NCBI RefSeq assembly: GCF_027580225.2
Contig: NC_073348.2
Coordinates: 30,756,001-30,820,000, forward strand
Reading direction: 5' to 3'
From: Misgurnus anguillicaudatus
Taxonomy: Eukaryota; Chordata; Actinopteri; Cypriniformes; Cobitidae
DNA length: 64,000 nucleotides
The notes beneath the pieces are model-generated. The model saw nothing but the letters and a program-made list of their open reading frames with translations, had not been told where the DNA came from and made no database searches. The translations under genes were made by a program, and so were the position numbers. This document shows positions 1-64,000 of this stretch, one piece after another; position 1 is the stretch's first letter, and every line of letters starts with the position of its first letter.

Positions 1-589
1 CTATAGCAGAAAGTGCATTTAATGAAGGCATGAGTAACTGTTAATCAGTCCCATGTACAATCAATTAACACATCAGCTCTGAAATGTGCGGTCTCAGGTG
101 AAACCCACCATCAGACACACAACCCCAGACCCCCGAGCAATGAATTTCATTATGCTAGCATGCATTAACGCACACTATCCGCACGCAGCATTCCCATTAC
201 GATCCTAATTACCGGTTTTACCGCCGTGCACAACTCTCGCATGACCAGATGGGTCACCCAGAAAGCGTCCACCGAGCAAATATTACAATTGATTTGCTAA
301 TTATGCATGTTTCGACTGCGCTTTATATGCCCTTGCAACCGATAATAGTATACAGCCATCATCGGTGTCTAAACATCACAGAGCCGTGTTTGACAAGACG
401 TAGGACATGCGTGTGACTGTAACACATACAGAATGCGGTGGAAATTCAGCATATGGTGTCTGTCAGCGCATAGATCTGCCTATGACGGGAATAACCATAT
501 GTTAATACCCCACGGGTATTAGCATTTTTGAGAATTAAAGCAACACATACACTTACAAGCACACTTAAACATAATCTCAAGTGAAGTAC
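1..589 (-). other. robo3 intron 9, partial
   Basis: The intron begins at 589 with donor GTACTT and continues beyond the window's left edge. I see no further exon, conserved repeat or RNA gene in these 589 bases. Confidence 0.6.
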
Positions 590-795
590 CTGCAGGGCTG
601 TGATTTGCAAAGTGCCGTTTTCCATTAGGCTAATGCGATCGTCGTTGCCCAGGATTCTCTGCCCATCTCGCTCCCATTGGATGCTGGGAAGAGGGTTGCC
701 CATCACGTGGCACTGCAATTGAGCAGTGGCGCCTGGTGCGAGCGTCTGATTGGCCGGGCCTTGGCGGATGATGGGGGGGATCCGGTCAGATGGGG
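590..795 (-). CDS. robo3: robo3 exon 9: Ig5 domain, first part
   Basis: The acceptor is ttttttcaccccag|CCCCAT and the donor is CTGCAG|GTACTT. The exon is 206 nt, opens by completing Thr412 and ends in phase 0 after Gln480. It encodes [20 protein letters not shown], Cys440 in [20 protein letters not shown], and [12 protein letters not shown]. There are potential N-glycosylation sites at Asn427 (NQT) and Asn471 (NGT). The partner cysteine of Ig5 is in the next exon, to the left of the window. Confidence 0.94.
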
Positions 796-3700
796 CTGGG
801 GTGAAAAAATGGGAGAGGCGTGGGGCACGAGAGCCAAATTAGCATGTAACCACCATCTCAACCACTCGATTAAATGACACTTGAAAAAGACACATGCATT
901 ATGCTAAATAAGATTCACAAAGTAAAATATAACATTAGCATACCGGTAACCTGTACACAAGTGAGCTGCCAAACAATTCTGTATTTATTTTAATTTAATG
1001 TTGCCTGAAAAATTATTTGAAATGCATGGCTTAACTCATCTGTGCCATCAGCAAAAACCAAATCATTGAATTCACTGAATGTGCAAATTAGTTTGACTGG
1101 CCACTTTTCGAATTACAGTCTGAATGCGCCGCTAATGCGACAGAATAACTGATTCATAATTTGATCAATGCCACAAGCCTCTGGGTATCATTTCATTGAG
1201 CCTTATTGTAGTGCTGCTGTAAAAAAAATTTAAGATGCTATTGCATAGCCGCACAAAGAGGGATTTATTTTCCAAGCATGCAATTTCCACGTTGCAATAT
1301 GCTATAATAGAATTACTTGCATTCAAACTAACTATATTATATTTACTAGTTGTTTGTTGGTAAAGCTGACATTATCTTTATGAAATCATAAACAGTGGTG
1401 CTTTAATGCATGACAGTGCATTTTACATGACAATGCGAAATAATAACAAGGCTACAGTATTTCCGTTGTGATTGCACATGTTTGTATAAATAATTTATTC
1501 GTTCTTGCCATGGAGCTGAAGAGTGTTGTCTATTTACCAACCCAGGGAAAAGTCTAGACATAAATAATTGACAATTCTGTTACCGTCGCATTCTCATTCG
1601 AAATAACAAGAATCAGTCTACATCTCTGGCATTTTCTCCCATTCGCAGTAAGAAAGGTAAAGGCTGTGAGGTCAGAAAGCTGTATCACTTAAACAAACCG
1701 TGTTGTTTTCCTAGAAAGGCGCGAGATTCATTTAAAAACATGTCCTTGCTGCAGTGACCCTGTGAAGTACATACATATATAAGTATGTGTGCCCTTCAAT
1801 AGATCACATTATTATGTATTACATCAGTACATTGCAGCAAACATCAGTCAGATGATGCTCGCTCCCGTATCCATCAGGGTCGTCCATCGTAAAGGCCACG
1901 GGTTTCTGGTAAACAGGATTACATTTCATAGGGATTGTGCTAATATTGGACTAATATTGGTGAAGGTTCTTCTCTGTTTGGTACACGCGTGGGGTGCACA
2001 TAAACAGTTTATCTTGTTACCGGAAGCATGACGGAGTCTGCATATGTTCCTGTGGTTATTTGCATATGACTGCTGCGTCCTGTCCTTTATGATTACGTCG
2101 TCGACACTTCCTGCTGTTCCTTTCATTTGCAAAGGCAGACATTTTTAATTTGGGGAGGCTTTGAAGGCTTTTGATTGTTTTGCTACGCGGGGCAAAGCGT
2201 CAATTTGTTCAAACGCAAATAACAAATGTAACCCGAATCTTTGTGATAACGCCTCGCTGAAATAATTCAATTACATGTACAGTTCTGGACCTTTAATGTA
2301 GTTAGATTGATATTAAAATAGCATTTGAAAGAGCTGGGCGAGGACGACTGTACAAATGTGTGTGTGTGTGTTTTCTAAAAAAAAAAAGGTTAATGAAATT
2401 CACTTACTGCTTTCCACTTCTAGCAGAGCTTTTGTTAAGATGCTGCCCGCCACGCTGATGGCCTGACATATGTAGTACCCAGAATCCTCACTGTGCACGT
2501 CTGTAATGGTCAATTCGCCGCTCAGCGACACAGAGAAACGACCCGACTGTGATGGAGGCTGGCTGGGGAACATTAAGACCTGTACAAACCGACAAATAAT
2601 GTTAAGACATCAAACAGTTAGTAGTGGTTAGTTCAAATAGCTAATGGACTAATTGTAAAGTGTTACCAGTATCTCTTTCATCACTGATAGTCAAGAACTT
2701 CACAGGACACATTTGTGGTTGTATAAATAAAACATCACTGTACATTTAATGTGATATTGATGGCTAATGCTGCGTTCACACCAGCCGTGGTAGAGGCGTC
2801 ACGCACGAGTGATTTCAATGTTAAGTCAATGTGAAGACGCAATGACGTGCGTCTGGAGGTCTCGCGTCACGAATGAGGCGCTTAGCGCGGCGCGGTAGAC
2901 GCGAATCCGCCTCATCCGCGCGTCTAGTTCGTGCGAATGGCGCGAATTCAACGTTGCCGCGGGAAATGCGCAAGTTGAAAAATCTGACCTTTGGCGGAAA
3001 ATCGTGCTGCATTAACCAATCAGTAGCTTGTTCTAGTAGTGTCGTGATTATAGGAAGCGAGCGGAGTTGCAGAAGCCCCTCCCATGACGCGAATTTCCCC
3101 GTGAATGTCTCAATGACTAGAATTTCTCACGCACGAATGAAGCGAGTAAACTCAAAATGTTTAAGTGGCAAACTAGATGCGGTAGACGCGAATTTGACGC
3201 CTCAAACGCGGCTGGTGTAAGAGTCCACACATGGGCCAAACAATAGCTGTGTCATCATCTCAGCTGGTGTTTAAGGGAGGGAAGGGGTCTGATATACAAA
3301 AGACAAGGGTGATGGATCATAAGGAGCCTTCCTCTTGGATGAGGCTGCAACGCTGACAGATGCCCCATTGTTCACACTGGGCAGTGTGTGTCACTGTTTC
3401 ATTTTTTGGGATAATCTGACCCCATCCAAACCCTTTTCTCACATCCCCCCCTCACTGCAGCCCTCTGGCTCTGACCGGACCTATTTAGTTCTGTTATATA
3501 TCTGCTGACCTCAGACAGCGACCACACATACAAGCACACCAACATAAACAAAGAACAGAGACGAGATTAACCAGTTCACGACCCGCGGTACAGCAGATAT
3601 ATGCTCACCTCTGGCCTATGACACATTCGACTTTTTGGGGATAGAAGAGAGGAAAGTGGGAGGAATAAAGGAACTGGCTTCCTTCCTCCGAGCTCTTTAG

Positions 3701-6700
3701 AACAACCAGAGGCTTATATCTTCATTTTTGCTGGGTTTATTAATAGAGACATGAATGTCTTACAGGGCCCAGGGATGAGTTGTATTCCCCTGACTTGTGG
3801 AAACGTACACACACAAGCTCCTGCAGAAATCCCAGAGTTCATTTTCATCCCTTGAATAGCTTGTCTCTTAGTATTTATCTCTCTATTTTTTTTCGACGCT
3901 TTGAGAGGCATAACGCTCATTGGAAGAAAGAGAGTATGTGGCTCCTTTGACTTGAATGCAACTTCACCATTGAATAAAAATGATGACAGTATTCTTTTTC
4001 GTGAGTTTAAAATGCATTGCGATCACTTGCTGTCAAATGCAGATGCAATATAGATTAGTTTATTAAAAACGATATTAAATTTGAACACAAGTCCCTTTGC
4101 TAGCTGAATGGCATTTGCATTAATAAACTAACACGCTGTAGACTTCCTTAAAGGGATAGTTCACTTTAAAAATGAAAATTCCGTCATCATTCACTCATCC
4201 CCATGCTGCTGCAAACCTGCATGAACCTCCTCCCCCTGATGAACACAAAAGAAGATACCCTGATAAATGATGGTAAACACACAGCAGTAAGTGACCCTAG
4301 ACTTCCATTGTAGGAAAAAAATATTTTGGAAGTATTGTGATAGATGGTTTCAGCAGTAACAACATAAACAAGCGGGTGTCGCGGTCCGCACGTAACTTAC
4401 GGTAAACTCCGCTAATAATAAATAACCACATATTACTTTAAACAAAGTTTATTTATATAACAAGCAAAAAAACAACACATAGATTACCTGGGAAACCAAA
4501 ACATTTGTTATTTTCGACGAGGCATTTGTTCAAGAGTTTAGCAACTAGTCAGACCATTAAAAAAACGAAAGCGGAAGTAAAGTTCGGATCCAGACGTGTA
4601 TCTCGTGCGTCCGATGAAACCGTCTATAAATGACTATGAAACATTTCATACGCACACAGTTGACGGTACTCATTAAATTCCATTATATTTTCTATATATT
4701 CCTACTATGGAAGTCTAGGGTCACTTACTGCTGTGTGTTTACCATCATTTCTCAAAATATCTTCTTTTGTGTTCATCAGAAAAAAGAAATGCATACAGGT
4801 TTAGAACAACATGAGGATGAGTAAATGATGACAGAATTTTCATTTTAAAATGAACTATCCCTTTAAAATATTCCTAATTTTTTTCTTCTTTTTAGCCTAT
4901 GGATGATGTCCCCTTCAAGTCATTTAATTTACATTAATATAGATTCGATTACATAAATACACATTTCATCTTTTCTCACACACACAGCAAGATGTGCAAG
5001 ATCACTTTTCTATCAAAAAACAGACATTTTTATTATATACATGTAATTCTATATGACAACAGACAGACAGACACACATACGGACAGTTTTGTGAGCAAAA
5101 GAGCTTTCCGAGAAACCCATGCTCGATGTGAGATCAGCTGGATAATGAAAAATAAATCCTTCAGATTTCCAGGCTGTATAGGCACCTTTGCTGTTTCACA
5201 ATCCTTAAAGGGACAGTTCACACAAAAATTAAAACTTTATCATTATTTACTCAACCTCACGGTATTTGAACAACCAAAAATAAATAAATAAAGTGTTATA
5301 TTTTGTGTTTGCGTGGTTTATGGATAAAAAACACATTATTTTCCACATACCGTCCATTTTTGTACCTCCTGATATTCTGCCTTCCTCAAACGCATTGATT
5401 TTGTACAAAACTCATCGATTTGAAAAGCCCCGTGTCCCTGATTGGCCAGCTAATCTGTTGGTTGTGATTGGCTTGAATACCTCTGACGTCAGTCAAAAAT
5501 GTGACGCTCCTTACCATGTTTGAAAGATTTGGTCACAATGCAATGCTAACAAGGAGTTAACTTACAGGCTTGAGTCAGAAGCGGTAGGAATTATGATAAT
5601 GTTGGGCTTGTCCACGTCAACAGGCCCAGGAAGTAAACTGTTGCCTACAATCCGTTCATTTTTTGTAGTCCAAGAAAATAAATTTATGTTGGAAACGATA
5701 ACTCGCTTCATTGTTTACCTTAGGGTTTGTAATACACACTTAAAGACGAAAGAAAATGTAAAATCGTGAATCGGAGTTGCTCTTTAAACATTATTCAAAA
5801 TCAGAGGAAAGACTTCTGCAAAAAATCTCCATTTGGGTTCTGAAGAACATAGAAAGAAACTGGCGGTTCAAAGAACATAGGGGTGAGTAAATAATAACAA
5901 CATTTAAATTTTTGGGTAAATTATCCATTTAAAGTGTCACTCTGCTCTTATTTAAAGGGAGAGTTTACAAGACATTAATATCATTACAAACCCATATGCT
6001 TTTCCATATGCTGTCGGCTTCCAGTATTTGGAATGACATGATGCTGAGTAAATGATGACAACATTTAAATTTTGGGTTAAACTAATATTTAAAAAATACA
6101 ATAATATCCCACATAACTGTGCATTATTTATGAATACATTTTAGGGGTACAGTGTAAACAACAGTGATTCACAAAAACATTTTTTTTTTCAAAACTATAC
6201 TTCTATTAAATTTTAAACATTTTCTTTTCAAAGTTTAGAAAATGTATTTTACTCACATACTCACTTCCCAAAAGTTGGCCGTGCATTACAGAACAACTCT
6301 CAAGAAAAGTTCATGAAAGTTTTGGCCAGATACTTTGATGTGTTTTGACATGGACTCCGAGGGCTCCCCTTGTGTTGTGTTTCAATGTAGTTTTCTCTTA
6401 CCTGACTGCCTTCTTTCTGCCAGAACACGGCAGGTGGGGGATTTCCCTTTGTGCCACAAAGAAAAGTGACAGTACGGCCCTGGGCAGAGATCTGATCCCG
6501 AGGACGAACCACTATCTGTGGAGGAACTGAAAAAGAAGAGAGAAACAGCAACTCAGTATCCTAACTCCATTTAAGCCATTTATCTTAAAATTTAAACAGT
6601 TTAGCTTTGTCTAAACTTAAACCGCCATCTCCAAAAAAATAGACTGCATACATATTAACACGCCAGTTAAACTGTCATTGTTGATATTGCACACAATGCC

Positions 6701-9700
6701 ATGTTTTAAGCCCACCACGACTGCATGTAAAGTTAAGTCTTGTGTGAGCGCCATACCCACGCAAACACTGTCGTGTGATCTATCAAGATTGTTTAAATTA
6801 AGTCGCGGCTCACATACCAACCCTGACTATATACAGTCAAAACTACATAACACTGACACTTAAATCATAAACAGTGTGGGTTTCCTACGAAAACCATGAC
6901 TAAGACTAATTTACATTCTGTAAGTTATAAATTTGTTTCGACACAAAACGGGTCCACAACCAAAACCCCAAGGTATAATCAAACGTATATCATTTTGAAG
7001 GGGAGTAGCACTGGTTGAGTGAACATAAGAGATAAAAAGCTCAATTATTATGGAAGTCTTTTCTCCTCGGTGCCGCAGAGGTACTTTAAAAACACGATAG
7101 CGCGTCTGATGCGGGTGATGAAGAGCCCTTATCATGTGTGGGTGTATCAAGAGCAAATATACATTTATACATTAGCATCTGGACTAATGTACAATTTCTG
7201 TCCACTAATGAGGGTTCGGCTTTAAAGAAGAACCTCTTAACATCCCAAGTGCATCGTAGGCTGGTCAATGGTTTTGACCGTCGACGCATTTATCTTTTCC
7301 TTGATCCGTTCTCCCTCCCTTTCTCTCTTTAAATCTCTTTGATGAGGCTTTCTTCAGCTGCGGACGTTTGGCTCCTGCCCTTGGTGTGAGTAAGATCAAT
7401 GTTTTTTCTGATGGATGCTAATCTGCTGGTCTAATCTGCCCTAGAGAACCATTATGAGACCTACCACAATTCGATCCTGTGCACCTCCCTGCAGATCTAT
7501 TCACACCAATCGTACATTTTCAAAGTACAGGGTTCCCAAACCTTAGTAAACTTCAAATTCAAAGACCTTTCAAGGACTTTCCAGGTCCAATACCCTCAAT
7601 GTGGGGACACATTTCAAGTGAGAGCAAGGTTACCTTTTAAGATACATTGTTACAGTTCCCTTTCGAGGGAACTCGCGCTGCATCACTGCGGTGACACTTT
7701 GTGGACACCTCCAGGGGTGAGTGCCTCTGAATGTGTTTATCAAATTCAACCAATGGTGGGACTTAACGACAAAGACAGGGTGACGCAGGAGCCAGGAAGT
7801 ATATCGCTATCTGAAATATTGCCAGAGACGGCATTACAGGGACGCAGGAAGAATGGCAAGGGAGACGCAGCGTCTCGATCCCTTCTCAGGGAACAACAGT
7901 TACATATGTAACCCCGAGACGTTTTCATGTGTCAAACACAACTATGCAAAAAAGCATTTTGGTATGAAATCAACATTCGCATACAGAAGATAAAGCATTT
8001 AAAGCGAACAGTTTAGCACGTGTGCTTAAAAAGTCGAGAATTTTTATGATATTATCCTACACTACACAGGGAATAATATGGATTTTTTTCCAGAAAACTT
8101 CTTTCACAAAATAGATTCAAGCACTTTCAATGGCATGTATCTATGTATGATTATTTTCAAAAACTTCCCAGGGCCTTGAATTTTTTTTCCCAGACTCACA
8201 AACTTTCAAGGATTTCAAGGACCTGTGGGAACCCTGCTATTAATTATACTAGTATATGATGATTTACTCATTTATCATGCAACGGGCTACTTTACACTGC
8301 TCAACAAATATAAAAAAAAAATCTCAAATTCCCAATGGTTGTTGGGTTTAGTTGGACCGGTGTGTTGAAACCCTGTTGGAATTGGTTGAAAACCACGTCC
8401 CGAATCCTATACTGGAAACAAACCCTATTCCTTCTAATTGCTGATTTTCATCTTAATACACGTCACTTGTTGTGTTGCTCTTTGTGTAAATTGCTCTTTA
8501 GCGAAGACAAACGTCCACATTAGTAGTTGCAGTGTGATAGATGATGCTAAATTTCCCAACACCCCCCCACACAATGAGCGTGGAATACAAACTAAACTGA
8601 TGATGATCCTTCAGATGTTTGAGCTCAGCTGGGGCTGATGGGTATCGATTATTTCCGTGCTATTGCCCTTTATCAGGCGCCTTTGGATGTGCAATGCTGT
8701 CACCTTTAACCTTCACCAGCTAATTGATTTCTCATCCTCCTTCCCACTCCCTGGCAATTCTTTTTGTTTCACACACGATTAGAGTGACACGCCGGCTCTG
8801 ACCACACACATTTGTTGTCAGGAAGCACTTTCTCCTTTAGCTCACCTCAAATTTTTCACTAATTCATCAAGATGAAAGGCCGGTCGCATTTGTAACTACT
8901 AATGCGGCCACCAAACAAAAGCACTGTATTTCCTTCAATTTAGCCTCTGTTCACTGCTTTATTACAAAAGTCATTTGACACAAGCAAAAGACACAATTTG
9001 AATCAATGCATCTCCCCCTGATCAATTTACCGATCGGCTCCCTGCCTGCCTGCTGGCTTTTTTTGGAGATTTAGTCGTAGTGTGGGATGCATCACAGCTT
9101 GGAGGCGACGGCATGCTGAAACAGAACAAGGCCCGATAGGGTGTCTGGCCGCTGGGGTCACAAGGTTGCTGTCCGGAGGTTAAGCAGAAGCCCTACCCTG
9201 ACCCTAGAGGTCAAATCTGAAACACATCCCTTGTCTATATAATCTGGAAAACTATTCTCCATTCCTCTGACCATCTCTGCCAATAAGCCTGTATTGACCA
9301 TATCACTTTTAGTTGGGCTAATATAAGGACTGAAATACTCTACATCGCATAACAGTTTATATCCATAAATGTCATTGGACTGTTCTCGGACTGCAGGTTC
9401 CTGGGTTAAAGGGATAGTTTACCGAAAAATTTAACTTATGTCATCATTTACTCACAACCTTAAGTTGTACCAAGCAAACCTGTGTTATTTTTTGTTTTGC
9501 TGAATACAAATGAAGATATTTTGATGAATGTTTGTAACCAAGCAAATTTGGGGCACCATTGACTTCTATATTAGGAAAAATAATACCATGGAAGCAGTGG
9601 CGGCCGGTGACTTCTTTTTTTCGAGGGCGCTTGACGCAAAGTTCGTCACAACATGTATGTAGCCCGTCATGTGTGTGGTTCCTTTTTTCAAAATATGTGT

Positions 9701-12700
9701 TCTGCGCTTTGGGAGATCCTGTGTGCATCACGTGTCTTGTCAATATAAGTGCCTGCTGCAGACCAGTCTAAAGGGTTAATGGTAAAAAAGATGCTCACGT
9801 TTGCCAGATACTCGCATAATTTCATGCGTAATCAAAGTTTAGTGTTAAGGGAGTGTCTTGCATGTATTTTGTGAACGTCAGCATCTCTTCTATTAGAAAC
9901 GGTTTTGACACGTGTGCAGCAGGCACTTATTTTGACAAAACACGTGATGCACATGGTTTACATGACACAACAAACAAATATTTCGAAAACGCAAGCAACA
10001 CATATGACACTCCGAACACTTATTTTGAATTTGCGCCTCCTCGGATGAGCAGTCACGAGCCGCCACTGCATGGAAGTGAATGGTGCCCCAGATCTGTTTG
10101 GTTTATTTTTCAAAATATCTTCATTTGTGTTCGGCAGAACAAAGAAATTTATACTTAAGTAACTTGCCCCTAGATTTTCCCCCTAGAAAATAGTCCCCTG
10201 CTATTGAAAGTAACCAAGGGGACTATTTTCGGCGGTGCATAATATCATTGCGCCTGCTGCAGCCATAGTACAGTAAGGTAGCAAAGTCCTTGATTATTAC
10301 GCCGGAATGAGAGTATAGTTCCTAGCCATATCGGCCAAGAAAATCACAACTTTTAATTTTCCGTCCGTCTTAGTACACGATGTAACTACAGAAGAGTCAA
10401 GTTTTAAATAGAAAAAATATTTAAACTATTTGGTAATTTTTGAGCGCGATGGTAATGGTCTAATCAGATTCAATGGATTATGCTAAGCTATGCTAAAAGT
10501 GATACCGCCAGACCCGGAGATCAGCTGAATGGATTCCAAAACGGTAAAAAAATCAAATGTTCAAAATGAGCCTATTTTTAAAAAAAAGTGGAGTGTCCCT
10601 TTATGGGTGAGTAAATGATGACAGAAGTAAATCTTTCGGTGAAATATCCCTTTAAGAAAGGAACATCTTTCTTATTTGACCACCATTATTGCCAATAAAG
10701 GGTTCTTGAGATGAGCTTCATTGCTTCATTCTTTTCTGCCATTTATTTATTTATTTGCCTTTTTCGGCTAAATAGTGGCTAGTGTTCATTATATGTATTT
10801 AAATAAAAAAGCCTGAGATATATCAGTCACAAGTTTCCTAATTGGAACAATTAAGTATAAAAATGTCAACTGTGATTCTTCATCTTCATATGAACTATCA
10901 ATGTGTGGTGAGAAATCTCTGTCACACATTAACTTCAGAAAATGAGATGCATTGCCACTGAAAGCCGCACATGTCGTCTCAAAGGATTTCACTCTAAAAA
11001 TATAACTTAACAATGTAGCAGCGAAAACTGAGAGCCACCAAGAGAAAGTGCCCTGGGCTGTACTAAATAATTACCAGTTAAAACAACAAAAGAAACGGCA
11101 TGGGCTTTAAAAAAAGGAGAGAAATAAAGGCATCGTTTACATGCTAACACCATATGACAAGGAGCGAAGGATTTAAATTACACAACATTTCAAAGGATGT
11201 TGCCAGATCTTTGGAATAAGGCCAAGTAAACTAAACTAAAATTCATGTTACACATACACAGTTGAATGTCTAAATATGAAACATAACTGTTCAGCCGTTA
11301 AATAAAGATTCATAAACTACTCCGAGTTATAGATAGAACACCATCTGTTGCGATCTCTATATGTCTTTTCTGGACATCTTCTCTCTGTTAAACCACAGAT
11401 GGTGTGTTTGATGGAATAGCAGTAGACAGAACCGTGAAGGTGCCAGGATGGCTGCCTGGTTAGTGTCAGGTCAAAAATGTCACCCGCATGAATACGCTAA
11501 CAAATGTGCTAACGTTAGCAATAATTCACAGAACTTTGTTTGCCCCCCAACGTGGCACACCTTCACACTTCCTTAGGGAAAATAAGTGGTTTGCAAACAC
11601 GTATGCGCAAACTCAAATGCAAACTCACATTTATACAATATCTAATAAAAAAAACTCAGACAGAAATGACAAAGACCCCTGGAGACTGAAATGACAAGCG
11701 GTTGTCACGTCAAACGTTGATGTAGACAGCAAGGGTGCACAGTCACACTTCAGTGCTCAGCGTCGCAATTAAAACCCCCTACATGCAATTAATACAGTCT
11801 GTAGAGTGTAACCGATTATTCGCTTTAAAGCATTACGGGTTATCTACACCGATGCAGGGCATATGTTTACAATGCCTGACTGAGCAGTATTTTCCGTCCA
11901 ACAATATATGGCAAATTCATAAAACATATTTATTGCAAAACAGGCCGGTAATCTGCACAAATGATGTTTCCATGGGAGTCTGTGCTGTTTAAAACACTCC
12001 TCCCTTGAGGATACAGAATAATATGCATGGGCTAAGATCAGTCATGTCAGTTTTTGGAATGGGACCCAATTTTCTCCCTGTCTCTTTTTTGGACAGCTTA
12101 TAATGAGCGTGGTTAGGCAGGCGTCCTAGTAAGGCAGGATTAATCTGGTGTGAATCGCTGCTACATGGGCTTAAATCATCCGCATTGTCTCGGCTCTTAG
12201 ACGTGGTAACAAAGAGGACAGCTGAGGAAGCACACGCTGTGGATTATGTCACGACACTGAGAATGATGAAACAAATCCGTCATCTTTAGCGGAAAGAAGA
12301 GGTTTTCTTTTCCTACATCAGTCTTTATGAAGTCTGGCTAACTTTAGCTTTACTTATTAATCCTTCAGGTTTATAGACAATATTGTTTGAATTTTGTCTC
12401 AGATATTTAACACTGTATTTTCCCTTCAGTTTATTTTAACAAGTTCAATAAGCAGATATTATTGAAACGTTAACTATTTTGGGACAAATTATGCATTTTT
12501 TTAGAAATGTAAAATATTCCAGTAATGCTGTAATTTGATCCCAGCAAAACATATTTGTTGGAAAATATAATAACAGAAGTGAGAAATAAATAAGAAATAT
12601 ACAAACATATAAATATACAAACCGAACAGAATGTATCACTACATTATGTACGCCAGTTAGGGAATTATAGGATGTTATAATGTGTTGCATTTATTCATGG

Positions 12701-15700
12701 TTTACATCCGACACTAAATATAAAAAATATATAAATAATACTTTTCACTGAGTTAAAGTGTGCTGTCAAGTTGCTATTTTGCTTATATATGAAGAGTTTG
12801 GTTCCAAAACGAAATAAATCCATTTTGAATAATTTCGGTAAAAATGTGTTTTCTACACCAAAAAAGTGACAAGATAAAAACCACTATTTTCTGTTACAAA
12901 CTTTCACATAGCATCTTTAGGTTATAATAACATTAAAAATTCAAATCCATAATTAGATTTTCAAAGATTTATTATAAAAACAAATTATTTTCCCGCAAAA
13001 TGCAATAAATACGGTTTTTTAAAAATGCTATAGATCTATTGCATCAATATATAAATGTGCATTCATCTTTGCCATGTTATATTCATTTAGTTGAATAGTG
13101 ATTTACAATAATTAAAAAAATAAATATTATTGTCATTCATCAAAACACTTACTTTGTCATATTAAGAACACTGTCATTGCTGCTGTCATCCTTGGGACGT
13201 CGTCGCTGAACTTTTTTGACAATGATCAGCTGTAAAATGTTTTGGTCCTGCTCGATTTTCGTTGACTTCGAGTAAAATAATGTAAATTTTTTCATAAGAT
13301 CCCCTGGGGTCAGTGTGTTAGCACTGCCGGCATTTTTCCTTCTCCCGGGGGCCTCTCGGATAAATTTTTCGATTATGAGATCTCACGTTTTTCCTCGCGA
13401 CAGAAAACCACCCTAAGTTTATCAATGCCATCAAAATTACTATTTAGTTTTTGTTTGTTTATTGACCACGAAGTACAAAGTAGATAAGAAAAACTAGGAT
13501 TTTGTGTGTATTCAAAGTGCCGACATTATTATTTACAATGCGTGGAATGATTTGTTGAGCGGATTAATTGCATTCTACAGAGAAGGAGGACTGATGTTTA
13601 TCACGTTTTGGAAAAAAGGGAGAAAAGATGACAGAATAACACGGCAGATATCAGATTTTCCGTAAAATGAAGAATCTACTTTTTAATACTGACCTAATAC
13701 AATGATTTTGGTGGTAACTAATAAAAAAAGGCGTTTATCGCGTTTTGGAACCAAACTCTTGTACTTCTCAATAAGATTAGGAAAGTCATGAAATAACATT
13801 ATTAAAAGTATATTTTTCAAGATGCTAAATTTCCAACTTTTCAACTACTTACAATAAAAGAGCTCTGTTTGAAAACGCAGTAAGCTAATTTACTAACATA
13901 CTGACGTCTTAGGCAGTAACCACTGTAACTAATATGAAACCTTATAATTAACTGCTTTAAAAATGCTTACATGTGCTGAAATCTTGGGCTTTTACACCCA
14001 CCACAAAATTGCATGAAAAGTGTTGGTGTGCATATGTAAATGATATCTGATGGTGCCTAGAATTTACCTTGGAACAAAACTTAAAGTTCTGAATTTTCAG
14101 CCCAAGAAAGTCTGGGTAGTTTTCTCAAACTTTCAATTAAATGTTAGTTATTCAAGTCACAAGTAACAAAAGAGAAAATAAGAGCATTTTTATCTCTTTA
14201 AAAGAAGCAGAACGTCCTTGTTTCCCTCTGAAAACACGTTCTTACTTTTTGCAGTGTCTGTCTGGTTATGACTGATGTGCTCAGTCAGCATCAGATACAG
14301 TCATTTCCATCTCTGTGTTTTTCCTTGACAGAAATAACGCAACTGGAAATTACTTCTCGGTCAGAACTCCACACATACGCACTTCATTATTGTGCCTCCA
14401 GTTAAATTCGGTTCTTTAAAGAAAAACAAAGCAAGTGGTATAAAGTTCAAGGTCTTAAAAAAGGCAAAGCCTGTGCGTGTTTGTTTTATGCTATTTGTGA
14501 AGACTTTTAAGGGAAAATCGATTGTAGGCTTGGTGACTCTGCTGAGCTTCAAAGCCAAACCCAAGTGGTTTCTACTGATGCCGTACAATACGAAGTAGTT
14601 CTAGTTGACTGAGTAGCCCCCTATAAATGAAAAAATGAGATGGGTATATCGGCTGTTTTCCTAGACTGCAATGAGATTAGATGAGATTAAAAGTGTCTTG
14701 CTTCTCAGACAATTTTCCTGGGGAAAAACTTAAATCTCAACAATCTCTTAAGCTGCGCTGAGACTTTCTAAGCTTGTAAGGCCTGCATTCAAATGCAAAA
14801 TAATATCGACAAAAGCTAAAAAATAAACAAAAAATAAGTGTGTATGCTATCTAATATAAACATGTAGGTCCATAATGCACAAAATTAATACAAAATCTAT
14901 AATGTAGCTTTCTTCCATTATGAAAAACATCAGTTCCCAAAATCTGGTATTACATCCATTGATTCAATATGACAAAAAATCAGCTCTTTGGTCTTAGATA
15001 TTCACATCCAATGATGCATTGTGGGAATACAATAAGATTTCCAGTCAGGTTTACACTGATAGTAGTCTGGTTTTGGAGCAATCTCACCAATTCTTTCCTC
15101 TTCAGCTTCTTTGTAATTCGATTAAGCTTTCCTCATTGTGAACTGAATAAAGAAAGGTCATTCTTGTTCTGCTGTAGAAAATAACCTTTGGTAATTTTAA
15201 TCAATAAAGGAAATCCACTAGCGTATCCAGTGCAATAAGACTCTGACACTGAAAATGCAGGTATTTGATACTTCAATCTAAAAAGTGAAAGCATGAGTTA
15301 CCTTTCTGGACATATAAATCAATAAGTGCAACTAAACCAAACGCTGCATAGTAACTTTTGGTATTGAGAATTTTCTTCCTTGTATTCACTTGACTGTCAT
15401 CCCCCTAAATTTTTTTAACCCCGTCACAAACCAGTAGCAATCCCGGAAACATCTGAAAACTTCACAGCAACATGCATGCATAGAAAATGAAATGGAATGG
15501 TACTTACAAGATGGACCCGCTATAATGGAGGTGATGATTGAGAAAGAGAGAAAAAAAATTAAAAAAAAATGAGATGAGTGGATATTGTTTTGCATTTAAA
15601 ACATTGAAGATGATAGAAAAAGAGTGATTAAAGAAATTTCGGTGTGGGATGGAGCGACAATGAACGGCAGTGACATGAGGTAGAGGACATGAGAAGGAAG

Positions 15701-18700
15701 ATATCAGAGTATGCTTTAGTTGGTGTTAGTAAAGTTAGTAAGTGTGAGTTAGTTCATGCTGCTTTGACATGTTGGAATTACAACAATGGAAGGATGACTA
15801 CTTTGAGCGGTTTATGTCCCAAGACATATTAGACATATTATTGCAGCATGTGTCTTCAAATGCTCAAGTAGCAAAAGTTGTTAATGACAAACATCACTAC
15901 TTTATTATATTTACATTACATTAACATTTATGCATTTACATCTACGCTCTGCACTACTGCAATTTATACCACAATGCTTTGTTCTGTTGAATGCATTATT
16001 CTTTATTCTGACACTTCGTGTCGAGCCGCTTAACCACCTTGGTTGTGCATTATTTTCAAATAATTTAATGGCCCGTTGTCAATAAAAAAGCACAACTATT
16101 CATATCTATCGACATTGGTAGATGTCATTCTACGTAAGCCTTAATAAGTTTGAATATCGGTATCGGCACAGATATTTTATATCGCTGCATGCAAAAATAT
16201 AGTATAGTATAGTACTGTACTGTAAAGTTCAGTATAGCAATGTAATGTAATGTAATGTAATGTAATGTAATGTAATGTAATGTAATGTAATGTAATGTAA
16301 TTTAATTAAATTAAATTAAATTAAATTTAATTTAATTTAATTTAATTTAATTTAATTTAATTTAATTTAATTTAATTTAATTTAATTTAATTTAATTTAA
16401 TTTAATTTAATTTAATTTTACCACAGGGCTGTTGAATGCTTTATTCTGTCAAATGCTTTATTATTTTTTCTGACGCTTTGTGTCGAGCCGCTTTACCACC
16501 TTGGTTGTGCATTATTTTTAAATAAAAAATGGCCCGTTGTCAATTATTCCTTACATAACAATTTAAACAATAAGTAAAAAGCACAACTATTCATATCTAT
16601 CGCACTGCTCATTCTAAGTAAGTCTAAATAAGTTAGAATATCGGTATCGGCACAGATATTTTATATCGTTGCATGCCAAAATATGGTATAGTATAGTATA
16701 GTATAGTACAGTACAGTACAGTATAGTACAGCAAATTAAATTAAATTAAATTATTTTTATAAATTTATGCACAAATATTTTAGCCAATAATCAGTATCAG
16801 TCAATAGGGCTGGGCAAAAAATAATAATTTTTCGATTAATCGTGTTTTTTCCCCGTGGTTGATTCAAAATCGATTCTCACATGCCACAAATCAATTTTTG
16901 TCCAATTTTATTTCCGCAAACATTGAACGTAAGATTAACGTTAATCTAATTACTAGTCTTCTCCACTAGATGTCACCCTTTTTTGCCATGCGCGATGTTA
17001 CCAAGGAGCGAGAGGCGAGCCTGTCATTCATTCATTCGGTCTATGTTCTAATATATTATAATATGATATTCTACATAATCTATATTCATTGAGCTGAATC
17101 AAGAATCGAGTATAAAAACAGAGTCAAGAATTGGAATCGAAAATCGGATCGAGAATCGAATCAATTTGATAGCTTGTAAATCGAAATCGATGAAAATTTG
17201 ATTTTCAGAATTTCGGCAGATATCAGACTAAATAATCGCGTATCGGTATTGGTGAAAATTTTTTAATATTGGTGCATCTCTAAATATAGTATATTATAGT
17301 ATAGTATAGCATAACATAATATAATATATTACTCTAGTCTGAAGTATGCGGGACTAAAGTGTTTTTACATCGCTGTGCTAATAATATTTCAGCTTCACTC
17401 ACACGATAAAACATTTTCCATAAGCTGTCAGGTGAAATCGTTCACAGCAAGCGCTCTGCTATATAAACATCTATTAAATGTGTAGAATATTCTTAATGTG
17501 CGCGTGTTCCTGAGCCCACAGTCATGTTTTATAGAGCAAGATGTGCCTTCAACCAGATGGAATTATGTTAATTGTATCTGGCAGCTTTAAATAAATGGCT
17601 GTTGCCATAGCACTTGGCTCCTATAATCAGGGAAATGCAAGGCCAGCATGACAGCACACAAAAACTCAAACTAATAGACTTGGTTAAGTGTGTAAAAAAG
17701 ATGCTAAAGTCGAGTAAATACTGTATAATAGAATTATTATCAAAGCTGTCAGATGTTTAGTGTGTGTGTGCACGTTTTAAAAAGAAGTACTGAGCTATGC
17801 AGCATCTGCGTGTCCGTAACTCACCGTGGACTTGAAGCGTTCCGGATGCTTCCGCTTTCCCGACGCTGTTTTCTGATAAACAGGTGTACGTGCCTTCATC
17901 TTCAGCCTTCACCTGAGTCAGACGCAGACTGTTTTCGGTACGTATCTCAAACCTGAGATGAAACGCAAAGTTTTTGTGTTTGTAAGTTGGAGCCTATTGT
18001 TCTAAGCCAGCTGCTTTAACAAAGTTCAGCTATAGTTTTTTGTGTGGATTCATCATATTTTTAGTGCTTCAGTGTGAGCAACACATTTGAAAAGAGTTGA
18101 AGACATTGCATTACATTAAAGGTGCTATATATGATTTTGCTAGCATCAACTAAATGCTATTGATAGTCAATGTCAGCCATCCCAAAGTGAGCAAATTTGT
18201 GTCCGACCTTCCCCGAGGCAGTTCTCCTTCTTCTTTCCTCCAGCGTATGGTTGGAGTCGGGTCTCCCTGAACCTCGCACTGGAAATCCACCGTGTCATCA
18301 GCAAGGACCACTTGATTTACAGGCCTGCGTACAAACATGGGCCGCTCTGCGGGAGAGAGAGCATCAGAGACACATGAGTGAGAGAGAGTATGAAGAAGAG
18401 GGAGCGAGAGAGAGGAACATCAAAAGAAAACCCACCAAACACTACTAGCTCAGCAGGGTCGCTGTCTTTCTCTCCGACCATATTAGTGCCGACACAAACA
18501 TACATTCCCGCGTCGCTCTTCCGTGTGTTGGAGATCATCAGCTTCCCGCCTCGTATCTGTGAAGCACATGTATGTCTCAGTGGTATGCATTTATAACACA
18601 ACAGACACTAAAAAAGAAATTCATCCCCATAGGAAGCCAAATATCCTCTGATGTTTTATGAACATGGTTCCTGGGCTTTCGAAGACAAACAGTTCAACAA

Positions 18701-21700
18701 ATAACAACAAATACAAGCCTGGCTGTTTATGAAGCACTTGACACAGAGATGACGGCCATTCTGATATATTTACAATGTGCTGTTATAGCCAATTCAGTCG
18801 AGTGGCTGATAAGAGAGTCATACAGGTAGGAGGGTAATGCATAAAACAAAGAGACGTTGTTTTTAAAAGTGTTTGAAGTGTCCATATTTATGCGAGTTCA
18901 TGGAGGACCTGTTTTATTTTGCAATTTTATATACAGGGTTTCCACACCTTAGTTAACTTCTTTCCAGGTCCAATACCTTCAAATTCAAGTTTGACTAAAT
19001 TTGGGGACACATTTCAAGTGAGAGCAAGGTTACATTGTGTTACCTTTTAAGATACATTGTTACCATTCTCTATCAAGGGAACTCGCGCTGCGACACGGCG
19101 GTGAAACTTTGGGGATGCCTCCAGGGGTAAGTGTGTCTGAATGTGTCAAATTCAACCAATGGTGAGGCTTAACGACAAAGACAGGGTGATGCGGGAGCCA
19201 GGAAGTATATCGCTATATGAAATATTGTCAAAGACGGCATTACAGGGACGCAGGAAGTATGGCAAGGGAGACGCAGCGTCTATCAAATCCAAAAAACTAT
19301 CCAAACAGTCAACTATCCAAAAAAGCATTTTGGTATGAATCAACATTTGCATACAGAAGATACAAGCATTTAAAATGAACAGTTTAGCATGTGTGGTTAA
19401 AAAGACGTGAATTTTTATTATATTATCCTACACTACACAGGAAATAATGTGGATTTTTTTTCCAGAAACCTTCTTACATAAAATAGATTCAAGCAAGTTC
19501 AATAACCTGTATCTATGCATGTATATTTTCAAAAACTTCCCAGGGCATATAATTTTTCCCAGATTCACAAACTTTCAAGGATTTCTAGGACCCGTGGGAA
19601 CCCTGTATATAAAAACAATGTACGCCAATCCGCTTGATCATATCTATTGGAATATCTGGTCCAATCTTTCGAGCATTTCAAATTTCTACAGCCATTTATG
19701 AGCACTGTTTATTCATATCATGCATTTAAGCTAAGCTTTTATAAACTCATATGGTACACTTCATTCCCAAGGCACACAGCATCCCGGACACCAATATTTT
19801 AATGATTTTTAAAAGATTTTCAGTAGGGAGATACTAGGATGGTGATTTTCCAGTATTTTATTAAGAGCACTTACACACAGAGGTAAATAAAGCATTACAC
19901 ATTGGGAAAGAGATGATTTGAATTGAATCTGGATTGATTCTGAAATAAGAAAAAAAACACAAAGAACAGGAACGAGAAATGTTGTGGGTCAATATAGTGC
20001 AGGTGGGGAAAAAAAACTCACTGTTATCCTCTCATCCTTATCATTCACTTTCACGTTGTTCCTCTTCCAGGAGATGGTTGGTTCTGGGTGGCCTCGTGGA
20101 GGGATGCACTCCATCACTGCCGGTTCTCCTGCCGCAACCACCACATCACTGGGGGTCTGACGGAAATCATCCCGGAGAACTGAGGAAATAAGAGTGCAGA
20201 AGAGCAAATAATAAGATAATCTGGTGTATATTAACCAGTGAAAATGCATTTTAGAATATTATTTATTGCCTTTTGTTAAGATTTTTCTGGTTTAATTTGT
20301 TTGCATTGTTCTCCAACCTCTCCCCTGGTCCTAATTTGCTCACCGTCCATGTCGGCTTTATAAATAATGCAACGTTTCTTCTAATGCACGACAATGAATA
20401 ATTAAACCAGTCAGACGCTGACAAAAATCCCACAATTTCTTAAACAGCCTACTGTTATTCATACATACACAAACTGCCTAAACACAGAAGGATAACCCAA
20501 GACAAATCACGTGATAGACACGAGAGCACACAAATACACACACAGCAACGCAAGCAATAACCACCTGTGCAAATATCCTTCAATTGACCTTCCTGCTCCA
20601 CTGGGGCTGATGAAATCAGCTGACCTCTCAATCTGGATTTCCATTTTATTGCCCCTTATCAGATTCCTTAGTGCCGCGAATACTTTAATCCGACCAGCGC
20701 CTCTATCAACCCCACAGTTCTCCACTAAATCGTTCTGCAGCAATTGGTGTTTGCGCCCCAGAGCAAAAGGGTTGCGTTTAGATGGGATGTATGAAGGGGA
20801 CGGCTTCGATATTGCACTGGATCTATGCCAAACGTGAACCCAACCGATTTCAAAATCGCAATACCATACCCAGAGCTCAGACGCCAATTTAATCCACTGA
20901 AATGGGAGCCCTGTTTTGGAGAGCCAATTCTCCTCATAGCCAGAGGTAACAGACTGAAGGTAAACACTGAAGAAGGCACCAGACATTAAATATTGCCTGA
21001 AGAAAGCCCGCTTGGCTTTTTGTTACCTTGATAAATCAGTAATTGTGCAGATTCGACATAGCAAACTGTGCTGGGATCTTTATTCATTTCCATCAGCAAT
21101 ATCTGGAGTGCAGCAGGGCATTCAGGGTCCGGGTCAGTAGGTCTTATTTTTTATAAATGTAAATATGCCAAATGTAAATGTAGTTCCCTCATCTGAATCG
21201 CCTTGACAATGTTTCTTTGTCATTTGCTCTTTATTTCCAATCTCTTATCGTTCTTTTCACCCAAACCTTTAAATTCTGAGCCAACAGAAGTGACAGCGAC
21301 GTGATAACAGTCTGCAGGCAATAATTTTTTTCTCTTTATCTCTCTGCCTTTCTCTCTCTCTCACTTTGCCCACCTTATCAAACTCACAAACTTTGAGAGT
21401 TTAGTGAACTTTTGTTTAAACTTTAACAGGAATGGAAATCAGACCAGAAGTTGAGCTATAATTTGCATATCAATGATTTATTAATTAGACTGAAATGATG
21501 GAGTAAAATGCTAAATAATGAATCACAGGGTTCCCACACCTTAGTTAACTTTAAATTCAAGGACCTTTCAAGGACTTTTCATGTCCAATATCCTCAAATT
21601 CAAGGATGGGGACACATTTCAAGTGAGAGCAAGGTTACATTGTGTTACCTTTTAAGATATATTGTTACAGTTCCCTTTCAAGGGAACTCGCGCTGTGTCA

Positions 21701-24700
21701 CTGCAGTGAATATTTGGGGATGCCTCCAAATGCGTCTGAATGTCTATATCAAATTCAACCAATGGTAAGGCTTAACGACAAAGACAGGATGATGGGGAGC
21801 CAGGAAGTATATCCCTATCTGAAATATTGCCAAAGATGGCGTTACAGGGACGAAGAAAGTATGGCAAGGGAGACGCAGCGTCTCGTTCCCTTCTCAGGGA
21901 ACAACAGTTACATACATAACCCGAGACGTTTTCATGTGTCAAACACAACTATGCAAAAAAGCATTTTGGTATTAATCAACACTCGCATACAGAAGATATA
22001 AGCATTTAAAACTAACAGTTTAGCATGTGTGGTTAAAAAGTCTAGATTTTTGGTTATCCTACACTACAAAGGGAATAATATGGATTTTTTCCAGAAAACT
22101 TCTTGCATAAAATAGATTCAAGCACTTTCAATGACCTGTATCTATGTATGTATATTTTCAAAAACTTCCCAGGGCCTTGAATTCTCCCCAGATTCACAAA
22201 CCTTCAAGGATTTCAAGGACCTGTGGGAACCCTGGAATCAGTTTGATAATATCTCCAAACTTGACTGGTTTCTGCAATTTGGACAGCACTGGTACATTTA
22301 GACCCTTGAAACCTAATCAAATTGAGAATAAGCACCTACTTATTCACAATCCATTTGTATATACAAAAATAATCACTTTGCAATCAAATTATGTCAATAT
22401 AACACAAATGATTAAAAATGTGTTTCATTACTAAAGTGTCATTTACCATCACGCTGTTCTTTTATTGTAGTAAAAATGCTTACAACAACAAATTAAAAGA
22501 ACACTTCAATAGTCCCACGTCCTTCAGACGATCACCTGCACACATTAGCATTCCCAATAAAAGATGCATGAGTTTTATAAATACTACCCTGAACACAAAG
22601 ACATCAGTCACATCTGCAAAAATCCGTCATTGTCACGCAGATAACGGAGCGATGGCGGTGGAGTCAAGGTTTGTGGCTCGCAAACACAGCATGTCCTTCA
22701 GTGTGCTAGCGTGCACCTCAATAAGAGTTTGATGGTATCTCAAGGTCCCTAGTACCTCCCGACGAAAAGCCAGCGAGCAGAGGGAGTGTTTTTGTGGCCT
22801 CAAGATCAGAGTCACAAATCTTTAGAGGTGCTATGGGTCAATATAATGGGAGATTTATTATAATAGCCAAAACAGACCGAAAGCCGCCGGACACCAGATG
22901 GAATAAAATTAGTTCGAAAACTAATTATTGATGCGAATTAATCGGCGAGTAGATTGTTTACGTGGGTGTATGTTAATCAAGTTCACTTTAGCATGATAAT
23001 GTAAGCCATTACGTCTAAATTACTGCGTTAATGTAGCCGCGATGTGATCACGCTAGGGGCGGGAGACTTCACTTTGATGGATGAAGCTCTCTGAGTGTGC
23101 GAGTGAGTGAATATATGTGTTGTTGATGAATCCCAAGCAGGACAAGGGAACGGGCCGATATTAGTGTTAGCTATTGGGCCGCCCCTTTATTCGCCTCTAA
23201 TGGATGTCTGTCAGCTGCTGCTGTTTTCATTTCCGTCTCTTCAAATGTTTGCGATGTTGTGGCGTCGGCTTGAATATACATTACACTTCACTGGGATGTC
23301 GTGGTGAATGATGGCTCTATCCAGGCTTGACAAACATGCCTATAATTGCGATGTCAACCGATTTAAAATCACTATGATATGTTTGCGCTTATGTATGCGA
23401 GGAACGCTGTAAGTGCATTCAATCATAATATTTGTAAGAAAAATTGTTTATTCCGAATGTTATAAACACTTAACCCTGTTTTATTAAATTGCAAGCCCTA
23501 GCCTTTGGTTAAACCACTTTAAAGAACAGGCCCTTGTGGCATATGGCTTTAATAAATGGCATAACAACAACAACACTTTCAAAACAAGTCTTATAAGCAG
23601 CTTGACAAGGTTTTAGTCAGCAGGGCTCTTGGCGTCAGTAGAATCTATTAGGGCCAGCTTGAAACTCTGACCCTACCTGCAGCTTTAATTAACCCGGTGA
23701 ACCACTACTAAAACACTCTTTATAAGAGCATTTAACTAATTCATTTTCACACATACTCGCTTACAAATTGAAATAAAGAGGACTGCGAGAGTGCTGTTGG
23801 CTTGCAGAAATGTAATGTTGCACTGTCAAGAAAATAAACTTTATACAGTTCCCCTAAGACTGGGTCAGCGGTTCTCCTCCAATCTAAAAATTACATAATT
23901 ACATTTTTTTATTATTACAGTAGGTTTAAATTCCTGTACATAACTTTTACAATGTTTGTGAAACAAATAATGATACTTCTAATCCTGCTTGTTAGAAATA
24001 CCATAGACTTCACACTATGGATGATTAAGAATAAACATATCGATAACGTTAAGTATATTAGCGTCCACACTATCAAACGTTAACATTACGTTTACGCTAG
24101 GGCTGAACGATACATCGAATTTTCATCGTCATCGCGATATGAACTCATGGGATGAGCACATCGCAACAGACAGATTTGACGCGATGAATGAAGGGAAAAC
24201 GGTAAGCGCATGTAATAAACGTTTGACCTATCACGTTTAGTCCTGAAGACATGGTTTGCGCGTTCATGCTATTAAGCCAATCAGGTGAACCCCTAAGTCA
24301 GCTACAGTACGCTCAGATTGATTTGTGAGGTGTCAGTTGCAATGCTGTGCCTGTTAGCAAAAACAATGGCGGAGGAAGGAGAGAACAGTGAGGAAAATGT
24401 GTTGTCAGACGAAGACCTTGTGGTGAAAAGGAACAGCACTTCAGCTATATCATGGAATTATTTTGGATTTAGGAGAGATGACGCTGCAAAAACATGTACA
24501 GTACTGTGGAAGCGGTGATTCACATATTGCGTCTATTGCGCGTTCAAGTTCATTATTTCAAATGTAGGCGCGCAGTATGTGCGCTCTGGAAGCGCCGCGG
24601 TCGCGACTCGCATGCGATGCGAGTCATGCGACACGCTCGTTTTTCCAGGCTTTTCAAAAACATTTTAACTTTTCAGAATGACACAAGCGCAGCGTGCAGG

Positions 24701-27700
24701 TCATGTGACAATAACCTACGTGTCTAGCGTTTTCCACGCGTTTTTAGGCACGACATGTGTATGGCCCCTAAAACATGAAAAAATGTCAAATATTTATCGC
24801 AACTCACATTGTCATCGCAACATTAAACAATGTCACCACACATCGCAACTTTTCCTCACATCGTGCAACCCTAGTTTACGCTAAGCTCCATTTGTTAGCT
24901 GCAGTTTAACGTTTTGCTGTTCATAAGCAAAAATAAATAAAAGTGAGACAAACAATATTGTTCTTCTATTTTGTTATTGTTATATTTGCAATGTAGCCAT
25001 CACTGTTCTCTTTAATTTAAAATGATTTTATTTTTATAACGATTTTATACTTTTTTTCCATAGTAATCGTCATCTGCTTGTTAAGTCTGACATCACACGC
25101 TACAACTTCTGGGTCAAAATGCTCCATCAGATGCCCTAAGCAAAAATCAAACTATACTAATATACACTCACAGTGCAATGTAAATAGAAAAATCGCAATC
25201 CTAACCTTTATCTCCATACTAAAACTCCACATGGCCAGAAAGTAATTTATCTTTTACGAATTGTTGAAGTACTGTTGTCTTGGACGTTGTGAGCTTGGAG
25301 AATATACTGTACACCGCAAGTTTATAAAAATATAGCTTAACTCTTTCCCTGCCATTGACGAGTTATCTCGTCAATTAAGTGAAAACATTTCCCTGCCAAT
25401 GACGCTTTGCTAATGAGTTTTTATGGTAATCTGTAATGCCGCAATTATCCACTATATGGCGTTCTTACCCAATTTATTAAAAAATTGAAGTAAAAACACA
25501 TTTAATTAATTTTAAACTCCATGTATGTTTTGATAATCATTCTTAATCTGATCTCTAACAAAATTCCTTTACAAAAATACAATTATTTTAGCCTTTTTGC
25601 TAAAAAGTTTAAAAGTTTTTTTTCCCCATTTTGTTTGTCTGTTTGAAGGCAGAGGGTCTGTTCTTACATTTTATATTTTTTTTATGTTTATATATTTATA
25701 GAAGAAAATTTTCCTTGAAGGCATTTTGTAAAACTTTGTGAAAATCACAAAAAATGCTAGTGGGCAACTTAAAAAAAAAGGCTGGCGTAGAATGAGTTAA
25801 ATGTGTAATATGAATTAATAGCACTCGTAAACGGCCATTGAGATTGAAGTTTCATATGAAGGATGCTTGGACGCGGAAATGGTATTCAACAATTAGTTTA
25901 CTCCAAAAAAAAAAAAGGATGACCCATACATGAGGTAACCAACCCTGGCAACAACCTAGCAACGACACAGCAACATGAAAAAAGCACTCCTTGGCAAATG
26001 CACAGAAACGCCATGGCAACCAGACAAGCATCAATTCTTCCGAAAATCTCATTCTAATCTGCTTTCTTCCACATCATTAACTTGCAGACAAGGTACAAAT
26101 GACTCAAACAGGTGTGAAAGGGTATAATTTCAAGCTAGTTCTCATCCAGTTTATTTTCCTCCAGCTCTGTCCAAGAGTCTGATTAGACTCTGCCAATTAC
26201 CCGTAAACCCTGGGGATGAGGGATTAAGACTATGACCTTCGACCCCCTAGCGTCGGCCTGGGGGAAACCCCCTCATGCTCTCATCCTTCCCATCTTTCTA
26301 TCTCCCTCTGAAAACAAAGTCGGTGTAATCCTACCCGTGAGCACTGCAGTCCACTTCAATTACCTCTTTCTCCTGCCACTAGAGCCGCATTCTGTGGGGC
26401 ACGGCTAATGAATCCCCCGACTCGCAACCTTTCCCCTTTCTAAAATCAATTCCTCGTCCCCAGTCCTTCATTAATTTTAAAGTTGGATCTTTGACAATGT
26501 AAGCAATCCCTTAAAAATGCTCGGATGGCTCTGCTGGGGGCTTTTCCTTACACCTAAAGCAGATGTCTATAAAGTAATGAGTCTGTTTTTTTGAGCCACT
26601 GAGAGACAGGCGAAAAGCTTTACAAAATCAATTCAGAGATGTTTAGTAGTGGATACGGGACTTTTGGAGGTCTGTTTGAGGTCTTTTTCAACATAAAGGC
26701 AGGGTGCATTGCCAAGACGTGCATGACAAGTTAGCTGTGCAGGTTAATCCACAGGTGAGATGCCCACAGGTTTTCTAGCAAGACAGTTCATTTAGGTATC
26801 AACTTTGACTTAGATGCAGAAATAGATGCATATTAGATCATTTTTAGCATGCAGTGTGAGCAAAGCTGTCAAATTAACATCTCATTATTATTTCATATTT
26901 GGTATCTTCATCTTTGTTATCTTAACAAATCTGAACACAGATGTGCCATGCTAATGAAACACTATAAAATCTGAGAAACATGAGACTTCATTTAATCTGA
27001 TAGATGTAGAAACAGATATATTAAAGAGATCTCATTTGTGAGTTTCTCCTTCCAATGGGCTAACCTGTACAAAACCTGTAACACCTTTCAAAGCTTCTAA
27101 ACAGCAGCAAAAATGCATCAACTAAGCATTCAGTGACGTTAAATGAGAAAGTTTATTCTGATCGTCAAGCATGATTGAGCATTCAAGAGGACGTTATTTT
27201 GTTCCCTGAAAGCTTGGATGTTTTATGAACACTCGTGAATAAAATCTTTATTTAAATGTATGAAAGAGAATGACAAACAGCTCTCTCTCTGTGATGAAAG
27301 GTTTACGATCCTGCGGCCGATTTCAGTATCCGAATTGGTCGTCTGTCAATCTGTCCTCTATGCAAGAAATGACCCGTCACACGTACAGAGACGTGCACAC
27401 ACACGCTTGAGGACAGCTTCATGAGAGCAGACACTAGCTTATCTTTGTACATGATCGCCGCGAGGCATTAATCTTATTACATTCGGGTCGGGAAATCACC
27501 AAGCGTGTCAATTTTGGTTTAACAAGCTGTAATCCTCAACACGATATTAAAATGTGCAACACTCCCTCCGATCCAAATTTGGTTCAGGGATGCACTAACG
27601 TATTATCTAATTGAAATCTAATATGCCAAATAAAGCATGTTTCATGACTTTTACTTATAAAATGCATAGCTTGAGTGCATGCTTTATATGATGTTTTATA

Positions 27701-30700
27701 CATTTTCAAATGAATATCATACGTTCCTTAAAAATTCAAGCAATAGGCAAGCAATCATAATCAGGTGAACAGGTGGCAGGTAACCGGAAGGCTATCGATT
27801 CCTCAGATTGATGATGTATAATGCTAATCATTATCTGCGTGCGTGAACATATGGAGAGCTTTAGGCCTGTCCGCTGGCTTCTCAACCCTCTCATCTTCTT
27901 TAAATGACCGCGTTTGTCCCCCAGCCCTATGGACGTCCACTTATCCACAAAGGACCACCCCTGACCATCTAAACTGAGGCAGACCTGAGGCAGAGAAAGG
28001 GAAAAGCATTCCACTCAGACAAGACACCCATCAGCACTAAAAAACGTCTCAAGGGACCTTAGAACAACCCATCTGTTGTGGGTTTTGAAAACAGGGAGAA
28101 AAAATAAGGAAGTAAAAAACATTTAAGTTAAAACCCATGTAGAGATATTATAGTTTACATTGAATTTATGCATTTCATACGAAGCGAATTCTAGCTATAC
28201 ATTTATTTCCTGGAACCAAACCCATGACCTTTGTGTTGTTGGTAACACTCAACCAAATGAAAAGACCAAAAATAGTAAGATAGTTAAGAGGTTGTTGTGC
28301 TGTCATTGTGTGAGTGATTTCCTCTCTCCAATAATCTGTTGTCACCACTAAGAGTTCCCTTGTGGAGTCAACACAATTATAGCGGATTTGTAAGAGTGCT
28401 TCTCTTGAAAGCACCTGTCCCAGGCCCACATGAAAGGGCCATCTCATATCTCCTTCAATATCTCTGGATAGATGGGTCCACACCTTTGCCCTGCGGTCAT
28501 TTAGGGTAGAAAACAATATGTCATTCTGGCCCGCAACTGTAAGGAACTTATAAAACAAAAGCGGAAGAAAAACCCCAAAGAACTCGTGACATTTTGAGGA
28601 ATTTAAAGCCTAATCTTCTTGACCATCAATGGCACTTCAGAGGATAAGAGGATATAGATAAAGTTTCATATCTTCTGGCTATGAGATGCCAGAGCAGCTT
28701 GGATGAGGTTGAATTTCAGAGGCCTTCATATCACCATAACCGTCTCCCGCTTGCACGCTCAGCATCAACTCGGCCCGGTGCCGAACACATCTGTTGCAGC
28801 CGATGGATCCGCGGATTGGGCTGACTCCTAACAGAAGTCAGAGGGATGTTAGCGGGGTGGAGAGGTAACAGAGGAGTTGGGGGGGGTCGATCTGATGCTT
28901 AAGGCACGTGCAGCTTGGACATCTGTCCTTCTCCTCTACCCCCACCAGCAAACATCTCCTCCACCGCACATGCACATCCCAATCCCGATAGGATCAAAGA
29001 CGCCTCTCTAGACATAATGAACCCAGCGCAGGCTTAGGCCAAAGGCCCAGACTGATATTGCCTTGGGGACAGTGGGAAATCAACAGTGCTGCTTTTACCC
29101 CTAGACTCGTTTTTTACGTTTTCTCTGGGCCTTTGTTTGCGGGGGCATTAGCATGTGCGTGTTTGTCTTCATCTGGACGTTCATTTAGACGCTGTCTCTC
29201 CTGCTTAGCCGTCACCTGAGTCCCGTTGGAGCAGAACAGCTGGGATCCTGCTTTGTTTGCCTTCTCTCACAGCTGATTTATGAAAAGCATCTGGGTGAGT
29301 TGATGTGGCGGACGCACATGAAAATAATTTACACCATATGTGAGAAACGCTCAGGCGAGTTCATGCTAGCATTCAGCTACTGTAAAAAGTGTATTAAACA
29401 AACCAAGAGACACGCTGTACAGACTACCATTTACAGACATCCCAAACAGATGTACTGCATAACAAAACATATTGAAGTAACGTGAAAGAAATTTAATATT
29501 AACAAGATCGGGGGAGATCGCAACGGTCAATCTAGTCCCGCCTTACAGTAAAAAGAGCCAATTGTCAACCATTAAAGAATTACATCCTCTGGGGGAGGGA
29601 CTTTGCGCAGTATTTCACATATGTAGGCGTTGCAAACATGGCGGCGCAATGACGCAACTTCCTTAAAAAGACTTTGTTTACATTAACAATGCTTTTTTAA
29701 ACTGTAATTACAAAAACAAGCAAGCAAGAATGGACGCAAAATAAATATAAATAAATAAACAGTATTTGTACTGCTGCAGTGTTTGGGTTGGATGTTCTGG
29801 GACACAGCTTTACAGCGCCCATAAACACCTGACTGCAGTGGCACGGCGCGTTGTGCGAAATAACTGTGATATTTCATATTTTTACGACTCAAAACCCCAT
29901 CGCCGCTTTCCTGCCTGATGAAACGATATGCATCTGATACGAAAGAAGCAAAGATGGACGAGATGCTGCCAAGGAGCATCATTTCAAGGCCCTTAACTGC
30001 TCATAAACATGCTCATCTGGTCTTCCCCGAAACCTTTCAGCCCTCTCTGTGTCAGGCCGACAAATTGAAGTTATAAATGGGTATTCTTTATGTGCAAGGC
30101 TGCATGTGCGACACAGGAGCTGGGTATCATTATCCAGAGCAGGAGGCGGAAAAGGAGGGGGAGGCAGAACAACGGTGGGATCCAGAGGCACAGAGCCAAA
30201 GAACCTCCACCCCGTTCACTGTTAATCATTGTACCACCAGTGCCTGCCTGGGGTGGCCCATGCTATCTACAACAGGGTACGCCAGCCTCATTTAAATGAC
30301 AGAGAGGTTTGATGCAGAGGAAAGGGCTAACGGTGAAACGTGCAGCATCATCAAAACAAGTGATTTGAAATACATCTTAGATAGAGATTCTGTAATTGGT
30401 TTGAGAATATTAAAATGGTTTATATGTTTCATTTCACACGAATTTTAATCTTAGATTGATGGCATCTTTATCTGTGTTTGAAAACTGTTCAGCCTCCGCA
30501 GGAAGCTTTTTTTCAATCTCTTCGTTCTGGTGCTTGATGGGAGGTTAATCTTCACACCCTTTCAGGACTGTGACGGCCTGCCACTCATGACATAACACAT
30601 AGACACAAACTCTTTTTCCTGACAAATCCCTACACTCATCACTGGCACTTCAGGTAAATCCCAACATTCCAAACAATTCAACATGTTTTGAAAATCTGCC

Positions 30701-33700
30701 ACAGTCTTTTTTTAAAGATTCAATTCGCCTGACTATCACTATCACAATGCATTGTGGGTACGTTTCTGTCATGCATTGAAGAGAATTCTATTAGCAGTGC
30801 AAAAGCCATTGGTTCAATCCTAGGGATATACATACTATATATGGCTTGTAATGTACTTTAAGTTGCTTTGGATAAAAAAAATGTCTGCCAAATGCATAAA
30901 TGTACAATCTAAATATTTATTGAGGGACACTCCACATTTTTTGAAAATATGGTAATTTTCCAGCTCCCCTAGAGTTAAACATTTGTTTTTTACCGTTTTG
31001 GAATCCATTCAGCTGATCTCCGGGTCTGGTGGTACCATTCTTAGCATAGCTTAGCATACTTCATTGAATCTGATTAGACCATTAGCAATTTTCAATATTT
31101 TTCCTATTTAAAACTTCACTCTTTTGTAATTACACATTGTGTACTAAGACTGACGGAAAATTAAAAGTTGCGTTTTTCTACGCAGATATGGCTAGGAATT
31201 ATACTCTCATTCTGGTGTAATAATCAAGGACTATGCTACTGTAACATGGATGCAGGAGTCGCAATGATATTACGCACTGCCCGAAAATAGTTCACTTGGT
31301 TACTTTCAATAGCAGGGGACTATTTTCAAGCGCTGCGTAATATCATTGCGCCTGCTGCAGCCATGTTACAGCAGCAAAGTCCTTAAATATAACTCTTTGG
31401 TTATTTTTTAGCGAGATGCTAATGGTCTAATCAGATTCAATGGATTATGCTAAGCTATGCTAAGAGTGAACGGTCTAAAACGGTAATAATCGAATGTTTA
31501 ACTCTAGGGGAGCTGGAAAATGAGCATATTTCAAAAAAGTGTAGTGTCCCTTTAATGAACTTGTACTCAAAGACTAAGCTCAAAAAGAATACATATGCAA
31601 CTTCAACTAACACACCTAATATTTTTATAAAAATAACTATCCAAACTAAATCAAACAAGTTCTCATCTTTGATGCCTAATATAAGCTGAACAACCCAACC
31701 ATCTACATAACCTTCTCTTATGTTCCCATTTCATTGTATGAGCCATACAAAAAGCTATTAAACTGCTTCAATCGAGTGTTTTGGAAAGAAACAGGGCTGC
31801 TATGTGGGTGGCTGACTGATATATTCACCCGACTGTAAACACATTATTATTCAGTGCTTGGAAGCGGTGCGTGTAAACCGTTACCGGCCCCGCTCTCTTG
31901 GACAGACCGCTGGCCCATAAACGCCTGAGTGGAGAACAAAAGTAGAGGAGATAAGGGGATGAAGGAGGGGAGAAACAAGAGAGGCCTCTGTATTGACGGC
32001 ACATCCAGGAGGAGACCCCCGGGCCCCCCCAGAGCTGGTCTTTTTGTATGCAGATACAGACAATAAGTCTATTAGTGATGTGGTCTGAGCTGGCGCGTGT
32101 GGCCGGCCACGGTGGAGGCTAATAGAGACATGGTCTTTGGAAAGAAAGAGGATTACTTTAATCTAGTGATGGGCTACACTTCTTTCAGTTAATGAGAGGA
32201 AAGAATTGGACCATATTTCTTGCACTTTTGACTATTCACTCTAGTTGTCAGCCCAATGGTTTACTACAACAAATTATACCCCAAATACAGCCTGAATAAT
32301 GTAATACAAACATAGAAATGGCTTTTGATGGAGAGCAAATTTACGCGGAGCTAAAGTGGTCTACATTACCTAGTGTAATTCTCAATACTGAATATCCAAA
32401 TTCAACATCCATAATGGATTTGTGTACTTTTTGATTACACAAAAGACCACACACTTCTTAATTTTTGTTAAAGGAATACAAAAAAATTAAGTATGATTAC
32501 CGGCACTGCTGTCAGCTTTGGAAAAACAAGCATTTTATTCCGTAAACACATGCAATTCATTTCAGTGGTTTGTCTGAGGTTGAAAAAGTGCTGCAAAATA
32601 AAAGTATTGATTTTTGGAGAGGTGCTGTCTGCAACACGAGTGTGTATAAAACAAAAGACTAATTAATGTACTACCACGGAAAAAGACAAATGCTGATTGC
32701 CGGCACACTTCACAAAGAGTTCAACAGTGTTGAACCTGCAGAAGTGGTAAAAAGCTTTCACGCCATCACAGAAAAACAGCGAAACGTTAGAGCTTGTAAA
32801 TGGAGTTCAACAATCATGTGAACAATGTCTAAAGTAATCAGTGTGCCACTAGACAAAGATGTTTCATATTTAATGGATTCTCAATAGGCCGCATGAAGAG
32901 AGCCCAAGCATATGAGATAGCTGCCATGCACTTTTACATTAGCGCACGTGTTCATAGCTCAAATCTCGCCAAGCAGTCGGATCTTGTGAGCGCTCAGCGG
33001 GATGAGTCAGAAAATATCAGGGAGACAGGACTCAGGATAAGACTTGACGTTGAATTTTTTCTCACAGGGTTTGGGAAGGGATTCTCGTTCATTTCAAATC
33101 CTCTGATCCTTCAAGGTGAATCTGATATTTCAAGGTGGATCCGTAAACCTGACTGTGATGGGAAAGAGCGCTGAATGCTTTCACAACAGACGTCCCAAAC
33201 ATGCATGGACTGAAACTAAGATGAAAGCCATCTCCGAGGTTGGCTAGGGAATGTGATTGGTTGATGTTGTTTGATGGAATTGAAATCTCATCTTATTCTA
33301 CAAAATTGGTACCGGAAAGTACAAGAAATATGATGCACCAAACCAGCCTGATTTGTGTCAGAATAAGAAGCTGAGAACGAAAAGCTGCTGGTTTATGTCC
33401 AAATGAAAAAACACTCTAAAATACCACATGAGGATTTAAATTAAAGGCCAAGAAAAATGTAAAAGCTTAAGCTGTATTGCTTGTGGCGTGCGTGTGGGTC
33501 TCCGCTCTCCTACGTTCTAAACACAGACCAATATCTTGGCCCATCGCCCCCTCCCATTTCCCCGATGCCAGCTGGCAATGCCAAGGAGAGCGAAGCAATC
33601 AATCATCATATCCCAGCACTGGTGCCTGCACAAACTCTTTGAGTTCTGAAGCGTGCAGGGATCGTGAAGCCACATATGCCACAGAAGGAAAACAATTTCA

Positions 33701-36700
33701 CATACACGGCAAGCTTTCGCCATCAATCACAGCCCTTAAACGGGTTTACTGACTTTAGGTTAATGCTAAATGTTATTTTTTACACCACAATAACAAAACC
33801 TGAGGCGTTCGCTTTCATTTCGGAGTATTTGAAAAACAAGGCTAAAGTTCAGCTTTGACAATCTGCATATTCAAAAATACATCTTCATTCTGAACCCTTA
33901 AATCATTTCCTGATTTAATATGCCAGTACAATAGACAATTAAAATTTTACAATCTTGGTTAATAAAAAGCATGGATGTAATTAAACCCACTTGACTAGGG
34001 TCAAACTCTCTTAAAAGTAAAAAAAAACGATGATTACAAATAGCATGTTATAAATAAAGTATAATGATGCTTGTCTGTCCATAACTCGCATCTAAAATAA
34101 TAAGATGCTGTGGTTGCCTGGGCATTGCTATGTGGTTGCTAAGCAGTTGCTAGGTGGCTTGCTGGTCCACATCAAAAAAGCCAACCTAATGTTTCCTTAA
34201 AATTCTCATCCGCTCTGGACTCCACATTTTATTTATACAATATTATACAACATATTTGTGCAATATTTTAGCATGGGCATAGTGTAAAACAACTGCATTT
34301 AATTTGGGCTATGACTACACAAACATTTCAGTATTTCAATAAACTCTCTTGTCTATCGCTAAATTCTGTTTCAGTTAAAGGATTAGTCAATTTTCTTTAA
34401 AAAAATCCAGATAATTTACCCACCACCATGTCATTCAAAATGTTGATGTCTGTCTTTGTTCAGTCGATAAGAAATTATGTTTTTTGAGGAAAAAATTCCA
34501 GGATTTTCTCATTTTAATGGACTTTAATGGACCCCAACAAGTAACAGTTTTAATTCAGTTTAAAATTGCAGTTTCAAAGGAGTCTAAATGATCCCAAACG
34601 AGGCATAAAGGTCTTATCTAGCGAAACGATTGTCATTTTTGACAAGAAAACTTTGCGTATATCAATATGCAATACGTTATCACGTCAAGAGGTCACGAAG
34701 GACGTATGCGAAACTATGCCCCAGTGTTTACAAGTGTGGAGAAAGAGGAACGTTCCGACGTTGTTGTATGTCGAATGATACTAATTAATGTCGTTGTGTC
34801 AGTTTATTGTTTTAAATTGTCCGCAAATGTGCGTTTCATTATATGTAACACGTGACCTTTCGACGTCATTACGCAATTACGTGAGGTCGCGCTGGCTCGT
34901 CACAGGACCGGAGATAGATGAGAAGTTGTGGTTTAAAAGTGCATTGTTTCACAAGATAAGACCCTTATGCCTCGTTTGGGATCGTTTAGAGTCCTTTGAA
35001 ACTTCGTTGAAACTGCAATTTTAAACTGCATTAAAACTGTTACGTGTTGGTGTCCATTAAAGTCCATTAAAATAAGAAAAATCCTGAAATGTTTTCCTCA
35101 AAAAACATAATTTCCTTTTGACTGAACAAAGAAAAACATCAACATTTTGGATGACATGGTGGTGAGTAAATTATCTCAATTTTTTTTTAAGAAAGTGGAC
35201 TAATCCTTTAAATTTCCAACTATTAAAAACATTTGGTGATGTCAAAGGGTGACAGAAGTGGACTCCGTTTTGTTTTCTGTGTCTCGCCTGCTCTGGTCAT
35301 AACCCCGACCACACAAAAGCACACAGATGTACCCTAGCCATTAGGTTTAGTATAGGCGGGCGGGATTAAATCTAACCTCCTTTGACCACCTGTTGCTCAT
35401 TCAGCAAAACTAACTCAACCCTCCTATCTTACTAAGGCACCCTTATTTCTCAATCCTTCATTTCACAAAACACACAGTTATGACTGCAAATTTAGTTTGG
35501 ATGAGCCATATTCAAAGTAGACCTAGCATAGCACCTATGAATCAAGATGCTCATGTTGCTTAGCAACCAGAAACAGCCTGCAGTTAGATAAATGTAGTCC
35601 ATTACACGGCAGAGGAATTGTTTATTCAGATAATTATTAATAATAGAACAAACCGCTCGCGTCTTTCATCTTATTGCATTTGGTGCTCTGCGTCTGCTTA
35701 AGAGCGGCCCTTAACTGTTAAAATCCCTGTAACACAAAGCCTATCATGGCACATTGCTTTAATCTCTGTTCCCAGTACAGTTTTCGTGAATATCATTGCT
35801 GCACCTCTCTCCCTATTTCTCTCTCCAAGGTGGCCATATGTTCACATGTCTGATCTGTTACAGGTGGCTTGTTTTAATTAATTCATTCAAGTACTGAGAG
35901 AGTTAAAAGCTAAGGGGACATGTCACCCCACATCCAAGCGACCCTGTCCTGTCAGCAGTCTCCATGACCCCTAGAGTTCGGCAGGCTAAGTGATCTCATT
36001 ATTGCTGCATGGACACATGGACACACACGTCTGGCGAGATGACCGTGCTGTTACGAGGTTAATATACATTTGCTAAAATTAGTGAGGACGAATTTGCAAC
36101 TTGGCACCTCTTTTCTGCAATACTTTGGAAATCCTGGGAGATTAATCGGTCACATATTCACGACGGAAATAAATCTACTTTGTAGATGCATCTTATCAAA
36201 GTCTCGCTGTAGTTTTAACCGCTTTGCGGGACCGGAATGGCCCGTTGAGTCGTGATGAAACGAGAAGACGGATGACAGAAATCTAATTCATGAAGTTTTT
36301 ATAGCTGTATCAGGGTGTGCCGGTGCATTAGCGCTAAAAGACTTTCCTCAAATTTAATTAAAAAGCTTTACAATGCTCTTTTACAATGCTCTTTTTTCCT
36401 CGCTTTCATAATCAATTTAGATCCAAGAGTTTCAAAGTCTGGACAATTGCAAGCCAGTCTTCAGCACCCATGTGGAGTTTTGATCCAAAGCAATAAGGTT
36501 AATAGCACTGAGGGCAGGCGTCCCAGAGGAGGACAGCATGCCCTATAAGCCACTATTACTTTATTTCTGTCCTGGACAGGGGGGGACTTCAAATAAATAG
36601 GCTTATCTGTGAAGATGTCTAGCTTAAACCCTAGAGGTGTGCACTGCGGTGTACCCTACTTTACACGAACAATGGAATCCGAACGGGAACACAGACTTTT

Positions 36701-39700
36701 TTGTTTAAAAAAACGACTAAGAATTGAGGATGTTAAAGACGGGGTGCATGACTTTTAAAAAACACTTAGCATGGGTTCACACCAGCCGCATTTGAGACGA
36801 AATCGTGTCTACCGCATCTAGTTTGCCACTTGAACATTTTGAGTTTACTCGCTTCATTCGCTCGTGAAAGCCACTCGTGAAATTCTAGTCATCGAGACTT
36901 TTACGTGGAAATTCGCGTCATGGGAGGGGCTTCTGCGACTCTGCTCGCTTTCTGTAATCACGTCACTACTAGAGCAAGCTCCTGATTGGTTAAGGCGGCG
37001 CGTTTTTCCGCCAAAGTTTTCAACTCGCGTGTTTGCCGCGGCAACGCTCAATTCACGCCATTCGCGCAAACTAGACTAATTTGTACCGCGAGACCACCAG
37101 ACGCGTGTCAAAGCGTCTTCACATTGACTTAACATTGAAATCACTAACGCTTGACGCCTCCACCGCGGCTGGTCTGAGCGCATTATTAGAGCAGTAAGGG
37201 GCGTGTCTACTAACTGGCATCGTTGCCTGGGTTGCGTATGTGTGGGGCGGGTCTATCAAAAGAAGGTCCAGATTCTATTGGAGTCGGGGCATGTTTATTT
37301 AGGTGATTTCAAATATCAACACTGGCTTTCAGAGATCGTGCACCCCGCCTTTAATTCATTTACAACCAATATATTTAATTAAGATTACATTTCATATTGC
37401 ACTAAAACCATTCCCATACTCACAACAGTGAGTAAGAGTCCCATCATATTATCCCTTCACCTGTTCATTCCCAGCATTCCACGGGACAGCTGTGACCCTC
37501 ACCTGTTCTCCTTAAAACACCCCAAACTTTCATTAGAAGATCCGAATGACAGATGCTTACCCATTAAGCCCCTACAAACCCTAAATATTAAAAAGAGAAG
37601 CGACGCTAAATGCTGAGTCTCAACTAAGCATCATTTAAAAAGTAATAAAGCACAAACCACCAATGAGCCGTCACAGATCGCTTCGCTTTCATCTATCATT
37701 TAAAGTGCAGGGATTCTGTTACTGTAAATCACGGCAGCTCCGGCTTCATCATCAGAGAAATATTACAGTGCATTCATAACTCATCACTTTGGCCGTAAAA
37801 GCAGCATATATAAACAGGCTGCAAAAGCTCTCACCAGGATTTTAAAACTTCCCACACATACCGGGCCCAAAGCCAGTTTCTGCTTACCGGAACATCTCTT
37901 GTACGACCAAAGCGCCGTGCCCTCGTAATATATGACATGATGCCTGCTGGTGGCAGAACAAGACGCTTGACATATGGGTTTCCTACTCCTTTCCTTTCAA
38001 CGACTCTCTCTCTCTCCATCTATATATACACATAAATGCACACCTCGCTCTAAACCTGTGAAGCAGCTCTCCGGCTGGCAGCAGATGAAGACCCTTTTAG
38101 CTGCCCACCACCTGGCTGATGGATCCGTGCCATGCTGGTAGGGATGATCTGGCTTCATGCAGAAAGCTGGCACTGTGTGTCCAAATCTCATCTGCACAAT
38201 GGGATCTCCAAGGAAGGAGCAGGATTTGGAAGTACAGCTTAAACAAACATTGCATTCGTAGTAATTGTATGGGAAAAGAAATTGGTTTGAACCCTGGTAC
38301 AACAGTACATAAAGAGGTCATGTTCCATTTCATAGCATGATTTGACAAATAAAGAGCTTTGCACCGTGAAAGTTAAATAAATTATTTTAACACGGTACTC
38401 TAAATTCCTATAGCCATCTTGTTCTTGTAACTCAGTGGTAGAGCATTGCATTAGTAGTAGTGCAAAAGGTTAAGGGTTCGAACCCGGGCAACACACATAC
38501 TGATTATTAAAATGTATAACTTGTCGCTTTGGATAACAGCGTCTGCCAAATGCATGAATGTAAATCCGTTTCCAAATGCAAGGAAAATAAAATGTTTCAT
38601 GATATGGCCCATTAACTGAATTGGTAATAAAATATCTTGCTATCCATCCTCTTAAGATATAAAATCGCATTGTGGTTTCATTGTAAGAAGCTGGAATGAA
38701 GAGCGATATACAGTACAGACATCCCATAATAAAAAATCAATCTCTAGAAGAAATGTTGCATAGTCTCCAGGAGGCAACCAGGACGATAGGGACATAAGGG
38801 ACAGGACATGCAGATGATAAAGATATGTGGTTTTTGAATCCAGACTGAAAAACCTGGAAACAACTCCTGTGGGATTGTAAAACTTCCAAAGTATTTGTAT
38901 ATCGGAATTCTTTCCGCTCGTTGTCTACAGTTAATGACAATTGCAGTCTCATTTGAAGAAATATATGAATGTTTCTGCTCAATAAGACACCAACTCATGC
39001 AAAAACCTTTCATTTACAGGGGTATCGTAGGAATTTCAGACATCTGATTATGCACTTTATTCTTTTTTTTAGTTCACTGAGATACAAAAAGCATTTTTAT
39101 AGCTGTTGTAAAAAAAATCTAGTGTCATATTTAAAACAAATATAGTCAATGTTGGCAAAGTTATTTTCTGAGTGAAAAAAATTACAGACTGCTCATGGAT
39201 TACAATCTTACACTGAACTGAGTTTTTAACAGCACTGTCTCAGTAATGGAGCTGAATATTATTTAAACATGAATCCAATTTCCTAACTAATGGCTTAATG
39301 CAATATCATCCAGCAATCCTTTAATTTATTCAAGCTACTGTTAATATCCACTATGCTATAAAAAGTTTGTGTGGTTAACTATTATCTCACCTGCTAGGCT
39401 GCAAATAACACACTTTCATGTTTGGAGAGTCTTGAGAGAAATGTGACAAATAAACAACTTTAATCCTGAAAGATTTTTTTTTAAAGATAATGCAGCAGGT
39501 ATGAAAAATCCTGCCGGTGCTCAGTCGGGAGTTATAGATCCTAATTAGATAGTTGAGTGTGACTGGATTTTAAATGGTTTGGGTTTTAGCATTGCTCTGT
39601 GTAATAACAACGTAAAGAAGAATTAAATAGACAGGATTTATGGCTAGCTAAAGACAGAATCTGCATTCAGAAGATCGCTTGGTTTTGAAGTGTGCAAAAA

Positions 39701-42700
39701 TGCTGCTTTTCATTCCAAGTGCCAGAACATGGGGACTATTATGTCTCGCAAATATCTTGGAGCAGATGGTGAAATACTCGAGCAGCTCCGTTGACAATAC
39801 CAGTTAAGGTCAGCCGATCTGTAGCCCACCGAGAAACAATTCTGATACATGAGTGTACAAATCGCATTATCTTAACTAACACGCCGTCACTTTATGGTCA
39901 CGTGACGAAAACATAATGTTGTGGAAGCATAATGAAATTGTCAATAATCTAATGACCGAAATCAAATCCCGCCACATCAGCATTTAATTAGCGTGTATCA
40001 GATACAAAAAAACTCCTGCTGTTAGAACCTGGAGCTATTCCACGAAAAACACTGCCGTTTTTTAAAACCCAACATCTGTCACCTGGAAGCAGCCAGCAAT
40101 GCGCTTCTCTCATGCCTATTTCTGGGGTGAATTTATCTCTCATACTAGCTGCCATCCATCTACATTAATAGCCCAAATCAGATTACCTCCTCTAAAACTA
40201 ACAATGACCTCAGTGCTTTCCTCTATCCAGGGACGATGGTTATGGCCCACTGCAGCCGGCGCAAGACTAAACAAGATAGAGTGCAAACGGAGGGGAGGGG
40301 GAAAGATGAGCAGAGGAGGACAAAATGGGTAAGAGCTTATAAGAGTAAGAGATAGGGCGATGCGGAAATCTCCAGCAGGAGAAATTGAGCTAGAACGAGG
40401 GAATGGAAAAAAGATTGGAGTACAAATGAGCCGACTTACTTGCGACCTCCAAGGAGGCATTGCGGCTGACGGCCTCGCCCAAGTAATTCCTGGCCACGCA
40501 CACGTACACCCCTTCGTCGGGCTTGCTGCGTCTTCCGTGAACGATCCGGAGGAAGAAGAGGGAGCCGCTGGGGAGCAGCATGCGGTGGGAGCGCGGATCC
40601 TCGCGGTCTGTTTCAACGCGTTCGCCGTCCTTGTACCACTCCACCATTGGGGTCGGTCTACCTTCTGCTTTACAGTTCAAAGTGGCGGGTTCGCCTTTAG
40701 ATACGATTAGGTCTGAGGGGTGTTCGACGATTCGTGGGGCGGCATCCTCCAGCCTGGGACGAGAACCTGAAAGAGAGTAAATGGTTATCATGAGTGTAAG
40801 TTAGTTACACTAATAGTGTATTAATCAGGTGCAAGATAGGAGTTCTGCCCACAGTGAAACTCACACTCCAGTTACACATTACTGTATGTTATATTTGATC
40901 TGATTGGCTGTGGTAATGATTTTGTTTACTATTTGTGTTTACAGACAAATTTTCTTGCCTCCGGAAATGTGTTGCATCATACCTGGTTATGACCTGCATG
41001 AATAAATGTATAAATTTTGCTAAAAACATAAACATTCATGTATTTGGAAGATGGTTTTATCCAAAGCGACTTACAGCGTACTACAAGTAGAGGTGTAAAT
41101 TGGACAGTTCATTACGATATGATACAATATCGATTTTTTCCAACAGTGGTGCAATATTTGCCGATACATCAAACCAACATGATCTCACAAAGTTCTGTGG
41201 TGTAGTCACGGAATATTTTGCTCATTTATCCGTGTCATTGTCACGGAGCTCTGCATTTTTCCATGTCCGTACCACAGACTTTCTTTTCCGTGTCAGTATT
41301 ACATATTGGTAACTAAATTGTTTTTACTATTTTTAAACCATTTTCGCGTGGGTTTGGGGTTAGATTTGGGGATTGGGATAGGATGTCACTTTAACTATTG
41401 GTTTATATAATTGTTCTCTGGATTTTTAAACAATTGTCGCCTGATGTTAGGGTTAGAGTTGGGTTTGGTTAGGATGTCACTTTATGTAACAGAAAGTCGT
41501 TCTAACCCCAAACCTACTACTTGAAAATGGTAAGAAAATAGGAAAAACAATTGAGTAACCAATACGTGAAACTAACACGGAAAAATGCGGAGATCCGTAA
41601 CAATGACACGGATAAATTAACAAAATATTTCGTGACTATAACACGGAAATTCGTGAGATCAGGTTGCATCAATGCAATTACGATTCGATTAATTAGTCAA
41701 AATGTTCTATTATGTGCCTTTTTACAAATGCAACCAAAATATATAACATGAATATTTAATACAAATCTTTGCAAATGGCACAATCTCTGTCCCAATTGGA
41801 ACATTTACAACAACAAACTAACAAAAACTACACTTTTTTAAATAAAAAAATAAATAATGAGGAAAAAATGTCACCCAAAATGACAACAGTTAAAGTCTTT
41901 CCGTATTTTGTGTCAAAATGTGCAATAGTGACAATCACTTAGTTAGTTGTAGAATTTTTTTTACTTTGCTCACTTGCTGACAGTAGCAGAAGAAAATAAA
42001 CGGAAATGTGCGCTTGTGGTGGAAATGCATATGATTGCATAAAGAAATGAGAATGCAGAGTGCGTCAAAATCATATAACATCATATCGACATTTTATGTG
42101 TGGCATCGATGCATCGTATAGTTAGAAATTTAATCGGCGTACTGTATTAATCCATATCAATGTATTTTTACACCCCTAACTACAAGATATAAAGATGTAA
42201 GATGTTTAAAATTCATTTCATATAAAAATCCTTTTCACTGCTTAAACAATGCTCTACCAGTTAAACTACTAGTTGAAAATGTAGAAAATTTCATTTTTCA
42301 CCAAAAAATGCTTTTAATTCCATTTTAATACCAGAGGATCGCCAAGAAACAGCATGGCCCTGAAACACTTGCTATGCCAGTTTCAGGTCATCATTCATGC
42401 CGCTGTTGACAAGAATGGAAAACACAATCTCGGCTGTGTAAAATTAAAGTATTATACATATGGATTGCTCTTACGTACGTCACATCGATTGGCAGTGTAA
42501 AAATTACACGCTTTAAATTCAACAGCCATCAAATAAAACAGAAAAGCAACCGCAGGTGGAAGGGAGGAATGTGTATATATAATTTGTCTTCTGTTTTAAA
42601 ATGCATGTAAACTCCTGCCAAATGCTATAGGAGTTTTGCTTTGCACAGATGTTGGGGGAAGTGAGAGAGAAAGTGGGGGGGTCAGTCAGTGGTATGGTAA

Positions 42701-45700
42701 TTCAGGTAGGCTTTCAAAGAGCTTTGAAATTGCTTTTCTCTCTACCAATTTGAATGACAGTGTGGCGGTGTGACAATTACAGATGAATAACAACAACACG
42801 CACGCTGATTCTCAACAGGAATGGGGAATTTCAGCTATCGGGAGACATCTGGGGAAGAAAAGTGAGTCATTGTGCATGGTGATGTTGGAAATAATTACCC
42901 ATCCTGATGGCAACAATTACGCCAGGGTTCAAAATTTGCTTTGCAACGTGACAGTACAGGCGACTGCCGTTTCCTGCAGTCGGAGAGACGGATGGGAAAA
43001 ATATCCAGCTACAATAGTCTTCCAATACCTTTAACAAAGACCAGCAGATCGCCAGCAGATATGAATTCAGAATAACTCTTAAAATACAACATCTGGAATA
43101 GTGAAAAATATCTATAAGCACGGTAATTCTTCCATTCATATTTGTAACCAGACATTAAAAAACTAAAGCTTTTAAAGATCTTACTTTTTCTTCATATTCA
43201 GTCAAGTGGATAAACACCCCCAGGCCAGAGGCTAATGCAACTCTAGACAAACCTATTTCCACTTCACTCCAGCCATGAATAACATGACACAATGAACTTA
43301 CAGTGCTGGTACATTTGGACCCTACAGACAGGAGACGATAAAGCTAAGGAGGCTAAACCGCAAGCGTTGTGTTCACCTCTGAATCCCCAGGACTGTTGGC
43401 CTTTCTCTCCCCGAAAACAAAAAGCCCCACGGTCCCGCTGGGTTGAGGTAGCGAAGGCCACCAGAGTTTGGCTAATAGCTTTTAGCAGACACTTATGGAC
43501 TACTGAACAGACTGCGGTTAGCAGGGGGTGCGAGAGAAACGCAGTGGGGTAAAAATCCAACAACAGGCTTATAAATAAAACAGGCAGAACACTCCAACTT
43601 GCCACTGAGGAGATGTATGGTGGGACAAGAGAAGGTATGTGAAGAGTGAGCTAATCTAACACGGTTAGCTTGGCACACCTCAACTGGCCTTAACCTCAAA
43701 AAGACCATGGGGAGGCTAAAGGCCCGTTCACACCAAGAATGATAACAATAGATATAACTATGTAACTATACAACCCACTATTTCACGCATGGACCAGCGT
43801 GACAATGTCACGCTTTGCCGCGTTTAAGCGTGAGCATGTCACGCTTTCTGTTTGTGTCACTGTCACGTATTGGTTACTCAACTTTTTTGTCCTAATTTCT
43901 TACCATTGTCGCATTGCCACAGTATATAGACATAATAATTATATTAGCGTCAACACCAATGGACAATAAGTGCAGAAGTATAATCCCATTTTTTTACGCA
44001 TACAAGAGGGTCCGCGCACACCGTCGAATTTTTATACCATGCGTACTTTGTACAGTTTTATGTTTTAAAGTTTATCTGTCCTTCTGAATCACTATTAATT
44101 TTTATATAAAAATGTACATGAGTTTGGTTCCAAAACGCAATAAACGCCAATAAAAAAAAGAGTTACCGGCAAAATCAGTATTTTATCAGGTCAGTAGGTC
44201 CTTCCAGAACTACGTGAGTTTTTTTGTGATTGTTGCGGGTAAAAATCCTTGATCTTGCGGCACGTTTCCTAAAAAATGCGTAGGAATATGCGGGATATTT
44301 ATTGAATTTTATGCGATGCAATTGCGGGAACTTGCCAAAATTGCGGGAACTTGCCAAAATTGCGGGAACTTGCAAAAATTTGTTGCAGCTTTTCATTGAT
44401 GTTCACGTTGCGTAATTACATCACTTCCTAACATTCCCATGACAACAGGAGCATGGCTGGAAATGCATAATCGTGTTTTTCTGGAGGGAATGGTCAGTAT
44501 TAAAAAGTACATTTTTAATTTTACGCAAAAACCAATAGCCGCCGTCTTATTCTGTCATCTTTACTCCTTTTTTTCCCAAAACACTATAAACACCACTTCT
44601 CCTTTCAACAACATCTGGAAAAGCTACCCAACTCTCACCCTGTTATCAGACCCCGCAACAGCTTTCCGAGCTGTCCAGAGAGCACATGATTGACAGCGAG
44701 TGAGTCGTCCATTATGAGGTGTAGGAACTTCTAACCGCCACATCGAGAAAACAATTGGTGTTTAGGGAATTTTGACGACCCTAAGAACTCTGGGAACTCT
44801 GTGGTCTTAACACCTTGTCAGAAGAATCAACCCTAAGGGAAACAGGGCATTTTGGAGGTCATCTGAGCCAGATGACACATCCCCAAAAACAGCTTTTATA
44901 TAACAGCACTAGAAAACAAACATGAAAGTGTCTCTATCACTGACATAATTATGAGACTTTATCCTGGATTTCACAGACAGGGTCACCAGTGTTGACTAAG
45001 GTGAGCATCACTATTGTTATTGCATATGCTTTCTGTTCTAGATAACATTTAAGATATAGATAAAAAGGCGCTGGATGACATCACTACTATATCCCCTAGC
45101 CATCTGCTAAGGATTACAGCCAGCAATTGCTGTTGAAATTAAAGCATGTCCCTATTAGAAAACACACAACACTCCCTTCTTTTCGTAATAATGGTGCCTG
45201 CTTCTCATTCGTGGGACTCAATCTGTGTGAGTGTGAAATGGTTCGAGCAGTTAGATTGATTTAGAAAAAGTGAAGGCGCAACGGCACCTCCTCTGCTGCT
45301 CTTGTAGATATCGAGTCCTGCACTGTAATAGAGGTTTGACCTTGTTATGTGTAGGAGGAGGGATGAGCTGACTGTAGGAGAAAACGCATGCATCTGGCAA
45401 TCCTTCTGATCAATCCCAAGGGGCTTTTAGCACTAAGAATATTCATCTCCACTGTTGGGGGAGGAAATAAGTATGTTAAAAGATGGGCCAGCAAAAAAAA
45501 AACAAAGACTGATGATGCAAGACAGACTGTAACAAGACAAGGTTTGGGAATCGTGGTGACATATGCAAATATTTCGGAAAAAGGTGTCAATTGCGAAGGA
45601 TTTCCATGACAACTATACATGGAAAGGTCTAATAATTGTCTCCTTTATTTGAAGTACGAGTGAAAACCTGGAAGTCGCACAAAGACGGAATTTCTAAGCA

Positions 45701-47265
45701 GAAGCTTCTAAGCTGTAAATGTTAATATGTGAGAAATTATAAGTGGCGAATAAAACGTGGCATGAAATTTTAAACAAAGTGTTTGATTTCTCTCCTTAGA
45801 TGAATAAAAAAGAGGAATCAGCGGAACTCTGACACCAAAAATTATTTTACAACGCATCAAACCGTGACACCGCATTAAAGCACAATGCTTTGATATTTAA
45901 TCTCTTGTGATGAGAAAAACACTGTTTTCTTTGGTGTTTCAAATGAATATGGCATGATTATAGCACTGTTGCTTTACAAAATGCTCCAATAGAAGTTAAA
46001 CGATAAAAGCGACCAACTTTCTATCCCAACCCTCATCTGCAATTCTTTTGAGTGCCTGCCTGTCCTCCTTAAATAGTTGATTATTTTACAGCCTCACCCC
46101 TCCTCTTTTTCCACTGGAATCCGGGAATTGATTTGCAAATGTGCATTCATTACCCTTAACTTAAATTAAGAAGTGGGAGGGCGCTTTGCCACCAATCTTT
46201 TTAGCTGTTTTGCATTTACGAACAACAAAGGGGCCCTTGAAAAAAGACCCCTAACCCTGGGCCATAAAGCTTGCTTTTTATTCCTGTGGCTTCTGACAGC
46301 GGTAGGACAAAACAAGCCGGTCACATGCAAAAAAGGAAATTACACACTAGGGCTTGTGTTTTCCTCAGGGATGAGAGATCCTCTGCCGGAATCAATCCTG
46401 CGAGGTGGGGATCGGGCTGGATTAAATGAAGTGGCAAGCGCAAAAATTCCATGACAGCTTCAACGGAGAAACCTGACACCTGAGGGGTTGTGGCAAGAGC
46501 TGCTTATGTGCTTTCTGCTTAAGAAACAGAGAAAAATAGTGTTTACTGTAGGGGATGAGGAGGATTTCTCACTGCAACAGAGAGAGACGGCAGGAGTTAC
46601 AGAGCCTCTCTGAAATAAAGTCTATGTGTCATTGTGCCTTCAGAGGATGGTTGTCCATTAGATGGGCTTTGATGTTGTTCAAAGGAGAAAAATGCCCCTG
46701 TGTGCATCCTGGATGATTGTATATAAAGGATATGCCTTGAATTTTACCTAAAGATATTTATGTAAAACAAGTAAATGTCAAATAAATTCAAACAGTCCTG
46801 TATACCAATAACAGTGAATGTTTTAAACACTTTAATTTCAGTTTTCTTTTTATTTTAGTCTTATATGTATACATTTTAAAGGAAAACACCGCAGTTTTTC
46901 AATATTTTAAAGATGAAGTGCATGCACTGAAAAAAGATAGGTAATTTGTCTAAGTTGAGGTAAGAAATAGTAAAATATTGAAAAATCAATTATACCACGG
47001 GGCTATTGAACGTTTTATTCTGATTGGTTGAGAAACGTTCTATGGGAATGCAATGCACTATTTTTCTAGAAACGCACATCTGACCTATCAAATGTCTTAA
47101 AATAACCACCAGAGCAATGTCTTTGCAATGGTAACCATGGTATAAGCAGAATAATTGACTCCGGTCCTTTGAATAATAAAAAAAAATTGCACACCCACTT
47201 CAAATCACGTCGCATTACCACCTTGTAATGTGGATTATTTTTTAATAATTTACGGCCCGTCATCA

Positions 47266-47297
<32 letters not shown>

Positions 47298-50200
47298 AAT
47301 TTCTATGTAAATCACTTTAAATTGCCCATATTTAATTGGGACTATACAGTACTGTGCAAATGTGTTACCTACATTATATGCTTTATCAATATAAATACTG
47401 TTTATGATATTACGCACCAGCCGAAAATAGTCCCCTTAGTATCTTTCAATACAGCAGCAAAACCATTAATTATTACGATGGAATGAGAGTATAGTTCCTA
47501 GCCAAATCTGCCTAGAAAATCACAACTTTTAATTATCTGTCGGTCTAAGTACACGGTGTAACTACAGAAGAGTCAAGTTTTAAATAGGAAAAATATCGAA
47601 ACTCTTTGGTTATTTTTTTTACGCGATGCTAATGGTCTAATCAGATTCAATGTATTATGCTAAGCTATGCTAAAAGTGGTAGCACCAGAGCCAGAGATCG
47701 GCTAAATGGATTCCAAAACGGTAAAAATCAAATGTTTAACTCTAGGGGAGCTGGAAAATGAACATATTTAAGTGGAGTGTCCCTTTAAAAATGTATAAAA
47801 AATTGCATAACGATTCTAAAGCATTAGCACACTACTGTGTCTAAAATAAAAATGTTGAGCCCAAACTATAGAGGGGTTTAAACATACCAAATGCTCCAAA
47901 GTCACATATTATTTTTTGTCTTGGTGTTAAAGCTAATATTAAAATTTGCAAATCATATTCCGTTGAAGGTAAGATTATATAAAAACACAAAGTAAATCCA
48001 TAACAATGCATACTATTTACATATGCTATCAAAGTGTGTAACAGAGGCTACATAGTCAAATCTAGCGAAAATCTATTGAAATAAAATTAGCCTATGTTTA
48101 TAATTGAATATTTTAACATTTTTATTTAGTCTAGGCCTAGGCTCCCCCGCTGTACCACTACAGCCCACAGTTTGGAAACCACTAGGACAGTGTTTATTTA
48201 GGTGTCATATATAAATACTACATAGACTTTCTTTAAGATCAGATCTTCATGCCCAAGACCATCTGGCTCCTAAATTTCTTTAAAAACCTTCTCACATCAC
48301 AAAATAAACAGAGGTTCAAGTGAACCATCCTCTGGTCAGCGGCAGAGTCCACTGAAGGTATTGATCCTTTTTTGGATTCCCTGGAGAGACTTGCAGGAAA
48401 AGAGGTGAGAGGAATAAATACGATTCTTTCAGCGCTTCGACCTGTTAGTAAGAATCTCTTTAAGTGCTGACCCTAAACCCTGCAATCTCACCAAGCTCAC
48501 AGTTTCCTCAGGAGATCAAGCCATGAAGCGTAAACAACCTCTCGGTCACCCTGGCCTCGTCGAAGTAGCTCATTTCTTTAGTGCACCCGAACCAAGTTGT
48601 GAAGAATCTAAAGATTGGAGAATTATACTGCCCTTTGCTTTTCTTTGGAAATAGTTTACTTTGCATCTATCCGGATACACGGTTACGTACCAGTAGTAGT
48701 CTGGATTTACTGGCTTCATTAAGATTCTGCAAACCAAGCCTCCATGAAGGCAGCACAATAATACCACAGTCTGTTTTCCCTGACCTCCTGTAATTCAAAC
48801 TCTCAACCCCAAAGAAAAACACATCTGGAATACATGTCAATGCATATCACATATCTCAAGGGGGCGTCAACTTCTCCTACCAAGGAAGAAGTGGGGAATA
48901 AATGATAAATTGTGCGTGGTGGCGACAGTGGAGACCCGGCCCAGCTGCTCTGTGTTGTCCGGACCTCCTCAGTGCCCCGTTAATGGAAGCGGCCCTGTCG
49001 GGGCGCCCAAAATATCACTGGCCGAGATAACATCAGTTTCCTAGTTCTCCTGGTGGAGCACCAAAAACCTCCACGTTCCGCTGGATTAATCTCAAAACAC
49101 AGTGTTCCCCCCATGACTTTTCGCTTGACCCCAACACCCGACTTTAGGACAAGCCCACACGGACCACAAATTTAAGAAGTGACGTTTTATAGTGTGCATT
49201 TTTTCCAAGTCCTTTTAGTCAAACCACAAGCAAGCTTTCTTCAGATGGCCGATTCATCTTCTGATCCCTCAGGCCATTTTTCAGCTTCGGGTCAAATACC
49301 AGTGAAGAGGTAAAACAAAGTGGATTTGTGCTTTGAAGTTGCGTTCTTCTCATCAAAAACGATACAGCCATTTTAAAATTCTTTCAATCTCCAATGGCCG
49401 AGGCCTTCAATGGAGGGCCAACCTGACTATTCATGAGCCGAATCTTTGAAAGTCAAACACACAAAGATGAAAAGAAATCATGCGTAGTCAGCACTGTACG
49501 GACGGGCTTCATGTTAAATGCATGCATGCTTCGAATGGGACGCCAATAATTAGCTAAAAATTCAACATTTGTCTTCTCCCAGCACAGCAGGAACTCGACA
49601 AATCTCCCCGAGGTCCAGGAGATAACATATCACATTCAGGATGTGTTCTTTTTGCTCCGATGGCTCAAGATTGCAACAGGAAATGAGGGGTTGGAAAACC
49701 CCTAGGCTTCCTTTGGTACTAGACCTAACCTGTGTATGTTTCCACAGATCTGCAGGGGTGAAGTTTGAACATGTGGCATTTAGGCGGTGGAATATACACA
49801 GCTGAATTGCTTTCAATTAGTGATTCACACATTTAACAGGTTTAACATTTAAGTCAAGTGGTGCTAGTAGAGATTGTGGGTGTTTTGCATGAAAATGACA
49901 CACTTGGGTTGATCACGGACTCGCTTTCGGCTTGCCAGGCTAAGAAGATTGACACATAAGGAGTAAAATTAAACTGCGTGAGATAAAGGACAAGGCTAAT
50001 TAACGTAGTGCGTAGTAATGTTTCGCATTCGAGTGCTCAGAAAGTACATGAATAACTTCAGTAGTTAAATTGAATGCCTACTGTTTTTAGCCTTGAAACC
50101 GAATGTGGTACAAAGACAGATATGACTGCTAAGTGCTATAATACACTGCTGTGAATGTAATGACTGACCATTTTCAGAAATAAATTCAAGTTAAAAAAAA

Positions 50201-53200
50201 TTTGATTTATTAGGTCTGAACCGAGGTTCATAAGCAGACACGAACTATAAACAAGTAATATTTGTTATTTAAAAAAACTTGAATTAGAAGATTGATTAAT
50301 TGATTAAATTAACTTTAATTTCAATCTTTGACATGACCTACTCAGTCAATGTTAAAGATATCAAGATTATATTTTTACAGAATGTTCTTTACAATCACAA
50401 AAACTACTTTTTTAAAGGGGATATATCATGAAAATCTGACTTTTTCCATATTTAAATTGTGTCCCCAAATCTTCTATCAACCTAGAAAATGTGAAAAAGA
50501 TCAACCCATTAACTTAGTTTTGGTAAACCATTCTCTGCAAGCATGTGAAAAAATAGGTAATTGGAATTTGGTTTCCCTTGTGATGTCAGAAAGGGATAAT
50601 ACTGCTCCTTAATCTGCACTATCCAACCACAGCACTGCCATTTAGCTCATTTGCATTTAAAAGGACACACTCAAAACCTACACATTTTTGCTCACACCTA
50701 CAAAGTGGCAATTTTAACATGCTTAATATATTATATTATCTATATGGTATTTTGAGCTAGAACTTTACATACATATTCTCGGGACACCAAAGTTTATTTC
50801 ACATCTTACATCTTAAAGTCTTGTGAACTGTCCCCTTAACAAATTCTGACTAGAAGCCATTCCAACTGAAGCCATTCTTGTAAATTAACAGCCCAATAGC
50901 CACATAAGCTCTATAAAGGGTCAAACATCTTCTATGCTGGTGGACCATCTGGCAAGCTTTGCAAGGAAACAGGATGGCTACGCTGGACTAATAGGCATGG
51001 AAAGCAGCAGATACTTGCTATAACAGAAAATATGTACAATAGATAACAAAAATCCTGCCACGTGTCCAAAGATGCAAAATCAACAACAGCTTGTTAGCCC
51101 TTTAAACCGTTTCAACATAGACCAAAGATACTGACACCTCAGAAAAACATTCACAACGGACGTTCTTTCAATTGCACTCAAGGACCAACTGCATCCCAGC
51201 CAAGCTGTGATTGTGATCTACACAGTCATTAAACAACATCCGTGCTAGAAATGTCCATGTCTGAGAGCCCTCTGAACCCAACAACCAAACAACTACATCA
51301 ACTCTTAGTTACCGAAACAACACAAAAGATCACGGCGGATGAGGATCTCAGGGAGTCGAAGCAAATAAGAGCGCAGGAGCCAAGTTTAACAGCGTGCAAT
51401 GCGTAAACAGAGGTGCCAGGAAAACGAACGAGAGAGAGTTCCTGTTAATGAAGGTAATCTAACAGCGGTGCCCGTGCAGACAGAGACTGAGTCATTAAAC
51501 CAGGGCTCCTGATGAGAGAGCACACATGGCCCTGGGCCCTTTTATTTACAGTGCGCTCGACGTGCACACAAAGACACACGCCAGGTCTGTTTGCATCAGC
51601 TAGCAAACAGCACAAATAAAACAAAGACCAAAGAGGTCTGCTCCTCAAAAGATTGTACTGCGTGGGGGGGGGCGGTTAGTGCCAGTGGGGGCCCCAGTTT
51701 AATTACATTTTATAAAATAGATTATTTATCATAGATTCTGTGTAATTAAACCTCAGAAAACCAACAGCACTACACTAGGTACTAGGGTTGCATAACGATT
51801 AATCGCGATTAATTTACTGCAGAATAAAGGTTTTATATGTGTGTGAACTGTGTATAATAACTTTGAATAAATAAATACACACACATGCATGTATATATTT
51901 AAGAAATGTTTACATGTGTATATACATTTGTATCTTTATGTATAATTTATATTATATATAAATAGAAATACTTAATATATAAATATTTTTTTTTCTTAAA
52001 ATTATACATGCATGTGTGTGCATATATTTATATATAATTATTATTCACAGTTCACACACATATGTGATGTAAAAAAAACTTTATTCTGCAACAGATTAAT
52101 CACGATTAATCGTTACGCAACCCTACTAGGTACGTTTACATGCAACCAAATAATCGTGTGTAATCGTATTGATGGCTCAATCGGATTGAAAAGCCTTCAT
52201 GTAAACACCTTAATCAGTGCGATTGAGGTCGATCGGATGCAAATTTAGATCAAATTAAAAAAAAGTTGTGCTGAAATCCAATAATCAGGAGAAAAGTACG
52301 AATGTAAACGCATGAATCATAGTATTTTTTTCAATCGGAAGCAAAAAACCTTTGTTGTTGTACTTGTTGTACAATTGTACTTAAGTTCTTTTATTTAACT
52401 CTTATTTACGTATCGCACAATTCTCGTCACAGAAACATGCAATAGCAAGCCAACAGCAACACGCGCTGTAAAGCGTTCATGTGTACCTTTATAATATTAC
52501 ATAAAGCAATAAATTAGCGTTGTGTCTTTCTAAAAGTGCGTTTTCTTTGGCTACATTTGAAAACTTCTTAAGAACTTTCACCAACTGAACTTTGACTTTG
52601 TACATTTATCCAAAGATAAAGCATGAACTCGACAGGAGTTGCTGTGTGCTGCGTTGCCAAGTCTTCTGCTTTTTGGCAGAGTTCAGATTTGGGTTACTTT
52701 TTCTGCAGGTTAAAGATCAAAGGATCTTGTTGATTTGTTATTGGTATTTGGGTTCTAAATAGTCTTTGGGATGCTTTTGGGCTAGTTTTATATGTTCATT
52801 GGGCTGGTTTACACAAATCTGGCAACCCTGACTGTGCACATGTACACAAATTTGTCAGATTGACAAACTTTTGTGCATGTATGTATCATTTAATATGTTT
52901 GGTTTAATTCAAATGCACCCTAAACAAGGAGAGGGAGGCGCACGCCAAAAAATTTGAGAACCACTGCATTGTGCAAACACTGGAAGCACAATCTGTCTGT
53001 TTAAGAATCTGATTGAGTTGTTTCTCAGTGTGAGAATGTGGTAATCTGAGCTCAGCAGGCCATTATAGTGAGCAACCATACTGAGATGCTTGTCTGGGTT
53101 CGGGCAAAATAAACAGAACGCTCGGTTGGAAGAGTTTCATAATTTGTTGCACACAAGTGACTTCGAGAACATCTGATCTGAAGATGTGGCTGAGAGTAAT

Positions 53201-56200
53201 GCAGGGCAGCCAAACCGGCAGGAATCCTACTGTACCAGACGTGCAGATAGTGGGATTTTTTCGTCTGGCTCTGTAAGTGCTACGGCGCAGCAGTGCCCCA
53301 TGGCTGCCCGCAGCTTCTTTCCACTACGGGATTCTTGCAGCTCTCACATGCACACAGATAAACCGCAGACCCCACTTAAAACTATCCAAAGTCCTTGACA
53401 GGCTTATCCCAATGGGTGTAACTGCTTGCAGAGTTATGAAGTGTACAGGAATATGGGTGTGTTTACAAGCAATTTCTTGAACATTTTCTTAAACAACAGG
53501 GAGCAGTACTGTGAATTGAAATGTTGTGAAAGGCGAGCTACCAAATCTTCTCTCCGGGGGAGAGAGAAGGATTACTGTGTGATACCTTGCTGTTGGATTA
53601 GGAAATGCAACTAATGCATGTTTCAAAAGCTTAGCCTACTATGTAAATACCAACAGATTATGTAGAAAATTGACATATTTAGTCTCCATTTCCTAATCTT
53701 AAATCTTTATATGTTAACATCTAGTAGATAACAAAGCAGGTGTGAACAGCCCTCTCTTGCTGAAAGTTTACCTTGGAGCTAAGGCTGGGCAATATTGGCC
53801 AAATAGATGCATATCTCAAATCAAATCCTCATGTGAGATGTCACAATCACCTTTATTAAAGGATTAGTCAATTTTCTTAAAAGGAAAATCCAGATAATTT
53901 ACTCACCACCATGTCATCCAAAATGTTGATGTCTTTCTTTGTTCAGTCGAGAAGAAATTATGTTTTTTGAGGAAAACATTCTAGGATTTTTCTCATTTTA
54001 ATGGACTTTAATGGACACCAACACTTAACTCAACACATAACAGTTTTTTTCAACAGTTTCAAAGGACTATAAACAATCCCAAATGAGGCATAAGGGTCTT
54101 ATCTAGCAAAACGATTGTCATTTTTGACAATAAAAATGACAAATATAAACTTTTAAAGCACAACTTCTCGTCATGTAGATCCGGTCATGATGCGCCAGCT
54201 GACCCCACGCAATATGTCATGACGTCAAGAGGTCACAGAGGACGAACGTGAAACTCCGCCCCAGTGTTTACAAGTGTCTTGAAAGAGGACCGTTCCTACG
54301 TTGTTGTATGTCAACTGATACTAATTAATGTCTTTGTGGCAGTTTATTGTTTAAAAAAGGTCCGCAAATGTGCGTTTTATATATGTAACACGTGACCTCC
54401 CTACGTCACTACGCATTTACGTTAGGTCGCGCTGGACCGGATCTAGACGAAAAGTTGTGGTTTAAAAGTACATATTTGTTATTTTTATTGTCAAAAATGA
54501 CAATCGTTTTGCTAGATAAGACCCTTGTGCCTCCTTTGGGATTGTTTATAGTCCTTTGAAACTCAGTTGAAAAAAACTATTAAGTGTTGAGTTAAGTATT
54601 AAATGTTGGGCTCTATTAAAGTCCATTAAAATTAGAAAAATCCTGCAATGTTTTTCTCAAAAAACATAATTTCTTCTGGACTGAACAAAGAAAGACATCA
54701 ACATTTTGGATGGCATGGTGGTGAGTAGATTGTCTGGATTTTCTTTTAAGAAAATGGACTAATCCTTTAACAGTGTATGATAAAAAAATCAAACACAGGG
54801 TTTTCCTCACTGTTTGAAAATATACAGCTGACTGGAAACTTACATTTGACCTCATTGTACATATCTGGTAGAGCTTCTGTTGCAAAGAATGAGGGTCATT
54901 TCAGACCATACCATAATAGACTGTATTGTAAAATATATATAAATATATATTACCAAAACTCGGTATAGCAGCCAGCTCTACTTGGAGCTAGACTCGAACC
55001 CAAATGACCAGCATTAGCCCCACAGTTGTTTGTTCCAAAGGGCTAATCCCTAAGACACCAGCGCTCTATATATAATCAATTTAATTGAATATTGTAACAT
55101 TATGTGTATAGTTGTAAACTAAACCATGTACTAATTAACGGGCTAACATTAGTTGCTGAATGGGAGCTAAACCTGCTACTATTGAGAGTGACAAAATCAA
55201 CAGCCAGAACGATGGCAATCCACCAGGGGACCAATTTCCAAGGCAAACCTTCAGTGTATTACTCATAACAAAAACACTGCTTAATACTATCGAGTTATTG
55301 GTATGGGACCGGAAAATAATCACAAAACCAGAGCTGCAGTGCATGTAAATATCACAGCGGTGAGATATTTTTTGGTTAAAGAGGGACAGCTTCATTTCTG
55401 GACAGCAAAGCTAAATATCAAGCCGCAGTCAGGATTTGCATTATTATTATTATATGGTAATTTAAATAATGACCAGACAGTGTGCCAAGTATCGGTTATG
55501 TAAAAATTTATTATATATGTCCTTACAATATTGCTCATTTAACCCAACAATCATGAATTTTGTGTGCTTAGACACTTTTGTGCCCAAGAGACTTGAATTT
55601 GGTAATATCTACCTCCTGCCACTCTTAGTACTCCTATTGTGCCAGTGTGCCCACTGCCAACCTGAACAAGATATAGGTTGGCAGTGGGCACACTGTATAA
55701 GTTTTGGCAGCAATTTAAGCAAACATAAAATTTTTACTACATTTTGAGATTTGAAGACATGATATCAACTACTAGGAAGTTAATAAAGCTATGAATGTAA
55801 CAAAGTATAATTCATACACTATCAAACAAACCACGTCACATTAACAGAGTCAGCGAGTTTAGTTTGGTCCAATGCAACCGATTCTTTGTGTGGTGTTTCC
55901 TATTTCGTACACAGCTTTGAGGGTCATCCCAGCCACTGGAACTAATGCGTAGGGCTATTAAACTGTCTTCAGCTGTGGACAGAGACACAGGGTCGACAGA
56001 TTGATGCCAATGCTTTGTGTTGTGTCCTTTTTTACCCCCACACAGCCAAGCCAGCCGGAGTCGACGTCTTTAGAGTTTAATTCAAACTTCCTGTCAGTGT
56101 TAGACTTGCAAACTAGAGCCGTATGTGCTTCCTTACTTGACCAATTAAAATCATGCAGTTCCATCCACAAGAGGAGGTGATATAATACTGCTATTTTAAG

Positions 56201-58372
56201 ACACGGGTAAAGCTCTTGCATTGTAATATATGGAGTGCATCTAATTAAAGGTGTCAAGTATTTTAAAAGCTTTAATAGGGATTTCTGAACATTTACGGTG
56301 AAGCTAATATGAATTCTTTGACAAGATATCTGCGAGAACAACAAGAAAGAGAGAGAGTGAAAGAACAGCCAAGCTGTTTTGTCTCCCGGCAGGCATGGAT
56401 CCAGTAAAGAGCGTGAATACGCTGGGACAGAAATCAAACTTAGACATCAGACGTGCTCAGTAGGAATGCGCTGTTTATCTCCCTCTTTATTGACAACCTC
56501 TCGACAGCACAATGTTTACACAGAAGAGACAGGGAGTTTGTGCGAATGCGTGTAAGGAAAAGGCAGACTTCTCTGTGTCACACCTCTCACACAAACGCAC
56601 ACAAACATTCCTCGCGTCTGATCTGAGGAGCAACGACAGCCTCGGAGACGCGAGACATCAAAATAAGCTGTCACGCAAAGAGGAAAACAATAAATGACAC
56701 GCTTTACGCAAAAAGTCTCGGGGCTTTTGAAACACTGTCAATCGAAAACGCATACAGTGTAGGACATATAAGCGGCTATTAAAATCTTTGTGTTCGCATT
56801 GGATGTGATGTATCCATTAAAAACAAGAGGGACGTTTGTGGATGGAGTTATTCTGTCATTTCCGTTGAGGTTCATTCGGTTTAAAGGGTGTCATTACTGA
56901 GTCAGAAACGTGATCTAAAGCCTCCTGTCATTAAATGAATGTTTGGGGACAATCCAGAGAAAACCAACAGCTGTTTAGAATGACTTCAAAAGGAACTGAG
57001 TCAACACATGTCCTACTCAAGCTGCAAATACACAAACACAACAAATAATACACAACCAAACTTAATCACGGACAAGATCAGATATCTTCAAATGACAGCG
57101 TTGAGGGCTTTGGATGTAATTCAATGCCTATTCTTTCAAACTCCTTATCAGGTGTGAGAAGGTGAAAGGAGATAGCCGGTGGGCCGCGAGCACATACCTG
57201 CGCTAGACTACCTGTTTTCCAGAAGAGGTGCGGGAAAAGTATGCAGACCATTCTGATTGGCTAAAACTAGCTTTATGCTATATCCACAGGATTAAAAACC
57301 CTCACTTTGAGTATTTTTGGACTTTGACCACATCTGCCCATAAAAAAAGCAGATACGGTATTGACGACACAAATGAGACTGGTGGCAACTATAGATCTGG
57401 TCAAATAAAAACCTAGTCTGTCATTTTATGCCTCGTCTGGGGGCGTGCTGCCCTTGATTCAGTGGCCGATTTTGTCATCTGTTATATTGGGGAACAGATC
57501 TCAGAGGCAATGTTTATTGGCTCATAAAAATGAGCTTTTGCTGGGCAGCACAGCCAGCACTGATCTGAGCGTGATAAAATCCCAGCTATGCCAGTTTGTA
57601 GCTACAAAGCCAATAGTGTGTTTGGTTTAATGCAAATTCATGCATTTATGTGAACAGGCGTTTAAGAAGTTAACATTGTTTATAAATGATAAACTAATGA
57701 AATTAATCATGGTTTTATTACATTAAAAGTATAATAAACATGCATTTTGGTGAATATTACCATAAATAATACGAATATCATGGTTAAACTATGGCTCATG
57801 TAGTGGGACAATAGTAAGTTTGAGGTTATTATGGGTTTACTACAGATAACATTGTTATTAAGCAATGGTTACTGTAGTAAAGCCATGGGTCATTTTTGTT
57901 CGGGTGTCTTTAAAATAATTAATTTGGTTTTATGGCTTGTTCACCTTCAGTAAGTACACTTACTCAACTAAGTTTTAGGGATAGGTCAATGAATCCCCTT
58001 ACAACTGAGTATTTGAGATATGTACAATAAAAACACATGAAAGCCTAACAACTGATAGGGGCTGACTTTACCTTTAAGCGTTCATGAATATCACTTAAAT
58101 CAATATGAATTGAATATTTAACTCGAACACAACTCAAATGCAAATGCACGACCTGCTAGTGTGCAAGTGTCCTGTTATGCTAGCTTATTATGCGCGCAAT
58201 AACAATAGCATCATCCATAACCAATTACGAGACGGTATTCAAGTTATAAAACATTTCGAATCTATTTCACCTTACATTATAATCGGTAGTATTGTACTGT
58301 CATCTTACCTTGAGACAAACAGATGAGCGTGAACGCAATGATGAGAGCATCTAAAGTCCTGCCAAACTCCAT
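590..58372 (-). CDS. robo3: Roundabout receptor 3 (robo3), 5' part of gene, nine exons
   Basis: This is the gene-level entry. Exons in transcript order are 58309-58372, 40440-40766, 20022-20179, 18436-18556, 18208-18346, 17825-17952, 6402-6526, 2408-2579 and 590-795. Together they give 1,440 nt, exactly 480 codons with no stop. The product is a single-pass neuronal axon-guidance receptor of the Ig superfamily that binds Slit proteins and controls midline crossing. Seen here: signal peptide (1-21), Ig1 (~32-131), Ig2 (~132-223), Ig3 (~224-312), Ig4 (~314-410), Ig5 start (~413-480). Each complete Ig has its cysteine pair (53/111, 155/204, 247/294, 336/392). All introns are GT-AG and intron phases follow the Robo family. 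Robo3 is preferred over Robo1/2 because of Ig3 ([22 protein letters not shown]), Ig4 (VLMFPSQ) and Ig5 (GNPLPSIQW). The 3' half lies outside the window. The paralogue call rests on remembered family features, not an alignment. Confidence 0.93.
796..2407 (-). other. robo3 intron 8
   Basis: A 1,612-bp intron bounded by GTAAGT and CCCCAG. It is AT-rich with a short (TG)n plus A-run at about 2355-2390. No recognised transposon or additional exon. Confidence 0.6.
2408..2579 (-). CDS. robo3: robo3 exon 8: Ig4 domain, second half
   Basis: The acceptor is ggtttgtacag|GTCTTA and the donor is AGCA|GTAAGT. The exon is 172 nt, residues 355-411 plus one base (phase 1). It encodes [38 protein letters not shown] with Cys392, and [18 protein letters not shown]. 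SVAGSILxKALLE is the Robo Ig4 G-strand. The acceptor has a short pyrimidine tract, but the frame and homology leave no doubt. Confidence 0.95.
2769..3222. mobile_element. non-autonomous TIR transposon, copy A
   Basis: The left end gctgcgttcacaccagcc and the right end ggctggtgt are inverted. The interior is GC- and CpG-rich, unlike the surrounding intron. A second copy in opposite orientation is at 36772-37182 and shares most of the interior, for example cctcccatgacgcgaatttc. No coding capacity. Confidence 0.8.
4148..4866. mobile_element. foldback transposon with ~165-bp inverted arms
   Basis: It starts ttaaagggatagttcac and ends with the inverse tgaactatccctttaa. The two arms (4148-4314 and 4702-4866) are inverted copies over about 165 bp, including aagtctagggtcacttactg. 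The ~390-bp centre is unique and non-coding. The end sequence is the one abundant in cyprinid genomes. Confidence 0.85.
5205..5932. mobile_element. foldback transposon related to 4148-4866
   Basis: The ends ttaaagggacagttcac and ttatccatttaa are diverged versions of the same inverted termini, with the internal block tttactcaacctc / gggtgagtaaata. Arms are shorter and more diverged than at 4148-4866. No coding capacity. Confidence 0.7.
5952..6092. mobile_element. short fragment of the same foldback family
   Basis: Only 140 bp: the ttaaagggagagttt end, then directly the gctgagtaaatgatgacaac right-arm block and an end of actaatatttaa. This appears to be an internally deleted copy. Confidence 0.6.
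6402..6526 (-). CDS. robo3: robo3 exon 7: Ig4 domain, first half
   Basis: The acceptor is ctctttttcag|TTCCTC and the donor is CAG|GTAAGA. The exon is 125 nt, its first two bases complete Val313, and it ends in phase 0 after Gln354. It encodes [20 protein letters not shown], Cys336 in [15 protein letters not shown], and QKEGSQ. The Robo signature is VRPRDQ...GRTVTF...FWQKEGSQ. The residue after Cys336 is Gly, where I would expect an acidic residue in relatives, so it may be a lineage change. Confidence 0.95.
7528..8236. mobile_element. CAGGGTTCCC-ended transposon, copy 1
   Basis: It starts cagggttcccaaaccttag and ends tgtgggaaccctg, inverted. In the middle is a second inverted structure (acagttccctttcgagggaa ... 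cagggaacaacagttac) that occurs in all three copies in this window. The flanks show no clear duplication, so this may be the oldest copy. Confidence 0.82.
9406..10655. mobile_element. foldback transposon with a second element nested in its right arm
   Basis: The ends ttaaagggatagttt and aaatatccctttaa are inverted. Matching arms include caaatgaagatattttg at left and caaaatatcttcatttgtgt at right. The right arm is interrupted at about 10163-10603 by a half copy of the family found complete at 30921-31554, after which the arm resumes with gggtgagtaaatgatgac. Confidence 0.78.
10163..10603. mobile_element. half copy of the GGACACTCCAC-family element, nested
   Basis: It shares aatatcattgcgcctgctgc, tcagattcaatggattatgc and the end gtggagtgtcccttta with 30921-31554 and 47404-47788. 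It has only one terminal arm, so it is truncated or was formed from half the palindrome. Confidence 0.75.
12792..13760. mobile_element. TIR transposon with AAGAGTTTGGTTCC ends
   Basis: The left end aagagtttggttccaaaacg and the right end cgttttggaaccaaactctt are exact inverses over 20 bp. The 969-bp element has no coding capacity. A partial relative begins at 44113. Confidence 0.85.
15508..15519 (-). CDS. robo3: probable robo3 microexon (12 nt) in the Ig3-Ig4 linker
   Basis: On the minus strand the bases CGGGTCCATCTT lie between an AG acceptor (cctccattatag) and the donor GTAAGTA. A pyrimidine-rich tract of about 35 nt precedes the acceptor (15541-15570 reads as T/C runs interrupted by a few A). 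Twelve nt preserve the frame. Inserted between exons 6 and 7 (both phase-1 boundaries), it changes VH-V-PPQ to VH-AGPSF-PPQ, a net gain of four residues. YCAY motifs sit both upstream (15525-28, 15531-34, 15534-37) and downstream (15487-90, 15492-95, 15497-500), and two overlapping TGCATG copies lie at 15471-15480. Mammalian Robo1 and Robo2 have an alternatively spliced microexon of 9 or 12 nt at the same junction. No transcript evidence is available here. Confidence 0.72.
15975..16730. repeat. local duplication flanking pentanucleotide satellites
   Basis: Two diverged copies of a ~230-bp block lie in direct orientation. The first is about 15977-16215 and the second about 16428-16695. They share gtgtcgagccgctt, accaccttggttgtgcatta, ggcccgttgtcaat, agcacaactattcatatcta and atcggtatcggcacagatat. 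Between them are (ATGTA)n at about 16216-16300 and (TTTAA)n at about 16300-16418. A (TATAG)n run follows the second copy. A related sequence is at 46985-47275. Confidence 0.8.
16806..17280. repeat. diverged TIR-element-like region
   Basis: It starts tagggctgggcaaaaaataa, an end type seen in hAT-like fish elements, and continues with repeated tcgat/atcga motifs to about 17200. The right boundary and target duplication are not clear. Confidence 0.4.
17825..17952 (-). CDS. robo3: robo3 exon 6: Ig3 domain, second half
   Basis: The acceptor is tttcatctcag|GTTTGAG and the donor is CACG|GTGAGT. The exon is 128 nt, residues 270 (last base) to 312, plus one base. It encodes [20 protein letters not shown], Cys294 in GTYTC, and then [18 protein letters not shown]. 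It ends Ig3, and the phase-1 exit leads into the Ig3-Ig4 linker. In the constitutive splice the leftover G joins TT of exon 7 to give Val313. A 12-nt microexon candidate lies in the intron that follows. Confidence 0.95.
18208..18346 (-). CDS. robo3: robo3 exon 5: Ig3 domain, first half
   Basis: The acceptor is ctctctcccgcag|AGCGGC. The exon is 139 nt and the split codon G|AG makes Glu224. It encodes [18 protein letters not shown], Cys247 in [17 protein letters not shown], and [20 protein letters not shown] is the sequence that most strongly favours Robo3 over Robo1/2. The exon exits in phase 2 and AG|G makes Arg270. The donor AAG|GTCGGA is weak: it keeps +1, +2 and +5 but lacks A at +3 and +4. 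Despite this, the frame joins exactly to exon 6. Confidence 0.94.
18436..18556 (-). CDS. robo3: robo3 exon 4: Ig2 domain, second half
   Basis: The acceptor is gtgcttcacag|ATACGA and the donor is TTTG|GTGGGT. The exon is 121 nt, phase 0 at entry and phase 1 at exit, residues 184-223 plus one base. It encodes [19 protein letters not shown] with Cys204, followed by [20 protein letters not shown]. The segment closes Ig2, and Cys204 pairs with Cys155 of exon 3. Only 89 bp of intron separate it from exon 5. Confidence 0.96.
18557..20021 (-). other. robo3 intron 3
   Basis: A 1,465-bp intron, nearly half of it occupied by the transposon copy 18934-19605. The rest shows nothing recognisable. Confidence 0.6.
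18934..19605. mobile_element. CAGGGTTCCC-ended transposon, copy 2
   Basis: Same ends as 7528-8236, flanked by a 6-bp direct duplication tatata. The right part of the inner segment (the cagggaacaac half) is deleted here. Confidence 0.82.
20022..20179 (-). CDS. robo3: robo3 exon 3: Ig2 domain, first half
   Basis: The acceptor is ttatttcctcag|TTCTCC and the donor is ACA|GTGAGT. The exon is 158 nt, begins with two bases completing Ile131, and ends in phase 0 after Thr183. It encodes the strongly conserved [20 protein letters not shown], Cys155 in [17 protein letters not shown], and the DKDERIT strand. The RGHPEP motif and the DERIT|IRGGKL junction are at the position known for vertebrate Robo genes. 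Ig2 contributes to Slit binding and receptor packing together with Ig1. Confidence 0.96.
21526..22234. mobile_element. CAGGGTTCCC-ended transposon, copy 3
   Basis: It starts cagggttcccacacc and ends gtgggaaccctg, flanked by a 6-bp direct duplication gaatca (21520-21525 and 22235-22240). The inner segment is intact (about 21664-21925). Confidence 0.85.
24098..24873. mobile_element. hAT-type transposon with exact 8-bp target duplication
   Basis: It begins tagggctgaacgat and ends with the inverse, tcgtgcaaccctA, flanked by the 8-bp direct duplication gtttacgc (24090-24097 and 24874-24881). The 776-bp element contains the start of a transposase-like ORF with a BED-finger fragment (24366-24518). 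Eight-bp duplications and TAGGG ends are hallmarks of the hAT superfamily. Confidence 0.88.
24366..24518 (+). pseudogene. hAT transposase N-terminus, BED zinc-finger remnant
   Basis: Fifty codons from ATG to TGA. An acidic leader ([20 protein letters not shown]) is followed by [19 protein letters not shown], which resembles the start of a BED finger (aromatic W-x-x-F, acidic pair, then the first Cys). The second Cys and the His residues are missing because the frame ends at TGA, and no RNase-H-like catalytic core follows. It cannot encode a working transposase. The element must have moved using an enzyme supplied elsewhere. Confidence 0.65.
28200..28260 (-). mobile_element. SINE fragment
   Basis: ctggaaccaaacccatgacc is an inverse B-box-like string followed by tgtgttgttggtaac as in the other reverse SINE copy. 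Only a short remnant. Confidence 0.35.
30790..30910 (+). mobile_element. tRNA-derived SINE, diverged
   Basis: A B-box relic (ttggttcaatcct) is followed by the tail gctttggataaaaaaaatgtctgccaaatg. The A box is not recognisable, so the copy is 5'-truncated or decayed. Confidence 0.65.
30921..31554. mobile_element. foldback transposon with ~300-bp inverted arms, complete copy
   Basis: It begins gagggacactccac and ends gtgtagtgtcccttta. The arms mirror each other: ctaatcagattcaatgg at right against attgaatctgattag at left, and ctcccctagagttaaac against gtttaactctaggggag. The centre is close to gactattttcaagcgctgc. Confidence 0.85.
34375..35211. mobile_element. foldback transposon, TTAAAGGATTAGTC family, copy 1
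   Basis: The ends ttaaaggattagtcaatttt and gtggactaatcctttaa are inverted. Arms continue inward with ccaccaccatgtcattcaaa against ggatgacatggtggtgag, and ttttaatggactttaatgga against its inverse, over roughly 250 bp or more. Non-coding. Confidence 0.85.
36772..37182. mobile_element. non-autonomous TIR transposon, copy B (inverted relative to copy A)
   Basis: It begins gggttcacaccagccgc and ends cgcggctggtctgagcgc. Read on the minus strand it aligns by eye with 2769-3222 over its length, with substitutions and small gaps that indicate an older insertion. Confidence 0.8.
38425..38566 (+). mobile_element. tRNA-derived SINE
   Basis: A polymerase III A box (tggtagagca, about 38437-38446) and a B box (gggttcgaaccc, about 38474-38485) are correctly spaced. 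The tail is gctttggataacagcgtctgccaaatgca, the shared 3' tail of the copies near 30860, 41060 and 62150. Length about 140 bp. Confidence 0.8.
40440..40766 (-). CDS. robo3: robo3 exon 2: Ig1 domain
   Basis: The acceptor is tctctttcag|GTTCTC and the donor is GCAA|GTAAGT. The exon is 327 nt and phase 1 at both ends, so the whole Ig1 domain is one symmetric exon. It encodes residues 22 (part) to 131 (part). Landmarks are [10 protein letters not shown] at the strand-A start, Cys53 in [10 protein letters not shown], Trp65 in [12 protein letters not shown], the Robo hallmark [17 protein letters not shown], and Cys111 in [16 protein letters not shown]. There is an N-glycosylation site at Asn124 (NAS). 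Ig1 is the principal Slit-binding domain of the family. Residues Asn52, Lys54, Leu94 and Arg95 are of the Robo1/2 type. The apparent upstream ATG at 40791 is only read-through of the intron. Confidence 0.96.
41088..42178. mobile_element. hAT-type element inserted into a SINE, with a nested repeat
   Basis: It starts tagaggtgtaaattgg and ends with the inverse ttttacacccctA, flanked by the 8-bp direct duplication actacaag (41080-41087 and 42179-42186). The host sequence on both sides belongs to one reverse-oriented SINE. A second inverted-repeat element occupies about 41176-41668. No transposase ORF remains. Confidence 0.83.
41176..41668. mobile_element. inverted-repeat element nested in the 41088-42178 hAT copy
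   Basis: The left end catgatctcacaaagttctg and the right end cacggaaattcgtgagatca are inverse. Inner arms match too: ttatccgtgtcattgtcacg against cgtaacaatgacacggataa. A fragment with similar interior (tgtcacgtattggttactca) is at about 43785-43920. Confidence 0.75.
43785..43920. repeat. fragment related to the nested element at 41176-41668
   Basis: cactgtcacgtattggttac followed by a T-rich stretch and accattgtcgc parallels the interior of 41176-41668. No terminal inverted repeats remain. Confidence 0.5.
44113..44320. mobile_element. partial copy of the AAGAGTTTGGTTCC element
   Basis: gagtttggttccaaaacgca, then ataaacgcc and agttaccggcaaaatc, matches the right end of 12792-13760 read in reverse. 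No second terminus is visible nearby. The far boundary is approximate. Confidence 0.55.
44322..44378 (+). repeat. three tandem copies of a 19-bp unit
   Basis: The unit ttgcgggaacttgccaaaa starts at 44322, 44341 and 44360. The first two copies are identical and the third has one change (tgcaaaaa). Confidence 0.9.
46985..47275. repeat. dispersed repeat related to 16428-16550
   Basis: taccacggggctattgaacg, accaccttgtaatgtggatt and acggcccgtcatcaattatt parallel the block at 16428-16550. An (AT)n run follows at about 47270-47292. Confidence 0.65.
47404..47788. mobile_element. half copy of the GGACACTCCAC-family element
   Basis: It shares gaatgagagtatagttccta and gtttaactctaggggagctg with the copies at 10163-10603 and 30921-31554 and ends gagtgtccctttaa. 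Only one arm is present. Confidence 0.78.
50412..50839. mobile_element. TTAAAGGGG-ended TIR transposon, copy 1
   Basis: It begins ttaaaggggatatatcatga and ends gaactgtccccttaa. The interior (aaatctgactttttccatat, gctcatttgcatttaaaagg, ggcaattttaacatgctt) is the reverse complement of the copy at 61442-61971. Confidence 0.82.
51783..52125. mobile_element. 343-bp hAT-type MITE with exact 8-bp target duplication
   Basis: It starts tagggttgcataacgattaa and ends with the inverse ttaatcgttacgcaacccta, flanked by ctaggtac on both sides (51775-51782 and 52126-52133). The interior is AT-rich and largely self-complementary (catgcatgtatata / tacatgcatgtgtg). Non-coding. Confidence 0.9.
52128..52330. repeat. 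possible palindromic repeat abutting the MITE
   Basis: ggtacgtttacatgcaacc at left is partly mirrored by gaatgtaaacgcatgaatc near 52310, with homopurine and TCGAT-rich sequence between. Boundaries are uncertain. Confidence 0.4.
53856..54770. mobile_element. foldback transposon, TTAAAGGATTAGTC family, copy 2
   Basis: Same ends and arms as 34375-35211. Here the palindrome extends almost to the centre: cttatctagcaaaacgattg at left mirrors caatcgttttgctagataag at right. The arms are therefore near-complete inverted copies. Confidence 0.87.
54963..55070 (-). mobile_element. possible tRNA-like SINE relic
   Basis: Read on the minus strand, cttagggattagccc resembles an A box and gggttcgagtctagctc a B box, about 60 nt apart. 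No tail of the other SINE family follows, so this would be a different family or a tRNA relic. Confidence 0.4.
55643..55695. repeat. perfect inverted repeat, 21-bp stem, 11-nt loop
   Basis: 55643-55663 (cagtgtgcccactgccaacc plus t) is exactly complementary to 55675-55695, with gaacaagatat between. Pairing stops at both ends, so the palindrome is isolated and is not the terminus of a visible transposon. Confidence 0.95.
58309..58372 (-). CDS. robo3: robo3 exon 1: start codon and signal peptide
   Basis: The ATG is at 58372-58370 in a good initiation context (G at -3, G at +4). It opens [10 protein letters not shown], followed by a hydrophobic stretch IIAFTLICL and SQ, a typical short signal peptide. 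The exon has 21 codons plus one base (phase 1) and ends at the donor CAAG|GTAAGA. The leftover G joins GT from exon 2 to make Gly22, after which the mature protein begins SRPRLED, matching the start of mature vertebrate Robo receptors. The sequence just 5' of the ATG (T-rich run, then aaag|gtg) could also be read as a 3' splice site, so an upstream non-coding 5'UTR exon is possible. Confidence 0.85.
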
Positions 58373-58900
58373 CACCTTTAAAAAAAATAAAGTCCCGTAA
58401 CACTTTATTCGCCTTTATCCGGAGTGTCCCTGAAATCACCCGAAAAGCGCTACAATCCGGCAGATGCGAGAAGAGCACACAGTCACATTGAATAACTTCA
58501 ATAAACTAAACTAAAAGCACAAAAACTGTTTCCTGAACAGGTACATATATAAGCGCATCAGTTATATTCCATGTTCTCGTGCGTTTCCGGTGTGCACGCG
58601 CTTCGTGTTGTGCTCCAGCAGCGATCGTATCGATAAAGAGTCAATGTAACGGACAGATCTGACGCTTGTTACAGTCCGTCCCAGACGCTCTCACATCTTA
58701 AATTAATTTCGCGGGTAAAACGCATCTCTTCTCTCTTTTCCTCTGAATAGAAAAATATCCTCTTTTTTAGATAGAGAGAGAAGATTCAGTTCACGCGCAC
58801 GGTTTCCATCTCTCCCGCTGCCTCCCGCTCTTCACTTGGCTGTGAATGAACGGATTTACTACTGGTGTCTACGGGCGGCTGTCTCGTGGCTCTAGCCCAC
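58373..58900 (-). promoter_or_regulatory. robo3 5'UTR and candidate promoter zone
   Basis: This is the sequence immediately 5' of the start codon. It is richer in CpG than the introns, especially 58560-58700 and 58790-58870 (cacgcgcttcg, agcgatcgtatcga, cacgcgcacgg). A TATA-like string on the minus strand (gcttatatatg, about 58544-58554) lies roughly 175 nt before the ATG and could set the start of a short 5'UTR. The transcription start is not fixed by sequence alone, and a spliced 5'UTR exon is possible because the T-rich run before the ATG ends in aaag. Confidence 0.4.
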
Positions 58901-60941
58901 CCCCTACTACCCCTGACCACCTTCAGCATTTACACACACTGGGGTAACTGCACTCTTAAAGGGCCAGTGACTTGATTTCACACAATCTTATTCAGCTCCT
59001 CGCATGTTTAGGAATTACATTTTGAGGTGTTTGCTTTCTGTGCATGATCATTTCTATGAGAATGACATGACAATTTTTTAACTATATAATATATAATAAG
59101 TTTAAAAAATATTCATTTGCATGGAGCTTGTATGTCAGGCTCTAAAAAACAACAAAAACTGTACCTTAAATCACAAAAAGTATCACAAAAGTCATCCATA
59201 CACTTCTGCGCTATATATACATACATCCACTCATACAGACAGATGGAGCGATGGACAGAAAGACAGACAAACACAGACCTGATAGATAAACAAGCAGATA
59301 GATAGATAAATCATCACAAAAAGAAATGTCATTGTTTTAACAGTGAATGACTGGATGAGAAGTGAAAAGCAATATTAGAGGTATAGAAGTGTGGTATGAG
59401 GATCAGACAATGAGGCATGACAGAAAAGACCCTCTGACTGCAGCAGGTAATGATGGCAGATGATGTCTGTGAATTCAGCTCTGACAAATAACAGCAACCA
59501 ATCAGTAAACAGAAAAAAGGCCTGTTTGGTATTCACTGCACTTCACTCGTTGCATTCCTGGCACTTCCCCAGCTATAATGACGATGTATTTGTTGAAATA
59601 TTAACCAACAAATTGCATTTTATGTTAATTTCAAGATGAAAGGCTCTACACGCAAGTTGCCATTAATTTGGGAGACATATTTATCTTAATTCTCTTAATG
59701 TGATATCTTCCATTATGTTCACACTGGTGTACACGAGGAGCTTCTGGAAGGACTACCCTTGATATTGTCCTCATGTATGATGCATGAGCAAGTTTAACTT
59801 AATTGCAAAAACTGATTAATTGAGCTTCGGCGTGTAATTGAATAAAACATGATTCCGTTTTTCCCTAAATACATTTCATCTCTCTTATGACTGATGCAGC
59901 ATGCTCCCACTACCATAAAACATCAGCTGGAACTGTCAGGGCAAGTGTGCAGTCTATGAATTTTGCTGAATAATCACATTAGAGTGAGAGTTATGGCGAC
60001 ATCATATCATCACGTCTTAATGATGCCATTAAGCATTGGTCGCAAGAGTATGGTAGAAGCGGGAGTTCGGAGAACATCGCTGGAGATGACAAATTACCGT
60101 TGAATTGGTAAAAGCTAACAATGAGTCGATCTACAGTACGACTGTGAAAACGTTCTGCAGTCATGTTATAAAACAGCTTGTTTGCTCATACCATAATTTA
60201 AAAAAAACCTTATTTTTTCAGTTTTTTTGATTGATTCTATAATTCCTCAAAAGAAGATAAATTACAATGAAAAGGATGTCACAATGCCTCAATCTACTAA
60301 TTTCCACAGCCAACTGACAGAAATTATCAAATACAACCAATCCAGAGCATTTATCAATAGAAATTAACTTGACCTTTCAAATAAGGTGACCGCAAAACCG
60401 ATTTGAACATTTCTCCATTAAGGCAGGCTAAGGTAAAAATTGCACCTCGGTGGCAACATATCAGACATCATACGAGTGTTCAGCAATCGACAGTGACAGA
60501 GGAAAACGCTTTGAAAATCCTATAGCACTATACGCAATTAGCCCATCCACCATACAGCCGCTTGAGTCCGTGCCAGCTGAACGTGATTTATTACCCTGAT
60601 CAACCACACAACCAACACCTGACAATACTGAACTGGGGCCAAACCATCTGACACTGTGCATTTAAAGCTTAACACATCCCAACCAACCAATGTGATACAT
60701 ATTCAAATTTTTGAAGCCAACACAGAGAAATAATAATAATAAAACATGTTTCCTAAAATATAAAAATCCATGATTTTCAAACTTTTTTGCTCCATAAGGT
60801 TAAAACCCCCTTCATCAACATCAAATTAGAAATGTGTTCTGTTGTTGGAGCTGATGCGCTTTCGGTGACCCGAGTTCAAAATTTTGGCTTAATGTCCTTT
60901 GCCGATCCCCTTCACCCTTGCACACTGTTTGTTAAATAAGG

Positions 60942-61392
60942 GCTGTGTCCGAAAACTCTAAATTGCTGCCTTCTGAGGCAGCTTTCCAAGGCAGCAAGGC
61001 ATCAAGGCATGTCCGAATTCAATGTTTGGTTTACTTCCTCTCTCCTGAGATACCTATGCGTGGACGTACATTAAGAATGTGATTGGTCGAGTCCGGTCGA
61101 GTTCGAAAAAATAAAATGGCGGCCAAGGACGCGACTGGACCACCAATGTAGTGTAAATAAAGGTATATTTTCACTTTTTACACCTTTTAATTGCATTTCT
61201 AGCGATAAATTAGTATTGTAGTTTTCAAATATGTGATTAGTTATCACAAAGGCGCTCTCTGTTTAAATTTCAAACACGCTGCCTTAGAAGTGTGTCCGAA
61301 AGTCTTTCTCTGAGCAACCTTCATGCCTCCGAAGTCATTTCCTCATGAGGCAGCGAGGCAACGAGTCACTGCCTTGAGTTTTCGGACGCAGC
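60942..61392. mobile_element. TIR transposon with GGCTGTGTCCGAAAACTC ends
   Basis: The left end ggctgtgtccgaaaactc and the right end gagttttcggacgcagc are inverse. Subterminal gcagcaaggcatcaaggca matches gaggcagcgaggcaacg inverted. About 450 bp and non-coding, although it carries aaaatggcggcc in its middle. Confidence 0.8.
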
Positions 61393-61441
61393 AAAGGACA
61401 AGAATTGTCATCACAAAAAAAAAAAATGTGTCGAGTTAACC

Positions 61442-61971
61442 TTAAAGGGGCCATGGCACAAGACTTTTTTAAGATGTAAAAAAATCTTTGGTGTCCTCAG
61501 AGCACATATGTTAAGTTTTGGCTCAAAATACCATATAAATAATTTATTATAGCATGTTAAATTGCCACGTTGTAGGTGTGTGCAAAAATGTGCCGTTTTG
61601 GGTGTGTCCTTTAAAATGCAAATGAGCGGATGAAGTGCAAACAGTGATCACAATGATGGTGGTTTGTTGCAATTGAAACTCAATTGTGCTGTGAATTATT
61701 TTCTCTCTCTCTCTCTCTTTTTCTCTGCATTAAATGGCAGTGCTGTGATTGGATAGTGCAGATTAAGGGGCGGTTATTATAATAAGAGCTCCTTATGACA
61801 TCATAAGGAGAGCCAAATTCCAAAATCTATTTTTTCATGTGCTTGTAGAGAATGGTTTACCAAAACTAAGTTACTGGGTTGATCTTTTCATATTTTCTAG
61901 GTTGATAGAAGCACTCAATCATAGCACTTAAAGATGGAAAAAGTCAGATTTTCATGCCATGGCCCCTTTAA
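61442..61971. mobile_element. TTAAAGGGG-ended TIR transposon, copy 2
   Basis: The ends ttaaaggggccatggcac and atgccatggcccctttaa are near-perfect inverses of 18 bp. The interior carries a (CT)n run near 61705. Same family as 50412-50839 but inserted in the opposite orientation. Confidence 0.87.
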
Positions 61972-62147
61972 AATTAATAGCATTATTAAAATCACATTTA
62001 TACAACCCAACTGAAATCTAAACAAAGTGTCATCTACCAAAAATGTGCAACTTGCACACTTAATTAGTTTTCCTTTTCTGTAAAAAATCTGATTTGAATT
62101 TATATATGAATAATCAAAATTAATTTTTAGCAGTTCTGATGGCCTAA

Positions 62148-62283
62148 AAAATCCTGGCAGACACTTTTATCCAAAGCGACTTGCAGTGCATTTATACTAT
62201 AAATGTTTTTTTAATCAGTATATGTGGCAATGAAACCCTGACCTATGTGTTGACAATGCAATGCTCTACCAATTGAGCTACAG
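62148..62283 (-). mobile_element. tRNA-derived SINE, reverse orientation
   Basis: The plus strand shows the inverse tail (ggcagacacttttatccaaa) and, at the far end, gctctaccaattgagct, the inverse of an A box. Complete but diverged B box near 62238 (gaaaccctgac). Confidence 0.7.
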
Positions 62284-64000
62284 AAAAACTAATGAATGCA
62301 AAACACTGGAACAGCTAAAAATACATTCATCAGTAGACAAGCGTTGATCATTTATGTCACATTGTGACATTAACAGGCACCATAACACAGAGACACACAA
62401 ACAACCATCCAACATGTTTCATACATGTGCCCAACGGTACATCTGGTCTGGCCAAAATCCCTATAGCAAAATATTGACTGCCCATCATGCTGTGATCGCC
62501 ATGGAGACGGACACGACGCTGAGGCCAAATGACATTTAATGTGAAAAGCAATACACTGAGTCCTTATGTAATAGAAAAGGATCCAACTCCCCCGCACGCC
62601 CAAAGCCAAGAGTGTTGCATGCGACAGTTGTACAAGAGGGAATATCGCCAAAAACCATGGACCGAAGTAAATTGTAAATGCTCGGCACGCACAAAAGCCT
62701 AAAAAGAAACAAAAGACCTGCCGAGAATGTGTTTATTTGTCGTCTTTTGAACGCGGACCAATTTGCTTGATTATACACAAAAACAATCACAGTGGCCTGA
62801 CCGCAAAACAGCATTATGGTCGAATCAGACCTCAGTGACACCTACAGTGATTTCTGAGATGTTTTGCAACAATTTGGCAAGAGAAATATGATTTGTGCTT
62901 TGTGTCGAATGCATAAAAAGGAGCGACACGTGTCATGCTCTGTTGCTTTAAACTGCACGGCTCATATAGATTATAGATTAATTGATTTAAAAGGTGCGGC
63001 TGGAAAATGACAATATATCTTATCGATCTGCCTCAAAATGAGATTGGCTGCTGCTAATCATCCCGCGGGAGACCGGCACACATTTAGACGCCCAATTTCC
63101 TGTTGCTCTCCGATGCATTAATATTCCACTTTCTCTACCTATCTGTCTGTCACTCTCTCTCTCTCTCTCTCTCTTTGTCTTTAAGCCCCTCTGTTCGAGG
63201 CCCCCTTAATTGTGGCTCTGTGAAGCGAGAAGGTCCCTCTGTTCTCCTCTACTATCCTGAAAAGGAGTAAAATTGGTGTGTATCAGACGACTGAACCCCT
63301 TCTGTTTCCATCATATGCAAAGTGCAACGAGAAAGTCTGACATTAACCCCTTGTATGTTAGAAGGCCCGGCTTTCAAAGAGACAACTGGTTTCAAGAGCT
63401 AATTGTATAATACGACCACATTCACTCTTGGCACGAAAACCTTGTAAGGTCGCCTCGCGCGCACGCTTCTTTCGAAGATGGTTGCTAATTGGCCGGCTTT
63501 GAAGAACTGCTCTCGAAGGTGATGCTAGACAGTTCCAGCTTTCCCCATTAGTAATTGTTGTTCAAGCTCAGAAAGCTTTGCTGGTTTCTTCACTCTCTAT
63601 TGTTAGTCTTGAAGAAGACCTGTGCAGGTTGGTTGGTAATTTACTCCCGAAATTGTACCAGGGGCTTGCTAATGATATGTTTGGCGTTCTGCTTTTCCCT
63701 TCAACTTGGGTTGGAAAATTGGAGCGCCCATCATTTTGTTTCCCTGGAGATGAAATGACTCTTCCAATTCCCACTGTCTGCAGTCGGATCCGGGAGGGAG
63801 GTGACAGCAATTACGGTCCTCTTCGGCCGGCAGCGCTGGGGAAATTCGCTCTGACACGCAGTCTTTGGCTATTCCAGACCAGACTGGTCTAGTTTGACAC
63901 CGGCTATCTCATCAGAATAGCCATTTCCCTCTATCCGGCTGTCTCGGTATAACACGTCTCGCTTTGAGTTTAAATGAGCTGTTTGCATGCCTACATGCAT

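Follow-up and report, generated by a model that had tools for sequence, protein, structure and literature searches.

We found a 12-nt sequence in intron 6 of the robo3 gene of the loach Misgurnus anguillicaudatus that is very probably a genuine cassette microexon, which makes Robo3 a member of the Robo1/Robo2 exon-6b (e6b) family. The proof is comparative: the protein sequences of other vertebrates, rather than the splice sites, argue for the reality of this exon. The window, the whole stretch of 64,000 nt analysed here, is placed on C12 of the 1.12-Gb assembly, and its minus strand carries the exons for Ig1 through part of Ig5 of a Robo receptor. The following features are given by their positions in the window.

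40440..40766, minus strand: robo3 Ig1 exon, named e2 here
20022..20179, minus strand: robo3 exon 3 (Ig2)
18436..18556, minus strand: robo3 exon 4 (Ig2)
18208..18346, minus strand: robo3 exon 5 (Ig3)
17825..17952, minus strand: robo3 exon 6, end of Ig3, with the terminus ...CACG and then gtgagt
15520..15719, minus strand: upstream flank of e6b, where YCAY (NOVA-like) motifs occur 14 times; suggestive (P of 0.06-0.08 in local shuffles, downstream flank included)
15520..15565, minus strand: 3' splice site of e6b (tag) and pyrimidine-rich tract, read from the sequence; score 5.5
15508..15519, minus strand: very probable robo3 microexon e6b, CGGGTCCATCTT, 12 nt, phase 1; from sequence, frame and the Robo3 inserts of other vertebrates
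15502..15507, minus strand: 5' splice site of e6b, gtaagt, read from the sequence; matrix score 6.2, average for the gene
15471..15480, minus strand: TGCATGCATG, RBFOX-like double site, 27 nt downstream of the e6b donor; suggestive, presumably for RBFOX
6402..6526, minus strand: robo3 exon 7, start of Ig4, with the first bases TTCCTCCACAG
2408..2579, minus strand: robo3 exon 8 (Ig4)
590..795, minus strand: robo3 exon 9 (part of Ig5)

Joining the robo3 exons gives a chain of 462 residues when the microexon is included and 458 when it is not, and the reading frame is open in both forms. The joined protein minus the insert matches the Robo3 isoform X2 of Paramisgurnus dabryanus (99% over 100%; identity judged by eye). 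In our tree, which leaves out loach robo1 and in which two loach rows extend over just a third of the columns, the Paramisgurnus protein lies within the ray-finned Robo3 clade (99/97), separate from the ROBO1/ROBO2 clade (100/99). Two alike copies of a dispersed repeat were seen by eye in robo3 introns (about 7520-8240 and 18930-19600), and intron 6 also contains, some 0.7 kb away from the microexon, a 36-copy AATTT array (16239-16418, 98% matches).

On the minus strand, CGGGTCCATCTT at 15508-15519 is directly preceded by ...cctccattatag and directly followed by gtaagtacc. A split codon spans the junction, as the single base G closes exon 6 and TT CCT CCA opens exon 7. By conceptual translation, the Ig3-Ig4 linker reads LQVH-V-PPQ if e6b is skipped and LQVH-AGPSF-PPQ if it is included. 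The initial annotation had placed a frame-preserving 12-nt exon here in intron 6, with AGPSF replacing V, and all of this was confirmed, on the minus strand. The candidate has the features of the exon 6b family: 12 nt, a multiple of three, between exons 6 and 7, in phase 1.

We then investigated the linkers of annotated Robo proteins. Three protein searches, each with a query containing the insert and each represented by its best 120 rows, gave 294 distinct rows; these are representatives of 90% clusters, some species occupy many rows, and the annotated isoforms are partly model predictions. An insert at the Ig3-Ig4 junction is found in 54 of the 180 non-mammalian Robo3 rows listed and in none of the 98 mammalian ROBO3 rows listed, which are all placental and are annotated cluster representatives, not intron DNA; because of the insert-bearing queries, the restriction to the best 120, the use of cluster representatives and the species with multiple rows, these are neither inclusion frequencies nor species counts. 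Outside the 180 are, besides the mammalian rows, P0121 (a camel hemicentin), P0266 (ROBO2) and 14 rows assigned to robo3b. Rows P0210 and P0218 read V at the linker. The rows listed include no marsupial, monotreme or bird ROBO3, and no lamprey, hagfish or invertebrate. Insert-bearing rows among those listed belong to teleosts, gar, coelacanth, lungfish, shark, skate, frogs, lizards, snakes and turtles.

In the first search, 37 of the best 120 rows have three to five extra residues and 83 read V. The second search added 112 new ROBO3 rows (P0122-P0233), ten of them, all non-mammalian, with the insert: the frogs Rhinophrynus and Nanorana, the lizards Podarcis, Anolis and Sceloporus, the snakes Liasis (two rows) and Pantherophis, the tortoise Chelonoidis and the coelacanth. 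Non-mammals without the insert in this search are Lepidochelys, Dermochelys, Euleptes and Ambystoma, and the other 98 of the 112 are the placental rows. The third search added inserts in a shark, a skate, a lungfish, a sea turtle and a goby, together with many rows lacking it, including Xenopus, alligator, tuatara and bichir. Among the non-mammalian Robo3 rows listed, the usual form of the insert is VGP[S/F][L/M]. The 52 five-residue inserts have V at position 1 in 50 cases, G at position 2 in 50, P at position 3 in 43 and S or F at position 4 in all 52. The A at residue 1 in the window is rare, being shared with one of these 52 (Cyprinodon, AGRSL). VMSL in P0100 (Pempheris) implies 9 nt and GDGPFM in P0111 (Betta) implies 15 nt, indicating that in some fishes the insert has changed in length by whole codons. 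In P0003, an unnamed protein of Merluccius merluccius, the Ig3-Ig4 stretch occurs twice in one chain, perhaps through an assembly or annotation error.

Both forms, with and without the insert, exist in eight species (Chelmon, Epinephelus moara, Salarias, Scleropages, Latimeria, Liasis, Pantherophis and Anolis carolinensis), as expected of a cassette exon. The insert is also present in two rows labelled 'lgn' (P0058 and P0119), and three others (P0085, P0106 and P0275) lack it. We infer that the 'lgn' rows are assembled sequencing reads. The two insert-bearing contigs, of 5,468 and 5,584 bp, hold whole ORFs of 1,408 and 1,396 aa; since such long ORFs are intact within about 5.5 kb, whereas exons 2-9 of the window span 40 kb, these contigs imply spliced RNA.

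We also searched for the paralogues in the same genome, with coordinates given on C12 or C24. The Ig1 exon has five matches, two on C12 (robo3 itself and a 53%-identical robo4-like exon) and three on C24. The robo4-like exon, whose name we infer, is at C12:30,704,633-30,704,866, separated from the window's low end by about 51 kb and on the strand opposite to robo3. Judging from exon sequences, C24 carries robo2 at 34.5-34.7 Mb, robo1 at 34.9 Mb on the minus strand (assigned by similarity only) and, at 17.9 Mb, a second robo3. We scanned the introns between exons 6 and 7 of these paralogues for 9-, 12- or 15-nt exons with good splice sites and obtained one candidate each inside the robo2 and robo1 introns, the remaining matches being just the end of exon 7.

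Near C24:34,685,210: loach robo2 e6b-like exon, CTCGCCCTGTCG, phase 1
Near C24:34,866,700, minus strand: loach robo1 e6b-like exon, TTGTGTCTG, phase 1

The loach robo2 candidate differs at two of 12 bases from mouse Robo2 e6b, TTCGCCCTGTTG, which, like the TTGGG start of mouse Robo1 e6b, was taken from primer sequences of Johnson et al. (PMC6687390). Its insert peptide, ARPVA, is identical to that of Sarcophilus ROBO2.

The second robo3 gene (robo3b) occupies C24:17,889,818-17,924,158, with an exon 6-7 intron of 11.3 kb, in which strict, relaxed and motif scans revealed no convincing e6b candidate. The 14 rows assigned to the robo3b clade comprise 12 with VGPFL or VGPLL and two without an insert; only Sebastes, Gymnodraco and Sinocyclocheilus are in the tree, and the others were assigned through their linker sequence. 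The NCBI name 'roundabout homolog 2' was rejected for the percomorph VGPFL/VGPLL rows, as Sebastes and Gymnodraco join the loach gene at C24:17.9 Mb and Sinocyclocheilus (100/99), outside the ROBO1/2 clade. The records of this name (P0267, P0271, P0272, P0277, P0278, P0281-P0284, P0286, P0288 and P0289) look like teleost robo3b, with P0267 and P0289 placed by the tree and the rest by the shared linker.

The flanks of the three loach exons were then compared for putative splicing control. Within 50 nt of the exon, there are six YCAY motifs in robo3, seven in robo2 and five in robo1. The background means are 1.4-1.7 (1.4 for robo3), and counts this high occur at no more than 0.9% of control positions. 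Within 200 nt, robo3 e6b has 17 and the eight other robo3 exons have at most 11. Local dinucleotide shuffles reach the robo3 count at frequencies of 0.076 (100 nt) and 0.06 (200 nt) and the robo1 count at 0.034 and 0.045, and at robo2, where a CA repeat lies close by, they show no signal (0.999 and 0.692). The enrichment is weakened by these shuffles, and YCAY clusters were rejected as proof of NOVA control. In the 200 nt that follow each of the nine robo3 exons, TGCATG occurs solely in TGCATGCATG, and we take this double site to be an RBFOX site; no TGCATG exists within 200 nt of the robo1 and robo2 e6b-like exons. The NOVA-like and RBFOX-like motifs around robo3 e6b are suggestive only. SRRM4 acts through UGC located shortly before the 3' splice site. 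As no TGC lies in the 50 nt before the e6b acceptor (one lies within 100 nt), SRRM4-type control was rejected. Robo3 e6b resembles the SRRM3/4-dependent neuronal microexons, which are in frame, 3-27 nt long and alter the protein surface, but differs from them in lacking this upstream TGC.

At the Robo1/2 e6b junction, proteins named Robo3 have an insert of equal length and phase, with a similar peptide, in species ranging from cartilaginous fishes to turtles. Robo3 e6b was most likely present in the jawed-vertebrate ancestor, and e6b is probably older than the split of Robo1, Robo2 and Robo3. The latter is the simplest reading because the Robo3 inserts share their junction with the e6b-like exons of loach robo1 and robo2. 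Several Robo3 forks of the tree are open, and as shark and skate, coelacanth and lungfish stand in an open fork, the Robo3 identity of the shark and skate proteins follows their database name. The tree includes two placental Robo3 proteins; both lack e6b, and their branch is long (0.44 changes per column). The proposal that the microexon predates the paralogue split and was lost in mammalian Robo3 gains support from the shark-to-turtle inserts, from the robo1 and robo2 e6b-like exons and from the 98 placental rows listed, all without it. Alternatively, the Robo3 microexon might have been gained separately from that of Robo1/2, after the split. The peptides are indeed unlike (VGPFL versus ARPVA or VRPVA), Robo1 has 9 nt, a few residues are too little to prove homology, and all sampled Robos are post-duplication. 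This convergence is nevertheless unlikely, given that all three paralogues of one genome have 9-12 nt in the same intron and phase, that P at position 3 is common to Robo2 and Robo3, and that all three have YCAY-rich flanks relative to the intron background.

The known Robo1/Robo2 microexon lies at this same exon 6/7 junction, as the initial annotation stated; it is e6b, with 9 nt in Robo1 and 12 nt in Robo2 according to passages of PMC6687390. Mouse Robo2 e6b (PMC6687390, PMC4930328) is like robo3 e6b in being 12 nt long and in phase 1, between exons 6 and 7, in the Ig3-Ig4 linker. Its peptide, VRPVA (from primers), has P at position 3 as in Robo3, and both exons have YCAY flanks; the peptide is otherwise different from the VGPFL-like one of Robo3, and the NOVA control and guidance effect come from experiments on mouse Robo2. 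Mouse Robo1 e6b (PMC6687390) shares the junction and phase, and its TTGGG start (V-G) is near the V-G of Robo3, but it is 9 rather than 12 nt long. Robo3.1/Robo3.2 and Robo3 var1/var2 are likewise alternative forms of a single gene, and 3.1/3.2 govern midline crossing in mouse; unlike in the e6b forms, their differences are located at the C-terminus and the N-terminus, not in the Ig3-Ig4 linker (passages of PMC3507651).

It could be argued that e6b is spliced in without any functional effect, as tolerated linker noise. The insert is not uniform in length (Pempheris has VMSL and Betta GDGPFM), nor are residues 3 and 5 constant, but V-G-P-S/F is kept from shark to turtle, and the comparable change in Robo1 and Robo2 alters signalling and guidance (PMC6687390); we consider linker noise improbable. 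In the passages of that paper, the mouse Robo1/2 e6b isoforms show comparable SLIT2 binding, Robo1 with e6b gives more CDC42 inhibition, more RAC1 activation and more block of crossing than Robo1 without it, and in Robo2 the effect of e6b inclusion is seen only without exon 21.

The pair of splice sites had been described as strong, which overstates it. The AG acceptor and the GTAAGT donor are present, but the acceptor is the weakest of the nine exons compared and the donor is average. Scored with approximate vertebrate matrices, the e6b acceptor has 5.5, the lowest of the nine, and the donor 6.2, against 4.9-11.0 in the other eight exons. This low acceptor might mean that an exon real in relatives has decayed in this fish, which would also fit the first residue A instead of V and the linker V of the best-matching annotated protein, Paramisgurnus X2, and of the Cyprinus, Sinocyclocheilus and Triplophysa rows listed. 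Against decay, the frame, AG, GTAAGT and pyrimidine tract are all intact, the cyprinid Puntigrus has a VGPSL insert, and the rows are cluster representatives, other members of which may differ. Weak splice sites are usual for regulated exons, and decay appears quite improbable.

Simulated introns of the same length (300, first-order) contain on average 1.28 equally good pairs enclosing 3-27 nt, of which 0.48 enclose a length divisible by three. In the real 11.3-kb intron 6 there are two such pairs, which enclose 12 and 11 nt; across the minus strand of the entire window there are 13, one being the 3' end of exon 7. Because simulated introns yield such pairs, the 12-nt sequence alone is no evidence beyond chance, and splice-site strength was rejected as proof of an exon. 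That this is one of those chance pairs, never spliced in, is nonetheless extremely unlikely, as its 12 nt encode, in the right length and phase, the linker insert of 54 of the 180 non-mammalian Robo3 rows listed.

Taking the 12 nt as a microexon of Robo3, we propose how it may act. Robo3 e6b would be switched during neural development. NOVA-type proteins might repress it through YCAY motifs, just as mouse Robo1/2 e6b is repressed by NOVA via YCAY in both introns (PMC6687390), and the downstream RBFOX-type site might promote its inclusion. Inclusion would lengthen the Ig3-Ig4 hinge; by analogy with the reports on Robo1/2, Slit binding of non-mammalian Robo3 would be unchanged and the repulsive signal stronger. 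Mammalian Robo3 is reported to have lost Slit binding, and Slits are reported to bind non-mammalian vertebrate Robo3 (passages of PMC8670310, which cites Zelina 2014, and PMC12308364). The ancestor of placental mammals would have lost e6b from ROBO3.

In the titles, abstract starts and passages of the literature searched, no report of Robo3 e6b was found; the zebrafish microexon tables in the supplements of PMC7821500 may list the exon, and 'robo' is absent from the main text of PMC12626424. The claim that no Robo3 microexon had been reported holds for this literature, but database isoform models already include the insert. What is new is therefore its recognition, its evolutionary depth and its absence from the placental rows.

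The occurrence of e6b in shark, fish, frog and reptile Robo3 and in none of the 98 placental rows listed suggests that the e6b switch and the Slit function of Robo3 went together. Tentatively, a single ancestral vertebrate Robo may have had one NOVA/RBFOX-controlled e6b switch that passed to every Slit-binding paralogue, and mammalian Robo3 may have dropped it in the interval in which it lost Slit binding. On this possible history, e6b would have been removed from mammalian Robo3 because tuning of Slit repulsion is useless in a Slit-deaf receptor, and early vertebrates would have switched all Robos with one splicing programme. Studies of fish or frog robo3 might have covered just one of two ectodomain forms. 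The role of Robo3 changed in evolution, and the switch known from Robo1 and Robo2 was apparently once common to all three receptors.
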